From NCBI RefSeq assembly GCF_004011835.1, contig NZ_RKLN01000005.1:62001-126000 (forward strand): a stretch of 64,000 nucleotides of DNA, written 5' to 3'. Below, in pieces: positions 1 through 64,000 of the stretch (positions are counted from its first letter, which is position 1; each line of letters begins with the position of its first letter). The translations under genes were made by a program, and so were the position numbers. This DNA comes from Rhodococcus spongiicola. Its GTDB lineage: Bacteria; Actinomycetota; Actinomycetes; Mycobacteriales; Mycobacteriaceae. Below the pieces are notes generated by a model. That model saw nothing but the letters and a program-made list of their open reading frames with translations, did no database searches and was not told where the DNA came from.

Positions 1-278
1 ACACCCGGGAGGTCTTTGACACGGCCGCCGCGGACGAGCACCATCGAGTGCTCCTGCAGGTTGTGGCCCTCACCCGGGATGTAAGCGGTCACCTCGACGG
101 AGCTGGTCAGGCGCACACGGGCGACCTTCCGCAGCGCGGAGTTCGGCTTCTTCGGGGTGGTGGTGTACACGCGAGTGCACACGCCACGACGCTGCGGGCT
201 GCCCTTCAGGGCCGCGGTCTTGACCTTGGCGGCCTTGTCGCGGCGGCCCTTACGGACCAACTGATTGATGGTTGGCAT
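1..278 (-). CDS. rpsL: 30S ribosomal protein S12 (partial, N-terminal part)
   Basis: Small-subunit decoding-centre protein. Reading down from the ATG at 278 gives [15 protein letters not shown] and then the S12 hallmark [18 protein letters not shown], ending at the window edge within the [17 protein letters not shown] region. About 92 codons are present and the C-terminus is outside the window. The visible KKPNSA loop carries the usual Lys at the position linked to streptomycin response, so no resistance change is visible in this part. The gene points away from the window, as expected for the str operon downstream of rpoBC. Confidence 0.97.
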
Positions 279-606
279 GTACCGGCTTTCTTCGTTGTTT
301 CCAGACTGCTCACACGAGCAACCTTGGCTGTTCTGAAATTAGGGATCCATCGGTTGGGACAAGGACGCTGCTGCCCCGCACCCACCCCTCGTGTGCACAC
401 GAGGTCGGGCGTGTCGCGTACCCCCACACAGGCAACCGGATGCTCGTACCTGCAGAACACAGAAACGCGCGCACGGCGATGCCCCGGCATAGGCACACAA
501 ATCGGCCCGGACGCACCGGAACTATGCCTGTGGAGCGACCCCGGCGGTCGGACACGACCCCCAACAATACCTAACGGCTCCATTCGAGGTCAAAGCGGCC
601 GAGGAG
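279..606 (-). promoter_or_regulatory. rpsL upstream region with an 18-bp perfect palindrome
   Basis: No gene is supported in this 328-base stretch; the open frames on both strands lack family features. On the rpsL strand it should hold the rpsL promoter and leader. A perfect palindrome, CCTCGTGTGCACACGAGG, lies at 387-404, about 110 bases upstream of the rpsL start. A weak -10-like TAATTT is found near 340. No experimentally defined site is recognised. Confidence 0.4.
387..404. promoter_or_regulatory. perfect 18-bp palindrome upstream of rpsL
   Basis: CCTCGTGTGCACACGAGG is identical on both strands with no central spacer. It could bind a dimeric regulator or form a short hairpin in the rpsL leader. 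It lacks a T-tract, so a terminator is unlikely. Function is inferred only from symmetry and position. Confidence 0.45.
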
Positions 607-1158
607 TCAGGCTCTCAGCTCGAGCGTCAGTTTCACCAGCGTGGCCGCTGCCTCACAGGGATCGGGGTGGTCCGCGGCCTGATACTGCACCCACCAGCCG
701 ATCACGCCCGAGTCCGGTGCGCCCGAAGCGATCCCACACGTGTCAGGATCCTGCGGTTGCCGCGATAGCACCGCGCGCCGGCCGTCGACGCTCACATCCT
801 CGACCATGTAGCCCAGACGGCGCGAGGTTTCACGCTTGACAGCGAGCGAACCGGTCTCGAATCAGTTGAACGTCACACGAACCGGACCGGCCGGTCCTGC
901 CACCGACCAGCGACAGATCACACCGAAGAACCCCCGTTCGATTGCTCCCCCACCGACAGAGTCGGCTATCTACTCGGAATCGACGGCATCGCATTCGGTG
1001 AGCAGCGCCGCATACCGCGACGACGCCGGTGGCTCCGTCGCTCTCTCGGGTGTGCCCGGAACAATCGCGGCGCACCCGGCCACCAGGAGGAGACCGATCG
1101 TCCCGGCCGCGGCGCTCGCGGTGGACGCGATTCGGCGTCCGCTGCTCGCCCGAACCGA
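607..1158 (-). pseudogene. DUF3558-family lipoprotein pseudogene (two in-frame stops, no start)
   Basis: Read from high to low coordinates, one uninterrupted frame encodes a lipoprotein signal ending in the lipobox LLLVAGC (near 1070-1090), a domain start around TECDAVDSE, and a C-terminus SGVIGWWVQYQ...DHPDPCEAAATLVKL. This matches the DUF3558 pattern, including the final DPC...AA motif shared with the gene at 7181-7711. The frame is broken by TAG at 970-972 and TGA at 862-864. The second aligns with the Trp of the FSWY motif in the other copy, so it looks like a simple TGG to TGA change. A stop at 1159-1161 precedes the signal peptide and no ATG, GTG or TTG lies between. Three independent lesions without a frameshift point to a decayed gene rather than a sequencing error. 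Confidence 0.8.
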
Positions 1159-1231
1159 TCATTCTGTCTGGCACGCCCTCACCCGGCCTGTCGGCACGGC
1201 GTTGCCCTGTCGAAGCCATGACGAAGAAGCC

Positions 1232-1774
1232 CTACTCACTCACTGAGCGGAGAGAAGCGTCCAGCGACCTCATGAGCTGCGCGAGGCGACCCTTGCCAAC
1301 CGGCGCCAGGGGATACCGGCTGAGTACATCAGCCAACGTCGGCGTGGCGCGTTGCCGAGCCTGCGCCACCAGCTCGTTCCCGACAGCAGGGTCGTCGCCG
1401 GCGTTCAACTCGGCGATGCGCGCTGCACTTGCTGCAGCGCGCAAGATGTGACCGACCTGGTGGGCCTTGGCGATCGGGTGAAGGTAGGCGGCGGACGCCG
1501 CATCGCCAGCGCAGCGTGCAGCGAGACGTGCAGCCTCTGTGGGTGCCTCCTTCGCAGCTCGGTGTGCGTCCAGCGAAGCTACGCGCTGCAGCTTGGTCCT
1601 GCTAGCGCCGTTGACGAACTCCCACGCAGCATCGATGGCGGCGCGAGGCCGAGGATCATCAGGACTCACGGCCTCGAACACTGGTAGGACTTCCTGAGCG
1701 CTTTCCGCCACGTAGCGTGTGACAGCGCGCAGTTCCTCGATGGTCAGCTCGAAGTCGCCGGACCCAGTCGTCAT
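1232..1774 (-). CDS. Imm-5-like putative immunity protein
   Basis: An all-helical, alanine-rich soluble protein of 180 residues. It carries the pattern I associate with the Imm-5-like (putative immunity protein) family: LTIEELRAVTRYV, then VLPVFEAVSPDDPRPRAAIDAAWEF, RVASLDAHRAAKEAP, and AAYLHPIAKAHQVGHI. The ATG at 1774 gives a start directly before the conserved region; the open frame extends upstream but those residues look like translated spacer. No polymorphic toxin or secretion gene is next to it, so it is either an orphan antitoxin or the family has another job. Members are common as lone genes in actinobacteria. The function is inferred from the family only. Confidence 0.6.
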   Translation of the reverse strand: MTTGSGDFELTIEELRAVTRYVAESAQEVLPVFEAVSPDDPRPRAAIDAAWEFVNGASRTKLQRVASLDAHRAAKEAPTEAARLAARCAGDAASAAYLHPIAKAHQVGHILRAAASAARIAELNAGDDPAVGNELVAQARQRATPTLADVLSRYPLAPVGKGRLAQLMRSLDASLRSVSE

Positions 1775-2286
1775 CGCCAGAGCTTCCCACATGCCCACCC
1801 GCCGGCGGGTGCGATGGTTCACGCAGACCGGCACCGAGACGGTCGCCGTTCCCGACCGCTACCGTGCGCTGTCGTTGTGGCAGTAACGTTTTCACAGTGC
1901 CATTGGAGCAACCAGGCCCGGTGGAAGCATGGCTACGATCAGGGTCTCGAGAAACTGGCTACGAGATCGATTGGTTTGTTCGGCTTGGTACTCGAGACTG
2001 GCAGTCCGTTCGCTTGCCTGCGGAGCGCGGAATACAAACTGGCCGGGGCTTCGCCTCGCGCTCCGGTTCTGGTTCTGCGACCGAACCCGAAGCGCGCCCC
2101 CACGACGACTGCGCAAAGGCTGATCGCGAGTCCAAGGAAGCGGAAGCCGAGTCGGCCGCACAGCGGACCGGCTCCGCCGTTCTCCGAGGGTGCTATTCGA
2201 ATTGAGTGTGGTTGTTACGGTCCATGTTTGGGCTATTTACGCTTCAGGTGTCCCGGGGTATCATGGCGGCATGTTTTTGGGACGGG
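1775..2286. other. 512-base stretch without a supported gene
   Basis: Frames are open on both strands but none has a start, ribosome site and recognisable domain together. On the minus strand, one frame from about 2190 to the TGA at 1939-1941 reads as a hydrophobic segment (LGFRFLGLAISLCAVVVGARFGFG) followed by a basic tail, with no start codon. It may be the remnant of a small membrane protein gene. The promoter of the 1232-1774 gene should lie just above 1774. Confidence 0.4.
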
Positions 2287-2314
2287 TTGAGGGCATTGTG
2301 ACGGGCCGTGGCGC

Positions 2315-2332
2315 GGCGCACGCAAGCGCGCC
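2315..2332 (+). repeat. array hairpin copy 1 (GCAA tetraloop)
   Basis: GGCGCAC-GCAA-GCGCGCC: a 7-bp stem with one A-C mismatch closed by a GCAA loop, a member of the GNRA tetraloop class. It precedes degenerate ORF copy 1. Confidence 0.6.
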
Positions 2333-2374
2333 CCCGCCTCTGGCTCCCCTCGGTTGGCGTCGAGGAAGCTAGCG

Positions 2375-2450
2375 GTGAATACCGTGCCCCAATCTTAGCC
2401 GTGCACTAGGTGTTGTGTTGGAGGAGTGCACCTTTCGGCCCTCCAACTGA
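2375..2450 (+). pseudogene. degenerate small ORF, array copy 1
   Basis: It begins like the other copies after a weakened ribosome site (AGGAAGCTAGCG then GTG at 2375). The frame hits TAG after a few codons. In another frame the conserved core is still readable as LSRALGVVLEECTFRPSN ending at TGA near 2450. A one-base indel therefore separates start and core. Confidence 0.5.
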
Positions 2451-2524
2451 CGAGCTGTGTTCTCGCATTTCGAGCGGAGCGCAGCGGCGCCACCGGTCCA
2501 AGGCAGCGTGACAGGCCGTGATGC

Positions 2525-2542
2525 GGCGCGCGCAAGCGCGCC
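2525..2542 (+). repeat. array hairpin copy 2 (GCAA tetraloop)
   Basis: GGCGCGC-GCAA-GCGCGCC: a perfect 7-bp stem with a GNRA-type loop. The following pyrimidine stretch reads CCCCACCTCTCGCTC, which can pair with an AGGAGGTGG-type ribosome site. Confidence 0.65.
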
Positions 2543-2583
2543 CCACCTCTCGCTCTTCCCGGTTGGCTTCGAGGAAGCTGGCG

Positions 2584-2664
2584 GTGAATACCGTGTTCCT
2601 AATTTTAGTCGCGTTCTAGTTGTTGTGTTGGGGGAGTGTATGTTTCGCCTCCCTTACCGGTGAG
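2584..2664 (+). pseudogene. degenerate small ORF, array copy 2
   Basis: GTG at 2584 opens a short frame (MNTVFLILVAF) that stops at TAG. In a neighbouring frame the family core continues as NFSRVLVVVLGECMFRLPYR to TGA at about 2663. The copy is broken by an indel in the same way as copy 1. Confidence 0.5.
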
Positions 2665-2730
2665 CTACGGGATCGCATCTCAAGCAGAGCGCAGCACACC
2701 GATTAGGGGCGGCATGACAGGCCGCGGAGC

Positions 2731-2748
2731 GGCGCGCGTAAGCCCGCC
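2731..2748 (+). repeat. array hairpin copy 3 (GTAA tetraloop)
   Basis: GGCGCGC-GTAA-GCCCGCC: a GNRA-type loop with one mismatched stem position compared with copies 2 and 4. Confidence 0.6.
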
Positions 2749-2792
2749 CCCGCCTCTCGCTCCCCCCGGTTGACTCGAAAAGGAGGTGGACT

Positions 2793-2879
2793 ATGTGTTG
2801 CATTTTTTTCTTGAATCGTGTGCTTGGCGTTGCATTGGAGGAGTGGACGTTTGGGTACGGACCTCGTCTCTCTCTGTAA
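2793..2879 (+). CDS. small ORF of the array, copy 3 (28 aa)
   Basis: ATG at 2793 follows AAAGGAGGTGGACT, an almost ideal ribosome site at ideal spacing. The peptide starts MCCIFFLNRVLGVALEEW and ends GPRLSL before TAA. It shares NRVLGVxxEEWTF with copies 4, 5 and 8. No signal peptide or known family is recognised. Whether it is translated is not shown; the conserved SD-start-frame-stop arrangement is the evidence. Confidence 0.45.
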   Translation: MCCIFFLNRVLGVALEEWTFGYGPRLSL

Positions 2880-2976
2880 GGCGACCGTCTTTCTCTCTAG
2901 CTGGTGAGCTGCGGTCCCGGGTTTCGAGCGGAGCGCAGCAACATCCAGTGAGGACAAGCGTGACAAGCCGCGGAGC

Positions 2977-2994
2977 GGCGCGCGTAAGCGCGCC
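2977..2994 (+). repeat. array hairpin copy 4 (GTAA tetraloop)
   Basis: GGCGCGC-GTAA-GCGCGCC: a perfect 7-bp stem with a GNRA loop, ending about 33 bases before the SD site of ORF copy 4. Loop variation among copies (GTAA, GCAA) keeps the GNRA rule. Confidence 0.65.
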
Positions 2995-3038
2995 CCCGCT
3001 TCACGCTTCCCCTCGTTGACCCGAGAAGGAGGTGGACT

Positions 3039-3164
3039 GTGAACGAGTCTATTATCATCAATCATGCGCTAGGCGTTGCATCGGAGGAGTGGACGGTAGT
3101 GTCCGGACCTCATCTTTCCGCGTACAGCGACCGTCTTATCGTTCCCCAATCAATCATGTGTTGA
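3039..3164 (+). CDS. small ORF of the array, copy 4 (41 aa)
   Basis: GTG at 3039 follows GAGAAGGAGGTGGACT. The peptide begins MNESIIINHALGVASEEW, continues TVVSGPHLSAYSDR and ends QSIMC. It is the longest copy and is collinear without gaps with copy 5 over about 36 codons. Its end runs into a start-less fragment of another copy (NHVLSVLLEECIFGVPGS, frame continuing to about 3209), which marks a recombination junction. Confidence 0.5.
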   Translation: MNESIIINHALGVASEEWTVVSGPHLSAYSDRLIVPQSIMC

Positions 3165-3313
3165 GTGTTCTGTTGGAGGAGTGCATATTTGGGGTCCCCG
3201 GCAGTTGAGCTGCGGCCCCGCGCCTTGAACGGAGCGCGCCAACACCGATTGAGGGCAGCGCGACAGGCCCCCGTGCCTCGCTCTGCCCGGATGACTCGGA
3301 AAGGAGGTGGACT

Positions 3314-3427
3314 GTGAACGAGTTCATAATCATCAATCATGTACTGGACGTTGCATCGGAGGAGTGGACGTTAGTGTCCGGACCTCGTCTTTCTCTGTAC
3401 GGGGACCGTCTTGTCATTTCCCGTTGA
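3314..3427 (+). CDS. small ORF of the array, copy 5 (37 aa)
   Basis: GTG at 3314 follows GGAAAGGAGGTGGACT. The peptide begins MNEFIIINHVLDVASEEW, then TLVSGPRLSLYGDRLVISR and TGA. It differs from copy 4 by substitutions only, spread over all codon positions, so the frame is kept but purifying selection is not evident by eye. Its stop codon lies within the TTGACCCGAGAAGG element that leads copy 6, so copies 5 and 6 are almost contiguous. Confidence 0.5.
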   Translation: MNEFIIINHVLDVASEEWTLVSGPRLSLYGDRLVISR

Positions 3428-3446
3428 CCCGAGAAGGAAGTGGACT

Positions 3447-3521
3447 GTGAAGTCCATACATATCAATCATGTGCTGGGTGTTCTGTTGGAGGAGTGCATA
3501 TTTGGGGTCCCCGGCAGTTGA
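3447..3521 (+). CDS. small ORF of the array, copy 6 (24 aa)
   Basis: GTG at 3447 follows GAGAAGGAAGTGGACT, a slightly weakened ribosome site. The peptide is MKSIHINHVLGVLLEEC then IFGVPGS and TGA. It has Cys in place of the Trp of copies 3-5 and a shorter tail. The same tail is found in the start-less fragment after copy 4, so one derives from the other. Confidence 0.45.
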   Translation: MKSIHINHVLGVLLEECIFGVPGS

Positions 3522-3614
3522 GCGCCTTGAACGGAGCGCGCCAACACCGATTGAGGGCAGCGCGACAGGCCCCCGTGCCTCGCTCTGCCCGGTTGACTCG
3601 GAAGGAAGTGGACT

Positions 3615-3656
3615 GTGGAGATTCTTATTAGTTGTTTTTGGTGTTCACAAGGTTGA
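3615..3656 (+). pseudogene. truncated small ORF, array copy 7
   Basis: GTG at 3615 after GGAAGGAAGTGGACT opens only 13 codons (MEILISCFWCSQG) before TGA. That stop lies within the GGTTGACTCGAG element of the next copy, so the conserved core has been deleted. Confidence 0.45.
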
Positions 3657-3675
3657 CTCGAGAAGGAAGTGGACT

Positions 3676-3795
3676 ATGAATTACATATTCATCAATCGCG
3701 TGCTAGACGTTCCATCGGAGGTGTGGACGCTTGCGATCGGCCCGGTTGCCACCGGGCGCGACACCATTGGACTTTCTCTACCATACGCGTTCTAG
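3676..3795 (+). CDS. small ORF of the array, copy 8 (39 aa)
   Basis: ATG at 3676 follows GAGAAGGAAGTGGACT. The peptide begins MNYIFINRVLDVPSEVW and continues TLAIGPVATGRDTIGLSLPYAF. The core is kept but the tail is unrelated to that of copies 4 and 5. A partial extra core (VLGVPLEDCTF) follows at about 3789-3830 in another frame, again a fused copy. Confidence 0.45.
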   Translation: MNYIFINRVLDVPSEVWTLAIGPVATGRDTIGLSLPYAF

Positions 3796-3896
3796 GTGTT
3801 CCGTTGGAGGACTGCACGTTTAGGCTCCCCTGCCAGCGAGCTGCGGGCCCACGTTTCGAACGGAGCGCAGCAACACCGATTGAGGGCAGCATGACG

Positions 3897-3937
3897 CTTC
3901 GCACCCGGGAGCCACGCAATGGCTCCCGGGTGCGAAG
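3897..3937. repeat. perfect 18-bp inverted repeat at the array end
   Basis: CTTCGCACCCGGGAGCCA and its exact complement flank a five-base loop CGCAA. It interrupts the last array module directly after GCAGCATGA. Neither side has a T-tract. It could be a terminator acting with Rho for the amidase transcript, or a mobile-element end. Only the symmetry is certain. Confidence 0.7.
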
Positions 3938-4232
3938 TGGGCGCGCCCCGGACTCGGAGCCCGGAGGGACGTGGCTATTCGGAAGTTTGGGTCGCGCGTC
4001 AAGGGCCAGGGTTACAGAGACGCCCGACGGCCGGTTCGCAGTCGAGATCACGCGCATCCCAGACGCAATCTGGCCAACAGAAATCGGCGACCGGGTGACC
4101 TGTCGCCGCATCCATAGTGTCGACGGCGGTGGCAGTCGCGTCCCCGTCGTTCTACCGGCGAGTTTCGCCTCCACGAAGGCGGCGTCGACCTCGCAGCAAC
4201 GACTCATCAATACGACGGCTCATCGATACGAC
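3938..4232. other. 295-base stretch between array and amidase, no firm gene
   Basis: The plus-strand frame open from 3669 to 4511 includes a fairly protein-like stretch (ARVTETPDGRFAVEITRIPD) at about 4005-4065. It has no start or ribosome site here and then runs antisense to the amidase. It may be a gene remnant. Two near-identical phrases GACGACTCATCAATACGAC and GGCTCATCGATACGAC lie at 4198-4235. Confidence 0.35.
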
Positions 4233-5645
4233 TCAGACGGGTGGGCGACGAAGATGCCAGTCGGTTGCGCTCTGGAAGGCGCTTCCCGCCCTGGCCAGGA
4301 GGAGCTCGTCGAGGTGGCGCGACACGAGTTGAAAGCCGATTGGCACGCCGGCGCCGTCGAAGCCGCCCGGCAGGGTGATCGTCGGGTTGCCGGAGAAGTT
4401 GAACGGGGCTGTGTACCGGAAAACGTTCGGCAGGTTGTCGGAGTCGTACAGCAGCTGGGTGAAGCGATCGAGCGTCAAGTCACCCACGGGCAAGACAGGA
4501 AGAAGAACTAGGTCGAGATCCTCGAAGTGTGCCTCGAACCTTCCGCCGAAGGCTCGCCTCTCGTCCTCGATGCGGGCGATGTCTATGCCCGAGACCGCGT
4601 ACGCGGAACCCAGGAGCTCCCGCATCCACCGACCGTATTCTGTCGACCGAGACGGAAACGTCTCTTCGTGCACAACTGCCGCCTCGGTCCCCGCGTAAGC
4701 GCCCCATCCTGCCGCCAACCCCATCGTGGACGGCAGCCGCACCTGGCAAATGGCCGCGCCCAGGCTCTCGAACGTTGCCAGCGCATCGCGAAGGACGTTC
4801 ACCACCGCTGACTCGACACCGTCGAAGGCAGCCTCTGGGTCGAACCCGATCCGCATTCCTTTCATTTCCGGCGGACCTACGGAGTAGTCGGGCACTTCGG
4901 CCCTGCCAGCGGTCGGATCATTCACGTCGGGACCGGCGATGGCTCGCAGCACGTGGTAGGCGTCCTCGGCGCTTCGCGCGATGGGGCCGACAACGTCCAG
5001 CGACGGCGCCATGCCGAACACGCCATGGACACTGACGCGTCCCCATGTCGGCTTGATGCCGGTGACAGCGTTCATGTTGCACGGGTTGCGGATAGAGCCG
5101 CCTGTATCGCTTCCGAGGCTGGCCGTGCACATCCCGGTCGCGGTGGCGACAGCCGAGCCGCTGGACGACGCTCCAGCCCAGTAACTCGAGTTCCACGGGT
5201 TCACGACCGCCGGAGAGTCCGGGTGGTACTCGCCTCCAGCAGCCTCGGTCAGGTTCAGCTTCCCGAGCAGCACTGCTCCGGCACGACGCAGGCGAGAAGC
5301 CACCGTTGCGTCGTAGGCAGGTATGAAGTTCCGGTGGATCGACATACCGGCGGTGGTCCGAATGCCCTCTGTGTAGACCAGATCCTTCAGGCCAATCGGA
5401 ACGCCGTGCAGGGGTCCCCGGTGTTCGCCGCGGGAGATCTCCTCCTCGGCTCGGCGCGCATCAGCGAGGGCACTCTCGGCCAAGACCGTCAGATAGGCCT
5501 CGAGAACAGGGTTGAGCCGATCGATTCGCTCCAAGTGGGCTCGAGTCACCTCAACCGGCGACAACGCCCCGGTGCCGAAGTCCCGGGACAGATCGGAGAT
5601 CGAGGCGTAGCACAGATCGATATCCCCCATTACCTCACCCCCCAC
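4233..5645 (-). CDS. amidase signature (AS) family hydrolase
   Basis: A 470-residue AS-family enzyme of the usual length that hydrolyses an amide bond on an unknown small substrate. The catalytic triad is visible: Lys87 in GVPIGLKDLV, the cis-Ser in GASSSGSAVA (residues 158-167), and the nucleophilic Ser184 in GSDTGGSIR. The N-terminal helix with ARRAEEE and the C-terminal FNFSGNPTITLPGGF are typical. It starts at 5645; an internal ATG at 5630 (MGDIDLCYAS) is an equally good start. No gatB or gatC neighbour is present, so it is not the tRNA amidotransferase subunit. A methyltransferase lies upstream on the same strand with a 312-base gap. Confidence 0.85.
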   Translation of the reverse strand: MGGEVMGDIDLCYASISDLSRDFGTGALSPVEVTRAHLERIDRLNPVLEAYLTVLAESALADARRAEEEISRGEHRGPLHGVPIGLKDLVYTEGIRTTAGMSIHRNFIPAYDATVASRLRRAGAVLLGKLNLTEAAGGEYHPDSPAVVNPWNSSYWAGASSSGSAVATATGMCTASLGSDTGGSIRNPCNMNAVTGIKPTWGRVSVHGVFGMAPSLDVVGPIARSAEDAYHVLRAIAGPDVNDPTAGRAEVPDYSVGPPEMKGMRIGFDPEAAFDGVESAVVNVLRDALATFESLGAAICQVRLPSTMGLAAGWGAYAGTEAAVVHEETFPSRSTEYGRWMRELLGSAYAVSGIDIARIEDERRAFGGRFEAHFEDLDLVLLPVLPVGDLTLDRFTQLLYDSDNLPNVFRYTAPFNFSGNPTITLPGGFDGAGVPIGFQLVSRHLDELLLARAGSAFQSATDWHLRRPPV

Positions 5646-5957
5646 TTCTCACTATCGCGCAACCATCGCAGTCCAAGCAAGACTCACGAGACACAGAGCC
5701 TCAGCCGAGTCCTTCTTGCCAATATCACAGAGCCCATCCAAGTCTCATTATCGATTGCAGGAGAGGTGCTTTCACCTACAGCAGCGATCGGGACACACAG
5801 ATCCGCAGACAATCCAGGTTGAAAACTGGATCACTCTTCCCTTCGACTCGATGTGGCGCCCATCAGACCAGTTCTTCACGAAGAGAACAATATTGAGCTG
5901 CCAATTCACAGTCATCAGACTCGCGTTGGACAGGGCATGAGCAGGTGCCGTACCACG
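5646..5957. other. 312-base gap between methyltransferase and amidase
   Basis: No supported gene. Base composition is more AT-rich than the neighbouring coding regions, suggesting promoter or horizontally acquired spacer DNA. The amidase promoter should be here. No clear hairpin or operator is visible. Confidence 0.35.
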
Positions 5958-6707
5958 TCACTCCCGGACACACTCCATGACAACCGCGGGTGGAAAGTTC
6001 AGGTAGTCATCCCAGTAGTCGCCCTCGTCGCCAGCCTCGGGCGCGGGTGACAGTTCGGGCATGTGCACCGCGAAATCACGGAACCCAGCATCACGGAAGG
6101 CTGATTCATACGCGTCGATCGGCAGGTAATAGTTCATGATGACAAGGGGGGAATCATCCAGGAGTGCCGTCAACTGGATCGGTGCTCCCTCGAACACGGA
6201 CTCGGCCAGCTCTATCGAGAATCCATACTTGCGATAGTTGGGCACCTTGCTAAACGAGTACAAGTCCGGATTGGTGGTGATGGTGACGAACCGTCCTCCC
6301 GACTTGACGCGGCACGCCAAGCCACGGCACATGCGCCCGAGTTCGTCGCGGTCTCGCGCGTACATCAGCAGGTAAGCGGCGACCGCGACGTCGAAATCCT
6401 GTTGCGGCACAACCGAGCGGGCGTCAGCAACGATGTACTCGATACCCAGCGGTTCCCGCTCCTCCTGCTTTCGGGCCAGTCCGATCATCTTTTCGGAAAT
6501 GTCCAGCCCCACCATCGGGTCAGCGCCGGCCCGGCGGAAAATTCGGGTGAAATCCCCTGAACCGCAAGCGACATCGATAACCTTTCGACCCTTCACGTCA
6601 CCGACATGCTTCAGGAACGAGTACGCCTCGATACGGGATCGGACAGGAAAGTCCTTGGTCTGCTCATACTTCTCAGCGATGAGGCCTTCGTTGTAATCGA
6701 TGACCAT
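5958..6707 (-). CDS. class I SAM-dependent methyltransferase
   Basis: A 249-residue soluble Rossmann-fold methyltransferase. Motif I is VIDVACGSGDFTR (about residues 43-55), followed by the acidic motif II region GLDISEKMIGLARK, then the motif III-like YIVADARSV and FDVAVAAYLLMYA. The ATG at 6707 has GGGGGC directly upstream and begins with MVIDYNEGLIAEKYEQTK, a standard beginning for this class. The substrate cannot be read from the sequence; the C-terminal part ends with ECVRE. It lies upstream of the amidase in the same orientation, but the gap argues against tight coupling. Confidence 0.8.
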   Translation of the reverse strand: MVIDYNEGLIAEKYEQTKDFPVRSRIEAYSFLKHVGDVKGRKVIDVACGSGDFTRIFRRAGADPMVGLDISEKMIGLARKQEEREPLGIEYIVADARSVVPQQDFDVAVAAYLLMYARDRDELGRMCRGLACRVKSGGRFVTITTNPDLYSFSKVPNYRKYGFSIELAESVFEGAPIQLTALLDDSPLVIMNYYLPIDAYESAFRDAGFRDFAVHMPELSPAPEAGDEGDYWDDYLNFPPAVVMECVRE

Positions 6708-7180
6708 GCTGCCCCCATGATCCATATGCGGCCGCATCGAGCACCCATCCCGCACAGCTTGCGACCGTCTACCCGAAGTTTACTCGCGGGGCGCTGTCAC
6801 GTCTTGATACCAGCAAAGCCAGGTCTCGAATGGGCTTGCCCGACTCATCGAGGGCGTTTACCGCAGCTATGCGCTACGTTCTCGGACAACCACAATGACG
6901 ACTCCTCAGGGAGCGTCGACCCGCTAAAGCCGACGGCGCGAAGCGAAGTGAGATCGTGTCTCGCACAGGTACCGCCGCCGCCTTGGCGCATCCGCCAAAC
7001 CGATAGCCGTCCGCGGTGATCAACGCCTTCGGTTCAAGTTGACCGAGCCGAACGCCTGCGGCGGCGCGGAACAATCCTGTCCACACGCCAGGTGACGCTG
7101 GCGCAACTGCCCATCCCGACATCCTTCTCACTCGGTGTAGCCGCTACACCGGTCTCACTCGGTCCTCAATCCCGACCTGC
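6708..7180. other. 473-base stretch without a supported gene; 17-base inverted repeat
   Basis: Short open frames lack starts and motifs. A perfect inverted repeat GGTGTAGC-C-GCTACACC lies at 7134-7150, just beyond the end of the DUF3558 gene. It could be an operator or half of a weak terminator for that gene. The methyltransferase promoter is expected near 6710-6800. Confidence 0.4.
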
Positions 7181-7711
7181 TCAGGGCACGGCCCTCGACA
7201 CGGTCAGTTCCGCGAGCTGTCGGGCCGCTGCGCACGGATCGGCCGTCGGCACCTCGCCGGCGTACCAGGTCGACCAGTGCACGAAGTCGTCGTCGAACTG
7301 GACCCCCAGTTCGCACGGCCGGCCCGAACCGGAGGCGACGAACCCCGGATGACCGCCAACCTCGATGTCGTTAGCCGGACGCCCGATCAATTCACTATCT
7401 GCCCGCTCGCGTCCGATGGGACTGCCTCGGTACCAGGAAAACGACACGTGCGGAGCACCCTGACCGTCCTGCGCCGACATTTGCCACTGGCAGCCCACCA
7501 AATTGCGGACGACAGTCGCGAACCCACGGATTGCGAATGCCCCGGCGACCTCATCGTCGGTGACCAAACCGTACTCCCCGAAGAAATCCCGTGTATCTGC
7601 CTCGCGCTCCTGGACGTTTCGGTCCCGGCGTGAATGTCGGTCGCACCGCATCCCGCGAGCACCAAAAGGCCCACCAGGACACACTGGGACGCCCACCTGC
7701 CTGCGTGACAT
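7181..7711 (-). pseudogene. DUF3558-family lipoprotein gene with displaced signal-peptide frame
   Basis: The frame from ATG 7711 gives the intact mature domain: DTRDFFGEYGLVTDDEV, FATVVRNLVGCQW, HVSFSWYRGSPIGRERA, and the terminal DPCAAARQLAEL. This is a DUF3558 lipoprotein, a family of actinobacterial cell-envelope proteins. Its first 30 residues (MSRRQVGVPVCPGG...) have no signal sequence. The adjacent frame over the same DNA encodes GLLVLAGCGATDIHAG, a perfect lipobox with Cys at 7648-7650, but has no start codon. Two compensating indels, around 7680 and 7620, would restore one reading. The gene is thus frameshifted, or the sequence carries two errors. It is paralogous to the pseudogene at 607-1158. 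Confidence 0.65.
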
Positions 7712-7729
7712 AGTGCCGAACCCTGCGGG

Positions 7730-8356
7730 TCAGAGCGCGGGCGACGCGGGTGGCGTTGCCGGTGCGAGCGACGTCAGCGCGGCGTCGAGCTGTGCCGACC
7801 AGCACCGCACGATCTCTGTCCGACGGCGCGAGTCGTCGGTCAGGATATCGGCGAGCCCAAGCCCGCGCGCGAGGTCGAGGGTGGCCTGTACGAGCCGCCG
7901 GACGGTGGGGTCCGAGTCGTCGACCCCGAGACTCTCGATAGCAGTGCGGTGCGCAACCCGACCGAACCGCTCCTCGAGCGGAAGGATGCGCGCCCGCAGT
8001 TCGGGGTCGGCGGCCGCCGCGGTCCATACCTGCAGTGCCGCTTTGAACAGCGTTCCCGTGTAGTAGTCGACGAGTCGGCCGATCACCGCTTCGGTGCGCC
8101 CGTTCCCTTCAGGCAGTTCAGTGACCTCACGGCGCGCCTGTTCCATCCGGCTATCGAACATGAACTCGAGCGCCGCGGTGATGAGATCCTCGCGCGTGGG
8201 GAAATGATGCTGTGCCGCCCCGCGCGAGACGCCTGCACGCTGAGCGACCACCGCCACCGTCGTAGCCGACCAACCGAACTCGACCAGGCTGTCGACCGTC
8301 GCTTCGAGGAGCCGCTGCCGGGTCACGCGGCTCCGGTCCTGTTGTGGTGCACGCAT
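7730..8356 (-). CDS. TetR/AcrR-family transcriptional regulator
   Basis: A 208-residue repressor-type protein. The N-terminal helix-turn-helix reads TRQRLLEATVDSLVEFG, TTVAVVAQRAGVSRGAAQHHFPTREDLI, the standard TetR pattern. The C-terminal ligand-binding half ends LARGLGLADILTDDSRRRTEIVRCW, a tail common in regulators near acyl-CoA metabolism genes. GTG at 8359 directly precedes ATG 8356; GGGAGAGGG lies upstream and fits either. It is divergent from the 38-residue peptide gene and convergent-in-strand with the enoyl-CoA hydratase cluster but separated by a terminator. Its target is therefore open: the peptide gene or the catabolic operon. Confidence 0.85.
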   Translation of the reverse strand: MRAPQQDRSRVTRQRLLEATVDSLVEFGWSATTVAVVAQRAGVSRGAAQHHFPTREDLITAALEFMFDSRMEQARREVTELPEGNGRTEAVIGRLVDYYTGTLFKAALQVWTAAAADPELRARILPLEERFGRVAHRTAIESLGVDDSDPTVRRLVQATLDLARGLGLADILTDDSRRRTEIVRCWSAQLDAALTSLAPATPPASPAL

Positions 8357-8578
8357 CACTCAGCGCCCTCTCCCGGTCTCTCCCCACGTCCCCGCGATCA
8401 CATCCACTGCGGCTGCCTACCTCCTGAGCGAACGGCCGACATTCCGCAGGTTAACAGTGTGCAAAATGAGGTGATCCCGCCCACATGGTGATTGCGGAAG
8501 CATCTCAAACCTATTACAAAAGGGGACGGGAAGGGACGTCCTTCTTTGCCTCATCACATCACCTCTACAGGAGCAATT

Positions 8579-8695
8579 ATGGGTTCTGTTGAAGAAATCC
8601 CCACCCTCGGAGATATCGCTGAGTTCGCGGAGGGCATGAGCGACGTCCTCGCCGGCCTGAGCTTCATCGCCGGCTCGCTCGCTGGTCTTGGCTGA
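8579..8695 (+). CDS. 38-residue hydrophobic peptide of unknown function
   Basis: ATG at 8579 follows ACAGGAGCAATT, a good ribosome site. The peptide is MGSVEEIPTLGDIAEF then AEGMSDVLAGLSFIAGSLAGLG. It has an acidic amphipathic N-terminal half and a Gly/Ala/Leu-rich hydrophobic C-terminal helix, with no cleavable signal. This overall make-up resembles small porin-like peptides (PorA/PorH type) of mycolate-containing bacteria, but no sequence identity is claimed. A strong palindrome follows 18 bases later, so it is a monocistronic unit. The open frame upstream to 8492 is not needed. Confidence 0.6.
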   Translation: MGSVEEIPTLGDIAEFAEGMSDVLAGLSFIAGSLAGLG

Positions 8696-8713
8696 TCCAA
8701 GCCTACGAAAGTA

Positions 8714-8747
8714 GCGGGACCTGTTCCGATATCGGAACAGGTCCCGC
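8714..8747. terminator. 34-bp perfect palindrome, bidirectional terminator
   Basis: GCGGGACCTGTTCCGATA and its complement form a 16-bp stem with almost no loop. It lies between the plus-strand peptide gene and the minus-strand enoyl-CoA hydratase stop, the classic position of a shared terminator. No long T-tract is seen. Confidence 0.75.
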
Positions 8748-8754
8748 ACTCGTC

Positions 8755-9540
8755 TCAGCCGTCGACCGCCCACCTCGGTGGCCGCTTCTGCAGGAACGCC
8801 GTCATTCCCTCGACGGCCTCCTCCGAGCCGAACAACCCCGCCGACTGCTCCGCCAGCACCTTCGCGTAGCTGTCGAAGTCGGCCAGCATCCGCATGGTCG
8901 TGAGCTTCTTCGATTCGGCCAGCCCCTGCGGTGAACACGCCCGCAACGTGGAGGCCAACTCCCGTACGGCCTCACTCGAATCCTCGGCTGCCCAAGTGAT
9001 TAGGCCAATCGCCTCAGCCTCGCGCGGACCGAACTTCTCCCCCGTAAGGAAGTAACGACCTGCCGCCCGGGGGGTGAGCCTCGGGATGACGGTCAGCGAG
9101 ATGATGGACGCTGCGAGGCCGAGACGCACCTCCGTGAGCGCGAACGTACTCTCCGGCCCGGCAACGACCATGTCGCACGCGCCGACCAGTCCCATACCGC
9201 CCGCCCGGACGTGTCCGTCGATCCGTCCGATCACCGGCTTCGGCAACTCGACGATCGCTCGGAGCAAGTCGGTCATCTGTTTGGTGCGTTCGGCGGCGAG
9301 CCCTTCCGGGGTCGACTCTGCCACGGCACTCGCCTCCGACAGGTCCGCGCCCGCGCAGAAAGTGCCGCCGGTGTGGGTCAGCACGACAGCTCGGACCGCG
9401 GCGTCGGTGGCCGCGTCGGCCAAGCCTTGCCGCAGCTGCTCGACGAGCCTGGTCGAGATGGCGTTGCGATTGTGCGGCGAGTCGAGGGTCAGAGTCGCCA
9501 CACCGTCGGCGATCTCGTACCGAACGAGGCGATCCGTCAT
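8755..9540 (-). CDS. enoyl-CoA hydratase/isomerase (crotonase) family protein
   Basis: A 261-residue crotonase. The oxyanion-hole and CoA-binding regions read GGTFCAGADLSEA and GHVRAGGMGLVGACDMVVAG, and the segment LTEVRLGLAASI carries the first catalytic Glu position. It is the last gene of the minus-strand catabolic operon, 11 bases after the acyl-CoA dehydrogenase. By context it would hydrate the carboxylated enoyl-CoA made by the carboxylase, as 3-methylglutaconyl-CoA or isohexenylglutaconyl-CoA hydratases do. A palindromic terminator follows. Confidence 0.85.
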   Translation of the reverse strand: MTDRLVRYEIADGVATLTLDSPHNRNAISTRLVEQLRQGLADAATDAAVRAVVLTHTGGTFCAGADLSEASAVAESTPEGLAAERTKQMTDLLRAIVELPKPVIGRIDGHVRAGGMGLVGACDMVVAGPESTFALTEVRLGLAASIISLTVIPRLTPRAAGRYFLTGEKFGPREAEAIGLITWAAEDSSEAVRELASTLRACSPQGLAESKKLTTMRMLADFDSYAKVLAEQSAGLFGSEEAVEGMTAFLQKRPPRWAVDG

Positions 9541-9551
9541 CTTCCCTACCT

Positions 9552-10715
9552 CTAGTAGGACTTCGGCAGACCCAGCGAGTGCTGGGCGACGAAGTTGAGG
9601 ATCATCTCGCGGCTCACCGGTGCGATCCGCCCGATGCGGGCAGCGCCGAGCATTGCCGACAACCCGTATTCCTTGGTCAGTCCGCCGCCGCCGTGCGTCT
9701 GGATCGCCTGGTCGAGCGCCTTGATTGAGGCTTCACCGGCTGCGTACTTCGCCATGTTCGCGGCCTCGGCGGCCCCGAAGTCGTCGCCGCTGTCGTAGAG
9801 GGCTGCTGCCTTCTGCATCATCAGCTTCGCCAAGTCGAGCTCGATCTTGCACTGCGCGAGCGGATGTGCGATGCCCTGGTGCGCGCCAATCGGGCTCTTC
9901 CAGACCGTGCGCTCCTTCGCGTACTTCGCTGCCGCCTCGAGGGCCCATCGCCCCATCCCGATCGCCATCGCCGAACCCAGGATCCGCTCGGGGTTCAACC
10001 CGGCGAACAGCTGCATGAGCGCCGCATCCTCGGAGCCGACGAGAGCATCCGCCGGAAGCCGCACGTCGTCGAGGAAGAGGGTGAACTGGTGATCGGGTTC
10101 GACGATGTCCATCTCCATAGGCGTCGAGACCAGGTTCTCGGAGTCGGTGGGGACGATGAACAGCGCCGGCTTCAGCTTGCCGGTCTTGTGATCCTCGGTG
10201 CGTGCGACCACGAGGACAGCGTCTGCCTGGTCGACACCGGAGATGAAGACCTTGTTGCCCCGGAGGATCCAGTCCTCGCCGTCGCGCCGGGCAGTCGTGG
10301 TGATCTGGTGCGAATTCGAGCCGGCGTCAGGTTCGGTGATGGCGAACGCCATGATCTTCGAGCCGTCGGCCAGCCCGGTGAGCCACTCCTGCTTCTGGGC
10401 CTCAGTGCCGTACTTGCCGATGATGCTGCCGCAGATCGCGGGCGAAACCACCACGAGCAACAGCCCGGCGCCCTGCGCGGAGAGTTCCTCTTGCACGAGC
10501 GCGAGCTCGTAGATGCCCGCTCCCCCGCCGCCGTACTCCTCCGAAATGTTCACCCCGAGGAAGCCGAGCTTGCCCGCCTCGTTCCACAGTTCGGTCAGCG
10601 GTTCGCCCTTGCGCGCCTTCGGCAGGACGTAGTCGACGTAGTTGAAGCGCGTTGCGAGCTTGGACACCGCCGCCCGCAAGTCCTTCTGTTCCTCCGTCTC
10701 GATGAAGCTGCTCAT
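9552..10715 (-). CDS. acyl-CoA dehydrogenase
   Basis: A flavoprotein of 387 residues. It shows the family signatures FAITEPDAGSNSHQITTTA (FAD-binding), VFISGVDQADAVLVVART, and the C-terminal QTHGGGGLTKEYGL followed by ARIGRIAPVSREMIL. ATG 10715 has AGGAGAG seven bases upstream, so the longer open frame is not used. It lies 23 bases after the carboxylase alpha gene in the same operon. It should desaturate a branched or terpenoid acyl-CoA; the exact substrate is not visible. Confidence 0.88.
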   Translation of the reverse strand: MSSFIETEEQKDLRAAVSKLATRFNYVDYVLPKARKGEPLTELWNEAGKLGFLGVNISEEYGGGGAGIYELALVQEELSAQGAGLLLVVVSPAICGSIIGKYGTEAQKQEWLTGLADGSKIMAFAITEPDAGSNSHQITTTARRDGEDWILRGNKVFISGVDQADAVLVVARTEDHKTGKLKPALFIVPTDSENLVSTPMEMDIVEPDHQFTLFLDDVRLPADALVGSEDAALMQLFAGLNPERILGSAMAIGMGRWALEAAAKYAKERTVWKSPIGAHQGIAHPLAQCKIELDLAKLMMQKAAALYDSGDDFGAAEAANMAKYAAGEASIKALDQAIQTHGGGGLTKEYGLSAMLGAARIGRIAPVSREMILNFVAQHSLGLPKSY

Positions 10716-10738
10716 GCTCTCTCTCCTTTTGCCCGTGC

Positions 10739-12721
10739 CTAGTTCGACGCGGGGACTTCCACAACTGCCAGGACAGACCCTACGTCGACCTGCTGACCGA
10801 CGACGACGGGGAGTTCGGCAAGCACACCCGACGTCGGCGCCTTGACGGTGTGCTCCATCTTCATGGCCTCGAGCCACAGAATAGGCTGACCCGCCTCGAC
10901 CTGATCACCCAGTGCGGCACCCAGGCGGATGACCGCACCGGGCATGGGCGCGAGCAGCGAGCCCTCGGCGACGGACATCGACGGGTCGACGAACCGGGGA
11001 ACGGCCGTGAGCGTCACGGGCCCGAGCGGCGAGTCGATGCACACCACGTCGCCGTAGCCGGACACGTCGAACGAGCGGCGAACTCCGCCGACGTCGAGCA
11101 CTACTCGATCCGGCGCGGACGAGATCAGCGACACATCCTCGAAGTCATCGGCCTTCATCCCCGAACGGGTCAACAGGTAGCGGATGTCGTGATCGCCGTG
11201 AATCCCGCTGTACCGCTTGACCTGTGGCTGCGACGGCAGGTTCCGCCAGCCACTCGGCAGTCCACCGACCACAGGCGCGACCGCACGGTTGGCGGCGGCA
11301 TCGGCGAGGGCCGCCGCCAACGCCGACAAGGATTCGGCGGTCGCGTTGGCCAGCGGACGCGACAGGACGTCGAGTCCGTGCGTGTCGAAGAACGCGGTAT
11401 CCGTGTCCCCCGCCAGGAATGCCGGATGCCGCAGGACGTTCACGAGTAGGTCGCGGTTGGTCTGCAATCCGTGCAGGCGAGTGCGGGTCAGCGCCGACGC
11501 GAGGACCTGCGCGGCCTGCGCGCGGGTGGGCGCATAGGAAATGACCTTGGCGAGCATCGGATCGTAGAAGACGCTCACCACCGAGCCGTCCTCGACGCCC
11601 GAGTCCAGCCGCACACCGGTCCGGTCGAGAACCTCGAATTCGGCTACACTGCCAGGAATTTCGATATGTTCGACGGTTCCGCTCTGGGGTCGCCAGCCGT
11701 GTGCGGGGTCCTCTGCGTAGAGGCGCACCTCGATCGAATGGCCCCGAAGCGGCGGCGGGTCGGCCGGCAGCTCGGCGCCACCGGCGATCTGTAGCTGCAA
11801 CTCCACGAGGTCGAGTCCGGTGGTGCATTCGGTGACCGGGTGCTCCACCTGGAGTCGGGTGTTCATCTCCAGGAAGAAGAAGTCACCCTGTTCGTCGGCG
11901 AGGAACTCGACGGTTCCGGCACCCTGATATCCGATGGCACCGGCTGCGAGCCGCGCGGCCTCGAACAGTTTGGTGCGCATGGCCGGAATGCGTTCGACGA
12001 GTGGAGACGGCGCCTCCTCGACCACCTTCTGGTGACGACGTTGGATCGAGCACTCGCGCTCGCCGACGGCCCACACCGTGCCATGCTGGTCGGCCATCAC
12101 CTGGACCTCGATGTGGCGTCCCGTCTCGAGGTAGCGCTCGCAGAACACCGTCGGATCGCCGAACGCGGACTGCGCCTCCCGGCGGGCCCCCTCGATCTCG
12201 TGAGGCAGCTTCGACAGTTCGCGCACGACGCGCATTCCGCGGCCGCCACCACCGGCGGATGCCTTGACCAACACCGGGAGGTCGGCCTCGGTCACCGCGT
12301 CGGGGTCGAGTTCCGCGAGAACCGGAACACCGGCCTCCGCCATGATCCGCTTGGACTCGACCTTCGAGCCCATCAGTTCGATCGCCTTGGCGGGAGGTCC
12401 GATCCAGGTCAACCCGGCGGCCTGGACGGCCTGAGCGAAATCGGCATTCTCTGAGAGGAATCCGTATCCGGGATGGATCGCGTCGGCTCCGGATGCCTGG
12501 GCTGCAGCGACGATCGCGTCGGCCCGCAGGTACGTATCGGCGGGCACCGCACCGGGCAGTCGGACCGCTGCGTCCGCATCGGCGATGTGTGGACTGTCGG
12601 CGTCCGGGTCGGAGAACACCGCGACGGTTCCGACGCCCGAGCGACGGCACGTCGCGAAGACCCGGCGGGCGATCTCGCCGCGGTTGGCGACCAGTACGGA
12701 AGTGATGTCTGAAATGCTCAC
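10739..12721 (-). CDS. biotin-dependent acyl-CoA carboxylase, alpha subunit (biotin carboxylase + BCCP)
   Basis: A 660-residue subunit. The N-terminal biotin carboxylase domain starts VLVANRGEIARRVF and contains the ATP-grasp glycine loop KASAGGGGRGMRVV, HIEVQVMADQHG and FLEMNTRLQVEHPVTE. The C-terminal biotinyl domain has the EAMKMEH motif with the biotinylated Lys at about residue 621. GTG at 12721 preceded by AGGACCA is the start; the frame upstream is a shadow of the beta gene. It pairs with the beta subunit 11 bases upstream. Family options are methylcrotonyl-CoA, geranyl-CoA or a propionyl/acetyl-CoA carboxylase; AtuA next door favours the first two. Confidence 0.9.
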   Translation of the reverse strand: MSISDITSVLVANRGEIARRVFATCRRSGVGTVAVFSDPDADSPHIADADAAVRLPGAVPADTYLRADAIVAAAQASGADAIHPGYGFLSENADFAQAVQAAGLTWIGPPAKAIELMGSKVESKRIMAEAGVPVLAELDPDAVTEADLPVLVKASAGGGGRGMRVVRELSKLPHEIEGARREAQSAFGDPTVFCERYLETGRHIEVQVMADQHGTVWAVGERECSIQRRHQKVVEEAPSPLVERIPAMRTKLFEAARLAAGAIGYQGAGTVEFLADEQGDFFFLEMNTRLQVEHPVTECTTGLDLVELQLQIAGGAELPADPPPLRGHSIEVRLYAEDPAHGWRPQSGTVEHIEIPGSVAEFEVLDRTGVRLDSGVEDGSVVSVFYDPMLAKVISYAPTRAQAAQVLASALTRTRLHGLQTNRDLLVNVLRHPAFLAGDTDTAFFDTHGLDVLSRPLANATAESLSALAAALADAAANRAVAPVVGGLPSGWRNLPSQPQVKRYSGIHGDHDIRYLLTRSGMKADDFEDVSLISSAPDRVVLDVGGVRRSFDVSGYGDVVCIDSPLGPVTLTAVPRFVDPSMSVAEGSLLAPMPGAVIRLGAALGDQVEAGQPILWLEAMKMEHTVKAPTSGVLAELPVVVGQQVDVGSVLAVVEVPASN

Positions 12722-12732
12722 GCTGGTCCTAC

Positions 12733-14331
12733 TCACATCCGGAAGACACCGAAGTTCTCGGTGCCCTCGATCGGGGCGTTGGCAATGGCCGACAGGCACA
12801 TTCCCACCACCGTGCGGGTGTCGCGGGGATCGATGACTCCGTCGTCGTACAGACGCCCGGACAGGAACGTCGGCAGCGACTCGGCCTCGATCTGGTTCTC
12901 GATCATGGCTCGCATACCCGCGTCGGCCTCCTCGTCGAAGACCTGTCCACGTGCCTCGGCGGACGCGCGGCCGACGATCGAGATGACGCCCGCGAGTTGC
13001 GCACCACCCATGACTGCGGACTTGGAACTGGGCCATGCGAACAGGAAGCGGGGATCGAAAGCGCGCCCACACATGCCGTAGTGGCCGGCGCCGTACGATG
13101 CACCGAGCAGGATCGAGATGTGCGGGACGGTCGAATTGGCAACCGCATTGATCATCATCGATCCGTGCTTGACCATGCCGCCTTCCTCGTACTCCCTGCC
13201 CACCATGTAACCGGTGGTGTTGTGCAGGAACAGAAGTGGCGTGTTCGATCGGTTGGCCAACTGGATGAACTGCGTGGCCTTCTGCGACTCCTCGCTGAAC
13301 AGGACGCCGCGCGCGTTGGCCAGGATGCCGATGGGGTAGCCGTGCAACTCGGCCCACCCGGTCACGAGCGACGAGCCGTAGAGCGGCTTGAACTCGTCGA
13401 AGTCGGAGCCGTCGACGATACGTGCGATCACCTCGCGCGGATCGAACGGGATCTTCAGGTCCGGCGGGACGATGCCGAGCAGTTCCTCGGGGTCCTCCAG
13501 GGGTTCGATCACCTCGGCCCGCGGCGCCGGTCCCTGCTTCTTCCAGTTGAGACGCCGGACGATGCTGCGGCCGATACGGATCGCGTCCTGCTCGTCCACA
13601 GCGAAGTAGTCGGCCAGACCGGAGGTGCGGGCGTGCATCTCGGCGCCGCCGAGCGATTCGTCGTCGGACTCCTCGCCCGTCGCCATCTTCACGAGCGGGG
13701 GCCCGGCCAGGAAGACCTTGGAACGTTCCTTGATCATGACGACGTGGTCGGACATGCCGGGGATGTAGGCACCGCCCGCGGTGGAGTTGCCGAAGACGAG
13801 CGCGATGGTCGGGATGCCGGCCGCCGACAACTGGGTCAGGTCACGGAACATCCGTCCACCGGGGATGAAGACTTCCTTCTGCGTCGGCAGATCGGCACCA
13901 CCGGACTCGACGAGCGAGATCACCGGCAGCCGGTTCTGGAGCGCGATGTCGTTCGCACGGAAGCCCTTCTTGAGCGTCCAAGGGTTGGACGTGCCGCCCC
14001 GGACCGTGGGATCGTTCGCCACGATCAGGCACTCGACACCGCTGACGACGCCGATGCCGACGACGGTGGACCCGCCCACGGGGAACTCGGTGCCCCACGC
14101 GGCGAGCGGAGACAACTCGAGGAAGGGAGAGTCCGGATCGAGCAGGAGTTCGATGCGCTCCCGAGCGAGCAGTTTGCCCCGGGCGTGGTGGCGCTCGATG
14201 TACTTCTCCCCGCCTCCGGCAAGGGCTTTCGCGTGCTCGGCTTCGAGTTCGACGAGCTTGGTCGTCATCGACTCCGCCGCCGACTGGTACTCCGGCGAGT
14301 TCGTGTCCAGTGCCGACTTCAGAATCGTCAT
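12733..14331 (-). CDS. biotin-dependent acyl-CoA carboxylase, beta subunit (carboxyltransferase)
   Basis: A 532-residue carboxyltransferase that moves the carboxyl group from biotin to the acyl-CoA. Recognisable are HHARGKLLARERIELLLD at the N-terminus, the acyl-CoA site DLPTQKEVFIPGGRMFRDL and GNSTAGGAYIPGMSDHVV, and the C-terminal GASYGAGHYGMCGRAFDP. The length and the ADLPTQ segment fit the methylcrotonyl/geranyl-CoA carboxylase group (AccD1/AtuC/LiuB) better than propionyl-CoA carboxylase. ATG 14331 overlaps the stop of the upstream acyl-CoA dehydrogenase by four bases (ATGA), showing translational coupling. Confidence 0.9.
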   Translation of the reverse strand: MTILKSALDTNSPEYQSAAESMTTKLVELEAEHAKALAGGGEKYIERHHARGKLLARERIELLLDPDSPFLELSPLAAWGTEFPVGGSTVVGIGVVSGVECLIVANDPTVRGGTSNPWTLKKGFRANDIALQNRLPVISLVESGGADLPTQKEVFIPGGRMFRDLTQLSAAGIPTIALVFGNSTAGGAYIPGMSDHVVMIKERSKVFLAGPPLVKMATGEESDDESLGGAEMHARTSGLADYFAVDEQDAIRIGRSIVRRLNWKKQGPAPRAEVIEPLEDPEELLGIVPPDLKIPFDPREVIARIVDGSDFDEFKPLYGSSLVTGWAELHGYPIGILANARGVLFSEESQKATQFIQLANRSNTPLLFLHNTTGYMVGREYEEGGMVKHGSMMINAVANSTVPHISILLGASYGAGHYGMCGRAFDPRFLFAWPSSKSAVMGGAQLAGVISIVGRASAEARGQVFDEEADAGMRAMIENQIEAESLPTFLSGRLYDDGVIDPRDTRTVVGMCLSAIANAPIEGTENFGVFRM

Positions 14332-15476
14332 GACTGGTACCCCAGACGCTTGGCCGCCAGCGAGGTAAGGATCTCCGTCGTCCCGCCCCCGATACCCAGA
14401 ATTCGCATGTCCCGGTACTGCCTCTCCACTTCACACTCTGCCATGTAGCCCATGCCACCGAACAACTGCACCGCCTGGTTGGCCACCCACTCGCCCGCCT
14501 CGACCGCGGTGTTCTTGGCGAAACACACTTCCGCGACCAAATCCTCGTTCGATGTGAGCGAGCGTTCGACGAGGGTACGGGTGTAGACGCGGGCGACGTC
14601 CACCCGTCGCGTCATCTCGGTGAGGGTGGTCTGCACGCCCTGCCGCGAGATGAGCGGACGCCCGAACGTCTCACGGTCGCGGCACCACTGCAGGGTCAGG
14701 TCCAGGCACCGCTGCGCGCTCGCGTACGCCTGGACGGCCAGCGCGATTCGTTCGGTGAGAAACGCCTGCGCGATCTGCGCGAACCCCGAGTTCTCCGCGC
14801 CCACGAGATTCTCTACCGGAACCCGGGCGTCGACGAACGACAACTCCGCGGTGTCCGATGCCCGCCAGCCCATCTTGTCGAGCTTGCGAGCCACCTCGAA
14901 CCCCAGTGTGCCCTTCTCGATCACCAGCAACGACACCCCGGACGCGCCGGCACCGCCGGTGCGAACCGCGGTGACTACGAAGTCTGCGCGGACGGCCGAG
15001 GTGATGAACGTCTTGGCGCCGTTGACGACGTAGTGGTCGCCGTCCCGCGCCGCCGTCGTACGCAGGTGCCCGACGTCGGAGCCACCACCCGGTTCGGTGA
15101 TCGCCAGCGAACCGATCTTCTCGCCCGCGAGGGTGGGCCGCACCCATCGGTCGATCTGCCGCCGGTCACCCGCCGCGATGAGGTGCGGCAAGGCGATCCC
15201 GCAGGTGAACAGGGACGCGAACAACCCGCCGGACGCGCCGGCCTCGTGCATCTCCTCGCAAATCAGCATGGCATCGACCAGATCGCCACCATCGCCTCCG
15301 ACCGCCTCGGGAAAGCCCGCGCCGAGCAGGCCCAACGCCGCCGCCTCGCGATGCAACTCCCGCGGGATCTCGCCGTCACGCTCCCAGTCGTCGAGGTACG
15401 GGAGGATCTCCTGCTCGACGAAACCGCGGACGGTCTTACGCAACTGCCGACGCTCGGGCGTTTCCCACACACTCAT
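14328..15476 (-). CDS. acyl-CoA dehydrogenase
   Basis: A 382-residue FAD enzyme, the second acyl-CoA dehydrogenase of the operon. It has LAITEPGGGSDVGHLRTTA, YVVNGAKTFITSAVRADFV, and the C-terminal LFGGMGYMAECEVERQYRD followed by GIGGGTTEILTSLAAKRLG. This C-terminal motif is typical of medium/branched-chain dehydrogenases. It overlaps atuA upstream and the carboxyltransferase downstream by ATGA. Having two dehydrogenases on either side of one carboxylase suggests two successive desaturations, or two substrate sizes. Confidence 0.88.
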   Translation of the reverse strand: MSVWETPERRQLRKTVRGFVEQEILPYLDDWERDGEIPRELHREAAALGLLGAGFPEAVGGDGGDLVDAMLICEEMHEAGASGGLFASLFTCGIALPHLIAAGDRRQIDRWVRPTLAGEKIGSLAITEPGGGSDVGHLRTTAARDGDHYVVNGAKTFITSAVRADFVVTAVRTGGAGASGVSLLVIEKGTLGFEVARKLDKMGWRASDTAELSFVDARVPVENLVGAENSGFAQIAQAFLTERIALAVQAYASAQRCLDLTLQWCRDRETFGRPLISRQGVQTTLTEMTRRVDVARVYTRTLVERSLTSNEDLVAEVCFAKNTAVEAGEWVANQAVQLFGGMGYMAECEVERQYRDMRILGIGGGTTEILTSLAAKRLGYQS

Positions 15477-17224
15477 ACGTGTCCCTCCTCAGCGGAAAGG
15501 GGAACCAGGTCGGCGGGGATCTCGATGTGCCGGCTGCGCAGCCACTCGCCGAGGCCCTTGGCCTGCGGATCGAACCGGGCCTGCGACGCGACACCGCGGC
15601 CGAGGATGCCCTCGATCACGAAGTTGACGGCCCGAAGATTCGGCAGGACGTGTCGAACGACGTCGAGTTCCTTCGCCTCCGGCAACATCCGCTTCACCTC
15701 GTCGACGGTGAGGGCGTCGACCAGCCAGCGCCACTGTTCGTCGGTACGGACCCACACGCCGACGTTGGCGTTGCCGCCCTTGTCGCCGCTGCGGGCGGCC
15801 GCGATCGTCCCGAGCGGGACGGTCACGGTCTCGGACGGGGTGGAGGGTGCCGGCGCTGTGGGCTCGGGCAGTGTGGGCTCGGGCACGTCCTCGAGGGCCC
15901 GTGTCTGTGGGCTGACGGCGATGTCGACGCGGGTGCCGTCGGGCAGGACCGCCACGTGCGGCACCTGGTCCGCATCGACGTAGCCGGGTGTGAACACTGC
16001 ATACGGCTGACCGTTCGACGGCGGCGCCGTGAGCGTGAATCCCGGGTAACTCGCGAGCGCGAGTTCGACCGCGGCCGACGAGAACGCGCGGCCGACGACG
16101 TCGGGATCGGTGTCACGGACAGTGCAGCGAAGCAGCGCGCTCGCGGCCTCCTCGGTGTCGGCGTCCGGGTGATCGGTACGCGCGAGCGTCCACTCGAGCT
16201 CTCGGGGCTTGCGCCCAAGCCACGAATCCATCTGCTGCCGAACCAGTTCGGCCTTCGCCTCGATGTCCAGGCCAGTGAGTACGAAGGTGGCCTCGTTCCG
16301 GAAGCCGGCGAGCGCATTGAGAGACACCTTGTACTGCGGCGGTGGCGCTTCACCGGTGACACCGGAGATCCGGACCCGATCGGGTCCGTCGTCGGACACC
16401 CGGATCGAGTCCATCCGCGCGGTGACGTCGGGTCCGGCGTAACGCCCGCCCGTGATCTCGTACAGCAACTGGGCGGTGACCGTGTCGACGGTCACCGCTC
16501 CCCCAGTCCCTGCGTGCTTGGTGATCACCGACGAACCGTCGGCGTCGATCTCCGCGATCGGAAAGCCGGGGCGCGTGAGGTCGGGGATCTCGGTGAACCA
16601 CGAGTAGTTGCCGCCTGTGGCCTGCGTGCCGCACTCGATCACGTGCCCGGCGACCACGGCCCCCGCCAACTTGTCGAATTCGTCTCGCGCCCAGCCGAAG
16701 TGCGCAGCCGCGGGTCCGACGATCACCGACGCGTCGGTGACCCGACCGGTGACGACGACGTCTGCGCCGGCGTTCAGGCACTCCACGATGCCCCACGCTC
16801 CGAGGTAGGCGTTAGCGGTCAGCGGCGGAGTAGCTGGGTCGCCCTGGCGGTCGAGTCCAAGTTCCGCAGCCCGCGCGATCAGGTCGTCGCCCTCGACGTG
16901 GGCGATACGTGCGCTGAGTCCGAGCCGGTCCGCGACCTCCCGCAGGGCGTCGGAGAGCCCGGCCGGGTTCACCCCACCGGCGTTGGTGACGATCTTCACC
17001 CCGCGGTCCAGGGCGAGCCCGAGGCAGTCCTCGGCCTGGCGCAGGAACGTCTTCGCGTAGCCGCGCGACGGGTCCTTCATCCGGTCGCGACCCAGGATCA
17101 GCATGGTGAGTTCGGCGAGGTAATCGCCAGTCAGGTAGTCGAGGTCGCCGCCCTCGAGCATCTCGCGCATCGCGGAGTACCGATCACCGTAGAACCCCGA
17201 GCAGTTGCCGATGCGCACACTCAC
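15473..17224 (-). CDS. AtuA-like acyclic terpene utilisation family protein (DUF1446)
   Basis: A 583-residue cytoplasmic protein. The N-terminus [20 protein letters not shown], the [16 protein letters not shown] segment, [14 protein letters not shown] and [14 protein letters not shown] are hallmarks of the AtuA/DUF1446 family. In Pseudomonas, AtuA is needed for growth on citronellol and geraniol but its reaction is unknown. The C-terminal part after about residue 450 ([23 protein letters not shown]) corresponds to the AtuA-like ferredoxin-fold domain often found fused or separate. GTG 17224 overlaps the upstream stop as GTGA. Confidence 0.85.
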
Positions 17225-18051
17225 TGCGCCGCCTCTGCCCCTGCCGCCTCGAGCCCGCCGGTCTGCGCAGCGTTTTCGCCGCGGCCCGAACCGGGCGGAC
17301 CAGCGAAAGCCTGTGCAATGTCGAGCCATCGGTCTGCGTCCGTGCCCACCGCCTGCAAGGCGGTGTCGCCGCGGTGAACGCGCTGCGTCACGAGCAGACA
17401 GAAGTCCTCGGCCGGACCGGTCACCCGCTGCTGCGCCTCGTCCTCGCCCCACGCCCAGACGGAGCCATCCGGAGCGGTCAACTCCACCCGGAACTCATCG
17501 GCGGGCGGGGTGAGCTCGTTGACGGTGTACGCGAAGTTGCGGGTCCGGACACCCAGGCGCGCAATGTGCTTCAAACGGTCGGTCGGCTCGACCGACACTC
17601 CGAGTGTGTCCGCCACGTCGCGCCCGTGAGCCCACGTCTCCATCAACCGAGCGGTCGCCATGGATGCCACACTCATCGGCGGCCCGAACCAGGGCAGCTT
17701 GGTTCCGGCCGGGACGCCCAGCAGCACTTCGGCAAGCTTCTCGCGGGTGGTTCGCCAGTCGGCCAAGAGCTCGTTCGGAGGCCGCTGTGCCTCGACTTCG
17801 GCTCCCTCGTCGACGAAGCCGAGCGGGTTCTTCCACGCCTCGGCGAGTTGCGCCGCGAACGCCTCCTCGTCGGTAGCCGCAATCAGTGCAGCCCGGTCGG
17901 TCCACGCGAGATGTCCGATCTGATGCGCGACGGTCCAGCCTTCCGCCGGGGTCGTCAGGGCCCACTGCTCGATCGGCAGGTCCGCGACGAGCGCATCGAG
18001 CGCTGCACCTTCTGCGCTCAGGTCATCGACGATCTTCTTCAGGTCAGCCAC
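17221..18051 (-). CDS. TIGR03084-type metal-binding protein (maleylpyruvate isomerase/DinB fold)
   Basis: A 276-residue protein starting ATG 18051 after GGAGGGGTGTG. It shows the DinB/MDMPI helical bundle: [19 protein letters not shown] with a metal-ligand His, and [18 protein letters not shown] with His/Asp ligands. The middle and C-terminal parts ([16 protein letters not shown]...[18 protein letters not shown]) are the usual second domain. It is the first gene of the atuA-carboxylase operon. Members often sit next to AtuA and acyl-CoA genes; the reaction is unknown, and some relatives use mycothiol. Confidence 0.8.
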
Positions 18052-18068
18052 ACACCCCTCCTCGAATG

Positions 18069-18098
18069 TTTGACCAGCATCACACCGGGGTGGTCAAA
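18069..18098 (-). promoter_or_regulatory. inverted repeat operator candidate upstream of the catabolic operon
   Basis: TTTGACCA and TGGTCAAA are perfect 8-bp inverted half-sites separated by 14 bases, ending 17 bases from the first ATG of the operon. On the operon strand the distal half-site contains TTGACC, which could also serve as a -35 box. It suits a TetR-type or FadR-type repressor. Confidence 0.5.
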
Positions 18099-18159
18099 AA
18101 TCAAGCAGGGCTGATTGTTTATTCGGAGAAGGCTGTCCGCACATCGCGAATGGTGCCGG

Positions 18160-18513
18160 TCAGGCCGTCATGTCGGCAGTGGTAGCCCGGGTCCGGCGGC
18201 CGCCGGTAAGCGACCATTCCAGATCCGGCACTCGGGTGACCCGATTGTGCCGTTCCACGGTGAAGTTCGTGATGGGCAGACGCTCCACCGTCGTCGATTC
18301 GGCAAGCATGTTTCCGGCGACGCCTTGTTCGAAGACCGAGAACGCAGTGTGGTTGACCGAATTGACGGCGATCTGCAGCGCCGAGAGTGCGGTGTCATGC
18401 GGGCCGAACTCGGCGAGCGTCTGACCGCCCCCGATCGTGGTGCCCACCACCGCGTAGTAGTGCCAGTGCGAAGCATTGTCCGGGTTGTGTGTGACGCCAG
18501 GCTCTGCAGCCAT
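18160..18513 (-). CDS. uncharacterised 117-residue protein
   Basis: ATG 18513 has GGGAAGGGG nine bases upstream. The protein (MAAEPGVTHNPDNASHW..., GTTIGGGQTLAEFGPHDTAL, VERLPITNFTVERHNRV) is soluble with no signal or membrane segment. No family is recognised. It stands alone between the catabolic operon and the exporter, with its own short intergenic regions. Confidence 0.6.
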   Translation of the reverse strand: MAAEPGVTHNPDNASHWHYYAVVGTTIGGGQTLAEFGPHDTALSALQIAVNSVNHTAFSVFEQGVAGNMLAESTTVERLPITNFTVERHNRVTRVPDLEWSLTGGRRTRATTADMTA

Positions 18514-18606
18514 GATGCGCCCCTTCCCTGTTCGAGGCTCCTCTGGCCAGGATAGAACCGGCTGCCGACAGCGTCGATGTGGCACGCCGAGGCGGCCGCG
18601 AACACG

Positions 18607-18646
18607 CCTAGGGCCCCCGAGCGAGGAATCGCTTGGGGGCCCTAGG
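18607..18646 (-). terminator. terminator hairpin after the DHA2 exporter gene
   Basis: CCTAGGGCCCCCGAGCGA, loop GGAA, and the complementary TCGCTTGGGGGCCCTAGG make an 18-bp stem with one G-T pair. It lies 27 bases beyond the exporter stop and upstream of the 18160-18513 gene. Confidence 0.75.
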
Positions 18647-18672
18647 GAGTCCGGACTCGAGAGTCCGGCGTC

Positions 18673-20211
18673 TCAGTGCACCATCGCCGGCTGAACGTCC
18701 TCGGTCGTCGGCGTGGAGCGCCGACGGGGGAGGAAGAACGCCGGAATCAGCGTCAACACGGCAACTACGAACGCCACGGTGAACGTACCTGCGAAAGCAT
18801 CCGCTGCAGCGCCGAATCCCTGGTCGAGCATCGACTGCGGAACCTGCTCCGCGATCGCCGGCTCCTCCCGGGACGCGACCGCCATGCCGGCATCGGGCCG
18901 GTCGAGCAGCTGGTTCGTCAGCACCATCGACATCGTCGCGGTACCGATCGAGCCGGCAGTCTGCTGGACGATGTTCATCAAGGTCGAACCACGGGCGATC
19001 ATCTCGTTCTCGAGGGTGACCAGCGCAGCCGCCATCAGCGGCATCATGGTGCAGCCCATGCCGAGACCCATCACGAACAGCGAGCCGGTCAACAGCAGGT
19101 ACGACGAGTCCGCAGTCAGCTGCGTGAACGTGGACAAGCCGACCGCGATCAGCGGCAAACCCGTCAAAACGATCTTGCCCGAACCGATCTTGTCGACCAG
19201 CCGCCCGGCGATCGGCATCGTCACCATCGCACCGATACCCTGCGGGGCCATCAGCAGACCCGCGGCCAAAGCGGACTCGCCGCGCACCTGGATGAAGTAG
19301 CTCGGGAACAACAAACCCGCGCCCATGAACGCGATGATGAACATCGTCGTGGTCGTGACCGCGATCGTCAGCTGCCGGTTCTCGAACAGGTGCAGATCGA
19401 TCAGCGGGTGGTCCTTGCGGAGCGAATGGAAGACGAAGCCCAGGATCAGCGCGAGTCCGAGGCCAGCCGAGACCAGCACCCGAGCCGAGGCGATCGTGCC
19501 CACCTCCGGGATCGACGAGACCCCGAACAGGAAGAGCGCGAGACCCGGCGATAGCAGCAGCATGCCGACGACGTCGAAGGTCTGGGACGGACTCGGCTCA
19601 TCCTTGGGCAGCAGCTTCGCGGCAGCGGCCAGAGCGACGAGGCCGACCGGCAGGTTGATGAGGAAGATCCAATGCCAGCTGGCAGCATCGATCAGCCAGC
19701 CGCCCAGGATCGGGCCCCCGATCGGGCCGAGGAGCATCGGAATCCCCAGCACCGCCATGACCCGGCCGACCCGATCCGGGCCGGCCGCGCGCGTCATGAT
19801 CGTCATGCCGAGCGGCATCAACATGCCTCCGCCGAGGCCCTGGACCACCCGGAAGGCGATGAGCGACGTGATGTCCCACGCGAATGCGCAGGCCACCGAG
19901 CCGATCACGAACAAGATCAGCGCGGTGATGTACAGCCGCTTGGTGCCGAAGCGGTCGGCCGCCCAGCCCGTGACCGGGATGACTGTGGCCAGTGCGAGCG
20001 TGTAGGCGGTCATGGTCCAGGCGACGACCGCCATGGTGGTGTCGAACTCTTGCGAGAACGTCGTCAACGCGACGCTCACGACCGTCACGTCGAGGATGGA
20101 CATGACGGCTCCGAGCACCACCACGGATGAGATCTTCAAGACCGCGCCGTCGATCTTGTCCGACTCCCGGGCCCCCGATCGGGGCTCGAACGTCGAGTTG
20201 GGCGTCGTCAT
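18673..20211 (-). CDS. DHA2-family (14-TMS) MFS drug exporter
   Basis: A 512-residue inner-membrane proton antiporter. Motif C-like and A-like segments are visible: LDVTVVSVALTTF in TM1, GWAADRFGTKRLY (motif A), FRVVQGLGGGMLMPLGM, and GPIGGPILGGWLID (motif C, antiporter signature). The length and hydrophobic pattern give 14 membrane segments as in EmrB/QacA. It starts at ATG 20211 with 224 bases to the next gene, so it has its own promoter. No dedicated regulator is adjacent. Confidence 0.9.
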   Translation of the reverse strand: MTTPNSTFEPRSGARESDKIDGAVLKISSVVVLGAVMSILDVTVVSVALTTFSQEFDTTMAVVAWTMTAYTLALATVIPVTGWAADRFGTKRLYITALILFVIGSVACAFAWDITSLIAFRVVQGLGGGMLMPLGMTIMTRAAGPDRVGRVMAVLGIPMLLGPIGGPILGGWLIDAASWHWIFLINLPVGLVALAAAAKLLPKDEPSPSQTFDVVGMLLLSPGLALFLFGVSSIPEVGTIASARVLVSAGLGLALILGFVFHSLRKDHPLIDLHLFENRQLTIAVTTTTMFIIAFMGAGLLFPSYFIQVRGESALAAGLLMAPQGIGAMVTMPIAGRLVDKIGSGKIVLTGLPLIAVGLSTFTQLTADSSYLLLTGSLFVMGLGMGCTMMPLMAAALVTLENEMIARGSTLMNIVQQTAGSIGTATMSMVLTNQLLDRPDAGMAVASREEPAIAEQVPQSMLDQGFGAAADAFAGTFTVAFVVAVLTLIPAFFLPRRRSTPTTEDVQPAMVH

Positions 20212-20435
20212 GTGCAGAGTTCCTGACTTCGGGCTCGCGAGGGGTCACCCGCGAGAGGGTTGAATGATCTCGAGCAACCGTCTTCGGTTCGGCTCGCTCA
20301 GCCGACGCGAACGCTCGGAGATCGTCATGTCTGCCCTCGGCGACCCCGCCGTGGCCCGTCCACGACACCATGCCCCTGTGACAAGCAGCAACGGATTTTC
20401 GGGGTAACCGAACCCCTACGTGAGCAGAAGCACAC

Positions 20436-21401
20436 TCATTCCTGGACGAGGACTGCCTTTCCGAGTACACGACCGGCCTCGAGATCCGCGAGAGCTTCTG
20501 CGGCCGACGCCAGCGGATACCGAGCCTTCACGATGGGGCGCAGCCCCGCGCGGACGTGCTCGAGCAGCGCAGCATGAGTCTTGGCGAGCGCAGACGGATC
20601 GTGTGGCAGGAACTCACCCCACGCGGCGCCGACGATGCTGATGTTCCGAAACAGGACCCGATTGAGCTTGACCGACGGGATGTCCCCGCCCGCGAAACCG
20701 ATCACGACCAGTCGCCCCTCCGCTGCGAGGGTCCGGACGGCGTCGTCGAAGGCGTCCCCGCCAACGGGGTCGACGACGACGTCGGCACCACGCCCGCCGG
20801 TGAGTTCCCGGACCCGGCCGGCCCACCCTTCGGTCAGCCGGACGACGTCGTCGGCGCCGATCTCACGCAGGAAGTCGTCGGCACCATCGCGGCGCACCAC
20901 CGCGATCACCCGGGCGCCGTGCGCCTTCGCCAACTGGATGGTCGATGTCCCGACGCCGCCCGCCGCACCGAGGACCACGACGGTCTCCCCCCGCCGCAGG
21001 TTGGCGCGGCGTCCGAGCGCGAACTCCATCGTCTGGTAGTTGATGATGAGCGACGCCGCTTCCTCGAAGCTCAGGTCGTCCGGGATCGGTAGCACCACAG
21101 CGGGATGGACCGCAACGCGCTCGGCGTATCCGCCGAGACTGGATACCGCCAGCACCCGCTGACCTTGTTCGAACCCGCTCCCCTCCGGTGCGCTCACGAC
21201 GACGCCGGCCACCTCGGTACCGGGCACGAACGGCGGCTGCGGGGCATGCTGGTATTTGCCATAGCTGATGAGCAGGTCCGGGAAGCACACGCCACTGGCC
21301 TTTACATCGATCAGGACCAGCCCGTCCGAATCCGGTTCGGGCAGATCCTGTACCTCCATCGCCGACGGTCCCTTCAGCTCCGTCACCACCACTGCGCGCA
21401 C
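20436..21401 (-). CDS. NADPH:quinone oxidoreductase-like MDR-family protein
   Basis: A 321-residue medium-chain dehydrogenase/reductase without the structural zinc lobe. The cofactor site reads VVVLGAAGGVGTSTIQLAKAHGARVIAV. The N-terminal GVCFPDLLISYGKYQ and PFVPGTEVAGVVV are typical of the QOR/NADPH-dependent oxidoreductase branch. GTG 21401 is preceded by GGAGGTGGAAA. It is divergent from the thioesterase gene. The substrate is not evident. Confidence 0.85.
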   Translation of the reverse strand: MRAVVVTELKGPSAMEVQDLPEPDSDGLVLIDVKASGVCFPDLLISYGKYQHAPQPPFVPGTEVAGVVVSAPEGSGFEQGQRVLAVSSLGGYAERVAVHPAVVLPIPDDLSFEEAASLIINYQTMEFALGRRANLRRGETVVVLGAAGGVGTSTIQLAKAHGARVIAVVRRDGADDFLREIGADDVVRLTEGWAGRVRELTGGRGADVVVDPVGGDAFDDAVRTLAAEGRLVVIGFAGGDIPSVKLNRVLFRNISIVGAAWGEFLPHDPSALAKTHAALLEHVRAGLRPIVKARYPLASAAEALADLEAGRVLGKAVLVQE

Positions 21402-21542
21402 TTTCCACCTCCGAATCTGTAGGGCCCGGATGCCCTCCCGACGACGCTACCCAGCCGGGCAGCCCGTGAACGAACGGGGTGACGGCCAGCCGATCAGCTG
21501 CCACAATCGCTGGCGACAACAGCAGAGACCGATGGGAAAACC

Positions 21543-22352
21543 TTGGCTTCCGAGCAGATCGCCCCCGCAACGCAGACCGTCACCGCAGCGCATGTTCTCG
21601 CGCCCTCGCCGCCACCTGAGGATTGCTTCGAGACCTCACGCCCCATCCGCACCGGAGACGTCGACACCGAGTACCGCCTGCGACTCGATGGCATCGCCCG
21701 CTACCTGCAGGACATCGGCACGGATAACCTGGTTGCCTTGGGATTCGACGAGACCGATCCCTTGTGGGTGGTCCGACGCACCGTGATCGACGTGCACCGC
21801 CCCGCGGTGTGGCCCGATCGGATCCACCTGCGCCGCTGGTGTGCAGCCCACTCCACGCGGTGGTCGTCAATGCGGGTCCAACTGAACAACGACGAGAACG
21901 CCCTGATCGAGACCGAGGCCTTCTGGATCAACATCGGAACCGAGACTGGGATGCCGGCCCGGATCAGCGACGGCCTACTCGAGCGCCTGGCACTCACCTC
22001 CAACGAACACCGACTCCGGTGGAAGCCGTGGCTACCCTCGATGCCCCCCGAAACGGACGAGCGGGAAGATCGTGACCAGATCTTCCCGCTCCGGGTCACC
22101 GACATAGACCCGTTCAATCACGTCAACAACGCTGCCTACTGGCACGCTGTGGAAGAATCCCTGGCAGAGCGACCGGATCTGCTCGAGGCACCGTACCGGG
22201 CGGTCGTCGAGCACCTGAGCCCCATCTACGGGCGAGACCAAGTCAGGCTCCACACGAGAACCGACGACTCGTCGCTGTCGTTGTGGTTTCTCGTCGACGG
22301 CGAGGTGCGGGCGGCGGCTCGGGTCGAGCGTCGGGAGACGCGCTCCGAGTGA
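21543..22352 (+). CDS. acyl-ACP thioesterase-like double-hotdog protein
   Basis: A 269-residue protein with two hotdog halves. The first reads ETSRPIRTGDVDTEYRLRLDGIARYLQDIG and continues PLWVVRRTVIDVHRPAVW; the second reads QIFPLRVTDIDPFNHVNNAAYWHAVEE. The NHVNN motif with Asn/His is the signature of FatA/FatB-type acyl-ACP thioesterases and related actinobacterial proteins. The start is TTG 21543, the only start upstream of the domain, with GGGAAAA before it. It would release fatty acids from a carrier protein; the acyl length is unknown. Confidence 0.75.
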   Translation: MASEQIAPATQTVTAAHVLAPSPPPEDCFETSRPIRTGDVDTEYRLRLDGIARYLQDIGTDNLVALGFDETDPLWVVRRTVIDVHRPAVWPDRIHLRRWCAAHSTRWSSMRVQLNNDENALIETEAFWINIGTETGMPARISDGLLERLALTSNEHRLRWKPWLPSMPPETDEREDRDQIFPLRVTDIDPFNHVNNAAYWHAVEESLAERPDLLEAPYRAVVEHLSPIYGRDQVRLHTRTDDSSLSLWFLVDGEVRAAARVERRETRSE

Positions 22353-22368
22353 CTGCAGATCAGTGAAT

Positions 22369-22569
22369 TCAGATCACCTTCTTGACGACGAAGGCGATCA
22401 GTCCCAGCACGGCTGCGAGAACTAGTACGGTCCAGAAACCGAGCAGCCACCACAGCACGCCGAACACCACCAATACAGGCGCCGCGGTAATCAGGGCGAT
22501 CGTCGGGCTCTCCCGCACTACTTCGAGTGCCGTCTGGGCGTTGGCTCGATCGATCTTCTTTCCGGCCAT
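22369..22569 (-). CDS. small two-helix membrane protein (66 aa)
   Basis: ATG 22569 follows GGAGACGAG. After a basic soluble start (MAGKKIDRANAQTALEVV) come two hydrophobic stretches, TIALITAAPVLVVFGVLWW and WTVLVLAAVLGLIAFVV, ending KKVI. No family is recognised. It is convergent with the thioesterase gene and lies downstream of rpoC behind that gene's terminator. Confidence 0.65.
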   Translation of the reverse strand: MAGKKIDRANAQTALEVVRESPTIALITAAPVLVVFGVLWWLLGFWTVLVLAAVLGLIAFVVKKVI

Positions 22570-22674
22570 CTCGTCTCCATTCGTCGGACCACCCAAATCG
22601 GGCGGGTGTCGTCGAGGGTAGTCGCGGCGCCAGGACCACGGCGCCAGGGCTCCACGGCTGGAGGACCAGGGAAA

Positions 22675-22722
22675 CAGTCGAAGGCCCCACCCCCGAAGAG
22701 AATGGGGTGGGGCCTTCGACTG
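22675..22722 (-). terminator. rpoC terminator
   Basis: CAGTCGAAGGCCCCACCCC and its perfect complement form a 19-bp stem around a ten-base loop, starting 55 bases after the rpoC stop. It is symmetrical and could act in both directions. Confidence 0.85.
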
Positions 22723-22777
22723 TGGTGAAGGGCTGACGACTCCTGCGACTCGTCAACGATCCACGCGAGCGGAGCGA

Positions 22778-25700
22778 CTACCGGTAGTCGTTGCTGAACC
22801 CGTAGTCGTCCAACGGAACCGCAGCACCGGTGCCCTGGCCGAAGCCATCCGGTGTGTAGTACTGATCGTCGTAGGACGGCACCGCGTAGGCGGCGGCCCG
22901 CGCTTCCTCGGTGGGCTGAACCTGGATGTTGCGGTACCGGTTGATGCCGGTACCGGCCGGGATCAGCTTGCCGATGATCACGTTCTCCTTCAGACCGATC
23001 AGCTTGTCCGAGCGGCAGTTGATCGCCGCATCGGTCAGCACGCGGGTGGTCTCCTGGAACGACGCAGCCGACAGCCACGAGTCTGTCGCCAACGACGCCT
23101 TGGTGATGCCCATCAGCACCGGACGGCCGGCCGCGGGCTCGCCGCCCTCGGACACGACGCGCCGGTTCGCCGCCTCGAACTCGCTGCGTTCGACCAGCGA
23201 ACCGGGCAGGAACTCCGTCGAGCCCGAATCGATGATCGTCACGCGGCGCAGCATCTGGCGCACGATGACCTCGATGTGCTTGTCGTGGATCGACACACCC
23301 TGGCTCCGGTACACCTCCTGGACCTCGTTGACGAGGTGGATCTGCACCTGGCGCGAGCCCATGACACGCAGCACCTCGTGCGGGTCGGCAGCGCCTTCCA
23401 TGAGCTGCTGACCGACCTCGACGTGGTCACCGTCCGCCAACAGGCGCTCGGTGCCGTCCTCGTGCTGGAACACGCGCAGACGCTGCCGCTTCGAGAGCTT
23501 GTCGTAGAGGATCTCTTCGCCGCCGTCGTCGGGGATGATGGTGATCTTGTAGAAACGCTCGCCATCCTCGAGCTGCACCCGACCGGACACCTCCGCGATG
23601 GGCGCCTTGCCCTTCGGGACGCGAGCCTCGAACAACTCCTGGACACGCGGCAGACCACCGGTGATGTCCGCTGCGCCGGCCGCACCACCCTGGTGGAACG
23701 TACGCATCGTCAACTGGGTGCCGGGCTCACCGATCGACTGGGCGGCGACGATACCGACGGCCTCACCGATGTCGACGAGCTTTCCGGTCGCCATCGAGCG
23801 GCCGTAGCAGGTGGCACACACACCGGTCGCGGTGGTGCAGGTGAGGACCGAGCGGACCTTGACCTGCGTGATCCCCGCCTCGAGCAGCGCGTCGATCGCC
23901 GGATCGCCCAGGTCGTGACCGCGCTCGACGATGACGTTCCCGTTCTCGTCGACCGCGTCCGCGGCGAGGGTGCGGGCATACGTCGAGGTCTCGACGTGCG
24001 CGTCGCGGATGATCGACCCGTCGGCCTGCTTCTCCGCGATGTGCGTGACGATGCCGCGCTCGGTACCGCAGTCGACCTCGCGGACGATGACGTCCTGCGA
24101 GACGTCCACCAGACGACGGGTCAGGTAACCCGAGTCGGCGGTGCGCAGCGCCGTGTCCGCCAGACCCTTGCGAGCACCGTGCGTGTTGATGAAGTACTCG
24201 AGGACCGTCAGCCCCTCCTTGAAGGAGGACTTGATCGGACGCGGGATGAACTCACCCTTCGGGTTCGTCACCAAGCCCTTCATACCGGCGAGCGAGCGAA
24301 CCTGAGTCATGTTGCCGGCCGCACCGGACTTCACGATCATCGGGATCGGGTTGTCGTCGGGGAAGTGGGCCTCCATGACCTTGCCGACCTCGTCGGTGGC
24401 CTCGGACCAGATCTTGACCAGGGCGGCGTTGCGCTCGTCGTGGTTGAGGGCACCGCGCTGGTACTTCTTCTCGATCTGGTCTGCCTGTGCCTCGAACTGC
24501 TCCATGATCTGCGGCTTCTCCGGCGGCACGAGGACGTCGGAGACCGAGACCGTCACGCCGGATCGCGTGGCCCAGTAGAAGCCCGCATCCTTCAGCTTGT
24601 CGACGGTCTGCGCAACCACGATCATCGGGTAGCGCTCGGCGAGATCGTTGATGATCGCCGCCTGACGCTTCTTGGGCATCAGCTCGTTGACGAACGGGTA
24701 GTCCGTCGGGAGCAGATCGTTGAACATCACCCGGCCGAGCGTGGTCTCGCTGGTCCAGCCGTCGCCGTAGTTCCAGCCCTCGGGGAACAGTTCCGCCTCG
24801 ACGTCGCGCGGTGGGCGCTGATGGGTCAGACGAACCTTGATCTTCGCCTGCACCGACAGCACGCCGAGGTCGATGGCCATCTGCGCCTCGGACGGGGACG
24901 AGTACACGCCCTGGTCCGCCTGATCGGTTGTGGCCGGCTGGTACTCGCCCAGCGCACCATCGACCTGGCGGGTCAGGTGGAACAGGCCCGTCACCATGTC
25001 CAGACGCGGCATCGCGAGCGGACGGCCCGACGCCGGCGACAAGATGTTGTTCGACGACAGCATCAGGATGCGGGCCTCGGCCTGCGCTTCCGCCGACAAC
25101 GGCAGGTGCACGGCCATCTGGTCACCGTCGAAGTCGGCGTTGAAGGCCTCACACACGAGCGGGTGCAGCTGGATGGCCTTGCCCTCGACGAGTTGCGGCT
25201 CGAACGCCTGGATTCCGAGGCGGTGCAGGGTGGGAGCACGGTTGAGCAGTACGGGGTGCTCGTTGATGACCTCTTCGAGGACGTCCCACACCTGCGGGCG
25301 CTGACGCTCGACCATGCGCTTGGCGGACTTGATGTTCTGCGCGTGGTTCAGGTCGACCAGACGCTTCATGACGAACGGCTTGAAGAGCTCGAGCGCCATC
25401 AGCTTCGGCAGACCGCACTGGTGGAGCTTCAGCTGCGGGCCGACGACGATGACGGAGCGGCCGGAGTAGTCGACGCGCTTACCGAGCAGGTTCTGCCGGA
25501 ACCGGCCCTGCTTGCCCTTGAGCAGGTCGGACAGCGACTTGAGCGGCCGGTTACCGGGACCGGTCACCGGCCGGCCGCGACGACCGTTGTCGAACAACGC
25601 GTCCACGGACTCCTGAAGCATCCGCTTCTCGTTGTTGACGATGATCTCGGGAGCGCCGAGGTCGATCAGTCGCTTGAGTCGGTTGTTCCGGTTGATGACG

Positions 25701-26737
25701 CGGCGATACAGGTCGTTCAGGTCGGACGTGGCGAACCGGCCGCCGTCGAGCTGAACCATTGGACGCAACTCCGGCGGAATCACCGGGACGGCGTCGAGCA
25801 CCATGCCCATCGGCGAGTTGCCGGACTGCTGGAACGCGGCGATGACCTTCAAGCGCTTGAGGGCGCGCAGCTTCTTCTGCCCCTTGCCGCTGCGGATGGC
25901 CTCGCGCAGCGAATCGGCCTCGGCGTCGATGTCGAAGTTCTCGATGAGCTTTTGGATCGACTCGGCGCCCATCGCCCCGGTGAAGTACTCGCCGTAGCGG
26001 TCGACCAGTTCGCGGTACAGCGACTCGTCGACGATGAGCTGCTTGACGCTCAGCTTGGTGAACGTGTTCCAGATCTCCTCGAGCCGGTCGAGCTCACGCT
26101 GAGCCCGGTCGCGGAGCTGACGCATCTCGCGCTCTCCGCCGTCCTTGACCTTCCGGCGGACATCGGACTTGGCACCCTCCGCCTCGAGCTCGGCGATGTC
26201 GGCTTCGAGCTTCTGGGCGCGAGCCTCGAGGTCCGCGTCGCGCTGGTCGGCGACGGTCTTCTTCTCGACCTCCATCTCGGCCTCGAGAGTGGTGAGCTCG
26301 TTGTGGCGAAGCTCCTCGTCGACACCGACGATGACGTAGGCCGCGAAGTAGATGATCTTCTCGAGATCCTTGGGGGCCAGGTCCAGCAGGTAGCCGAGCC
26401 GGCTCGGCACACCCTTGAAGTACCAGATGTGGGTGACCGGGGCCGCGAGCTCGATGTGACCCATGCGCTCACGACGAACCTTCGCGCGCGTCACCTCGAC
26501 GCCGCAGCGCTCGCAGATGATGCCCTTGAACCGGACACGCTTGTACTTACCGCAGTAGCACTCCCAGTCCCGGGTGGGGCCGAAGATCTTCTCGCAGAAG
26601 AGGCCGTCCTTCTCGGGCTTGAGGGTGCGGTAGTTGATGGTCTCCGGCTTCTTGACCTCGCCGTAGGACCAGTTGCGGATGTCCTCGGCGGTCGCGAGAC
26701 CGATGCGGAGTTCATCGAAGAAGTTGACGTCGAGCAC
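22778..26737 (-). CDS. rpoC: RNA polymerase beta-prime subunit
   Basis: The 1319-residue catalytic subunit of RNA polymerase. The Mg-binding NADFDGD lies at about residues 533-539. The N-terminal zinc ribbon reads [20 protein letters not shown]. The switch and bridge-helix regions ([44 protein letters not shown]) and the second zinc site [13 protein letters not shown] are intact. The length equals that of mycobacterial RpoC. It starts at ATG 26737, 134 bases after rpoB; a hairpin lies in the gap. The C-terminal tail ends [10 protein letters not shown]. Confidence 0.98.
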
Positions 26738-26820
26738 GTAACTTCCTTTCCCCAGAGGGATTGCGGATCAGCGGTGGAGGTCCGCTTTTCCTGACTGCCA
26801 ATTCAAATGTGCTCTAGCGC

Positions 26821-26862
26821 CCTCGGGCCGTGTGCGCGACGTGCTTCCCACACGGCCCGAGG
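26821..26862 (-). terminator. hairpin between rpoB and rpoC
   Basis: CCTCGGGCCGTGTG and CACACGGCCCGAGG form a perfect 14-bp stem with a 14-base loop, starting ten bases after the rpoB stop. There is no T-tract. It could be an attenuator, a processing site or a partial terminator that tunes rpoC relative to rpoB. Confidence 0.6.
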
Positions 26863-26871
26863 ACCGGAAAT

Positions 26872-29800
26872 CTAGTTGGCGAGATCGTCCACTGTTGCGG
26901 CCTCATTCCGGGACAGGTTGATGCCCAGGTTCGCGGCGGCACGCTCGAGGTCCTCGTCATCGCCGTCGGCCATCGCGATGGCGGCGCCGTCCGAGGACAG
27001 CACCTCCACGTTGAGGCACAACGACTGGAGCTCCTTGAGGAGCACCTTGAAGGACTCGGGGATGCCCGGCTCAGGGATGTTCTCGCCCTTGACGATGGCT
27101 TCGTACACCTTCACGCGGCCAACGACGTCGTCGGACTTGATGGTGAGCAGTTCCTGCAGGGTGTAGGCGGCGCCGTACGCCTGCATCGCCCAGCACTCCA
27201 TCTCACCGAAGCGCTGGCCACCGAACTGGGCCTTACCGCCGAGCGGCTGCTGGGTGATCATCGAGTACGGGCCGGTCGAACGCGCGTGGATCTTGTCGTC
27301 GACCAGGTGATGCAGCTTGATGATGTACATGTAGCCGACCGACACCGGGTACGGGAACGGCTCGCCGGAGCGACCGTCGAACAGCGTCGCCTTCCCGTCC
27401 ATACCCACCATCTGCTCGCCGTCGCGGTTCGGCAGCGTCGAACTGAGAAGGCCGTTGAGCTCGTCCTCCTTGGCCCCGTCGAACACCGGGGTCGCGATAT
27501 TCGACTCGGCCGGCGCGGACAGCATCTCCTCGGGCAGATTCTGCGCCCAGTCCGGACGCGAACCGTCCCCCGCGATCTGCACGTTCCAGCCGGACTTGCC
27601 GATCCAACCGAGGTGAGTCTCGAGCACCTGGCCGATGTTCATACGACGCGGAACACCGTGGGTGTTCAGGATGATGTCGATCGGGGTGCCGTCGGGCAGG
27701 AACGGCATGTCCTCCTGCGGGAGGATCTTGCCGATCACGCCCTTGTTGCCGTGGCGGCCGGCGAGCTTGTCACCGTCCTGGATCTTGCGCTTCTGGGCAA
27801 CGTAGACGCGAACGAGCTCGTTGACGCCCGGAGGCAGATCGTCGTCGTCCTCGCGGGAGAACACGCGGATGCCGATGACCTTGCCGGACTCGCCGTGCGG
27901 CACCTTCAGGGAGGTGTCACGCACCTCGCGAGCCTTCTCACCGAAGATCGCACGCAGCAGACGCTCCTCCGGGGTCAGCTCGGTCTCACCCTTCGGCGTG
28001 ACCTTGCCGACCAGGATGTCGCCGTCGCGAACCTCGGCACCGATGCGGACGATGCCACGCTCGTCAAGGTCGGCAAGGACCTCGTCGGAGACGTTCGGGA
28101 TGTCCCGGGTGATCTCCTCGGCACCGAGCTTGGTGTCGCGGGCATCGATCTCGTGCTCCTCGATGTGGATCGAGGTGAGAACGTCCTCCTCCACGAGGCG
28201 CTGCGACAGGATGATCGCGTCCTCGTAGTTGTGGCCCTCCCACGGCATGATCGCCACAAGCAGGTTCTTACCCAGCGCCATCTCACCGTTGTCGGTGCAG
28301 GGGCCGTCAGCCAACACCTGGCCGAACTCGACACGCTGGCCCTCGTCCACGATCGGACGCTGGTTCGCGCACGTGCCCTGGTTGGAGCGTGCGAACTTGC
28401 GCAGGCGGTACGTCTTGCGGCTGCCGTCATCGGCCATCACGGTGACGTAGTCCGAGGAGACCTCCTCGACCACACCGCCCTTCTCGGAGACGATGACGTC
28501 GCCGGCGTCGACCGCGGCCCGCAACTCCATGCCGGTACCGACCAGCGGGGCCTCGCTGCGCACCAGCGGCACCGCCTGACGCTGCATGTTCGCGCCCATC
28601 AGGGCACGGTTGGCGTCGTCGTGCTCGAGGAACGGAATCATCGCGGTCGCGACCGAGACCATCTGACGCGGCGAGACGTCCATGTAGTCGACGTCCGAGG
28701 ACGAGACGAACTCGACCTCGCCGCCCTTACGGCGAACCAGGACGCGCTCCTCGACGAACTGACCACTGGAGTCGACCGGCGAGTTGGCCTGCGCCACGAC
28801 GTGGCGGTCCTCCTCGTCCGCTGTCAGGTAGTCGACCTGATCCGTGACCCGGCCAGCCTCGACCTTGCGGTACGGGGTCTCGATGAAGCCGAAGGGGTTG
28901 ACCCGCGCGTAGACGGACAGCGACCCGATCAGGCCGATGTTCGGGCCTTCCGGGGTCTCGATCGGGCACATGCGCCCGTAGTGCGACGGGTGAACGTCTC
29001 GGACTTCGAGGCCTGCGCGCTCACGCGACAGACCACCCGGGCCCAGCGCCGACAGGCGGCGCTTGTGGGTCAGACCCGACAACGGGTTGTTCTGGTCCAT
29101 GAACTGCGACAACTGGGAGGTTCCGAAGAACTCCTTGATCGCGGCCACAACGGGGCGAATGTTGATCAGGGTCTGCGGCGTGATCGCCTCGACGTCCTGA
29201 GTGGTCATGCGCTCACGGACGACGCGCTCCATGCGGGACAGACCCACGCGGATTTGGTTCTGGATGAGCTCACCCACGGTGCGCAGTCGACGGTTGCCGA
29301 AGTGGTCGATGTCGTCGACCTCGACCAGAACCTCGGTGCCGCCGGGCGCGGTCATCACCGGGTCAGCAGCGTGCAGTCGCACGAGGTACTCGATCGTCGC
29401 GACGATGTCTTCCTCGGTGAGGACAGACGCCTCGACGGGCACGCCGGCGTTCAGACCGAGCTTCTTGTTGAGCTTGTAGCGGCCGACGCGGGCGAGGTCG
29501 TAACGCTTGTCCTTGAAGAAGAGGTTCTCGAGCAGAGTCTGCGCGCTCTCCTTCGTCGGCGGTTCGCCCGGACGCAGCTTGCGGTAGATGTCGAGCAGCG
29601 CCTCGTCGGTTCCGGCGGTGTTGTCCTTCTCGAGCGTCGACATCATGATCTCGGAGAAGCCGAAGCGCTCGGTGATCTGCTCCGTGGTCCACCCCAGGGC
29701 CTTGAGCAGCACGGTGACCGGCTGACGGCGCTTGCGGTCGATACGCACGCCGACGGTGTCGCGCTTGTCGACGTCGAACTCTAGCCACGCGCCACGACCC

Positions 29801-30378
29801 GGGATGACCTTGACGCTGTGCAGAGTCTTCTCGGTGCTCTTGTCGATGGTCTCGTCGAAGTACACGCCCGGGGAACGCACCAGCTGCGACACGACGACAC
29901 GCTCGGTGCCGTTGATGATGAACGTGCCCTTGTCGGTCATCATCGGGAAGTCACCCATGAAGACCGTCTGGCTCTTGATCTCACCGGTGTTGTTGTTGAT
30001 GAACTCAGCGGTGACGAACAACGGCGCCGCGTAGGTCATGTCCTTTTCTTTGCACTCGTCGACCGGCGCCTTGACCTCGTCGAAGCGCGGGTCCGAGAAG
30101 GACAGGGACATCGACCCCGAGAAGTCCTCGATCGGAGAGAGCTCAGCCAGGATCTCTTCGAGACCCCCCATGACCGCTCCGTCGCCACGCGCGGCCGCAC
30201 GCTCACGCCAAGCCTGCGCGCCGATCAACCATTCGAATGAATCAGTCTGTAGGTCGAGGAGCCCTGGCACCTCGAGGGGTTCACGAATCTTCGCGAACGA
30301 AATCCTCTTGGGGGCTCCGGGGATTCCGGCAACTGCCTTGGTCTGGCTAGAGACTGCCAAGATGCGTCCTTCCAGCAC
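26872..30378 (-). CDS. rpoB: RNA polymerase beta subunit
   Basis: An 1168-residue subunit of the RNA polymerase core. The rifampicin region (about residues 417-450) has the wild-type sequence [18 protein letters not shown] then [14 protein letters not shown], so the gene encodes a rifampicin-sensitive-type enzyme. Other landmarks are [37 protein letters not shown] and the end [13 protein letters not shown]. The start is GTG 30378 ([11 protein letters not shown]); an alternative TTG eight codons later is preceded by AAGGACGCATC and may be the true start. The DNA upstream holds the promoter. Confidence 0.98.
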
Positions 30379-30772
30379 CTCACGCGGGCCGCTACTGCTG
30401 GTGCGACCGCCGCTGTATCTGCTTCTTCATGTGGGGCGAATTCGCTGGTCACGACCCGAACGAATTCTCGCCACAGGAGCAGGAAGCGGATCGCTTCACC
30501 GCAGTGAGGTCGAGGGGTGGACAGGAGGCAGCCAGCGCAACGTCCAAACTTACACCCAAACTCAGTCGATGTCGAGCAGGGCACAGAGAAGACACTTCGC
30601 GTGAGTGCCGCGCGCGGGTTACCGCGTTAATGTTCACGCATAGAGTGACGCGTGATGATCTCCGCGTCAAGCCCGGTCCCGATGTTCCGACCGGAAGGAA
30701 TGTCGGAAACACCACGATCTGGAATCTTTCGTCGGGCGACGGGGCGCTGGCCGATCTGCCCCGAACGCCCGA
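30379..30772 (-). promoter_or_regulatory. rpoB upstream region (394 bases)
   Basis: No gene is supported. The region holds a terminator hairpin for the mce operon at its upstream end and the rpoB promoter/leader. A possible -35 TTGACG lies at 30665-30670 on the minus strand; the best -10-like hexamers (CACTCT at 30642-30647 or TCTATG at 30639-30644) are weak, so the exact promoter is uncertain. The long leader of about 260 bases is typical for rpoB in this group. Confidence 0.45.
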
Positions 30773-30773
30773 C
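30731..30773 (-). terminator. terminator hairpin after the mce operon
   Basis: GTCGGGCG...GGGGC and GCCCCG...CGCCCGAC form a two-part stem beginning at the stop codon of the last Mce-associated gene. The run GAAAGATT follows rather than a clear T-tract. It separates the mce operon from rpoB. Confidence 0.6.
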
Positions 30774-31684
30774 TACTGATCCGCGATATCAGACAATAAC
30801 CACACGCCCCCCACTTTTTCCATCCGGATGATCAGCGGGCCCGAGGCGCTCCCCTGCGCCACGCCGTTCTCCTCGGCACTGACGATCATGTTCACGACCA
30901 ATTCTGCGCGGTCGCCGTCGAGGACCTTGACCCCGACGTCGGTCAGATGGACAGCCGTGCTCGTGCCGGACTGCTTGACCGCCGACACCGTCACGTCGAC
31001 GGTTTCGTCGAACTCGCCGCGCATCCCCTCGGTCAGCACACTGCGAGCGCGGTCCGGGTACTGATCGATGTTGTCGGGGGCATACGCGTAGAGCGTGTCC
31101 AGCGCGGACCGGGTCGCGTCGGCGACCTCGGAGGTAGCCGCGATGTCGACATACGCGGTGTTGCTCACGTGCGTGCCCGGCCGCCACGCCGCAACGGCCG
31201 CGAACGCCGCCAGCAACACCGCGGCGGCGCCGAGCACGGCCACGCGTCGCCAGCTGAGCCGACCAGGAGTCGCCACCGGCGCGGCCTCCGGAACCTCCGG
31301 CGCGGCGACCTCCGGAACCTCCAGGGCGGCCGCCTCTGGAATCTCCGGAGCGGTAGCCTCTGGAATCTCCGGAGCGGTAGCCTCTGGAATCTCCGGAGCG
31401 GTAGCCTCGTCGGCCGCTACAGCCTCGACTGCTTCAGGCGGCGCAGCAACAGCTTTCCCGGTCTTCCGCAAGTCCACCTTGCCCTTGGCGGGAGCATTCT
31501 GCGCGGTCGTCGACAGACCCTCGACAGCCGGCGTCGTAGCGGCGGCCGAAGGGTCGGCTGGGACGGCAGGGGTGGCCTCGGAAGTGGCTGAGTTGGTTTC
31601 GGAAGTCGGACGAACCGAACTGCCGGCAATCTTCCGGCGCCGCGAAGACGTGATTGACCCGGGCTTACGGCGAATCGGGGGCAC
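30773..31684 (-). CDS. Mce-associated membrane protein with Ala/Pro/Glu repeats
   Basis: A 303-residue protein in the Mam position after mceF. It has a long disordered N-terminal cytoplasmic part (basic, then Ala/Pro/Glu-rich, including three exact EATAPEIP repeats), one membrane helix (VAVLGAAAVLLAAFAAVAAW) and an extracytoplasmic domain of the Mam/SnoaL-like type (ATSEVADATRSALDTLYAY...VKVLDGDRAELVVNMIV). GTG 31684 has AAGGAG at good spacing; GTG 31693 is too close to it. Mam proteins stabilise Mce complexes in mycobacteria. It lies 27 bases after the previous Mam gene. Confidence 0.8.
   Translation of the reverse strand: MPPIRRKPGSITSSRRRKIAGSSVRPTSETNSATSEATPAVPADPSAAATTPAVEGLSTTAQNAPAKGKVDLRKTGKAVAAPPEAVEAVAADEATAPEIPEATAPEIPEATAPEIPEAAALEVPEVAAPEVPEAAPVATPGRLSWRRVAVLGAAAVLLAAFAAVAAWRPGTHVSNTAYVDIAATSEVADATRSALDTLYAYAPDNIDQYPDRARSVLTEGMRGEFDETVDVTVSAVKQSGTSTAVHLTDVGVKVLDGDRAELVVNMIVSAEENGVAQGSASGPLIIRMEKVGGVWLLSDIADQ
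31333..31404. repeat. three exact 24-bp tandem repeats inside the Mam gene
   Basis: The 24-base unit beginning CCTCTGGAATCTCCGGAGCG occurs three times without a mismatch. It encodes EATAPEIP on the minus strand. Related diverged units follow at lower coordinates (EVPEVAAPEVPEAAP). Exact copies in a coding region suggest recent slippage and a length-variable linker. Confidence 0.9.
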
Positions 31685-31711
31685 TGCACACACTCCTTCG
31701 GATTCTCGGCA

Positions 31712-32359
31712 CTACCGGCCGCCGGCGTCGGGCCCAGGCTCTTCAGGTCCGGCACCTGGTTCTTCCGATCCGGCATTGGGATCCGGCTGCTGCGCCGGGG
31801 TCTGGTCGAGAAGCACGTCGTTGCCGAGGTTCACCCACTCCGATACCTTCCAGACCCCGTCGTCGCCCTCGTCCATGGTCAACCTCATCGTCTTCCGCCA
31901 CGTCTCCGAGAACTGGTCCGGCCACGTTGTGGTGGTGGCGAGCACGACGAGAGCATCCGCCGTACCGTCGTCGGTGTCGAGCGACGTCAGCGTCGCCCCG
32001 AGTACCTCCGCCATGGTGCGCGCGCCAGTCTGCTCAATCTGTTGCGTGTACTGGTCCCGAGTCGCGGTCACATAGTCGGTAAGGTCGCCGGTGATCGACG
32101 ACTCAATGTTGTCGAACGACTGGTCCAGGTTCGCGGAGTCGTACGAGTTGAGGTTGATCGCGGCCTGACGGGCGTCGGACAACGCCGACTCACGAGCATC
32201 GGCCTTCGGCTTCTCCACGAAGGCAGCACCGAACCAGCCTGGGGCGAAGGCGATCGCTGCGCTCGCCGCGCCGACGAGGATGACCATCACCGCAGCAGTC
32301 GCCGCTACCAGGGCTTTCGTGTTCTTGGTGGTGCTGCGATTGGTCGTGGTGTTCGTCAC
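31712..32359 (-). CDS. Mce-associated membrane protein
   Basis: A 215-residue protein directly after mceF (38-base gap). One N-terminal membrane helix (ALVAATAAVMVILVGAASAAIAF) is followed by an exported domain: ARESALSDARQAAINLNSYD, FDNIESSITGDLTDYVTATRDQY, TMAEVLGATLTSLDTDDGTADALVVLATTTTW. This is the standard Mam pattern. The tail is rich in Pro/Glu/Gly (QQPDPNAGSEEPG), probably flexible. Confidence 0.85.
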   Translation of the reverse strand: MTNTTTNRSTTKNTKALVAATAAVMVILVGAASAAIAFAPGWFGAAFVEKPKADARESALSDARQAAINLNSYDSANLDQSFDNIESSITGDLTDYVTATRDQYTQQIEQTGARTMAEVLGATLTSLDTDDGTADALVVLATTTTWPDQFSETWRKTMRLTMDEGDDGVWKVSEWVNLGNDVLLDQTPAQQPDPNAGSEEPGAGPEEPGPDAGGR

Positions 32360-32397
32360 ACGGCAACCCTACTTTCGGGTGGTTGAGCTTCCGCACG

Positions 32398-33648
32398 CTA
32401 CCGGATCGGCGCGACGCCCATGAGGGTCGCGATTTGGGTGGCGATCGGATTCAGGTCGAGCTTGTCTGGGTCGGTCTTGGGGATGGTGTCCCACGGTTGC
32501 GGGGTCAGCGGGTCGGCATAGACGATGCGCTCGGCACTGCGCACGCCGGTCGGGTTGCCCTGCTCCACGGCACATCGCACGTTCGTGTTGAACGGGAAAT
32601 CGTCAACGGTGTCGTCGAAGTTCGGGTTCTGGGCCTTCATCTGCTCGAGGATTTCGTATGTGCCCTCGTAGCCCTGCGTGCACGGTACCGGGTTGTTCGT
32701 CTCGAACACGAGGCCGAAGTGGATGGTGCCGTCGCCGGGAGCTACCGCCGAGGCTCCGGCCGACAGCGCAGGCAGGAACTGGAACAGCGGCTGCAGTGTG
32801 ATCGACCTCGGGCCTACCGTCGTGAAGGTCGCCGCCAGGTTCGTCAGGTCCGTGGTCAGCGCCTCGCCACTGTCGTCGACCACCACGCCGACCGTATCCG
32901 AGGCGTCCTTGCCGGTGCCTATCAGCCTTCGGACATCCGGGTCGCTCGACTTCAGCTGCGCCGCCAACTGCTCGAGGCCACTACTGAACTCGCGGATCGC
33001 GCCGGACTGGTCGGCCTGGGTGTCGAGGACGACCCGGCCGTCGCTGATGAGAGCAAGCGTCTGCGGCAGCGCCTCATTCGCGGTGTCGGTGAACCGGTTG
33101 AGCGAGTCGACGAGCACCTGCAGGTCCTCACCCTTGCCGGAGAAGGCCTTGCCGAGTTCGACGACGGTCGTACGTAACGACTCGATGGGCACCGAACGGG
33201 CCAACCGGTCGACACTGCTGATCAGGTCCTCGACCGGGATCGGTGTGGCCGTGTTCTTCTCGGAGATCTCCGACCCGTCGGTCAGGTACGGGCCCTCGTC
33301 GGTGTCAGGTTGCAGGTCCACGTACTGCTCACCGATCGCGGACCGGTTCGCGACGACAGCCTTGGCGGACGCCGGAATCCGGGGGGCACCGTCGCTGATC
33401 ATGAGCGCGACCGACACCCCGTCCTCGGTCAGTGTCAGGTCTCCGACACGCCCGACCGGTACACCCCGGTAGGTCACCTCCGCGTTGGTGAAGATGCCGC
33501 CGGAGGTCGCGAACTGCGCATCCACCTGGTATTCGCCGAACCCGAGCAGGGTGTCGAGTCGGACGTACTTGGCACCGACAAAGCTGATACCGAGCACCGC
33601 GATGAGAACGAATGCCACCAACTGCCACCTGGCCAGCCGAGAGACCAT
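32398..33648 (-). CDS. mceF: Mce family protein, MceF position
   Basis: A 416-residue exported protein, sixth of the mce set. An N-terminal membrane anchor (WQLVAFVLIAVLGISFVGAKYV) leads into the MlaD/Mce beta-barrel domain (FATSGGIFTNAEVTYRGVPVGRVGDLTL) and a long alpha-helical region that forms the lipid-conducting needle. It starts at ATG 33648, overlapping the mceE stop by one base. Paralogue name is by position in the operon; substrate class of this mce system cannot be read. Confidence 0.9.
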   Translation of the reverse strand: MVSRLARWQLVAFVLIAVLGISFVGAKYVRLDTLLGFGEYQVDAQFATSGGIFTNAEVTYRGVPVGRVGDLTLTEDGVSVALMISDGAPRIPASAKAVVANRSAIGEQYVDLQPDTDEGPYLTDGSEISEKNTATPIPVEDLISSVDRLARSVPIESLRTTVVELGKAFSGKGEDLQVLVDSLNRFTDTANEALPQTLALISDGRVVLDTQADQSGAIREFSSGLEQLAAQLKSSDPDVRRLIGTGKDASDTVGVVVDDSGEALTTDLTNLAATFTTVGPRSITLQPLFQFLPALSAGASAVAPGDGTIHFGLVFETNNPVPCTQGYEGTYEILEQMKAQNPNFDDTVDDFPFNTNVRCAVEQGNPTGVRSAERIVYADPLTPQPWDTIPKTDPDKLDLNPIATQIATLMGVAPIR

Positions 33649-34901
33649 TACTCACCCACCTTCAGCAGTTGCAGGAATGCATCGAACGGGTTCTGGGGCG
33701 CGTTCGTCGCCGGCAGCGGAGCTGTGCCCGGCGCCGGTTCCGGGTTCGGCACGATCGGCGGCAGCGGCAGCAACGACACCGTCGGCCAACCCGGTCGCGG
33801 ACCGTTGCCGTTGTAGTACGGATTGCTCGGGTTCACCGGGACCGGAGGACCGTACTGGGGCGGGTAGTAGACCGGGTCGGGCTTGCCGACGCCCAAGTTC
33901 GACAGGACTTCCCCGATCTGCAGGTCGATGGACAAGAACACGTTGGCCTGGCCACCGTGAATCGACGGGATGATCGAGTCCGGGAACGGGAACGTCGGAA
34001 CGATCGGCGCCGACGTGATGATGTCCGGTGCCGCCTCGCCCAGCTGCTGCAGCGTGGGCCGCAGCGCGCGCAGGTCCGCGATCAGGTCGTCCTTCGACCG
34101 GTTGACGACGTCTGCTCCGACCTGGCCGAGCCGATCCACCTGGGTAAGCATCTGCACCAACTGCGGGCGTTGCTCTTCGAGGATCTCGATGCCTTCGGGC
34201 AACTCGTCGAGGATCTTCTCGAGCTTGGCGGTCTGGTCCCCGACCCGGGCATTGAGCGTGTCGAGTCCGTCCAGTGTGCGAGTGATCGAGTCACGCTGCG
34301 CCTCGAGCCCCCGAATCAGGGTGTTCGTCTGCTCGAGGAGACTGCGAACCTTGGTCTCCCGGCCGTCGAGGGCCACTTCGAGCTCCGAGACGATCGGCTG
34401 CAACTGCGCAACGCCACCACCGTTGAGCAGCAAAGACATAGCACCAAGCACCTGTTCGATGTCGGTGGCGTACCGGGTTCGATCCATCGGGATGGTGGCG
34501 CCGTTCGCCAGCCGGTCGGTCGACGGGTCCTCGACCGGTGCAGAGAGCGCGATGAACTTCTCCCCCAGCAGGCTGGACTGTTCGACCTCGGCGACCGCGT
34601 TGGCCGGGAGATCGACCGAACTGTTGATCAGGGTGTCGACCTGCGCGGTCCAGCCGTCCGGCGCCACCTCGATCTTCTCGACCCGCCCGACCGGGACGCC
34701 ATCGACCTTGACGCTCGACTGCGGGACCAGGTCGAGCACGTCGCCGAACTGGATCGTCACCCGGATCGGGTCGCTGCCGATGTCCGCGCCGCCGGGCAAT
34801 GGGATCGAATAGATGCCACCCGAACCGCACGCGCTCGCCGTCAACGCCACCGCGCACACGCCTGCAGCCACCGCTGCCGCTCGCATCCTCACCGCCCTCA
34901 C
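33648..34901 (-). CDS. mceE: Mce family lipoprotein, MceE position
   Basis: A 417-residue protein with a lipoprotein signal: AAGVCAVALTASAC places the lipid-modified Cys at about residue 25. This is the rule for MceE (LprK-type) proteins. The Mce domain follows (VTIQFGDVLDLVPQSSVKVDGVPVGRV) and the C-terminus is Pro/Asn/Gly-rich (VNPSNPYYNGNGPRPGWP). GTG 34901 overlaps the mceD stop as GTGA. Confidence 0.92.
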   Translation of the reverse strand: MRAVRMRAAAVAAGVCAVALTASACGSGGIYSIPLPGGADIGSDPIRVTIQFGDVLDLVPQSSVKVDGVPVGRVEKIEVAPDGWTAQVDTLINSSVDLPANAVAEVEQSSLLGEKFIALSAPVEDPSTDRLANGATIPMDRTRYATDIEQVLGAMSLLLNGGGVAQLQPIVSELEVALDGRETKVRSLLEQTNTLIRGLEAQRDSITRTLDGLDTLNARVGDQTAKLEKILDELPEGIEILEEQRPQLVQMLTQVDRLGQVGADVVNRSKDDLIADLRALRPTLQQLGEAAPDIITSAPIVPTFPFPDSIIPSIHGGQANVFLSIDLQIGEVLSNLGVGKPDPVYYPPQYGPPVPVNPSNPYYNGNGPRPGWPTVSLLPLPPIVPNPEPAPGTAPLPATNAPQNPFDAFLQLLKVGE

Positions 34902-36124
34902 GGCGTGCCCCCCAACCGCGGCGACTGGATGCCCGGAACGGTTCCTGGAACCGCCCCCTGCTGCAGATTGTCGCCACTCAAGATACCCAGTGGCAGGTTC
35001 AACGTCGGGGTCCTGACGTCCGCGGTCAGCTGATCCGTGATGAGCTTGCAGTTGTCGATGAGCGGCCTCATCTCCTCGCCGATCGCCTCGAACCGCGGAT
35101 CACCGGGCATCAACTTGGCCACATCGATGAGCTTGCAGCCCAGTCCGAACGGATCCTGCAGGTCGGTCAGGTCGACGCGCATGTGCAGGGTGCCGGACTC
35201 GCCGTCGTGGGCGTTGACGAGGTTGCTGATCGCCAGCGGAATCGTCACCAACGCCTCCGCGAGCGAATCCCGCTGATCCGCAATGGTCTGGGTGACGGTC
35301 GTGAGGCCGTCGAGATTCTGGTCGAGCAAGTCCCTGTTGTTCTCGACGAACCGGGCCACATCTCCGAGTGCGAGCGACAACTGGTTGAGCGCCAGCCCGA
35401 GGCTGTCCTTCTCTGCCGCCAGATATCCGCTCAAATCCGCGAGTTGGGTGTTGAACTGGCGCACCTGCGCATCGTTCGCCGCAAGAGCGCTGACGAACAC
35501 CTGCAGGTTCTTGACGGTGTCGAAGATGTCGGCGCGAGAGTCCGACAGTCTGCGGGCCGCTGCGGACAACTGCGTGAAGGTGTTGCCGAGCGCATCGCCG
35601 TTGCCGTCGAGGTTCGCGGCCGCGGTATCGACCAGGTCGGATAGCGCGCCGTCACTGTTGGCGCCGTTCGGCCCCAGTGCCTCCGACAGTTCGGTGACGC
35701 TCGCGTACAACCGATCGACCTCGACCGGCGTCGCCGTCCGCGATCGCGGGATCGTCGCGTCTCGGCCCATCTTGTCGCCACCGGTGTACACGGGGGTGAG
35801 CTGGATGTAGCGGTCGGACACGACCGATGGTGTCACCTGCGCGGCCCGTGCGTCGGCGGGGATGTCGATGCCGCGGTCGACGGTCATCTTCACCTCGACC
35901 TCGGCGCCCAGCGGCACCACCGAGTCGACCGTGCCGACCTTGACACCGAGGACACGCACGTCGGAACCCGCGTAGATGCCCACCGACCGGTCGAAGTACG
36001 CGGTGATCCTGGTAGTGCCCACGTTCTGGAACAGCCACCACGGCAGTCCGACCGCCAGGACCGCGAATGCCGTGATCAGGGCGACCGGAATCCATCTGCG
36101 ACGACCGGCTCGGGTCTCACTCAT
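34898..36124 (-). CDS. mceD: Mce family protein, MceD position
   Basis: A 408-residue exported subunit. Membrane anchor WIPVALITAFAVLAVGLPWWLF, then the Mce domain TRITAYFDRSVGIYAGSDVRVLGVKVGTV and VSDRYIQLTPVYTGGDKM, and a helical region. It starts at ATG 36124 and overlaps the mceC stop by eight bases, consistent with a single translationally coupled operon. Confidence 0.92.
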   Translation of the reverse strand: MSETRAGRRRWIPVALITAFAVLAVGLPWWLFQNVGTTRITAYFDRSVGIYAGSDVRVLGVKVGTVDSVVPLGAEVEVKMTVDRGIDIPADARAAQVTPSVVSDRYIQLTPVYTGGDKMGRDATIPRSRTATPVEVDRLYASVTELSEALGPNGANSDGALSDLVDTAAANLDGNGDALGNTFTQLSAAARRLSDSRADIFDTVKNLQVFVSALAANDAQVRQFNTQLADLSGYLAAEKDSLGLALNQLSLALGDVARFVENNRDLLDQNLDGLTTVTQTIADQRDSLAEALVTIPLAISNLVNAHDGESGTLHMRVDLTDLQDPFGLGCKLIDVAKLMPGDPRFEAIGEEMRPLIDNCKLITDQLTADVRTPTLNLPLGILSGDNLQQGAVPGTVPGIQSPRLGGTP

Positions 36125-37118
36125 CGGGTCCCCCCAAAGTGCGGAAAGGCTCGCGGTATCCGGGGATCTCCGGGAGCCCAGGCGGGGTCAGGTTGGTTAC
36201 CGCTGTGTCGAACCATCGGCCGTTGCCGAGAACGTTGGCGTAGATCCGGTAGAACGGTCCTGCGTACTCGAGCGCCTTGCTCACGTTCTCCTGGTTCTCG
36301 TTGAGGATGTCGATCACGCCCTGCAACTGAGTCAGAGCCGGGGTGATCTGCTCCTCGTTGTCGGCGACCAACCCGGTGAGCTCCTGGGACAGGGTCTGCG
36401 TGCTCCTCAGCAGTTGACCGATCGCCTGCTGCCGGTTGTTGAGCTCGACAAGCAGGGTGCCCCCGTTCGCGAGAATTTGATCGAACTGCTCGCTGCGGTC
36501 GGCCATGATCCGCGAAGTCTGCCTCGTGGCGTCGAACAGCCGCTCGAGTTCTTGGTCGCGCTTGGCCAACGTCTCGGACAGCCGGGCGATACCGTCGAGC
36601 GAACTGCGGATCTCGTCAGGGGTTCCCGAGAACGCCTGCGACAGCACCTCGAAACTGGACGCCAGCTGGTCGGTGTCGACCTGCTCGAGCGTCAACGCCG
36701 CGTCGCTGAAGGCGTCGATGACATCGTATGGCGACGTGGTCCGCTCGAGCGGAATCCGTGCCCCTGAGTGGAGGACGTCGGTGCCACGCGGGTCGAGCGC
36801 CAGATACTTCTGTCCAAGGATCGTTTTGATCTGGATCGACGCGGTGGTCTGGTCACCGATCCACGCGTCCTGGGTACGGAATGTCACCAGGACGCGGTCG
36901 CCGTCGAGTTCCACGTCGGTCACCTTGCCGACCTTCACACCGGCCACCCGCACCTCATTGCCCGGTCTGAGTCCCGCAGCTTCGGAGAATTCGGCGGTGA
37001 ACCGGTTGGCGGCACCGACGATCGGCAGGCTGTCGAGGAAGGTCGCCGACAGGGTCGCGAGCAGGATCACGACGATGCCGAGGGCACCGGTGACCGCTGG
37101 GGTGCGCTTCTTGCTCAT
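36117..37118 (-). CDS. mceC: Mce family protein, MceC position
   Basis: A 333-residue subunit with anchor GALGIVVILLATLSATFLDSL and the Mce domain FTAEFSEAAGLRPGNEVRVAGVKVGKV, DGDRVLVTFRTQD. It is shorter than MceA, D, E and F, and lacks the long Pro-rich tail often seen on MceC. ATG 37118 overlaps the mceB stop by four bases. Confidence 0.92.
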   Translation of the reverse strand: MSKKRTPAVTGALGIVVILLATLSATFLDSLPIVGAANRFTAEFSEAAGLRPGNEVRVAGVKVGKVTDVELDGDRVLVTFRTQDAWIGDQTTASIQIKTILGQKYLALDPRGTDVLHSGARIPLERTTSPYDVIDAFSDAALTLEQVDTDQLASSFEVLSQAFSGTPDEIRSSLDGIARLSETLAKRDQELERLFDATRQTSRIMADRSEQFDQILANGGTLLVELNNRQQAIGQLLRSTQTLSQELTGLVADNEEQITPALTQLQGVIDILNENQENVSKALEYAGPFYRIYANVLGNGRWFDTAVTNLTPPGLPEIPGYREPFRTLGGPDE

Positions 37119-38191
37119 CGCTCACCGTCCACGAAGCAGCGCGGGGCTGCGTTGGTGTAGATCGGTTGGTTGACGGTCGGGAGATTCGTCGGGAGGTTCA
37201 ACTGCGGCGCGGTGCCGGGCCCGGCGACGATGTCGATGCCGCAGAGGTAGAACTGGAACCACGAGCCGTAGCTGCCGACCCGGCCCAGCTTCTCCATCTT
37301 CACCGGCAAGTTCGCGAGGACCTGGTTCACATCGTCGGACCGGTCGTTGATGTGCCCGGCCAGCATGTTGAGGCCGGCGATCGAGCCTTGGATCGACGGC
37401 CGCGTGGGCACCAACAGGTCCGCGGTTGCGGCGGTCAACTCGGACAGCGACTGCACCGATTGACCGACCATGTCCCGATCTGCGTTGAGCCCACTGACCA
37501 GGCGCTCGGTGTTCACGATCAACTGGTCGACCTGCTCGTCACGCTGGTTGACGGTGTCGAGCACCTTCTCGAGGTTGGTGATCAGTTCGCCGATCACCCT
37601 GTCCTTGTCGGCAATCGTGTTGGTCAGGGACGCGGTGTTTGCCACGAGTTCCTCGATGGTTCCGCCTTCCCCCTGGAACACTTGGATGATCTGGTACGAC
37701 AGCCTGTTGACGTCGTCGGCGCTGAGCGTCTGGAACAGGGGGCGGAACCCGTTGAACAGCGTCGTGAGGTTCACGGCCGGCTTGGTCCGGTCGAGCGGGA
37801 TCGTCTCCCCCTCGGTGATCTTGTACCCCTGCTGACCGGCGCCCTGCTCGAGCGCGATGTACCGCTGCCCGACGAGGTTGCGGAACCGGATCGTCGCCGT
37901 CGTGCTGGCCGGCAGCCAGTCGCGATCGGTGACCGTGAACTCGACCTGCGCCTCGCGGTCGTCCACGATCTCGATCTTGGTCACTTGTCCGACGCGGACT
38001 CCGGCAATGCGGACCTCGTCACCCTTGTTCAGTGACGTGACGTCGGTGAAGCGCGCGTTGAACTTGGTTCCCCCGGCGGCACCTGCATTCGCGATCGTGA
38101 GTGCGAGCAGGCCCGTCGCAACGATCGTGACCACCGCGAAGATCAGCAGTTTGGTGAGCGGGCCGGCCACCCCTCGCAGGTGTCGCCTCAT
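37115..38191 (-). CDS. mceB: Mce family protein, MceB position
   Basis: A 358-residue subunit. N-terminal anchor LLIFAVVTIVATGLLALTIANA, Mce domain FNARFTDVTSLNKGDEVRIAGVRVGQV with RFRNLVGQRYIALEQG. It ends in a Cys-containing tail (APRCFVDGER). ATG 38191 overlaps the mceA stop by four bases. Confidence 0.92.
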   Translation of the reverse strand: MRRHLRGVAGPLTKLLIFAVVTIVATGLLALTIANAGAAGGTKFNARFTDVTSLNKGDEVRIAGVRVGQVTKIEIVDDREAQVEFTVTDRDWLPASTTATIRFRNLVGQRYIALEQGAGQQGYKITEGETIPLDRTKPAVNLTTLFNGFRPLFQTLSADDVNRLSYQIIQVFQGEGGTIEELVANTASLTNTIADKDRVIGELITNLEKVLDTVNQRDEQVDQLIVNTERLVSGLNADRDMVGQSVQSLSELTAATADLLVPTRPSIQGSIAGLNMLAGHINDRSDDVNQVLANLPVKMEKLGRVGSYGSWFQFYLCGIDIVAGPGTAPQLNLPTNLPTVNQPIYTNAAPRCFVDGER

Positions 38192-39513
38192 TTGACGCTC
38201 ACCTCATTTCCGCGGAGCGCAGGGGCACCGATCATCGTCGTCCAGGACGCCAGGTCCTCCGGAGCGGTACCGGTGGCCGCGCCGTAGACGACGGCCAGGG
38301 TGTCGCGCTCGAGCTGCGAGCCGGCGTACGTCGCGGCCGGCAGCACCGAGTACTGCGGGGCCGGAACCTCGGGGATGTTCTGCTCGCCCGGGTAGCGGGT
38401 CGGAATCTGGTACGAACCGTCATGAATCGAACCGCCCGGATACTGGCCGATGTCGACGCCCAGCGGCGGCGGCTCGTAGCAACGGGGTCCCCGGGTGTCG
38501 ATCAACCGCGGCTCGTCCTGGTTGGGAAGGTAGCGACCTCGAGGGTTGACCAACTCGATCGTGGTCCGAGCGCCCGGCATGTCGGTGCCCTCGCCGGTGA
38601 TCGCACCGGACCGCTCCATCACCTCAGCGAAGTTCTCGAACGTGCAGCCGAACGTCCCGGAGAACCGCGCCAGGATCTCGAGCGCCTCGCGCGAGTCCGC
38701 GGCGATCGAGATGAGCGAATCGCGGTTGGTGGTGAGCAGGTCGGTGGTGCTCGATCCGGTCGACGTGACCGATGCCATCAGCGCGTCGAGGGAGTTACGT
38801 TCCTCGACAATGGTGGCATTGGTGGTGCGCAGATCGTCGAGTGCGTCGATCAACTGCGGCGCGGCGTCCGAGTACGTCTGTGTGAAGGTCGCGAAACTCT
38901 GCAGACCGGCCTCCACGTCCGGCATGCGGGTGTTCACGTCCGCGAAGATCGTGTCGAGCTGGTCGAGGGTGACCCCGAGCCGCTCACCACGGCCGTCGAG
39001 CGCCTGCGACAGAGCACCGAGGGTCGATGCGAGGCTCTCCGGCGGAATCGCCTGCAGCAGCGGCAACAGGTCATCGAACAGCTGACCCAACTCGATCGCG
39101 TTTCCGCTCTTGTCCTGGTGGATGGTGCCGCCCGCACGAATCGGGGTGGGGCTCGGATTCTCCGGAATGACGATGTCGACGTACCGCTCGCCGTACAGCG
39201 TCTTCGGCAACAACCTCGCGGTCGCGTTCGACGGGATCAGGTCGACCTTGTCCGGATCGATCGCCATGACCGACGTGACCTGTCCGTTCTCGGTCGACGC
39301 GTCACGCACCTCCCCGACGATCAGACCGCGCACCTTGATGTCGGCATTCCGTGGCAGCGCATTACCGACCGTGTCCGTGACGAGGTCGACCTCGACGACG
39401 GGCTTGAAGGTCTTGTTGTAGGTCGCGACGGTTCCACCGATGAACAGGGCCAGAACCACGAAGAACGCAAGTCCCATGACCCGACGGCGCAGCTTCGAAG
39501 GAGACTCGATCAT
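38188..39513 (-). CDS. mceA: Mce family protein, MceA position
   Basis: A 441-residue first Mce subunit. The true start is ATG 39513 (MIESPSKLRRRVMGLAFF), overlapping the yrbEB stop as ATGA; the frame further upstream is a shadow of yrbEB. The anchor GLAFFVVLALFIGGTVATY precedes the Mce domain (VEVDLVTDTVGNALPRNADIKVRGLIVGEV, TLYGERYVDIVIP). The helical region and a C-terminal stretch rich in Pro and Tyr follow. Confidence 0.92.
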   Translation of the reverse strand: MIESPSKLRRRVMGLAFFVVLALFIGGTVATYNKTFKPVVEVDLVTDTVGNALPRNADIKVRGLIVGEVRDASTENGQVTSVMAIDPDKVDLIPSNATARLLPKTLYGERYVDIVIPENPSPTPIRAGGTIHQDKSGNAIELGQLFDDLLPLLQAIPPESLASTLGALSQALDGRGERLGVTLDQLDTIFADVNTRMPDVEAGLQSFATFTQTYSDAAPQLIDALDDLRTTNATIVEERNSLDALMASVTSTGSSTTDLLTTNRDSLISIAADSREALEILARFSGTFGCTFENFAEVMERSGAITGEGTDMPGARTTIELVNPRGRYLPNQDEPRLIDTRGPRCYEPPPLGVDIGQYPGGSIHDGSYQIPTRYPGEQNIPEVPAPQYSVLPAATYAGSQLERDTLAVVYGAATGTAPEDLASWTTMIGAPALRGNEVSVK

Positions 39514-40370
39514 CCGGCCACCCGCACTGTGGTCGTCGTGCCCCAGATCGCAAGGCTGAGGAAGAAGTCCAGGATGGCGATGGTGACGATGGCGGTACGC
39601 ACGGCGCGCCCGACCGCGACGCCGACGCCGGCCGGTCCGCCGCTCGCGTGGAATCCGTAGTAGCAGTGAACGAGGATCAGGACGAACGCGAACACCAACA
39701 CCTTGCCGAAGGACCACAGCACGTCCTCGGGCGGCAGGAACAGGTTGAAGTAGTGGTCGTACGAGCCCGTGGACTGGCCGTTGATCACGGTGCTCACGAC
39801 ACGCGACGCGAGATACGCCGCGAGCAGGCCCACGATGTAGAGCGGGATCACCGCGACGAAGCCGGCGATCACCCGGGTGGTGACGAGGAAAGGCACACTC
39901 GGCACCGCCATCACCTCGAGCGCGTCGATCTCCTCCGAGATACGCATCGCGCCGAGTTGTGCGGTGAACCCACAGCCCACCGTGGCCGACAGTGCAAGCG
40001 CCGCAACCACCGGCGCTAGTTCACGGGTGTTGACGTATGCCGACAGGAAGCCCGTCAGGACCGAACTGCCGATCTGATCCAGAGCCGCGAAGCCCTGCAG
40101 GCCGACGACGACGCCGGTGAAACCGGACATCATCACGATGACGCCGATCGTTCCGCCTATCACCGCCAGCGCGCCGCTGCCGAAGGTCACCTCGGCGAGT
40201 AGCCGGAGTACCTCCTTGCCGTATCGACGCAGCGTCCGCGGGGTCCACGCGATGGCCCTCACGTAGAAGGACATCTGCTCGCCGGCATTGTCGAGCACAT
40301 CCAATGGCTTGCGCACCGCCCCCCGCACCCGTGTCAGCGCCTGGTCGCTGCGGCTCCGCGCGATCGTCAT
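39510..40370 (-). CDS. yrbEB: Mce-associated permease YrbEB
   Basis: A 286-residue MlaE-type inner-membrane permease. The conserved segment GCGFTAQLGAMRISEEIDALEVMAV carries the EExDALE signature that contacts the ATPase. About five to six membrane helices are visible (e.g. AGFVAVIPLYIVGLLAAYL, VLVFAFVLILVHCYYGF). ATG 40370 lies four bases after the yrbEA stop with GGGGGCGTGAGCGG before it. Confidence 0.92.
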   Translation of the reverse strand: MTIARSRSDQALTRVRGAVRKPLDVLDNAGEQMSFYVRAIAWTPRTLRRYGKEVLRLLAEVTFGSGALAVIGGTIGVIVMMSGFTGVVVGLQGFAALDQIGSSVLTGFLSAYVNTRELAPVVAALALSATVGCGFTAQLGAMRISEEIDALEVMAVPSVPFLVTTRVIAGFVAVIPLYIVGLLAAYLASRVVSTVINGQSTGSYDHYFNLFLPPEDVLWSFGKVLVFAFVLILVHCYYGFHASGGPAGVGVAVGRAVRTAIVTIAILDFFLSLAIWGTTTTVRVAG

Positions 40371-40374
40371 CCGC

Positions 40375-41163
40375 TCACGCCCCCTTCGCCGGAACAATCT
40401 GCAGGTAAACCGCCGTGAGGATCAGGTTTGTGAAGAACAGCAGCAGGAAGGTGATGACGACAGCCTGGTTCACCGCCTCTCCGACACCCTTGGGACCACC
40501 CTTCGGAGTCAGCCCCTTGTAGGCCGCGACCACACCGGCGATGACACCGAAGATGGCGGCCTTGATCTCCGCGGCAAACAGATCGGGAAGCTGGGCGAGC
40601 GCCGAGAACGATGCGAGGTAAGCGCCTGGAGTACCGCCTTGAAGGACGACGTTGAAGAAGTAGCCGCCCGCGATGCCGATGACCGAGACGAGGCCGTTGA
40701 GCAGCACCGCCACCAGCACCATCGCTAGCACCCGCGGCACGACGAGACGCTGGATCGGGTTGATGCCCAGAACCTCCATCGCGTCGATCTCCTCGCGGAT
40801 GGTCCGCGAGCCGAGATCGGCGGTGACCGCAGATCCGGCTGCGCCTGCGATCAGGAGCGCGGTCACGATCGGACTGCCCTGTTGGATCACGGTGAGGACG
40901 CTGGCGGCACCCGTGAACGATTCGGCACCCAGCTGTTTGATGAGCGAGCCGGTCTGCAGAGACACCACCGCGCCGAACGGAATCGCGACGAGCGCGGTCG
41001 GCAGGATCGTCACACTCGCAATGAACCAGGCCTGTTCGATGAACTCCTTGAACTGGAACGGTCGCTTGAAGGTATTGCGGACCACGTCGATGAATAGTTG
41101 GACGAGATTGCCGGCCTGCTCCAGCGCCCCGGTGAGCGGCTTCGGCATCGAGGTGGCCCCCAT
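40375..41163 (-). CDS. yrbEA: Mce-associated permease YrbEA
   Basis: An MlaE-family permease of 262 residues. The signature AGSAVTADLGSRTIREEIDAMEVLGINP is intact. Hydrophobic helices include ILPTALVAIPFGAVVSL and VLAMVLVAVLLNGLVSVIGIAGG. ATG 41163 is chosen; GTG 41175, which overlaps the ATPase stop (TAGTG), would add four residues and cannot be excluded. Both YrbE proteins form the membrane pore of the Mce importer. Confidence 0.92.
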   Translation of the reverse strand: MGATSMPKPLTGALEQAGNLVQLFIDVVRNTFKRPFQFKEFIEQAWFIASVTILPTALVAIPFGAVVSLQTGSLIKQLGAESFTGAASVLTVIQQGSPIVTALLIAGAAGSAVTADLGSRTIREEIDAMEVLGINPIQRLVVPRVLAMVLVAVLLNGLVSVIGIAGGYFFNVVLQGGTPGAYLASFSALAQLPDLFAAEIKAAIFGVIAGVVAAYKGLTPKGGPKGVGEAVNQAVVITFLLLFFTNLILTAVYLQIVPAKGA

Positions 41164-41174
41164 ACGCGGTCTCA

Positions 41175-42221
41175 CTAACCGCGCTCGAAGGTGGACTGCC
41201 CGAGTCCTCCGTCGTCGTACGCGGGTATCACCTGGGTGTCGTCACCATCTTCCAGGCTCGCCAGGATGCCCTGCTGCGCCTCGTACGGCAGGGTGTGGAG
41301 GATCTGGCGGACTCGCGCCTGGCGACGCGCGACTGCCTGCCGGAAGGGAAGCCCAGGTGTGGCCTGCATCTGTGGCACCACACCGCGGACGTCGTCGGTA
41401 CCGCCGTGGTGATGTCCGGCGTCGACGAGAGCCTGCTCGTGCGCCATCTGCACCTCGTCCTTTTCCTCGGACATTCCGATCGGACCGATCTTGCTTCCGT
41501 TGAGGAACTGGTGGACGACAGGCTCGTCACTCGTCAGCAGCACCTCTCGGGGCCCGAACATGACGAGTTGCTTGCGGAAGAGCATGCCCAGGTTGTCGGG
41601 CACGGTGCGAGCGAGGTTGATGTTGTGCGTAACTATCAGAATCGTGGCGTCGATCTGCGCGTTGATGTCGATCAGCAGCTGGCTCAGGTACGTCGTACGA
41701 ACAGGATCGAGACCGGAGTCCGGTTCGTCGACGAGGATGATTTGGGGATCGAGCACCAACGCACGGGCCAATCCGGCGCGCTTGCGCATACCGCCGGAGA
41801 TCTCACCGGGAAGCTTGCCCTCCGCGCCGACCAGACCGTTGAGTTCGAGTTTCTCCATCACGATCTGGCGGATCTCGGATTCGGATTTCTTGGTGTGCTC
41901 ACGCAGCGGGAAGGCCACATTGTCGTAGAGGTTCATCGACCCGAAGAGCGCACCATCCTGGAACAGGACGCCGAAGAGCTTGCGGATCTCGTACAAATCA
42001 CGCGAGGAGCACTGCAGGATATCGGTGCCGTCGATGACGATAGAGCCTTCTTCGGGCCGGAGCAGACCGATCAGGGACTTGAGGAACACCGACTTGCCGG
42101 TTCCTGACGGTCCCAGCAGTGCGCTGACCTCGCCAGCCGGCAGCGTGAGGGTCACGTCCTGCCAGATCTTCTGAGAGCCGAATGACTTTGTGAGCCCTTC
42201 GACCGCTACCTCGACTCCCAC
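41175..42221 (-). CDS. mkl: Mce ATP-binding protein (Mkl/MceG type)
   Basis: A 348-residue ABC ATPase that powers Mce lipid import. Walker A GPSGTGKS, signature ISGGMRKRAGLARAL, Walker B IILVDEPDSGLDPVR and switch His in IVTHN are visible. A C-terminal extension of about 100 residues (EEKDEVQMAHEQALV...) is typical of MceG/Mkl and not of plain MlaF. GTG 42221 has AGGAGGAAATA directly upstream, clearly better than the ATG at 42281. It is the first gene of the mce operon. Confidence 0.9.
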   Translation of the reverse strand: MGVEVAVEGLTKSFGSQKIWQDVTLTLPAGEVSALLGPSGTGKSVFLKSLIGLLRPEEGSIVIDGTDILQCSSRDLYEIRKLFGVLFQDGALFGSMNLYDNVAFPLREHTKKSESEIRQIVMEKLELNGLVGAEGKLPGEISGGMRKRAGLARALVLDPQIILVDEPDSGLDPVRTTYLSQLLIDINAQIDATILIVTHNINLARTVPDNLGMLFRKQLVMFGPREVLLTSDEPVVHQFLNGSKIGPIGMSEEKDEVQMAHEQALVDAGHHHGGTDDVRGVVPQMQATPGLPFRQAVARRQARVRQILHTLPYEAQQGILASLEDGDDTQVIPAYDDGGLGQSTFERG

Positions 42222-42406
42222 TATTTCCTCCTGCGTCAGGCAAGTCGCCCCCACCGTGGTGCTCACTGTGGGTTGCGTCACTGTATCGCATTGGCGTTGC
42301 CATCCCTGCCACCGAACCTGACCTGTGAGTAAGGTTCATCCACAGCCGGATGGTTTGCGGTTGAAACTATGTCCGAACATCACGACCGGATCAAGGCCGA
42401 AATCCA

Positions 42407-42440
42407 GAAAGGGCCGCCCCACAACGGGAACGGCCCTTTC
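42407..42440 (-). terminator. rplJL terminator
   Basis: GAAAGGGCCG and CGGCCCTTTC form a perfect 10-bp stem with a 14-base loop, 56 bases after the rplL stop and about 190 bases before the mkl start. It isolates the ribosomal operon from the mce operon. Confidence 0.8.
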
Positions 42441-42495
42441 GTCCTTGCCTCGACGAGACAAGTTGCTTCGCCAAGATGCGAAGCGGAAGATCGTC

Positions 42496-42885
42496 TTACT
42501 TGACGGTGATCTTCGCGCCGGCAGCCTCGAGCTTCTCCTTGGCAGCGTCGGCAGCGTCCTTGGCAACCTTCTCCAGGATCGGCTTCGGCGCGCCCTCGAC
42601 GAGGTCCTTGGCCTCCTTCAGGCCCAGGCCGGACACGACCTCGCGGACGACCTTGATGACCTGGATCTTCTTGTCGCCAGCCGACTCCAGGATGACGTCG
42701 AACTCGTCCTGCTCGGACTCGGCCTCGCCGGCAGCAGCCGGAGCACCCGCGGCAGCCGCAACTGCGACCGGAGCGGCGGCGGTGACCTCGAAGGTCTCCT
42801 CGAAAGCCTTCACGAACTCCGAGAGCTCGAGGAGGGTGAGCTCCTTGAACGCGTCCAGCAACTCTTCGGTGGTGAGCTTCGCCAT
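42496..42885 (-). CDS. rplL: 50S ribosomal protein L7/L12
   Basis: The 129-residue stalk protein that binds translation factors. N-terminal dimer domain [20 protein letters not shown], Ala-rich hinge ([19 protein letters not shown]), C-terminal domain [22 protein letters not shown] and [18 protein letters not shown] 42885, 86 bases after rplJ. Confidence 0.98.
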
Positions 42886-42971
42886 GATGGCGGTCCTTCC
42901 TATCTAAGTCCTGTGTCGCCGATCCGCGACCGGACAGGTGGTGATGGTTGTGATGCGCAGGTGCGGATCAG

Positions 42972-43523
42972 CTATTCGGCGGCCTCGGCGGGAGCCTCGG
43001 CCCCGCCCTCCGCAGCCTTCTTCTCCTGCAGCGCGGCGGCCAGGCGGGCCACCTGCGAGGCGGGAGCGTTGAACAGGCCGGCAGCCTTTGCCAAGTTGCC
43101 CTTCATCGCGCCGGCGAGCTTGGCCAACAGCACCTCGCGGGACTCGAGGTCCGCGATCTTGTTGACCTGATCCACGGACAGCGGAGCGCCGTCCATGTAG
43201 CCGCCCTTGATGATGAGCGCCTTGTTGTCCTTCGCGAAGGTCTTCAGGGCCTTCGCAGCGTCGACCGGCTCGCCCTTGATGAATGCAATGGCGGTCGGTC
43301 CGACGAACAGGTCGTCAAGGCCCCCGACGCCCGCCTCAGCGGCGGCACGCTTGACCAGGGTGTTCTTGGCGACGGAGTAGGTGGCACCCTCTCCGAGAGC
43401 GCGTCGCAGCTCGGTCAGGCTCGTTACCGACAGACCACGGTATTCCGTGATCACTGCGGCAGTCGACTCCTTGAACTGCTCGGTGATCTCCGCTACTGCG
43501 GAAACCTTCTCAGGCTTTGCCAT
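42972..43523 (-). CDS. rplJ: 50S ribosomal protein L10
   Basis: A 183-residue protein that anchors the L7/L12 stalk. Begins [20 protein letters not shown] with [21 protein letters not shown] and [13 protein letters not shown]; the C-terminal helix that binds L12 is Ala/Glu-rich. ATG 43523 is preceded by AGGAGGCGAAGT. The open frame upstream is the untranslated leader. Confidence 0.98.
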
Positions 43524-43800
43524 ACTTCGCCTCCTCTCGTGACAGTCGTTGTTCCACTGTTGACACGGTCGTCCGACGCGACAGTCGTCCGACGTGGGCC
43601 GTGACATGCAAAACGCCCCGGTGCAGGGCACACGGGGCGTACACGAGGAGATCCATCTTCCGGCGTAGCCGGGCGCAGACAAACATCCCCCACCTCGTCC
43701 TCCTGCGTGGGCCGCCGGGCAATCCCGGACCTTCAACCGATCCCATTGCTGGGCACGGTGACCAACGGTCTTGGGTAGAACAGTTTTCGGGGCGGAGCTC
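43524..43800 (-). promoter_or_regulatory. rplJ leader (probable L10 autoregulatory leader)
   Basis: A long untranslated leader precedes rplJ, as expected for the L10(L12) autoregulated operon. It contains several GC-rich hairpins, among them the CGCCCCG/CGGGGCG stem at 43613-43640 followed by TTTTGC. The position and size fit the L10 leader family; the consensus was not tested. Confidence 0.55.
43613..43640 (-). terminator. attenuator-like hairpin in the rplJ leader
   Basis: ACGCCCCG and CGGGGCGT form a perfect 8-bp stem, followed on the transcript side by TTTTGC. It lies about 90 bases before the rplJ start. It resembles an intrinsic terminator inside the leader and so may attenuate transcription. 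Confidence 0.55.
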
Positions 43801-43949
43801 GCATCAAGCACCGAACTCCATCGAGCAGCGTAACGAAGTCGGCTCTCGAGCGCAAAAACGGCATCGCCCTGTTCGCCGACCGTGCCCACCATCACACGGC
43901 CTCGGCGGCCCATCGCCGACTCGTTCGCGCGCCCGGTCCTCGAATACGT

Positions 43950-43985
43950 CGAAGGCCGGCACAGATCGCTCTGCGCCGGCCTTCG
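43950..43985 (-). terminator. rplKA terminator
   Basis: CGAAGGCCGGC and GCCGGCCTTCG form a perfect 11-bp stem with a 14-base loop, about 30 bases after the rplA stop. It ends the secE-nusG-rplK-rplA transcription unit. Confidence 0.8.
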
Positions 43986-44014
43986 GGGTCGATCAGGTCG
44001 CGAGGTGTCGCGAC

Positions 44015-44728
44015 TTACTCGCCGTCCTCGAGGAGGTTACGGGTACGGTTCGGGTCCACCGGGATGCCCGGTCCGGTGGTGGTCGAAACCGTGATCTTCT
44101 TGACGTAACGGCCCTTCGCCGACGACGGCTTGACACGCAGGACCTCGTCCAGTGCCGCACCGTAGTTCTCGACCAGCTTGGTGTCGTCGAACGACGCCTT
44201 GCCGATCACGAAATGCAGGTTGGCCTGCTTGTCGACGCGGAAGTTGATCTTTCCGCCCTTGATGTCGGCGACAGCCTTCGAGACCTCGGGGGTGACCGTG
44301 CCGGTCTTCGGGTTCGGCATCAGGCCGCGCGGTCCGAGGACGCGGGCGATGCGGCCGACCTTGGCCATCTGGTCCGGGGTGGCGATCGCGGCGTCGAAGT
44401 CCGTCCAACCGCCCTGGATACGCTCGATCAGGTCGTCGGAGCCGACAGCGTCCGCACCGGCGGCCTCGGCCTCTGCGGCCTTCTCGCCGACAGCGAACAC
44501 CACGACGCGCGCGGTCTTACCGGTACCGTGCGGCAGGTTGACCGTGCCACGAACCATCTGGTCTGCCTTGCGGGGGTCCACGCCCAGGCGGATCGCAACC
44601 TCGACGGTCGCGTCCATCTTGGTCGACGAGGTGTCCTTGGCCAGCTTCGCAGCCTGCAGGGGGCTGTAGAGCTTGGTCGCGTCAATCTTCTCCGCGGCGG
44701 CGAGATATGCCTTGCTGCGCTTTGCCAT
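44015..44728 (-). CDS. rplA: 50S ribosomal protein L1
   Basis: A 237-residue L1-stalk protein. Starts [20 protein letters not shown], contains [29 protein letters not shown] and the signature [18 protein letters not shown] 44728, 92 bases after rplK. In many bacteria L1 represses its own rplKA mRNA. Confidence 0.98.
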
Positions 44729-44820
44729 TTCTTCTGTCCTTACTTCTCACCCGGGCGTACTGTTCCGGGCGAATGGTTCAGTTGTGGTTTCGGACCTGGC
44801 CGGTCCTCCCACGGGCGGAA

Positions 44821-45255
44821 TCAGCCCTCGACCGTGATACCCATCGAACGAGCGGTGCCCGCGATGATCTTCGCGGCCGCGTCGATGTCGTTCGCGTTGA
44901 GGTCTTCCTGCTTGGTCTTCGCGATCTCGCGCACCTGGTCCATGGTCACGGTCGCGACCTTGGTCTTGTGCGGCTCGCCGGAGCCCTTCTGGACACCAGC
45001 AGCCTTGAGCAGCAGCTTGGCGGCCGGCGGGGTCTTCAGCTTGAAATCGAAGCTGCGGTCTTCGTAGACCGAGATCTCCACAGGGATTACATTGCCGCGC
45101 TGGGACTCAGTCGCCGCGTTGTAGGCCTTGCAGAACTCCATGATGTTGACGCCGTGCTGACCGAGCGCCGGACCCACGGGCGGTGCAGGGTTGGCCTGAC
45201 CAGCCTGGATCTGAAGCTTGATGAGCCCTGCGAGCTTCTTCTTCTTGGGGGGCAT
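44821..45255 (-). CDS. rplK: 50S ribosomal protein L11
   Basis: A 144-residue protein of the GTPase-associated centre. [19 protein letters not shown], then [24 protein letters not shown], and C-terminal [31 protein letters not shown] 45255. The thiostrepton-site prolines of the N-terminal domain are present. Confidence 0.98.
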
Positions 45256-45363
45256 CTTCGTTCCTTGTTCTTACTGGGTTTGTTTCTTGCGTACTGCGTG
45301 CAAGTGTGCGGGTCCCGAGGTCCGGTCCCACGACGTCGAGCACCGAACGACGCGGGATGTGGG

Positions 45364-46215
<852 letters not shown>

Positions 46216-46251
46216 TCACATCGTTCAGGAACGCCGACGGGCGCGCCCGGG

Positions 46252-46743
46252 TTAGCCGAACAACCAGGAGGCGCCCCTCAGGAACACCACGTCGAGGACG
46301 GAGATGAACGTCACCATGAAGGTGACGAACACGAGCACCACGATGGTGTAGGTGATCATCTGCTTGCGATTGGGCCAGATGACCTTCTTGAGTTCGGCGA
46401 TCACTTCCCGCAGGAAGCGACGAATCCGCTTGAAGATGTTCTCGGTGTGGGGCTTGTCCACGGTGCCGGACTTCTTGGCACCCGACTTCGAGGCGTCGAC
46501 GGAACGCGCCTTCGGCGACCTGACGGAGGAAGCCGCGACCGCGGGCTTCGACGCCTCCACGGCGCCGGCTCGACGCCCGGTGCGCTTGCCACTCGGCCTT
46601 CCTGCTGGGACCGCGCTCGTGGGGTTCTCTTCAGCAGAAGTGTTGCCGTTTGCGGACTGATTGGAAACGGCCGATTCGTCGACGGGGCTGGAGTCCCAAG
46701 ACCCGGTCGTGCCGCCGTCGCGCTTGCCGCGCTCCTCGCTCAC
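46252..46743 (-). CDS. secE: preprotein translocase subunit SecE
   Basis: A 163-residue protein: a long hydrophilic basic N-terminal extension and a C-terminal SecE domain with one membrane helix, ENIFKRIRRFLREVIAELKKVIWPNRKQM then YTIVVLVFVTFMVTFISVLDVVF. The KKVxWP motif is the SecE signature. GTG 46743 begins VSEERGKRDGG. The gene lies 33 bases after tRNA-Trp, an arrangement also found in mycobacteria. Confidence 0.93.
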   Translation of the reverse strand: MSEERGKRDGGTTGSWDSSPVDESAVSNQSANGNTSAEENPTSAVPAGRPSGKRTGRRAGAVEASKPAVAASSVRSPKARSVDASKSGAKKSGTVDKPHTENIFKRIRRFLREVIAELKKVIWPNRKQMITYTIVVLVFVTFMVTFISVLDVVFLRGASWLFG

Positions 46744-46776
46744 GTCGTTCCTCTCAGTCGCTGGCCAATCCGGGTG

Positions 46777-46849
<73 letters not shown>

Positions 46850-47034
46850 TCGGTCGGCCGATCGAGCCGGCCGACCAATCTGGGTTCACATGACATGCGC
46901 GCCACCCCGTGCGGACCGTTCACAGCCTGTAGCAACAACCTGTGACGGAACCGTTGGGCAGCGCGCAGCGCCTGAGTAACCCCAGAAACTTTAGTGTACT
47001 TGAACGACCGGATCAAACCCAATCCGCTCGGCGC

Positions 47035-47460
47035 TCAGGCCAAGCGGACCGTTGCCGTGGCTCGTCCGAAAATCCTACGACCCTCGGATTTCGCCACGAT
47101 CGCGACTACCGCGGTCTTGCTTTCGGCGTCCACCGACTTGATCTTGCCGGTGAACTGCACTTCGGCGGCCTTGTCGGCCGCCACATACACCGGGCTGGTG
47201 AACCGAACGTTGTATTCGGTCACGGCACCCGGATCGCCGAGCCAGGACGAGACGAATCCGCCACCCAGACCCATGGTGAGCATTCCGTGCGCGACGACGT
47301 CCGGCAGGCCCGCAAGACGGGCCACGTGGTCACTCCAGTGGATCGGGTTGGGGTCGCCCGACACGCCGGCGTAGTTGACGAGGTTGCCACGGGTCAGGGT
47401 AACGACGCGTTCGGGCAGTTCGTCACCGACAGCGACGTCCTCGAACCTACGAAGCGACAT
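47035..47460 (-). CDS. hadB: (3R)-hydroxyacyl-ACP dehydratase subunit HadB
   Basis: A 141-residue hotdog protein of the FAS-II dehydratase that works with HadA in mycolic acid synthesis. The catalytic dyad sits in the motif GDPNPIHWSD (Asp36 and His41), followed by VVAHGMLTMGLGGGF. ATG 47460 overlaps the hadA stop by 14 bases, as usual for hadAB. No hadC follows; tRNA-Trp is next. Confidence 0.93.
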   Translation of the reverse strand: MSLRRFEDVAVGDELPERVVTLTRGNLVNYAGVSGDPNPIHWSDHVARLAGLPDVVAHGMLTMGLGGGFVSSWLGDPGAVTEYNVRFTSPVYVAADKAAEVQFTGKIKSVDAESKTAVVAIVAKSEGRRIFGRATATVRLA

Positions 47461-47995
47461 GCATCATCACATCCCTGACCGCGTGGGCGATGTTGTCGTC
47501 CACCTCACCCCCGGAGCGCGCAACAAGTGTGGTCCAGGTGGTCTGAACCGGTTCGCCGTTCAGATCGGAGGCGATGTTCTTGGTGACGATGATGTCACTG
47601 CCGGCAACCTGGCGGAACGACTCCAGGTAGATGTCGGCGATCAGGCGATCGCCGGCCTTCAGCGGCCGGTGGAACACGAACCTTTGATCGGTCTGCATGA
47701 TCTGGCTGAGGTCGTAGCCTGTGACGATCTCCTCGAACAGCCTGCGCTGGGCGAGCATACCGAGGACCGACAGGAAGGTCAGCGGTGCGACGAGGCCGTC
47801 GTATCCGAGGCCCTGGGCCGCTTCCTCGTCGTGATGAGCGGGATGGTCGTCGAGCACGGCGCGGGCGTACTCGCGAATCTTCTCCCTGCCGATTTCGTAG
47901 AAGTCGCTCACGCGATAGTGGTGTCCCACCATCGCGGCCGCATGTGCGGCGGGATCGACCGTCAACTCGGCCTCTCTCACGACTGTCTCTGTCAC
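47447..47995 (-). CDS. hadA: (3R)-hydroxyacyl-ACP dehydratase subunit HadA
   Basis: A 182-residue hotdog protein forming the substrate-binding partner of HadB. Segments MVGHHYRVSDFYEIGREKIREYARAV, GLVAPLTFLSVLGMLAQRRLF and QRFVFHRPLKAGDRLIADIYLE are typical. It lacks the catalytic D...H pair, as expected. ATG 47995 lies 81 bases after rpmG in the same orientation. Confidence 0.92.
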   Translation of the reverse strand: MTETVVREAELTVDPAAHAAAMVGHHYRVSDFYEIGREKIREYARAVLDDHPAHHDEEAAQGLGYDGLVAPLTFLSVLGMLAQRRLFEEIVTGYDLSQIMQTDQRFVFHRPLKAGDRLIADIYLESFRQVAGSDIIVTKNIASDLNGEPVQTTWTTLVARSGGEVDDNIAHAVRDVMMHVAS

Positions 47996-48076
47996 GGCAA
48001 TACCCCCCTGTCGACGCCATCCATTAGGGCAGTCTGTCAGTGAACGCGACGCGCGAGCGTCAACTACGAGAAGAAA

Positions 48077-48244
48077 CTACTTGGACTCGCGATGAGCTCG
48101 GTGAGTTCCGCAGTTCGGGCAGAACTTCTTCAGCTCGAGGCGATCGGGATCGTTGCGACGGTTCTTCTTGGTGATGTAGTTGCGGTGCTTGCACACCTCG
48201 CAGGCCAAGGTGATCTTCGGCCGAACATCAGTCGAGGAGGCCAC
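48077..48244 (-). CDS. rpmG: 50S ribosomal protein L33
   Basis: A 55-residue gene below the usual ORF cut-off. GTG 48244 gives [20 protein letters not shown], then [21 protein letters not shown] and [14 protein letters not shown]. Two CxxC pairs (CEVC and CPNC) make this the zinc-binding form of L33. It lies between tRNA-Met and hadA as in mycobacteria. Confidence 0.95.
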
Positions 48245-48306
48245 TGGACGCCTTCTTTCGCGTGAATCTGATCAGAAATCGATCAGGATGGATCATTCAT
48301 CTTGTG

Positions 48307-48379
48307 TAGCGGTGACCGGACTTGAACCGGCGACGCAACGATTATGAGTCGTTTGCTCTACCAACTGAGCTACACCGCC
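48307..48379 (-). tRNA. metT: tRNA-Met (CAT anticodon)
   Basis: Acceptor GGCGGTG with CACCGCT (one G-T pair), D-arm GCTC...GAGC, anticodon arm ACGAC/ATCGT-type stem with loop CTCATAA (anticodon CAT), T-arm GCCGGTTCAAGTCCGGT. The pattern is that of an elongator Met tRNA. CCA is not encoded. Confidence 0.93.
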
Positions 48380-48424
48380 TCGGTGTCGAGTGTCGCGCTA
48401 AAACGGCGGCACCACAATCCAGCG

Positions 48425-48497
48425 AGCCCCCTGACGGAATCGAACCGTCGACCTTTTCCTTACCATGGAAACGCTCTGCCGACTGAGCTAAGGGGGC
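48425..48497 (-). tRNA. thrT: tRNA-Thr (GGT anticodon)
   Basis: Acceptor GCCCCCT pairs with AGGGGGC; anticodon stem TTTCC/GGAAA with loop ATGGTAA gives anticodon GGT; T-arm GACGGTTCGATTCCGTC. Discriminator T. It is 45 bases from tRNA-Met and probably co-transcribed with it and rpmG. Confidence 0.95.
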
Positions 48498-48735
48498 GCG
48501 GCTTCACTGCGCACCCCGTGCGCTGAAGCCTCCAGAAGATTACACAGACCTTTACCCCAGCACCAAATTTGCTGGTCAAGATAGGTGAATCCTCGCCACT
48601 ACGATATCGGGTCACAGCGGCCCTTTGCCCTCGCCGGCCCCACGACGAGAAGGGCGGCCTCCTTACCGGGCGACGACCACAGTGCCGACGACCCAGGGCG
48701 GACGACGAGAGCTCGACGACTGGGCGCCGAAAACA

Positions 48736-48771
48736 GTTCAGCCCCGGAACTTTTCAGTACCGGGGCTGAAC
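48736..48771 (-). terminator. terminator after tRNA-Tyr
   Basis: GTTCAGCCCCGG and CCGGGGCTGAAC form a perfect 12-bp stem with a 12-base loop; TGTTTTC follows on the transcript. It begins four bases after the tRNA-Tyr 3' end. The 238 bases between it and tRNA-Thr should hold the next promoter; no gene is seen there. Confidence 0.85.
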
Positions 48772-48774
48772 TGG

Positions 48775-48857
48775 TGGCAGGTGTAGGATTCGAACCTACG
48801 TAGGCGTAAGCCGACGGATTTACAGTCCGCTCCCATTGGCCGCTCGGGCAACCTGCC
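48775..48857 (-). tRNA. tyrT: tRNA-Tyr (GTA anticodon)
   Basis: A class II tRNA with long variable arm. Acceptor GGCAGGT/ACCTGCC, anticodon stem GCGGA/TCCGT with loop CTGTAAA (anticodon GTA), variable arm CGGCTTACGCCTACG region, T-arm GTAGGTTCGAATCCTAC. Discriminator A. It is a single-gene unit with its own terminator. Confidence 0.95.
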
Positions 48858-49025
48858 TTGACTGCGACCAGGGCACCTCGGCGCCCTGACGCGTATCGAA
48901 GAATACAACGAAGTCCCCCCGGATACGCAAACCGAGTGGATACGGGCGGTTGCGAACCGATAGCGTCGAGGCCAACCCGCCACTGCCCGTGGTGGGCTCG
49001 ACTGCTAGTGAAATAGGAGTGTGAA

Positions 49026-49517
49026 GTGGCTGATTCGTCCTTCGACGTGGTGAGCAAGGTTGACCGTCAAGAGGTAGACAACGCTCTGCATCAGGCCGCG
49101 AAGGAGTTGGGCACCCGGTTCGATTTCCGGAACACCGGGGCGAGCATCGAGTGGTCCGGCGAGGAGTCGATCGCACTGAGTGCCGAGACCGAGGAGCGCC
49201 TCCTGGCGGCGCTCGAGGTGTTCAAGGAGAAGCTGATTCGCCGCGACATCTCGCTGAAGGCGTTCGATGCCGGGGAGCCCTCACAGTCCGGCAAGATCTA
49301 CAAGCTGAGCGGATCCCTGGTCCAGGGCATCAGCAGCGAGAACGCCAAGAAGATCTCGAAGAAGATCCGCGACGAGGGCCCCAAGGGCGTCAAGGCGCAG
49401 ATTCAGGGCGACGAGCTGCGTGTGACCAGTAAGAAGCGTGACGACCTACAGGCGGTCATCACGCTTCTGAAGAACGAGGACTTCGGTATCGCCCTGCAGT
49501 TCGTCAACTATCGCTAG
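49026..49517 (+). CDS. yajQ: YajQ-family nucleotide-binding protein
   Basis: A 163-residue cytoplasmic protein of two ferredoxin-like domains. Starts [20 protein letters not shown], with [15 protein letters not shown] and the end [19 protein letters not shown], all YajQ hallmarks. Some members bind cyclic di-GMP. GTG 49026 is preceded by AGGAGTGTGAA. It is monocistronic and convergent with htpX. Confidence 0.95.
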
Positions 49518-49534
49518 GGCAGCTGCGACGGCCA

Positions 49535-49575
49535 CGGTGCGCGCCCCCAGCTGTGACGGTTGAGCGCGCACCGTC
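49535..49575. terminator. shared terminator of yajQ and htpX
   Basis: ACGGTGCGCGC and GCGCGCACCGT form a perfect 11-bp stem with a 19-base loop between two convergent genes. It starts 18 bases after the yajQ stop and touches the htpX end. Confidence 0.7.
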
Positions 49576-49577
49576 CG

Positions 49578-50441
49578 TCAGCGCATCCCTGCCATTCGCT
49601 CGAGTCGCTCGATGCGGTCGGCCATCGGTGGGTGCGTGGAGAAGAGCTTGCTGACCCGCTCGCCGGCGCGGAACGGGTTGGCGATCATCATGTGCGACTG
49701 GGCCGCGATCTTCGGTTCCGGCGGTAGCGGCGCTGCCTGGGTGCCGCGTTCGAGTTTGCGCAGCGCCGACGCGAGCGCCAGCGGATCCCCCGTGAGTTCG
49801 GCGCCGGACTGGTCGGCCTGGTATTCCCGCGATCGAGACACCGCCAGCTTGACGATGGTCGCCGCGATCGGACCGAGCAGCGATACCACCAGAAGCGCTA
49901 GCGGATTGGCGCCACCCTGTCCACGCCCGCCGAACAGGTTCGCGAAGATCGCCATGTTCGCCAGGCCCGAGATGATGGCTGCCATCGCACCTGCAACCGA
50001 CGAGATCAGGATGTCGCGGTTGTAGACGTGTGAGAGTTCATGACCGAGCACGGCGCGCAGTTCTCGCTCGTCGAGGATGTCGAGGATGCCACTCGTACAG
50101 CACACCGCCGCGTGCCGAGGATTGCGACCGGTCGCGAACGCATTGGGTGCTGCGGTGGGACTGATGTACAGCCGCGGCATCGGTTGGTGAGCGGTGGTCG
50201 CGAGTTCGCGGACGATCTTGTAGATGACGGGTGCCTGAACCTCGGTAATCGGCTGGGCACGCATCGCCCGCAGCGCGAGCTTGTCGCTGTTGAAGTAGGC
50301 CCACGCGTTGGTCGCCACAGCCAGAAAGATCGCGAAGATCAGGATGGTCTGGTTCTGGAACAGTGAGCCGATGAAGATGATGAGCGCCGACATGCCGACC
50401 AGCAGGCCGAACGTCTTGGCACCGTTTGCGTAGCCGTGCAC
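49578..50441 (-). CDS. htpX: zinc metalloprotease HtpX
   Basis: A 287-residue membrane-bound M48 protease for quality control. The zinc motif is HELSH, followed by the third ligand in [11 protein letters not shown]. Two N-terminal helices ([38 protein letters not shown]) and two after the active site are visible. GTG 50441 gives the usual start ([12 protein letters not shown]); GTG 50444 is one codon longer. Ends [16 protein letters not shown]. Confidence 0.92.
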
Positions 50442-50555
50442 CACTCGCCTCTTCCCTGTCCAGCACCGCCCCAATGCGGGAACGGCCCTGACACTACAAC
50501 GAACCAGCCCGGGATCACGGTTCCCGCGCTGGTTCGAAGACTGTTCAGTAGGTGA

Positions 50556-51584
50556 TCAGCCGACGCGTTCGACGGTGTAGTCCACGAGCCGGACCAGCGC
50601 CTCGTTGGCCGGCCCCTGCGGCAACAGGGCGAGTTCGGCCCGAGCCCGGTCGGCGTACTCACCAAGTTTCGCCTTGGCTGCGGTCATGCCCGCCGAACGC
50701 TCCAGCAGGGCGAGCGCCTCGGCGAGGTCTGCGTCGTCGGTGACCGGACCATCGAGCAGCACCCGCAGCCGATCGGCCTCAGGACCGTCCTCGTGCAGCG
50801 CATACAGCACGGGCAGCGTATGGACGCCCTCACGGAGGTCGGTGCCGGGCGTCTTGCCGGACTGCGCGGACACCGACGAGATGTCGATGATGTCGTCGGC
50901 AATCTGGAACGCGGTGCCTACAGCGTCGCCCAACCGCTCGAGTCGGGCGATCTGGTCGGCGTCCGCGCCGGAGCAGGTGCCGCCGAACCGGCCGCTGGCG
51001 GCAATCAGGGATCCGGTCTTCTCCCACACGACTTGGAGGTAGTGCTCGACCGGGTCCTTCTTGTCGCGGGCGCCGATCGTCTCGCGCATCTGGCCGGTGA
51101 CAAGCTCCGCGAACGTCTCGGCGATGATCCGCACGGCCTCCGGGCCGAGCGTGGATACCAGTCGTGAGGCGTGCGCGAAAAGGTAGTCGCCGGCGAGGAT
51201 CGCGATGCTGTTGCTCCATCGGGCGTTGGCGCTGGGCGCGCCGCGTCGCATTGCGGCCTCGTCCATGACGTCGTCGTGATACAGCGTCGCCAGGTGGACG
51301 AGCTCGACGACGGTGGCTGCGGTGACCACGTCCGGGTCGGCGCCCTTGGGTCCGAGCTGTGCGGTCAGGACGGTGAACAGTGGGCGGAACCGCTTGCCGC
51401 CCGCCTTCGCGAGGTGCAGAGCCGCCTCGGTCAGAAAGTCCTCACCGTCGGACAGTTCACTGACCAAGAGCTCCTCGACACGGGTGAGCCGGTCGCGCAC
51501 CAGATCAGCAAGCTGCTGGTCGCCGAGATCCACTCCGGCAATGACAGTGCTCGGCCCCTCAGTGCTCACGATGCCAGTACTCAT
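50556..51584 (-). CDS. polyprenyl diphosphate synthase (menaquinone side chain type)
   Basis: A trans-isoprenyl synthase of about 342 residues that builds the long prenyl chain of menaquinone. First Asp-rich motif DDVMD in LATLYHDDVMDEAAMRRGAPS, second DDIID in AFQIADDIIDISS; GGKRFRPLF binds IPP. The start is uncertain: ATG 51584 (MSTGIVSTEG) is used, but GTG at 51569 or the GTG before DLGDQQLADLV may be real. It is divergent from menJ; in Mycobacterium the same pair is grcC1-menJ. Confidence 0.88.
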   Translation of the reverse strand: MSTGIVSTEGPSTVIAGVDLGDQQLADLVRDRLTRVEELLVSELSDGEDFLTEAALHLAKAGGKRFRPLFTVLTAQLGPKGADPDVVTAATVVELVHLATLYHDDVMDEAAMRRGAPSANARWSNSIAILAGDYLFAHASRLVSTLGPEAVRIIAETFAELVTGQMRETIGARDKKDPVEHYLQVVWEKTGSLIAASGRFGGTCSGADADQIARLERLGDAVGTAFQIADDIIDISSVSAQSGKTPGTDLREGVHTLPVLYALHEDGPEADRLRVLLDGPVTDDADLAEALALLERSAGMTAAKAKLGEYADRARAELALLPQGPANEALVRLVDYTVERVG

Positions 51585-51696
51585 TCCTGTAGTCGGTGAC
51601 GCCTCGGTTACCACGGTAGTGAACCTAGCGTTACCACCAGCGATCGCCTCACCTGCCCTCGGCGCAGTCGGCCATCTCGACTGAGAACATACTGGG

Positions 51697-52971
51697 GTGG
51701 TGGCCGAACATTCCCCGAACGCTGGGTTCAGCGACGTACCGAAGCTCCCCTCGAGCACGGAGGTGCTGGTAGTCGGCGCAGGTCCGGCGGGTTCCGCGGC
51801 AGCGGCCTGGGCCGCGCGCGACGGCCGCGACGTACTCCTCGTCGACGCGGCGACGTTCCCGCGGGACAAGACATGTGGTGACGGTCTGACGCCGCGGGCG
51901 GTCGCCGAACTCGATCTCCTCGGCCTTGGTGGCTGGGTTCGCGAATGTACGGTCAACCGAGGTCTGCGCCTGACTGGCTGGGGCCGGGAGTTGCGGTTGC
52001 CGTGGCCCGGAGGCACCCTCCCGACCGTCGGCAGCGCGGTCCCCCGAGCCGAGCTCGACAACCGCCTGCGCCTGGCGGCGATCGAGTCGGGTGCGCAAAT
52101 GGTGGAGGGCGCCAAGGCTGTCGGGGTCGAGCGTGACGGCAATCGGGTGCGCGCGGTGACATTGAAGACCGCCGCCGGCCCGCGCACAGTCACGTGCGAG
52201 AAGCTCGTCGTCGCGGACGGCGTCCGATCGCCGCTCGGCAAGCAGCTGGGCCGGGAGTGGCATCGCGACACCACGTACGGGGTCGCGGCGCGTGCGTACG
52301 TATCGTCTGGTCGCCACGATGATCCATGGATCACGTCGCACTTGGAGTTGCGCGACGATTCCGGCACCCTGCAGCCCGGCTACGGCTGGGTGTTCCCGCT
52401 CGGTACCGGTGCGGTCAACATCGGCGTCGGGACGCTCGCGACGGCCAAACGGCCGACGGCGGGCGCGCTCCGACCGCTGCTCGAGCTGTACGCGATGCAG
52501 CGCCGCGCCGAGTGGCAGCTGGCCGGTGATGTGCATTCGGTGGCGTCGGCGTTGCTGCCGATGGGCGGAGCCGTGTCGAACGTGGCGGGCCGCAATTGGG
52601 CATTGATCGGCGATGCGGCGGCGTGTGTGAACCCGCTCAACGGTGAAGGTATCGACTACGGGCTCGAGGGTGGGCGTTTGGTGTCCCGCGCGCTCGCCGA
52701 CGACGATTTGACCGAGGTGTGGCCGGCGATCCTGCGTGACCAGTACGGCAGGGCGTTCTCGATCGCACGCCGCCTCGCGGGACTACTGACGCTGGCGCGT
52801 TTCCTGCCGGCGTCGGGTCCGGTCGCGATGCGCTCGCGGGCGATAATGACCGTCGCGGTGCGGGTGATGGGCAATCTCGTGACCGAGGAGGACGCCGACG
52901 TCGTGGCTCGTGCCTGGCGGGCGTCCGGTGGGGCGTCGCTGCGGCTGGATTCCCGGCCGCCGTTCAGCTGA
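51697..52971 (+). CDS. menJ: geranylgeranyl-reductase-family menaquinone reductase
   Basis: A 424-residue FAD enzyme. The N-terminal Rossmann motif reads VLVVGAGPAGSAAAAWAARDG, the family motif is CGDGLTPRAV, and the second FAD motif is LIGDAAACVNPLNGEGIDYGLEGG. MenJ partially saturates the beta-isoprene of menaquinone in mycobacteria; position next to the prenyl synthase and menG supports that role. GTG 51697 starts it. Confidence 0.85.
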   Translation: MVAEHSPNAGFSDVPKLPSSTEVLVVGAGPAGSAAAAWAARDGRDVLLVDAATFPRDKTCGDGLTPRAVAELDLLGLGGWVRECTVNRGLRLTGWGRELRLPWPGGTLPTVGSAVPRAELDNRLRLAAIESGAQMVEGAKAVGVERDGNRVRAVTLKTAAGPRTVTCEKLVVADGVRSPLGKQLGREWHRDTTYGVAARAYVSSGRHDDPWITSHLELRDDSGTLQPGYGWVFPLGTGAVNIGVGTLATAKRPTAGALRPLLELYAMQRRAEWQLAGDVHSVASALLPMGGAVSNVAGRNWALIGDAAACVNPLNGEGIDYGLEGGRLVSRALADDDLTEVWPAILRDQYGRAFSIARRLAGLLTLARFLPASGPVAMRSRAIMTVAVRVMGNLVTEEDADVVARAWRASGGASLRLDSRPPFS

Positions 52972-53007
52972 GCAGGGTCACCCGATGGTCACCGGATGTA
53001 AGTGCGA

Positions 53008-53703
53008 TCACCGTGTCGCACGGTGCAGCGCGACGATGCCGCCGGAGAGGTTGCGCCACTGCACCTTCTTCCAGCCGGCGGCCTCGATCCGTCGGGCAAG
53101 TTCCTCCTGCGCGGGCCACTCTCGGATCGACTCGGCAAGGTAGACGTAGGCGTCGGGGTTGCTGCTGACTGCGCGCGCGACCTGCGGCAGCGCCTTCATC
53201 AGGTACTCCATGTAGACGGTGCGGAACGGGCCGAACACCGGCGTGGAGAACTCGCACACGACGAGACGACCACCGGGTTTGGTGACGCGCGCAATCTCCC
53301 GCAGGCCGGCATCGAAGTCGGAGACATTGCGCAACCCGAACGAGATCGTGGCGGCGTCGAAGACGCCGTCGGCGTACGGCAGGTGCATCGCGTCGCCGGC
53401 GACCATCGGGACACGGCGACCGATGCCGGCTGCGAGCATGCCCTTGGAGAAATCCGTGGCGACCACCCACGCGCCGGAGCGTCCCAGTTCGACCGTGGAG
53501 ATACCCGTTCCGGCAGCGAGATCGAGGACCCGCTCTCCGGGCTTAAGGTCGAGCGCCGCACGCGTAGCCTTGCGCCAACTGCGATCCTGGCCGAACGACA
53601 GGACCGTGTTCGTCAGGTCGTAGCGCTTGGCGACGCCGTCGAACATCGACGCGACCTCATGCGGCTTCTTGTCGAGCGAGGCCCGCGATCCATGTGTGTC
53701 TGC
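53008..53703 (-). CDS. menG: demethylmenaquinone methyltransferase (UbiE/MenG)
   Basis: A 231-residue SAM methyltransferase that adds the ring methyl in the last menaquinone step. It starts [30 protein letters not shown], with motif [13 protein letters not shown] and the UbiE signature [22 protein letters not shown] 53703 is chosen; the frame allows GTG 53724. It converges on menJ with a 36-base gap. Confidence 0.93.
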
Positions 53704-53717
53704 CACGGTCGAAGACG

Positions 53718-54458
53718 CTACCAACCGGGTCGTTGCTGGACGGCTTCAGCCGCGTCCTCCGCCCCAACTGCGCCGTCCGACACAGGCTGGTCCGCAATCG
53801 GCGCGTTCCGACGAAGGGCGCGGGCTTTCCCTCGAGCCCACGGCACCAGCATGACGACCACCGCGGTCGTGACGGCGGACCCGACGACGGCTCCGGCGAC
53901 GACGTCGTGCGGGTAGTGCGCGCCCTGCACGACTCGGGCGAGCGCTACTACGGCTGCAAGAGCTATTACGAGACCACGCTGCATGGGTGAGAGCATTCGT
54001 ACGGAGGCGAGCACGATGGCGGCCGCAAGACCGAACGCGATGGCGGAGTGGTTGCTCGGGAACGACCAGTCGCTGACCGGGGGGCAGTTCGGAAGCGTCA
54101 GTTCTACATGGCACGGTCGCATCTCGCCGACGAAGACCTTGAGGACCTCGCTCAGGCCGTACGCGACCACCACGCCGAAGCCGCCCATCAACAGGTCTCC
54201 CAGATAGGACGAGCGGGTTCGCCACATCCGCACAGCGAGGACCGTGAAGATCGCGACGAGCACGAGCAGACCGCCGTCGGCGATCAGGTCGACGCCCGGC
54301 AGGTCCGACGTGCGCGGGACGATCGCGCGGTAGATCACTGCGCTGACGTCCTTCAGCAGGTAAAGGGCTACGACGACGACCGCCGCACCGATCAGCATCA
54401 TCCCCGCGCGTTCGGAACTCGCGGCGCTACCCCTACCCGCTTGCATTCGTATGAGCAT
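53718..54458 (-). CDS. PAP2-family phosphatase
   Basis: A 246-residue integral membrane phosphatase. The three catalytic motifs are [16 protein letters not shown] and [12 protein letters not shown]. About five to six membrane helices are visible. Such enzymes dephosphorylate lipid phosphates, for example undecaprenyl diphosphate. It lies directly upstream of menG; the close spacing (about 14 bases) suggests co-transcription. The mannosyltransferase gene found here in Mycobacterium is missing. Confidence 0.88.
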
Positions 54459-54482
54459 AGGAAACCTTCCTGAGTGAATTTC

Positions 54483-54905
54483 TCAGGAACTTTCGGTGCG
54501 GGCTCGCCGGCGCAGCACGAGCAGCACCGGCAGGGCGACGAGCCACGTCCCGACGACAACCGATCCGCACGGCACGATCGCGACGCTCGCGTCGCGGCCG
54601 GCGACGCGCACGAGATCCGGTTCGCTGCGCGCGTACTCGACTTCGATGCGCTGCCCTGCGGTGAGTCTGGTCGGATAGAGCACCCCGAGCCGCGGGTTGT
54701 GGGTGATGCCATCGGGGGTGACGAAGCTGACCGCCGATCGCAGCGAACCCGCCGAGAGCACTTCGGCGGTCGCGGTACCCATGTCCGACTCGATGGTCCG
54801 GTCGTTGCGCCATGCCGCAAGCACGAGCAGGACCGCCAGCACCGAGATGCCGGTGGCCACAGCGACGACTCCGAGCAGCGCGCGGTGCGCGGTCCGGGGA
54901 CTCAC
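54483..54905 (-). CDS. DUF3592-type membrane protein
   Basis: A 140-residue protein with two membrane helices (LLGVVAVATGISVLAVLLVLAAW and VVVGTWLVALPVLLVLR) around a small extracytoplasmic beta domain (TATAEVLSAGSLRSAVSFVTPDG...VLYPTRLTAGQRIEVEYAR). This is the DUF3592 arrangement. GTG 54905 starts seven bases after the menD stop. The same neighbour is found downstream of menD in Mycobacterium; function unknown. Confidence 0.75.
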   Translation of the reverse strand: MSPRTAHRALLGVVAVATGISVLAVLLVLAAWRNDRTIESDMGTATAEVLSAGSLRSAVSFVTPDGITHNPRLGVLYPTRLTAGQRIEVEYARSEPDLVRVAGRDASVAIVPCGSVVVGTWLVALPVLLVLRRRARTESS

Positions 54906-54912
54906 GCCGGTC

Positions 54913-56559
54913 TCATAGTTGAGCCCGCACGGCGGCATGCAGTTCCCGCAGCACGGAACGATCGGTGACCACCTCGAGGACGCGGATGCCATCCGCGGGC
55001 GCGATGAGTGCGGCACCGAGATCGGCCAGAGCGACTCGGGTGTGTGGGACCCGGTACGCAGCACAAAGTGCGGCCAGGTCGATGCCGTGCGGTGTTCCGA
55101 AGACGCGGTCGAAGACGCCCGCATACTGCGGATCACCCTGTTCGAGCAGCTCGAAGATGCCGCCACCGTCGTCGTTGGCGACGACGATCGTCAAATCGGC
55201 CGGACGCGGCTCCCCGGGGCCGATGAGCAGGCCGGACGCGTCGTGCAGGAACGTCAGATCGCCGAGGAGGGCGACGGTGCGGCCCTCGGTCTCGTACGCG
55301 AGTGCCGCGCCGATGGCGGCGGAGACGGTGCCGTCGATGCCGGCGACACCACGGTTCGAGCGCACCTTCACGCCGGGCCGCGGGTAGCTGACCAGCGCGG
55401 CATCGCGCACCGGGTTCGACGCGCCCAGCAGCAACTGGTCACCACTGGAGAGGGCATCCATGACAGCGGCCGCCACATGCAGGCCCGTCGTCCGGGGGTG
55501 CGCGGCGAGCTGTGAGCGAACCGCCTTGTCGGCGTGCTCGGACAGGTGTCGGCAACGTTCGATCCATGCGGAGTCCGGGGCGCCGGACACGACGGCGCGG
55601 GTGCCGGTCCCGCGGACGTTGCCGGAGACGTCGGGCCAGCGCGGCCCGGTGGTGAGCGCGTACACCGCGACGGCAGGATCGGCGAGCAGCTTCGACACCG
55701 GACGATGCAGCGTGGGACGCCCGGTGACGATCGCCTGACGCGGCTTGATCTGCGACAACGCGAGCGGATGCAGCGGCAGCCCGTGCAGCGGCGCGGTGGG
55801 TTCGGCAACGGTCGGCAGCCCCGCCAGCTCGGGCCGATGCGCCGCGCCGTGCCCGGAGATGACGACGGTGTCGGGCGTGATGTCGATCTCCACCGGGACG
55901 TCGAGCGTCGCATGCACGGTCGTGGTCCACGCCGCGCCGTCGGGACGGCCCTGGGGGATCGGACCCTGGGCATGGACGTCCGGGACGAGTGGCTCGCGGA
56001 GCGGGATGTCGAAGTGGACGGGTCCGGCGTTGCCGGAGCGGGTGCCGCGGGCGGCTGCCAGCACGCGGCACACCGCGGATCGCCACTGGCTGTTCTGTTC
56101 GTCGAAGCGGATCCCTCGCAGCGACTCGTCGCCGGCCTCCTCGGCGAGCCCGAGGCTGATCGCGGCCCGGATCTGGCTGCCGAACAGGCCGAACTGCTCG
56201 ACGGTCTGGTTGGCGCCGGTGCCGAGCATCTCGTACGGGCGGTTGGCGCTGAGCACGATCAACGGCACCCGCGCGTAGTTCGCTTCGAGTACGGCCGGAC
56301 CGAGGTTCGCCACCGCGGTGCCCGAAGTCATGACGACCGGCACGGGGCGTCCGCCCGCGACCGCGAGACCGACCGCCAGGAATCCGGCGGTGCGCTCGTC
56401 GATGCGCATGTGCAGGCGAAGCCGCCCGGCGGCGTCGGCCGCGTGCAACGCGAAGGCGAGCGGCGCGTTGCGCGAACCCGGGCAGAGCACGGCCTCGCGC
56501 ACCCCGCCGCGGATCAGTTCGTCGACTACGGCTGCCGCTTGTGCGGTGGACGGGTTCAC
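54913..56559 (-). CDS. menD: SEPHCHC synthase (MenD)
   Basis: A 548-residue thiamine-diphosphate enzyme that joins 2-oxoglutarate to isochorismate. N-terminus [20 protein letters not shown] with [15 protein letters not shown] and [15 protein letters not shown]; the C-terminal ThDP motif lies around [13 protein letters not shown] and [16 protein letters not shown] 56559 is preceded by CTGGAGGAC. It is divergent from the flavin-reductase gene with 52 bases between. Confidence 0.95.
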
Positions 56560-56611
56560 GTCCTCCAGAGTGCCAGGTGCGGCGACCCACCCGCCGGGAG
56601 GGGCTGCGACG

Positions 56612-57220
56612 ATGGTTGGCATGGTGCGCACGATCTTCGACCCAGCAGAGATGGAGCCGGGCAGCTTCTACCCGGTGTTGACCGCGTCGGTGCTGCCACG
56701 ACCGATCGCGTGGGTGTCGACGCTGTCCGCAGACGGAGTGCCGAATCTGGCGCCGTACAGCTTCTTCACGGTGTCGAGCGCGGAGCCGCCGGTGGTGCAG
56801 TTCACATCGGTCACCCGCAAGGACAGCCTGCGCAACGTGGAGGCCACCGGCGAGTTCGTCGTCAACCTGGCGTCCGAACCGATGGTCGAGCACGTCAACG
56901 CCAGCTCCGCCCCGTACGAGCCGGGCACGGACGAGTTCGCGGCTCTCGGCATCGCAACCGAGCCGAGCGAGCGGGTCCGACCGAAGCGGGTCGCGGACTC
57001 CCCCATCGCAATAGAGTGTCGGCTGCGACAGGTGATCGAGGTCGGGAACTCGTTCGTGGTGATGGGGGACGTGCTGGCGGTCGCGGTGCGGCCCGAGGCG
57101 ATCGCCGACGACGGACTTCCGAATTTCGCGGCACTGGCCCCTCTCAGCAGGCTCGGCCGCGACGAGTGGGGTACGCCGCCGCCGGTACGGCGGATCCCAC
57201 GCCCGGGACCACCTGGCTGA
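56612..57220 (+). CDS. flavin-reductase-like (FMN-binding split barrel) protein
   Basis: A 202-residue protein. [30 protein letters not shown] and [19 protein letters not shown] are typical of the flavin reductase-like family that binds FMN. ATG 56612 has GGGAGGGG at eight bases; ATG 56621 is an alternative. It is followed by the siderophore-interacting protein after 65 bases. The partner oxygenase, if any, is not here. Confidence 0.85.
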
Positions 57221-57241
57221 AGAACGACTTTCCCGGGCGCA

Positions 57242-57260
57242 TTAGGGTTGGCTAAACTCA
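57242..57260 (+). promoter_or_regulatory. IdeR/DtxR iron box
   Basis: TTAGGGTTGGCTAAACTCA matches 15 of 19 positions of the mycobacterial IdeR consensus TTAGGTTAGGCTAACCTAA. It ends 25 bases before the start of the siderophore-interacting protein gene, so iron-loaded IdeR would block its promoter. Confidence 0.8.
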
Positions 57261-57285
57261 CGCCGGATTCGCGGGACGGGATGCA

Positions 57286-58128
57286 ATGGCCAAACGCTCA
57301 AAGTTCGTAAAGCCCGAACAGCGCGAGATCGTCTCGGCGCACGTGCTCGGCAGCAAGCAGATCAGCCCGAACTTCGTCCGGGTCACGATCGGCGGCGACG
57401 GCCTGCACGGGTTCACGCCCATGGGCTTCGACCAGTGGTTCCGGATGTTCATTCCCGGACCCGAACAGACGGGCTTCCGACTGCCGACCACCACCGGCAA
57501 TCTCTGGTACGCCCAGTTCAAGCTGATCCCCAAGGACGTCCGGCCGACGCTGCGGAACTACACGGTCCGCGAGTTCCGTCCCGAAGGCGGGGTCTTCGGT
57601 GACGGCCCGGAACTCGATATCGACTTCACCTCGCATGGTGACCTGGGCCCGGCGTCGGCGTGGGCCAACTCGTGCGCCACGGGCGATCCCGTGGGCCTGC
57701 TCGACGAGGGGCTGATCTACAACCCCACCCCCGACGCCCGCTGGCACCTGCTGGTCGGCGACGAGAGCGCGCTGCCCGCGATCGCCGGGATCCTCCGGTC
57801 GGTCGACCCCACGCTGCGGGTGCGCGCGTACGTCGAGATCCCCGACTCCGACGACATTGCGGCCGCCCGGGACGTCGCGGCGAGCGACAACGTCGACCTG
57901 CAGTGGCTGGTGCGCGAGAGCGCGATCGCCCGTCCGGGTGCGCTGGCGCTGGAGACCATCATGGCGTCGGATTTCTCGGATCTGCCGGGGGGCCCGTTCT
58001 ACACGTTCGTCGCCGGCGAGAGCGACCTGGCTACGGGGGTACGACGCCACCTCGTCGCCGACCGGAACGTGCCCAAGTCCGACATCGCCTTCACCGGCTA
58101 CTGGCGTCACGGTCACGCCTCGAATTGA
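57286..58128 (+). CDS. siderophore-interacting protein (FAD-binding ferric-siderophore reductase)
   Basis: A 280-residue cytoplasmic reductase that releases iron from siderophores. The FAD-binding domain has FVRVTIGGDGLHGF, the RxYxV motif as RNYTVREF, and HGDLGPASAWANSC; the C-terminal domain has LLVGDESALPAIAGIL, FVAGE and the final TGYWRHG, all typical of the SIP (ViuB-like) family. ATG 57286. An IdeR box precedes it, so it should be induced when iron is low. Confidence 0.92.
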   Translation: MAKRSKFVKPEQREIVSAHVLGSKQISPNFVRVTIGGDGLHGFTPMGFDQWFRMFIPGPEQTGFRLPTTTGNLWYAQFKLIPKDVRPTLRNYTVREFRPEGGVFGDGPELDIDFTSHGDLGPASAWANSCATGDPVGLLDEGLIYNPTPDARWHLLVGDESALPAIAGILRSVDPTLRVRAYVEIPDSDDIAAARDVAASDNVDLQWLVRESAIARPGALALETIMASDFSDLPGGPFYTFVAGESDLATGVRRHLVADRNVPKSDIAFTGYWRHGHASN

Positions 58129-58189
58129 GCTCACGCTCGGGCCGGACCGCATCCACGAACAGGCCGAAACAGACGGAGCCGTAACGACT

Positions 58190-58222
58190 GCGGGCCCGCC
58201 CGGATTCACCGGACGGGCCCGC
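58190..58222. terminator. terminator between the SIP gene and the DUF6918-like gene
   Basis: GCGGGCCCGCCCGG and CCGGACGGGCCCGC form a 14-bp stem with one wobble pair and a five-base loop. It lies between two convergent genes and can serve both. Confidence 0.75.
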
Positions 58223-58241
58223 GGACTCGGTCGTGCTTCAA

Positions 58242-58694
58242 CTACGCGGCGTGCTTCTGCACCAGGTCACCAAGGCGCGGCAGGGCCTCGGTCACGTGCT
58301 TCTTGGCTGCCGGACGCAGCGTCCCGTAGACCTTCTTGATCGCACCGCGGTCGCTGGCCTCGATGCGGTCGTCGGTGACACCCAGCAGCGCGTCCGAGAC
58401 GGCGTCGCCGCGCGCGGTCAGGAACGCCGAGAAGCTCGCCTCACCGCTGGCGCCGAATTCCTGCCAGAACGGCTCGAGGCGCACGACGAACTCCGGCAGC
58501 AGTCCCTCGATGGCGTCCGGCACGATCGACGGACCGAGCTTCTTGACGGCCGAGTACCCGCCCTTCAGCGCCAGCCCAGACGCGCCCGTCTTGTCCGAGA
58601 CCTCCGCATCGACGAGCGCCTCGACGTCCGCGCGAACCGCGGGCATCCGTGCGTCGTCCAGCAAGGTGTCGTTCAGCGCTGCAACCACTTTCAT
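58242..58694 (-). CDS. DUF6918-like conserved protein
   Basis: A 150-residue soluble helical protein. ATG 58694 (MKVVAALNDTLLDDARMPAV) is preceded by GGAGGC. It continues VEALVDAEVSDKTGASGLALKGGYSAVKK and ends LPRLGDLVQKHAA. I associate it with a conserved actinobacterial family (DUF6918) of unknown function. It has its own promoter region and terminator. Confidence 0.65.
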   Translation of the reverse strand: MKVVAALNDTLLDDARMPAVRADVEALVDAEVSDKTGASGLALKGGYSAVKKLGPSIVPDAIEGLLPEFVVRLEPFWQEFGASGEASFSAFLTARGDAVSDALLGVTDDRIEASDRGAIKKVYGTLRPAAKKHVTEALPRLGDLVQKHAA

Positions 58695-58743
58695 GCCTCC
58701 ATATCGATTTGTCCATTTCTGACCGCGCACGACCCTATACGAC

Positions 58744-59781
58744 TCATTCGTCCCATGCGTCACCGCTCACGGCCAGCAGTTCGTAGCAGCGCCGTAGCCG
58801 GGCGAGCCACCACTGCGCGCGCTCGGGCGGCGCGCCCAGTTCGGCGAGACGCGTCTGGTCCGGGGCGATGGGATGCGCGGCGAGGCTGCCATCCGCCACC
58901 TGACGGGGCTCGGCGACGTCGGTGACGAACAGACCCCCGGTACCCAGTCCGCACGCGTACGGCAACGCCGGAAGCGCCGCGGCCGCGGCCAGTCCCGCGT
59001 TCATCCCGACAGCGGTGTCGAGCGCACTGGACACAACGACCGGCACACCGTGCCCGGCGAGGTCGTCAGCGAGCGAGAGCAGGCGGCGCATCCCGCCGAG
59101 CGGCGCCACCTTCACGACCGCGACATCGGCACCGCCGGTGCGCACCACCTTGAGGGGATCCTCGGCGCGGCGGATACTCTCGTCGGCCGCGATCGGCACA
59201 CGCCGCCGGCCGTGCCGGTTCATGACCTCAGCCAGACGCCGTCGGACCTCGACGAGTTCGGGCACCGTCGCGCAGGGCTGCTCGGCGTACTCGAGCGGGC
59301 CATCGGCGGTGAGCGCGTCCAGCGCGGTGACCGCCTCGTCGACGGTCCAGCCACCGTTGGCGTCGACGCGGACGTTGTCGATCAACTCGCGGACCGCGGC
59401 GACCCGGGCGACGTCTTCGGCCAGGGTCTGTCCATTCTCGGCAACCTTCACCTTCGCCGTGCGGGCGCCGGGGAAGGGGGCGAGGATTTCGGGGACCTGC
59501 TGTGGGGCGATCGCGGGAACGGTCGCATTGATCGGCACCCGCTCGCGCAGCGGCGTCGGCGGACCGAGCCACGCGGCCTCGATCGCGGCGCGCAGCCAGG
59601 TGGCGGCCTCGGCGTCGTCGTACTCGGGGAAGGGCGCGAACTCCCCCCAGCCGGCCGGGCCCTCGAGGAGCACGGCCTCACGAGTGGTGATGCCGCGGAA
59701 GCGAACCCGCATCGGCAGGCTCACCACCCGCGCCCCCGCCAGGAGGTCGGCGAGGGACGGGCCCCCGAACGGAACCGTCAC
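58744..59781 (-). CDS. menC: o-succinylbenzoate synthase (MenC)
   Basis: A 345-residue enolase-superfamily enzyme that dehydrates SHCHC to o-succinylbenzoate. The KxK pair is in AKVKVAENG, metal ligands are VRVDANGGWT (Asp), PLEYAEQPC (Glu) and IAADESIR (Asp/Glu), and the second catalytic Lys is in VAVVKVAPLGG. GTG 59781 overlaps the upstream thioesterase stop as GTGA; the longer open frame is a shadow. Confidence 0.92.
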   Translation of the reverse strand: MTVPFGGPSLADLLAGARVVSLPMRVRFRGITTREAVLLEGPAGWGEFAPFPEYDDAEAATWLRAAIEAAWLGPPTPLRERVPINATVPAIAPQQVPEILAPFPGARTAKVKVAENGQTLAEDVARVAAVRELIDNVRVDANGGWTVDEAVTALDALTADGPLEYAEQPCATVPELVEVRRRLAEVMNRHGRRRVPIAADESIRRAEDPLKVVRTGGADVAVVKVAPLGGMRRLLSLADDLAGHGVPVVVSSALDTAVGMNAGLAAAAALPALPYACGLGTGGLFVTDVAEPRQVADGSLAAHPIAPDQTRLAELGAPPERAQWWLARLRRCYELLAVSGDAWDE

Positions 59782-60425
59782 GGCTGTCCGGGCAGCAACT
59801 GAATCATGAGAGCCTCGCAGTCGGCGAGGATGTTTCCGTCGAGGTCCTTGAGTTCGGCGGTGCACATGAGCTTGCGGCCCTCGACTCGGTCGACGCGGCC
59901 CTCGACCACCAGTTCGGTCTCGATGGGCGTGACCTTGCGATAGTTGACGTGCAGGTACCCGGTGCGGGCAATGGGATGCCCCGACGCGTGGACAACCATG
60001 CCGAACAGGTCGTCGAACAGCAGCGCGATGGTGCCGCCGTGCGCGGCCCGGTTGCCGCCGCGGTGGAACATCCGGAACTTGCCGCGCAGGCGGACACCGT
60101 CGGCGCTGCGCTTCTCGTACTGCCACGGTAGGAGCAGCAGGCTGCCACGTCCGGGCAGGTGTGTGTTGAAGCCGGCCGGGGACTTGCCCTCCGGGACCCG
60201 GTGCGGCTCGAGCATCTCGCTCAGCGCGTCGATGCGGGCGATGGCCTCCTCGACGACGTCGTCGGGGATGTGGGTCGAGACGGCGAGGTCCTGCAGGCGG
60301 CGCAGCGATTCGACGAATTCTGCGTAGTTCGGCCCGGCCTTGACCGGCGTGAACATGGGGAAGCCGCCGTGATGTTCGTAGACGTCGTCCCCGGTGGTGG
60401 TGTCGGTCTGCAGTTGCTCGCTCAT
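59778..60425 (-). CDS. PaaI-type hotdog thioesterase, coupled to menC
   Basis: A 215-residue protein. The C-terminal hotdog domain carries the HGG motif in RAAHGGTIALLFDDLFGMVV and GYLHVNYRKVTPIETELVV. The N-terminal 90 residues form an extra helical part (FVESLRRLQDLAVSTHIPDDVVEEAIARID). ATG 60425 (MSEQLQTD). Its stop overlaps the menC start, so the two are translationally coupled. A role as the DHNA-CoA thioesterase of menaquinone synthesis is plausible but not shown. Confidence 0.78.
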   Translation of the reverse strand: MSEQLQTDTTTGDDVYEHHGGFPMFTPVKAGPNYAEFVESLRRLQDLAVSTHIPDDVVEEAIARIDALSEMLEPHRVPEGKSPAGFNTHLPGRGSLLLLPWQYEKRSADGVRLRGKFRMFHRGGNRAAHGGTIALLFDDLFGMVVHASGHPIARTGYLHVNYRKVTPIETELVVEGRVDRVEGRKLMCTAELKDLDGNILADCEALMIQLLPGQP

Positions 60426-60507
60426 AGCTGCACCGTAACGCCGTGCCCGGGTCGACCACGCGCGAGGTGACCTACGCCACTCCACCGCCAACGCCTATCC
60501 TCGCTTG

Positions 60508-61401
60508 GTGACCTTCGACCCGCAGCTCTGGCGTCCCGTACCCGGTTTCGAGAACCTCACCGACATCACATACCACCGTCATGTCACGGAGGGGATCGTC
60601 CGCATCGCGTTCGATCGCCCCGAGGTACGCAACGCGTTCCGTCCGCATACCGTCGACGAGCTGTACCGCACGCTCGACCACGCCCGCATGACCTCCGACG
60701 TCGGGTGCGTGCTCCTCACGGGGAACGGCCCGAGCCCCAAGGACGGCGGCTGGGCGTTCTGCTCGGGCGGCGACCAGCGCATCCGCGGTCGCAGCGGCTA
60801 CCAGTACGCGTCCGGCGAGACCGCCGACACGGTCGACAAGGCCCGCGCCGGCCGCCTGCACATCCTCGAGGTACAGCGCCTGATCCGCTTCATGCCGAAG
60901 GTCGTGATCGCACTCGTCAACGGGTGGGCAGCCGGGGGCGGACACAGCCTGCATGTCACATGCGACCTGACGCTGGCTTCACGCGAGCACGCCCGTTTCA
61001 AGCAGACCGACGCCGACGTGGGCAGCTTCGACGGCGGCTTCGGCAGCGCGTACCTCGCGAAGATGGTCGGTCAGAAGTTCGCCCGCGAGATCTTCTTCCT
61101 CGGCGACACCTACACCGCCGAGGAGATGCACCACATGGGCGCGGTGAACAAGGTCGTCGACCACGACCAGCTCGAGAATGTCGCGATCGAGTGGGGCAAG
61201 AAGATCAACGGCAAGTCCCCGCAGGCGCAACGCATGCTCAAGTACGCGTTCAACCTGACCGACGACGGACTGGTCGGCCAGCAGCTCTTCGCCGGCGAGG
61301 CAACCCGCATGGCGTACATGACCGACGAGGCCGTCGAGGGCCGTGACTCGTTCCTCGAGAAGCGGGACCCGGACTGGACGCCGTTTCCCTGGTACTTCTG
61401 A
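60508..61401 (+). CDS. menB: 1,4-dihydroxy-2-naphthoyl-CoA synthase (MenB)
   Basis: A 297-residue crotonase-fold enzyme that closes the second ring of menaquinone. MenB hallmarks are VLLTGNGPSPKDGGWAFCSGGDQRIRGRSGY, NGWAAGGGHSLHV, DADVGSFDGGFGSAYLAK and the end DPDWTPFPWYF. GTG 60508 or TTG 60505 is the start. It is divergent from the thioesterase-menC pair with about 80 bases between. Confidence 0.96.
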   Translation: MTFDPQLWRPVPGFENLTDITYHRHVTEGIVRIAFDRPEVRNAFRPHTVDELYRTLDHARMTSDVGCVLLTGNGPSPKDGGWAFCSGGDQRIRGRSGYQYASGETADTVDKARAGRLHILEVQRLIRFMPKVVIALVNGWAAGGGHSLHVTCDLTLASREHARFKQTDADVGSFDGGFGSAYLAKMVGQKFAREIFFLGDTYTAEEMHHMGAVNKVVDHDQLENVAIEWGKKINGKSPQAQRMLKYAFNLTDDGLVGQQLFAGEATRMAYMTDEAVEGRDSFLEKRDPDWTPFPWYF

Positions 61402-61438
61402 CCAACTCTGGACGTGCACCGGGCAGATCGACCCGCCG

Positions 61439-62143
61439 CTATCCCGTCAGGTCCTTCAAGCTCCCGAACGTGAGGGCGATGTCCCACGGTGCCACGCCCC
61501 AGGTGTGGATCGCCGCCGTGACAAAGACACCGGCAACCGACAGCGTCTTGTCGGAGGCCGGCGCCACCACGGTCGAGCCTGGCTGCTCGTGCGGGACCTC
61601 CGGCCAGAAGTCGGTACCGCGCGGCGCCGGGGCCGCTTCGAGCAGCGACATCGGTCCATCGCCCTGATCCATGACCGCAAATAGGCAGTACGGTTCGGTC
61701 GGGGCGTCCCAGCCACCCAGTTCCGCGACGTAGTATTCGCCTCGGTCGGCGGCCGACACTGCTACTGCGCTGAGGAATCGGTCCATGTCGTACCACGGGT
61801 TCGCCTCCGGTCGGGTCGGCTCACCTAACTGGACGACATTGACCTCGACCTCCACCTCCACCTCCGACCTCCCCGCCCCGGACGCGTACCGACTCTGCAC
61901 CAGCAAAGTTCCGTCGTCAGAGTTCAGGAATACAGCCTCTCGGAAACGGTCGTTCGGCATCGGAGTACGGCCAACCAGCCCGCGACCGAGCACCCCGCTC
62001 AGCCAGTCGGGGTCCTCGACACTCCACAGCCTGCTCCCCTCGCTCGTCCAGGTCCGGATCAGCCCACCCGCGACGGGACTGATCATCGCGGTGTTCAAGG
62101 TCGCCCCCTGCTCGATCCCCCGCAGCGCCTCGTCCGACGTCAT
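61439..62143 (-). CDS. uncharacterised 234-residue protein
   Basis: ATG 62143 (MTSDEALRGIEQGATLNTAM). No signal or membrane segment. It contains a Glu-Val run (SEVEVEVEVNVV, residues about 93-104) from a CTC/CAC-type DNA repeat, and aromatic-rich segments (NPWYDMDRFLSAV, GEYYVAELGGWDAPTEPYC). The C-terminus AAIHTWGVAPWDIALTFGSL looks like a hydrophobic core. No family is recognised. It is convergent with menB. Confidence 0.65.
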   Translation of the reverse strand: MTSDEALRGIEQGATLNTAMISPVAGGLIRTWTSEGSRLWSVEDPDWLSGVLGRGLVGRTPMPNDRFREAVFLNSDDGTLLVQSRYASGAGRSEVEVEVEVNVVQLGEPTRPEANPWYDMDRFLSAVAVSAADRGEYYVAELGGWDAPTEPYCLFAVMDQGDGPMSLLEAAPAPRGTDFWPEVPHEQPGSTVVAPASDKTLSVAGVFVTAAIHTWGVAPWDIALTFGSLKDLTG

Positions 62144-62330
62144 CCGCTTCCTCCCTTTTGTCGCACCGAACCGGGTCGGTGGTGCCCTTCAGACGGGCAA
62201 CACGCCAACGTATCCGCAAACTCCGACAGATCCGCAGGGCTTAGCCGCGGGCGCGAGACCGACGACGAGACCGATGTCGGGACCCATTACCCCTTGGTGA
62301 CCCCCGCCGATCGGGTGTGCAATGGGGGAT

Positions 62331-62954
62331 ATGAGCGGCGAGAAGACGTTCAAGGTCGACGGTGTCCGACTGTCCGGCTCACTGACCGATCCGGTCGGCG
62401 ACATGCCGGTGGTGGTGTTCGCGCACGGCAGCGGCAGTGGCCGGTTCAGCCCTCGGAACCGCCACGTGGCCAGGCTCCTGCAGGACGTCGGCCTCGGAAC
62501 ACTGCTGTTCGACCTGCTCGCCCCGGACGAGGAGGGGGACCGCCGGCTGGTGTTCGACATTCCGCTGCTGTCGGCGCGGCTGTGTGAGGTGACGATGCAG
62601 TTGCTTGACGGGGTGCGGACAATCGCATACTTCGGCGCGAGCACCGGCGCCGGCGCGGCCCTGCACGCCGCCGCCGAGCCCGATGCCGACATCACCGCGA
62701 TCGTCTCCCGCGGCGGACGCCCGGACCTGGCGGGATCGCGGCTGTCGGCGGTGCGCGCGCCGACGCTGCTTCTGGTCGGTTCCCTCGACACGACGGTGAT
62801 CGATCTGAATCGGCAGGCCGCCGAACTCCTCGAGTGCGAGCACGAGCTCGTGATCGTGCCCGGCGCCACGCACCTGTTCGAAGAGCCAGGCACCCTCGAC
62901 GCCGTCGCGGATCACGCCCGGAGTTGGTTCGTCGCACACGCGCACAACCCGTGA
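62331..62954 (+). CDS. alpha/beta hydrolase, dienelactone-hydrolase type
   Basis: A 207-residue hydrolase. The core reads VVVFAHGSGSGRFSPRNRHVARLL (oxyanion region), the nucleophile elbow is GASTGAG, the acid is in LLLVGSLDTTVI and the His in VPGATHLFEEPG. ATG 62331 (MSGEKTFKVDG) is preceded by TGGGGGAT. The family is often linked to phosphoribosyltransferase domains; here it stands alone before the recQ remnant. Confidence 0.8.
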   Translation: MSGEKTFKVDGVRLSGSLTDPVGDMPVVVFAHGSGSGRFSPRNRHVARLLQDVGLGTLLFDLLAPDEEGDRRLVFDIPLLSARLCEVTMQLLDGVRTIAYFGASTGAGAALHAAAEPDADITAIVSRGGRPDLAGSRLSAVRAPTLLLVGSLDTTVIDLNRQAAELLECEHELVIVPGATHLFEEPGTLDAVADHARSWFVAHAHNP

Positions 62955-62967
62955 GGGATCGTCCCGG

Positions 62968-63748
62968 ATGCCGCTACGAATCCCTGACGCCCCCCGTCGC
63001 ACCGACGACCTGCGACGCGTCGCCCGGGAGGACTTCGGCTGGGAGCAGCTCAAACCCGGCCAGCTCGAGGCGATGGCGCCGATACTCGACGGCCGCGACG
63101 TGGTGGCCGCGATGCGACGGCACCGACGCACTCGCGTTGCTTTTCTACCGCCCGGAGGATCTGACCCTGCGCACGTTCTTCGCCTCGAGGCACCCCCGGG
63201 AAGACGCACTGCGCCGGATCTACCGAACTCTCCCGACCGAGCCGATCTCACTGCGCGAGTTGCGGTTCCGAACAGAACTATGCTCTCGGACCGTGACCAA
63301 CGCGGTCAACCTGCTGGCCCGCGCCGGGGTCGTCGGCGACGGGGAGTTCGGCATCGCATCCGCAGGTGTCGCAGAGGACGACGCGGTGACAGTGGCGCTG
63401 CACGTCGCCGCGACCGACCGGAGGAGGGACCGCTCCCGTGTCGAGATGATTCAGGGCTACGCCGAAACCCGCGGGTGTCGTCGCCGGTTCCTCCTCGAGT
63501 ACTTCGGCGAGCACCCCGACCGATCGTGCGGTAATTGCGACCGCTGCGACGAAAACGATAGCTCGCCAATACGTTTCGAACGCTCACCGTTTCCCGTCGA
63601 CACCCGAGTGACTCACCGGGACTGGGGCGCCGGCGTGGTGATCCGCACCGAAACCGACCGGATCACCGTCCTGTTCGACGAGCACGGCTACCGGACGCTG
63701 TCACTGGATGCGCTGGAGAGTACCGAGCTGCTGCGGGCATCAAACTGA
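62968..63748 (+). pseudogene. recQ-type helicase pseudogene with internal deletion
   Basis: The first 48 codons (MPLRIPDAPRRTDDLRRVAR, then FGWEQLKPGQLEAMAPILDGRDVVAAM) match the RecQ N-terminus up to the point where the Walker A loop should begin. The sequence then jumps at about 63113-63121, with a change of frame, to the end of the helicase core (TDALALLFYRPEDLTLRTFFAS) and the RecQ zinc region (RVEMIQGYAETRGCRRRFL, EYFGEHPDRSCGNCDRCD), followed by a beta domain (THRDWGAGVVIRTETDRI). Most of the helicase, including Walker A and the DExH box, is missing. The rest has no ATPase and must be inactive. Confidence 0.85.
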
Positions 63749-63795
63749 CGCGGCGACGCGCCGAGTCGATCGACGCGCCACGCTGCGTCACCGGA

Positions 63796-64000
63796 TCAGG
63801 ACATAGACATGGATCCGTACAGCAAGGCCACAGGCAACTGCGGCATCACCAGGGAACTGACCAGCATGCTACCGATCGCCGGAGCGACGAAATCCATCGG
63901 ACCCGGCGGCGGCGGCGGTGGCGGAGCCGGCGGGTCAGGCAGTCGGGTCCAGGTGCCGCACCGACTCGACTTGAAGGCAGTGTCGCTGTAGTAGATGCGA
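63796..64000 (-). CDS. C-terminal end of a proline-rich protein (partial)
   Basis: The minus strand has an open frame from the window edge to TGA at 63796-63798. The visible 67 residues read YYSDTAFKSSRCGTW, TRLPDPPAPPPPPPPGPMD, then FVAPAIGSMLVSSLVMPQLP and ALLYGSMSMS. A poly-Pro linker followed by a hydrophobic tail is typical of exported actinobacterial proteins. The N-terminus is outside the window and no family is recognised. Confidence 0.55.
   Translation of the reverse strand, partial: RIYYSDTAFKSSRCGTWTRLPDPPAPPPPPPPGPMDFVAPAIGSMLVSSLVMPQLPVALLYGSMSMS

Follow-up and report, generated by a model that had tools for sequence, protein, structure and literature searches.

The window analyzed here, a 64,000-nt stretch of Rhodococcus spongiicola DNA, corresponds to positions 62001-126000 of contig C25 in a 3.97-Mb genome of 29 contigs (G000). 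It contains an island of ~6 kb (1051..7187), common to this species and R. xishaensis LHW51113 (G004), that carries a gene for a putative Imm5-like immunity protein (PF21805, E 8.3e-19), a tandem array of short modules (array A), an amidase gene, and a methyltransferase gene. The left neighbor of the array resembles immunity genes of Streptomyces, and a close orthologue of the amidase was found in none of the 12 other genomes of the genus (identity 27-39%). No plasmid backbone gene was recognized beside the array, and searches of both island flanks gave no rhodococcal plasmid among the matches listed. The island is absent from four of the 12 other genomes (G002, G005, P. subtropica G006, and G007), where alignment to the window breaks off at 1051/1004 and picks up again at 7187/7191 (G002/G007), or breaks off at 595 and picks up again at 7783/7758 (G005/G006), with the rpsL side on the left and an intervening sequence of just 52-133 bp. 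This empty site in four genomes leads us to regard 1051-7187 as an insertion in the two array-bearing species.

The tandem modules occupy 2280-3940, with direct repeats spanning about 2282-3895, and the full element, which extends from a promoter-like site at its head to the hairpin at 3897-3937, is larger than the interval 2287-3895 in which the repeats were originally noticed (Table 1). A typical module begins with GTGACAGGCC, followed by hairpin 1 (GGCGCGC-GYAA-GCGCGCC), a pyrimidine tract, a Shine-Dalgarno (SD) site GGTTGACTCGAGAAGGAGGTGGACT, and a GTG or ATG codon; it continues through a variable segment, a core CGTGTGCTAGGTGTTGTGTTGGAGGAGTG, and a stem GAGCTGCGG...CGCAGC to GATTGAGGGCAGC, which runs into the next module. 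The original prediction, made from the sequence of this region, was of at least eight copies of one module. Tandem repetition is indeed what is found, but the count is six if modules are defined by the boundary GGCAGCGTGACAGGCC (seven boundaries) and nine if cores are counted. Five of these cores lie within SD-started open reading frames, here called ORF2, and four (2400, 2610, 3155, and 3786) have no SD upstream. There are six strong SD sites in array A, each followed by a short ORF of 13-41 codons. The five predicted starts at 2793, 3039, 3314, 3447, and 3676 are all present, each preceded by AAGGAGGTGGACT or AAGGAAGTGGACT and each opening a frame within the predicted 24-41 codons (28, 41, 37, 24, and 39, respectively) that contains the stated core or a variant of it. 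Counted over 25 SD sites, two of them weaker, a start codon follows in 24.

Table 1. Features of array A and its upstream flank in the window
Feature	Position	Strand	Remarks
Upstream flank common to arrays A and B	2113..2235	+	A/B homology within the genome starts at 2113
Promoter-like site TTTACG-17-TATCAT at array head	2236..2264	+	Second hexamer inside the TATSATG box common to telomeres
Array head homologous to inner part of Prescottella plasmid telomeres	2247..2358	+	TATSATG, GACGGGTTGAG, hairpin 1, CCCCGYCTCT
Module 1, only weak SD, without ORF2	2298..2507	+	
Hairpin 1 copy, GCAA loop	2315..2332	+	6/7 pairs
Module 2, only weak SD, without ORF2	2508..2713	+	
Hairpin 1 copy, GCAA loop	2525..2542	+	7/7 pairs
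Hairpin 1 copy, GTAA loop	2731..2748	+	6/7 pairs
ORF2 copy, 28 codons (MCCIFFLNRVLGVALEEWTFGYGPRLSL)	2793..2879	+	SD AAAAGGAGGTGGACT; 1 difference/84 positions vs R. xishaensis counterpart
Hairpin 1 copy, GTAA loop	2977..2994	+	7/7 pairs
ORF2 copy, 41 codons, GTG start	3039..3164	+	2 differences/123 vs R. xishaensis counterpart
ORF2 copy, 37 codons, GTG start	3314..3427	+	
ORF2 copy, 24 codons, GTG start	3447..3521	+	
Degenerate ORF2 copy, SD and GTG, 13 codons	3615..3656	+	Frame shifted relative to core
ORF2 copy, 39 codons, ATG start	3676..3795	+	1 difference/117 vs R. xishaensis counterpart
Array tail, similar to telomere tip palindromes	3885..3975	+	18-bp perfect stem 3897-3914/3920-3937

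The GNRA-capped hairpin had been thought to accompany most modules. This does not apply to the SD copies: a search tolerating up to 5 mismatches located hairpin 1 at only four places (2315, 2525, 2731, and 2977), and among the SD-started ORFs it precedes those at 2793 and 3039, with none before 3314, 3447, 3615, or 3676. The tail hairpin folds strongly (-45.9 kcal/mol, z -6.94); the folds of two modules gave z values of +1.36 and -2.05. These module values, the broken pairs in hairpin 1, and the lack of an Rfam match above the gathering score (over 1500-5000 there were two matches, E 0.5 and 0.71, both below it) led us to reject a structured RNA family. The layout of the array is beyond chance, as a 126-base piece of it matches a second site in the same genome with E 1.9e-28 and a 601-base piece matches the sister species R. 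xishaensis with E 6.5e-148.

The second site is array B, on contig C24, a segmental copy with homology to array A from 2113 to 4031 that also carries two pieces of the amidase gene (4612-4698 and 4795-4874). R. xishaensis has both arrays, with matching flanks. Because both species carry the array at the same two sites, it is older than the species split, unless it was exchanged later. The other 12 genomes of the genus have no array, a profile of the peptides matching two of the 14 genomes. Among these 12, the array head has one short match each in G003 and P. subtropica (G006) and none in the rest. The number of SD-started ORFs in array A is six in R. spongiicola and eight in R. xishaensis, and from this difference in copy number, together with that in order, it follows that the array rearranges. 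A phage element was considered as a source and rejected, as no match was found in phages, viral contigs, or PHROGs, the last searched with 17 peptides.

The key to the origin of the array lies in linear plasmids, which are common in rhodococci. Ten plasmid records matched the array region (best E 7e-18), and the matches lie at record ends; all ten are from P. equi and measure 120-125 kb; the three records inspected are all recorded as linear. The terminal 293 bp of one such plasmid match 73 plasmid records, all from Rhodococcus or Prescottella. Among 60 listed matches to this telomere query, the best place is within 305 bp of the record end in 58, the two exceptions, R. pyridinivorans pGZ01 and a Rhodococcus sp. 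AH-ZY2 record, matching at an internal site; 29 of the 60 match from the head onward and 31 share the tip half only. Across 301 genomes of the family, with two candidates per genome fully scored, 56 have a match at E 0.001 or better, many of them weak. In the genomes of R. spongiicola and R. xishaensis, the query matches five places each, all within arrays, with E values of 9.2e-22 for the array A head in the window and 1.8e-24 for that of array B. A pattern of the head identified three stretches in 84,980 species genomes: the two R. xishaensis arrays and the end of a P. subtropica contig. The match in P. subtropica C9-28 (G006), on a contig of 73 kb, starts 290 bp short of the contig end.

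Alignment of 14 telomeres with the four array heads reveals a common TATSATG box, an ACGGG block, and hairpin 1, gapped in some. The box reads TATGATG in all 14 aligned telomeres and TATCATG in all four heads; variants elsewhere are AATGATG (right end of pVAPN2012), TATCATT (L087), and TAGCATG (L097). At the opposite end of the array, the tail of array A scores 40, 42, 30, and 31 against four telomere tips, compared with best scores of 30, 37, 32, and 30 in 300 plain shuffles, clearly beating the shuffles for two tips and hardly for the other two, and the tails of array B in both species reach local scores of 46-58 where the best of 300 plain shuffles gives 27-32, a control that takes no account of palindromes. 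The array B tail of R. xishaensis aligns through AGCGCCGTGG against the last telomere bases AGCGCCGCGG, and the tail of array A has become an 18-bp perfect hairpin. In sequence, the array is homologous to the ends of linear replicons, and in the tail of array B, and more weakly in that of array A, it has the ordered tip palindromes. It does not lie at a replicon end: within a 435-kb contig, array A occupies about kb 64-66, with synteny kept on either side, and within a 458-kb contig, array B occupies about kb 333-335.

As judged from sequence, head, repeated body, and tip stand in telomere order. Because these parts match linear-plasmid ends in order over ~290 bp, and because telomere sequence sits at record ends, we read the array as an internalized, amplified telomere. 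An account of rhodococcal telomeres describes a central GCTXCGC motif (PMC7276702), and pVAPN is presented in its description as an invertron-like replicon similar to pNSL1 (PMC5434932). The array shares with the invertron telomeres of Rhodococcus and Prescottella linear plasmids (pVAPN, pNSL1, and pBD2 among others) the same order of TATSATG, hairpin 1, GAGCGGAGCGCAGC, GGCAGCGTGAC, and tip palindromes. It differs from them in being internal to a chromosome, in the repetition of the inner module, in a hairpin loop of 4 nt, and in an insertion of ~70 nt that contains the SD and ORF, the small ORF being an addition absent from the telomeres examined. There is good support for the view that the array arose by amplification of an internal telomere. 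Weighing against it are the 31 listed telomeres that match in the tip half only, the low score of the array A tail for two tips, and the lack of a recognized plasmid backbone gene at its side. For the more complete proposal, that a nearly complete invertron-type linear-plasmid telomere was caught in a Prescottella (Rhodococcus) chromosome and amplified, with ORF2 translation units as a moderately supported part, we estimate a probability of about 0.78.

The history of the locus may be pictured as follows. A linear-plasmid telomere would have become trapped within the chromosome. From left to right, the array in the window has a sub-telomeric head with a promoter-like TATSATG box, six inner modules, and a single set of tip palindromes. 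Amplification of the inner telomere module (hairpin 1 ... GAGCGGAGCGCAGC ... GGCAGCGTGAC) would have come about through slippage or unequal exchange at a pair of imperfect direct repeats on either side of it. Prescottella telomeres do have imperfect direct repeats 141 bp apart around the inner module (GGGTTGAGAGCAGCGTGACGGGCC and GATCGACGGCAGCGTGACGCC in pVAPN2012), and the module boundary of the array, CACCGATTGAGGGCAGCGTGACAGGCC, resembles a blend of the two. In plain shuffles, the direct-repeat signal has p about 0.03 in two Prescottella telomeres, and 0.10 and 0.84 (pBD2) in two Rhodococcus ones, which points only weakly to unequal exchange across these repeats as the source of the array. 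Insertion of ~70 nt with an SD site would, with moderate support, have turned modules into translation units for peptides of 21-41 residues with a variable hydrophobic N terminus, an RVLGVxLEEWTF-like core, and a variable C terminus. Array A, transcribed from its head, would yield a set of related microproteins, and its copy, array B, would be decaying. No second inverted end was seen.

Several observations bear on the translation of ORF2. The spacing from start to core is 15, 18, 21, or 24 nt (0 mod 3) in 22 of 24 SD copies and 16 nt in the other two, which form one degenerate orthologous pair; it is 25, 26, or 43 nt in all nine SD-less copies found, none a multiple of 3; the pattern used missed the first module of the window's array, and the copies are related, with few independent length changes. 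In the stretch from start to core, 81 codons from 16 distinct segments include 46 with T at the second position (permutation p 0.00025, a guide only for related copies) and 65 with C or T at the third. The three intact orthologous ORFs of array A differ between species at 4 of 324 positions, compared with 28 of 488 in the rest of the blocks (p 7.9e-4), where the blocks were picked post hoc and a stretch aligned to a non-orthologous core was trimmed off. SD stretches of array A, in intact and degenerate copies, differ at 1 of 72 positions, and in the copy at 3039 the differences start again at the last codon and stop. Over eight orthologue pairs, pN/pS is 0.54 (Fisher p 0.075). In the three intact pairs of array A, synonymous sites have changed as little as the other sites (1 of 78), a pattern that gene conversion or a constraint on the RNA would explain as well as coding would. 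In two comparisons, the ORFs of array B are as divergent as their surroundings or more so (9/75 against 51/994 and 12/168 against 24/364; the third pair gave 7/81 against 3/15, with few surrounding positions), and array B as a whole diverges like its near flanks.

Of the three refutation criteria set out along with the prediction of these ORFs, the two that sequence can address lean against it. No homologue of ORF2 was found in the family outside the array carriers: 399 other genomes gave none, and the two matches in 401 are the carriers themselves. Likewise, dN/dS among copies of the core is 0.70 for 21 of the 24 SD copies, not far from 1 and separated by a small gap from the 0.83 of 17 SD-less cores. 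The peptides also have no relatives in viral contigs, PHROGs, or Pfam, the last searched with one composite peptide. Overall, the evidence for translation of ORF2 is moderate, and for array A translation seems slightly the better bet. The suggestion that a family of tiny proteins or leader peptides had been amplified in tandem and perhaps recombines was borne out with respect to rearrangement, and several of the tests favor translation; what it missed is the telomere origin. Two other kinds of array were considered. Some C termini end in C, as might suit precursors of RiPPs, and no modifying enzyme was recognized among the four neighboring proteins scanned; integron cassettes were considered because of GTTGAC-like ends and dropped because the modules are paralogous.

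The observations that favor translation could also be taken to mean that the locus is in essence a functional microprotein operon, the peptides being the selected product and the palindromes inter-cistronic RNA hairpins, telomere-like by descent or by chance. Conservation of frame, the start codons that so regularly follow SD sites, the reduced divergence of array A ORFs and SDs, and the promoter-like head, the sole such match in 1900-4100 (0.4 expected), would all be at home in an operon. That head, module, and tip match telomeres in order tells against it, as do the peptides' lack of relatives and the lack of constraint in array B, and we consider this fairly unlikely. The array might instead work as DNA, its internal telomere modules being bound by telomere proteins and acting as decoys, or as sites of recombination, for linear plasmids that enter the cell. 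GCGNAGC loop motifs are kept, eight on the + strand within 2287-3895 (the whole window is not enriched, 88 against 83 expected), and the head is 96% identical between the species, compared with 89-91% for three island stretches (gaps counted). Hairpin 1, by contrast, is decaying: in the 26 copies from the four arrays, standard pairs make up 162 of 182, and the changes are one-sided by eye; its loop has 4 nt, against 3 in telomeres, and with two candidates scored per genome the two draft genomes have no further telomere match. A working DNA element is accordingly quite improbable.

The telomeres themselves raise another idea, in which the TATGATG box followed by ATG starts a real, leaderless gene from which the array descends. 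In telomeres that pass the search pattern, the box lies 6 nt upstream of ATG or GTG, and in many of these, including pVAPN2012, P. subtropica, and pPE111, no stop interrupts the frame from that codon before the tip. Yet the frame is broken early in pNSL1 and pDND3A, the plasmid ends L124 and L125 have no match to the box-plus-start pattern, and dN/dS over 51 codons in 12 telomeres is 1.0 in frame, like the 1.05 and 1.00 of the two shifted frames; this count leaves out pNSL1 and pDND3A for their broken frames, ZM15 and pGZ01 for a deletion, duplicates, and the right end of pVAPN2012. With dN/dS about 1 in all three frames, the leaderless gene was rejected; it is largely refuted and very improbable as the ancestor of the array. 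The TATGATG box is conserved as DNA or RNA. In many rhodococcal plasmids it faces outward at a distance of ~265 bp from the tip, a separate lead to an outward telomeric transcript or a protein-binding site.

The locus is probably a telomere fossil with little fitness effect left. Use of the array as a microprotein store is possible; domestication of the telomere in the full sense, whereby the captured modules gained ribosome-binding sites and came to form a recombining store of diversifying microproteins, with the promoter-like box driving expression and gene conversion between modules and arrays, is a tentative proposal on the unlikely side.

Tandem small-protein repeats in which each unit has a peptide frame and an SD, like those of the array, are known in LDR and QUAD/SIB. 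The peptides of the array differ from these in that their hydrophobic stretch is short by eye, and the scan of 1900-4100 found no promoter-like site on the other strand. The claim that no named system has this layout stands to the extent that no report of an internal tandem telomere array was found in the literature searched, although the building block is a known structure. The layout is real, and the array is a variant of that known structure rather than a new kind of system. Nothing on the fate of a telomere trapped in a chromosome was found in the same literature. Here, one trapped telomere can be seen multiplied, reshuffled between two species, and copied to a second site, and a relative has a telomere in a single decayed copy. 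Should the ORFs be translated, the array would also be a traceable case of new small genes born from structural non-coding DNA.

That single copy lies in the single-contig genome of a Prescottella (G008), at C1:909111. Like the array, it is telomere sequence inside a genome, but it is one decayed copy, not arrayed, and no SD-started ORF was seen in it; its presence indicates that telomere capture recurs. Telomere sequence is also found inside contig C3 of genome G153, at 807994.

Many linear plasmids of rhodococci carry, about 265 bp from their tips, an outward-pointing TATGATG box, a conserved motif of the inner telomere that is related to the TATSATG box at the head of the array (plasmid ends L081-L083, L115-L123 and L126). 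In these same ends an ATG or GTG lies 6 nt beyond the box, and the reading frame downstream of it shows no coding selection. The telomeric box is promoter-like. Telomere sequences also occur at internal positions (see the table), and the tail-to-tail pair in pGZ01 reflects a real fusion of telomeres or else a join made during assembly.

Coordinates of internal telomere sequences and of features in and beside array A
Feature	Location	Strand	Remarks
Decayed single telomere (L086)	G008:C1:909111-909332		Internal to the genome, a single contig, of another Prescottella
Tail-to-tail pair of telomere sequences (L122)	pGZ01 117959-119212		Middle of the plasmid record
Small palindrome-like stretch GCCCGGTTGCCACCGGGC	window 3740-3757		Within the ORF at 3676
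Imm5-like putative immunity protein	window 1235-1834	-	PF21805, E 8.3e-19; left of array A

In R. xishaensis, the residues matching the palindrome-like stretch are present in one copy and missing from another. The Imm5-like gene is possibly an orphan immunity gene of the island that the two species share; in a plasmid search, Streptomyces accounted for 8 of the 10 records resembling the left flank with this gene.

Around array B, the segmental copy of array A at a second site, interspecies identity is just 71-81% at 700-1500 bp upstream of the head and 86-98% closer to it. Repetitive genes surround this copy (L036, and L007 at ∼3500-4450 and 6950-7500, numbered within L007), and by eye they look like NHL/YVTN-type repeat proteins.
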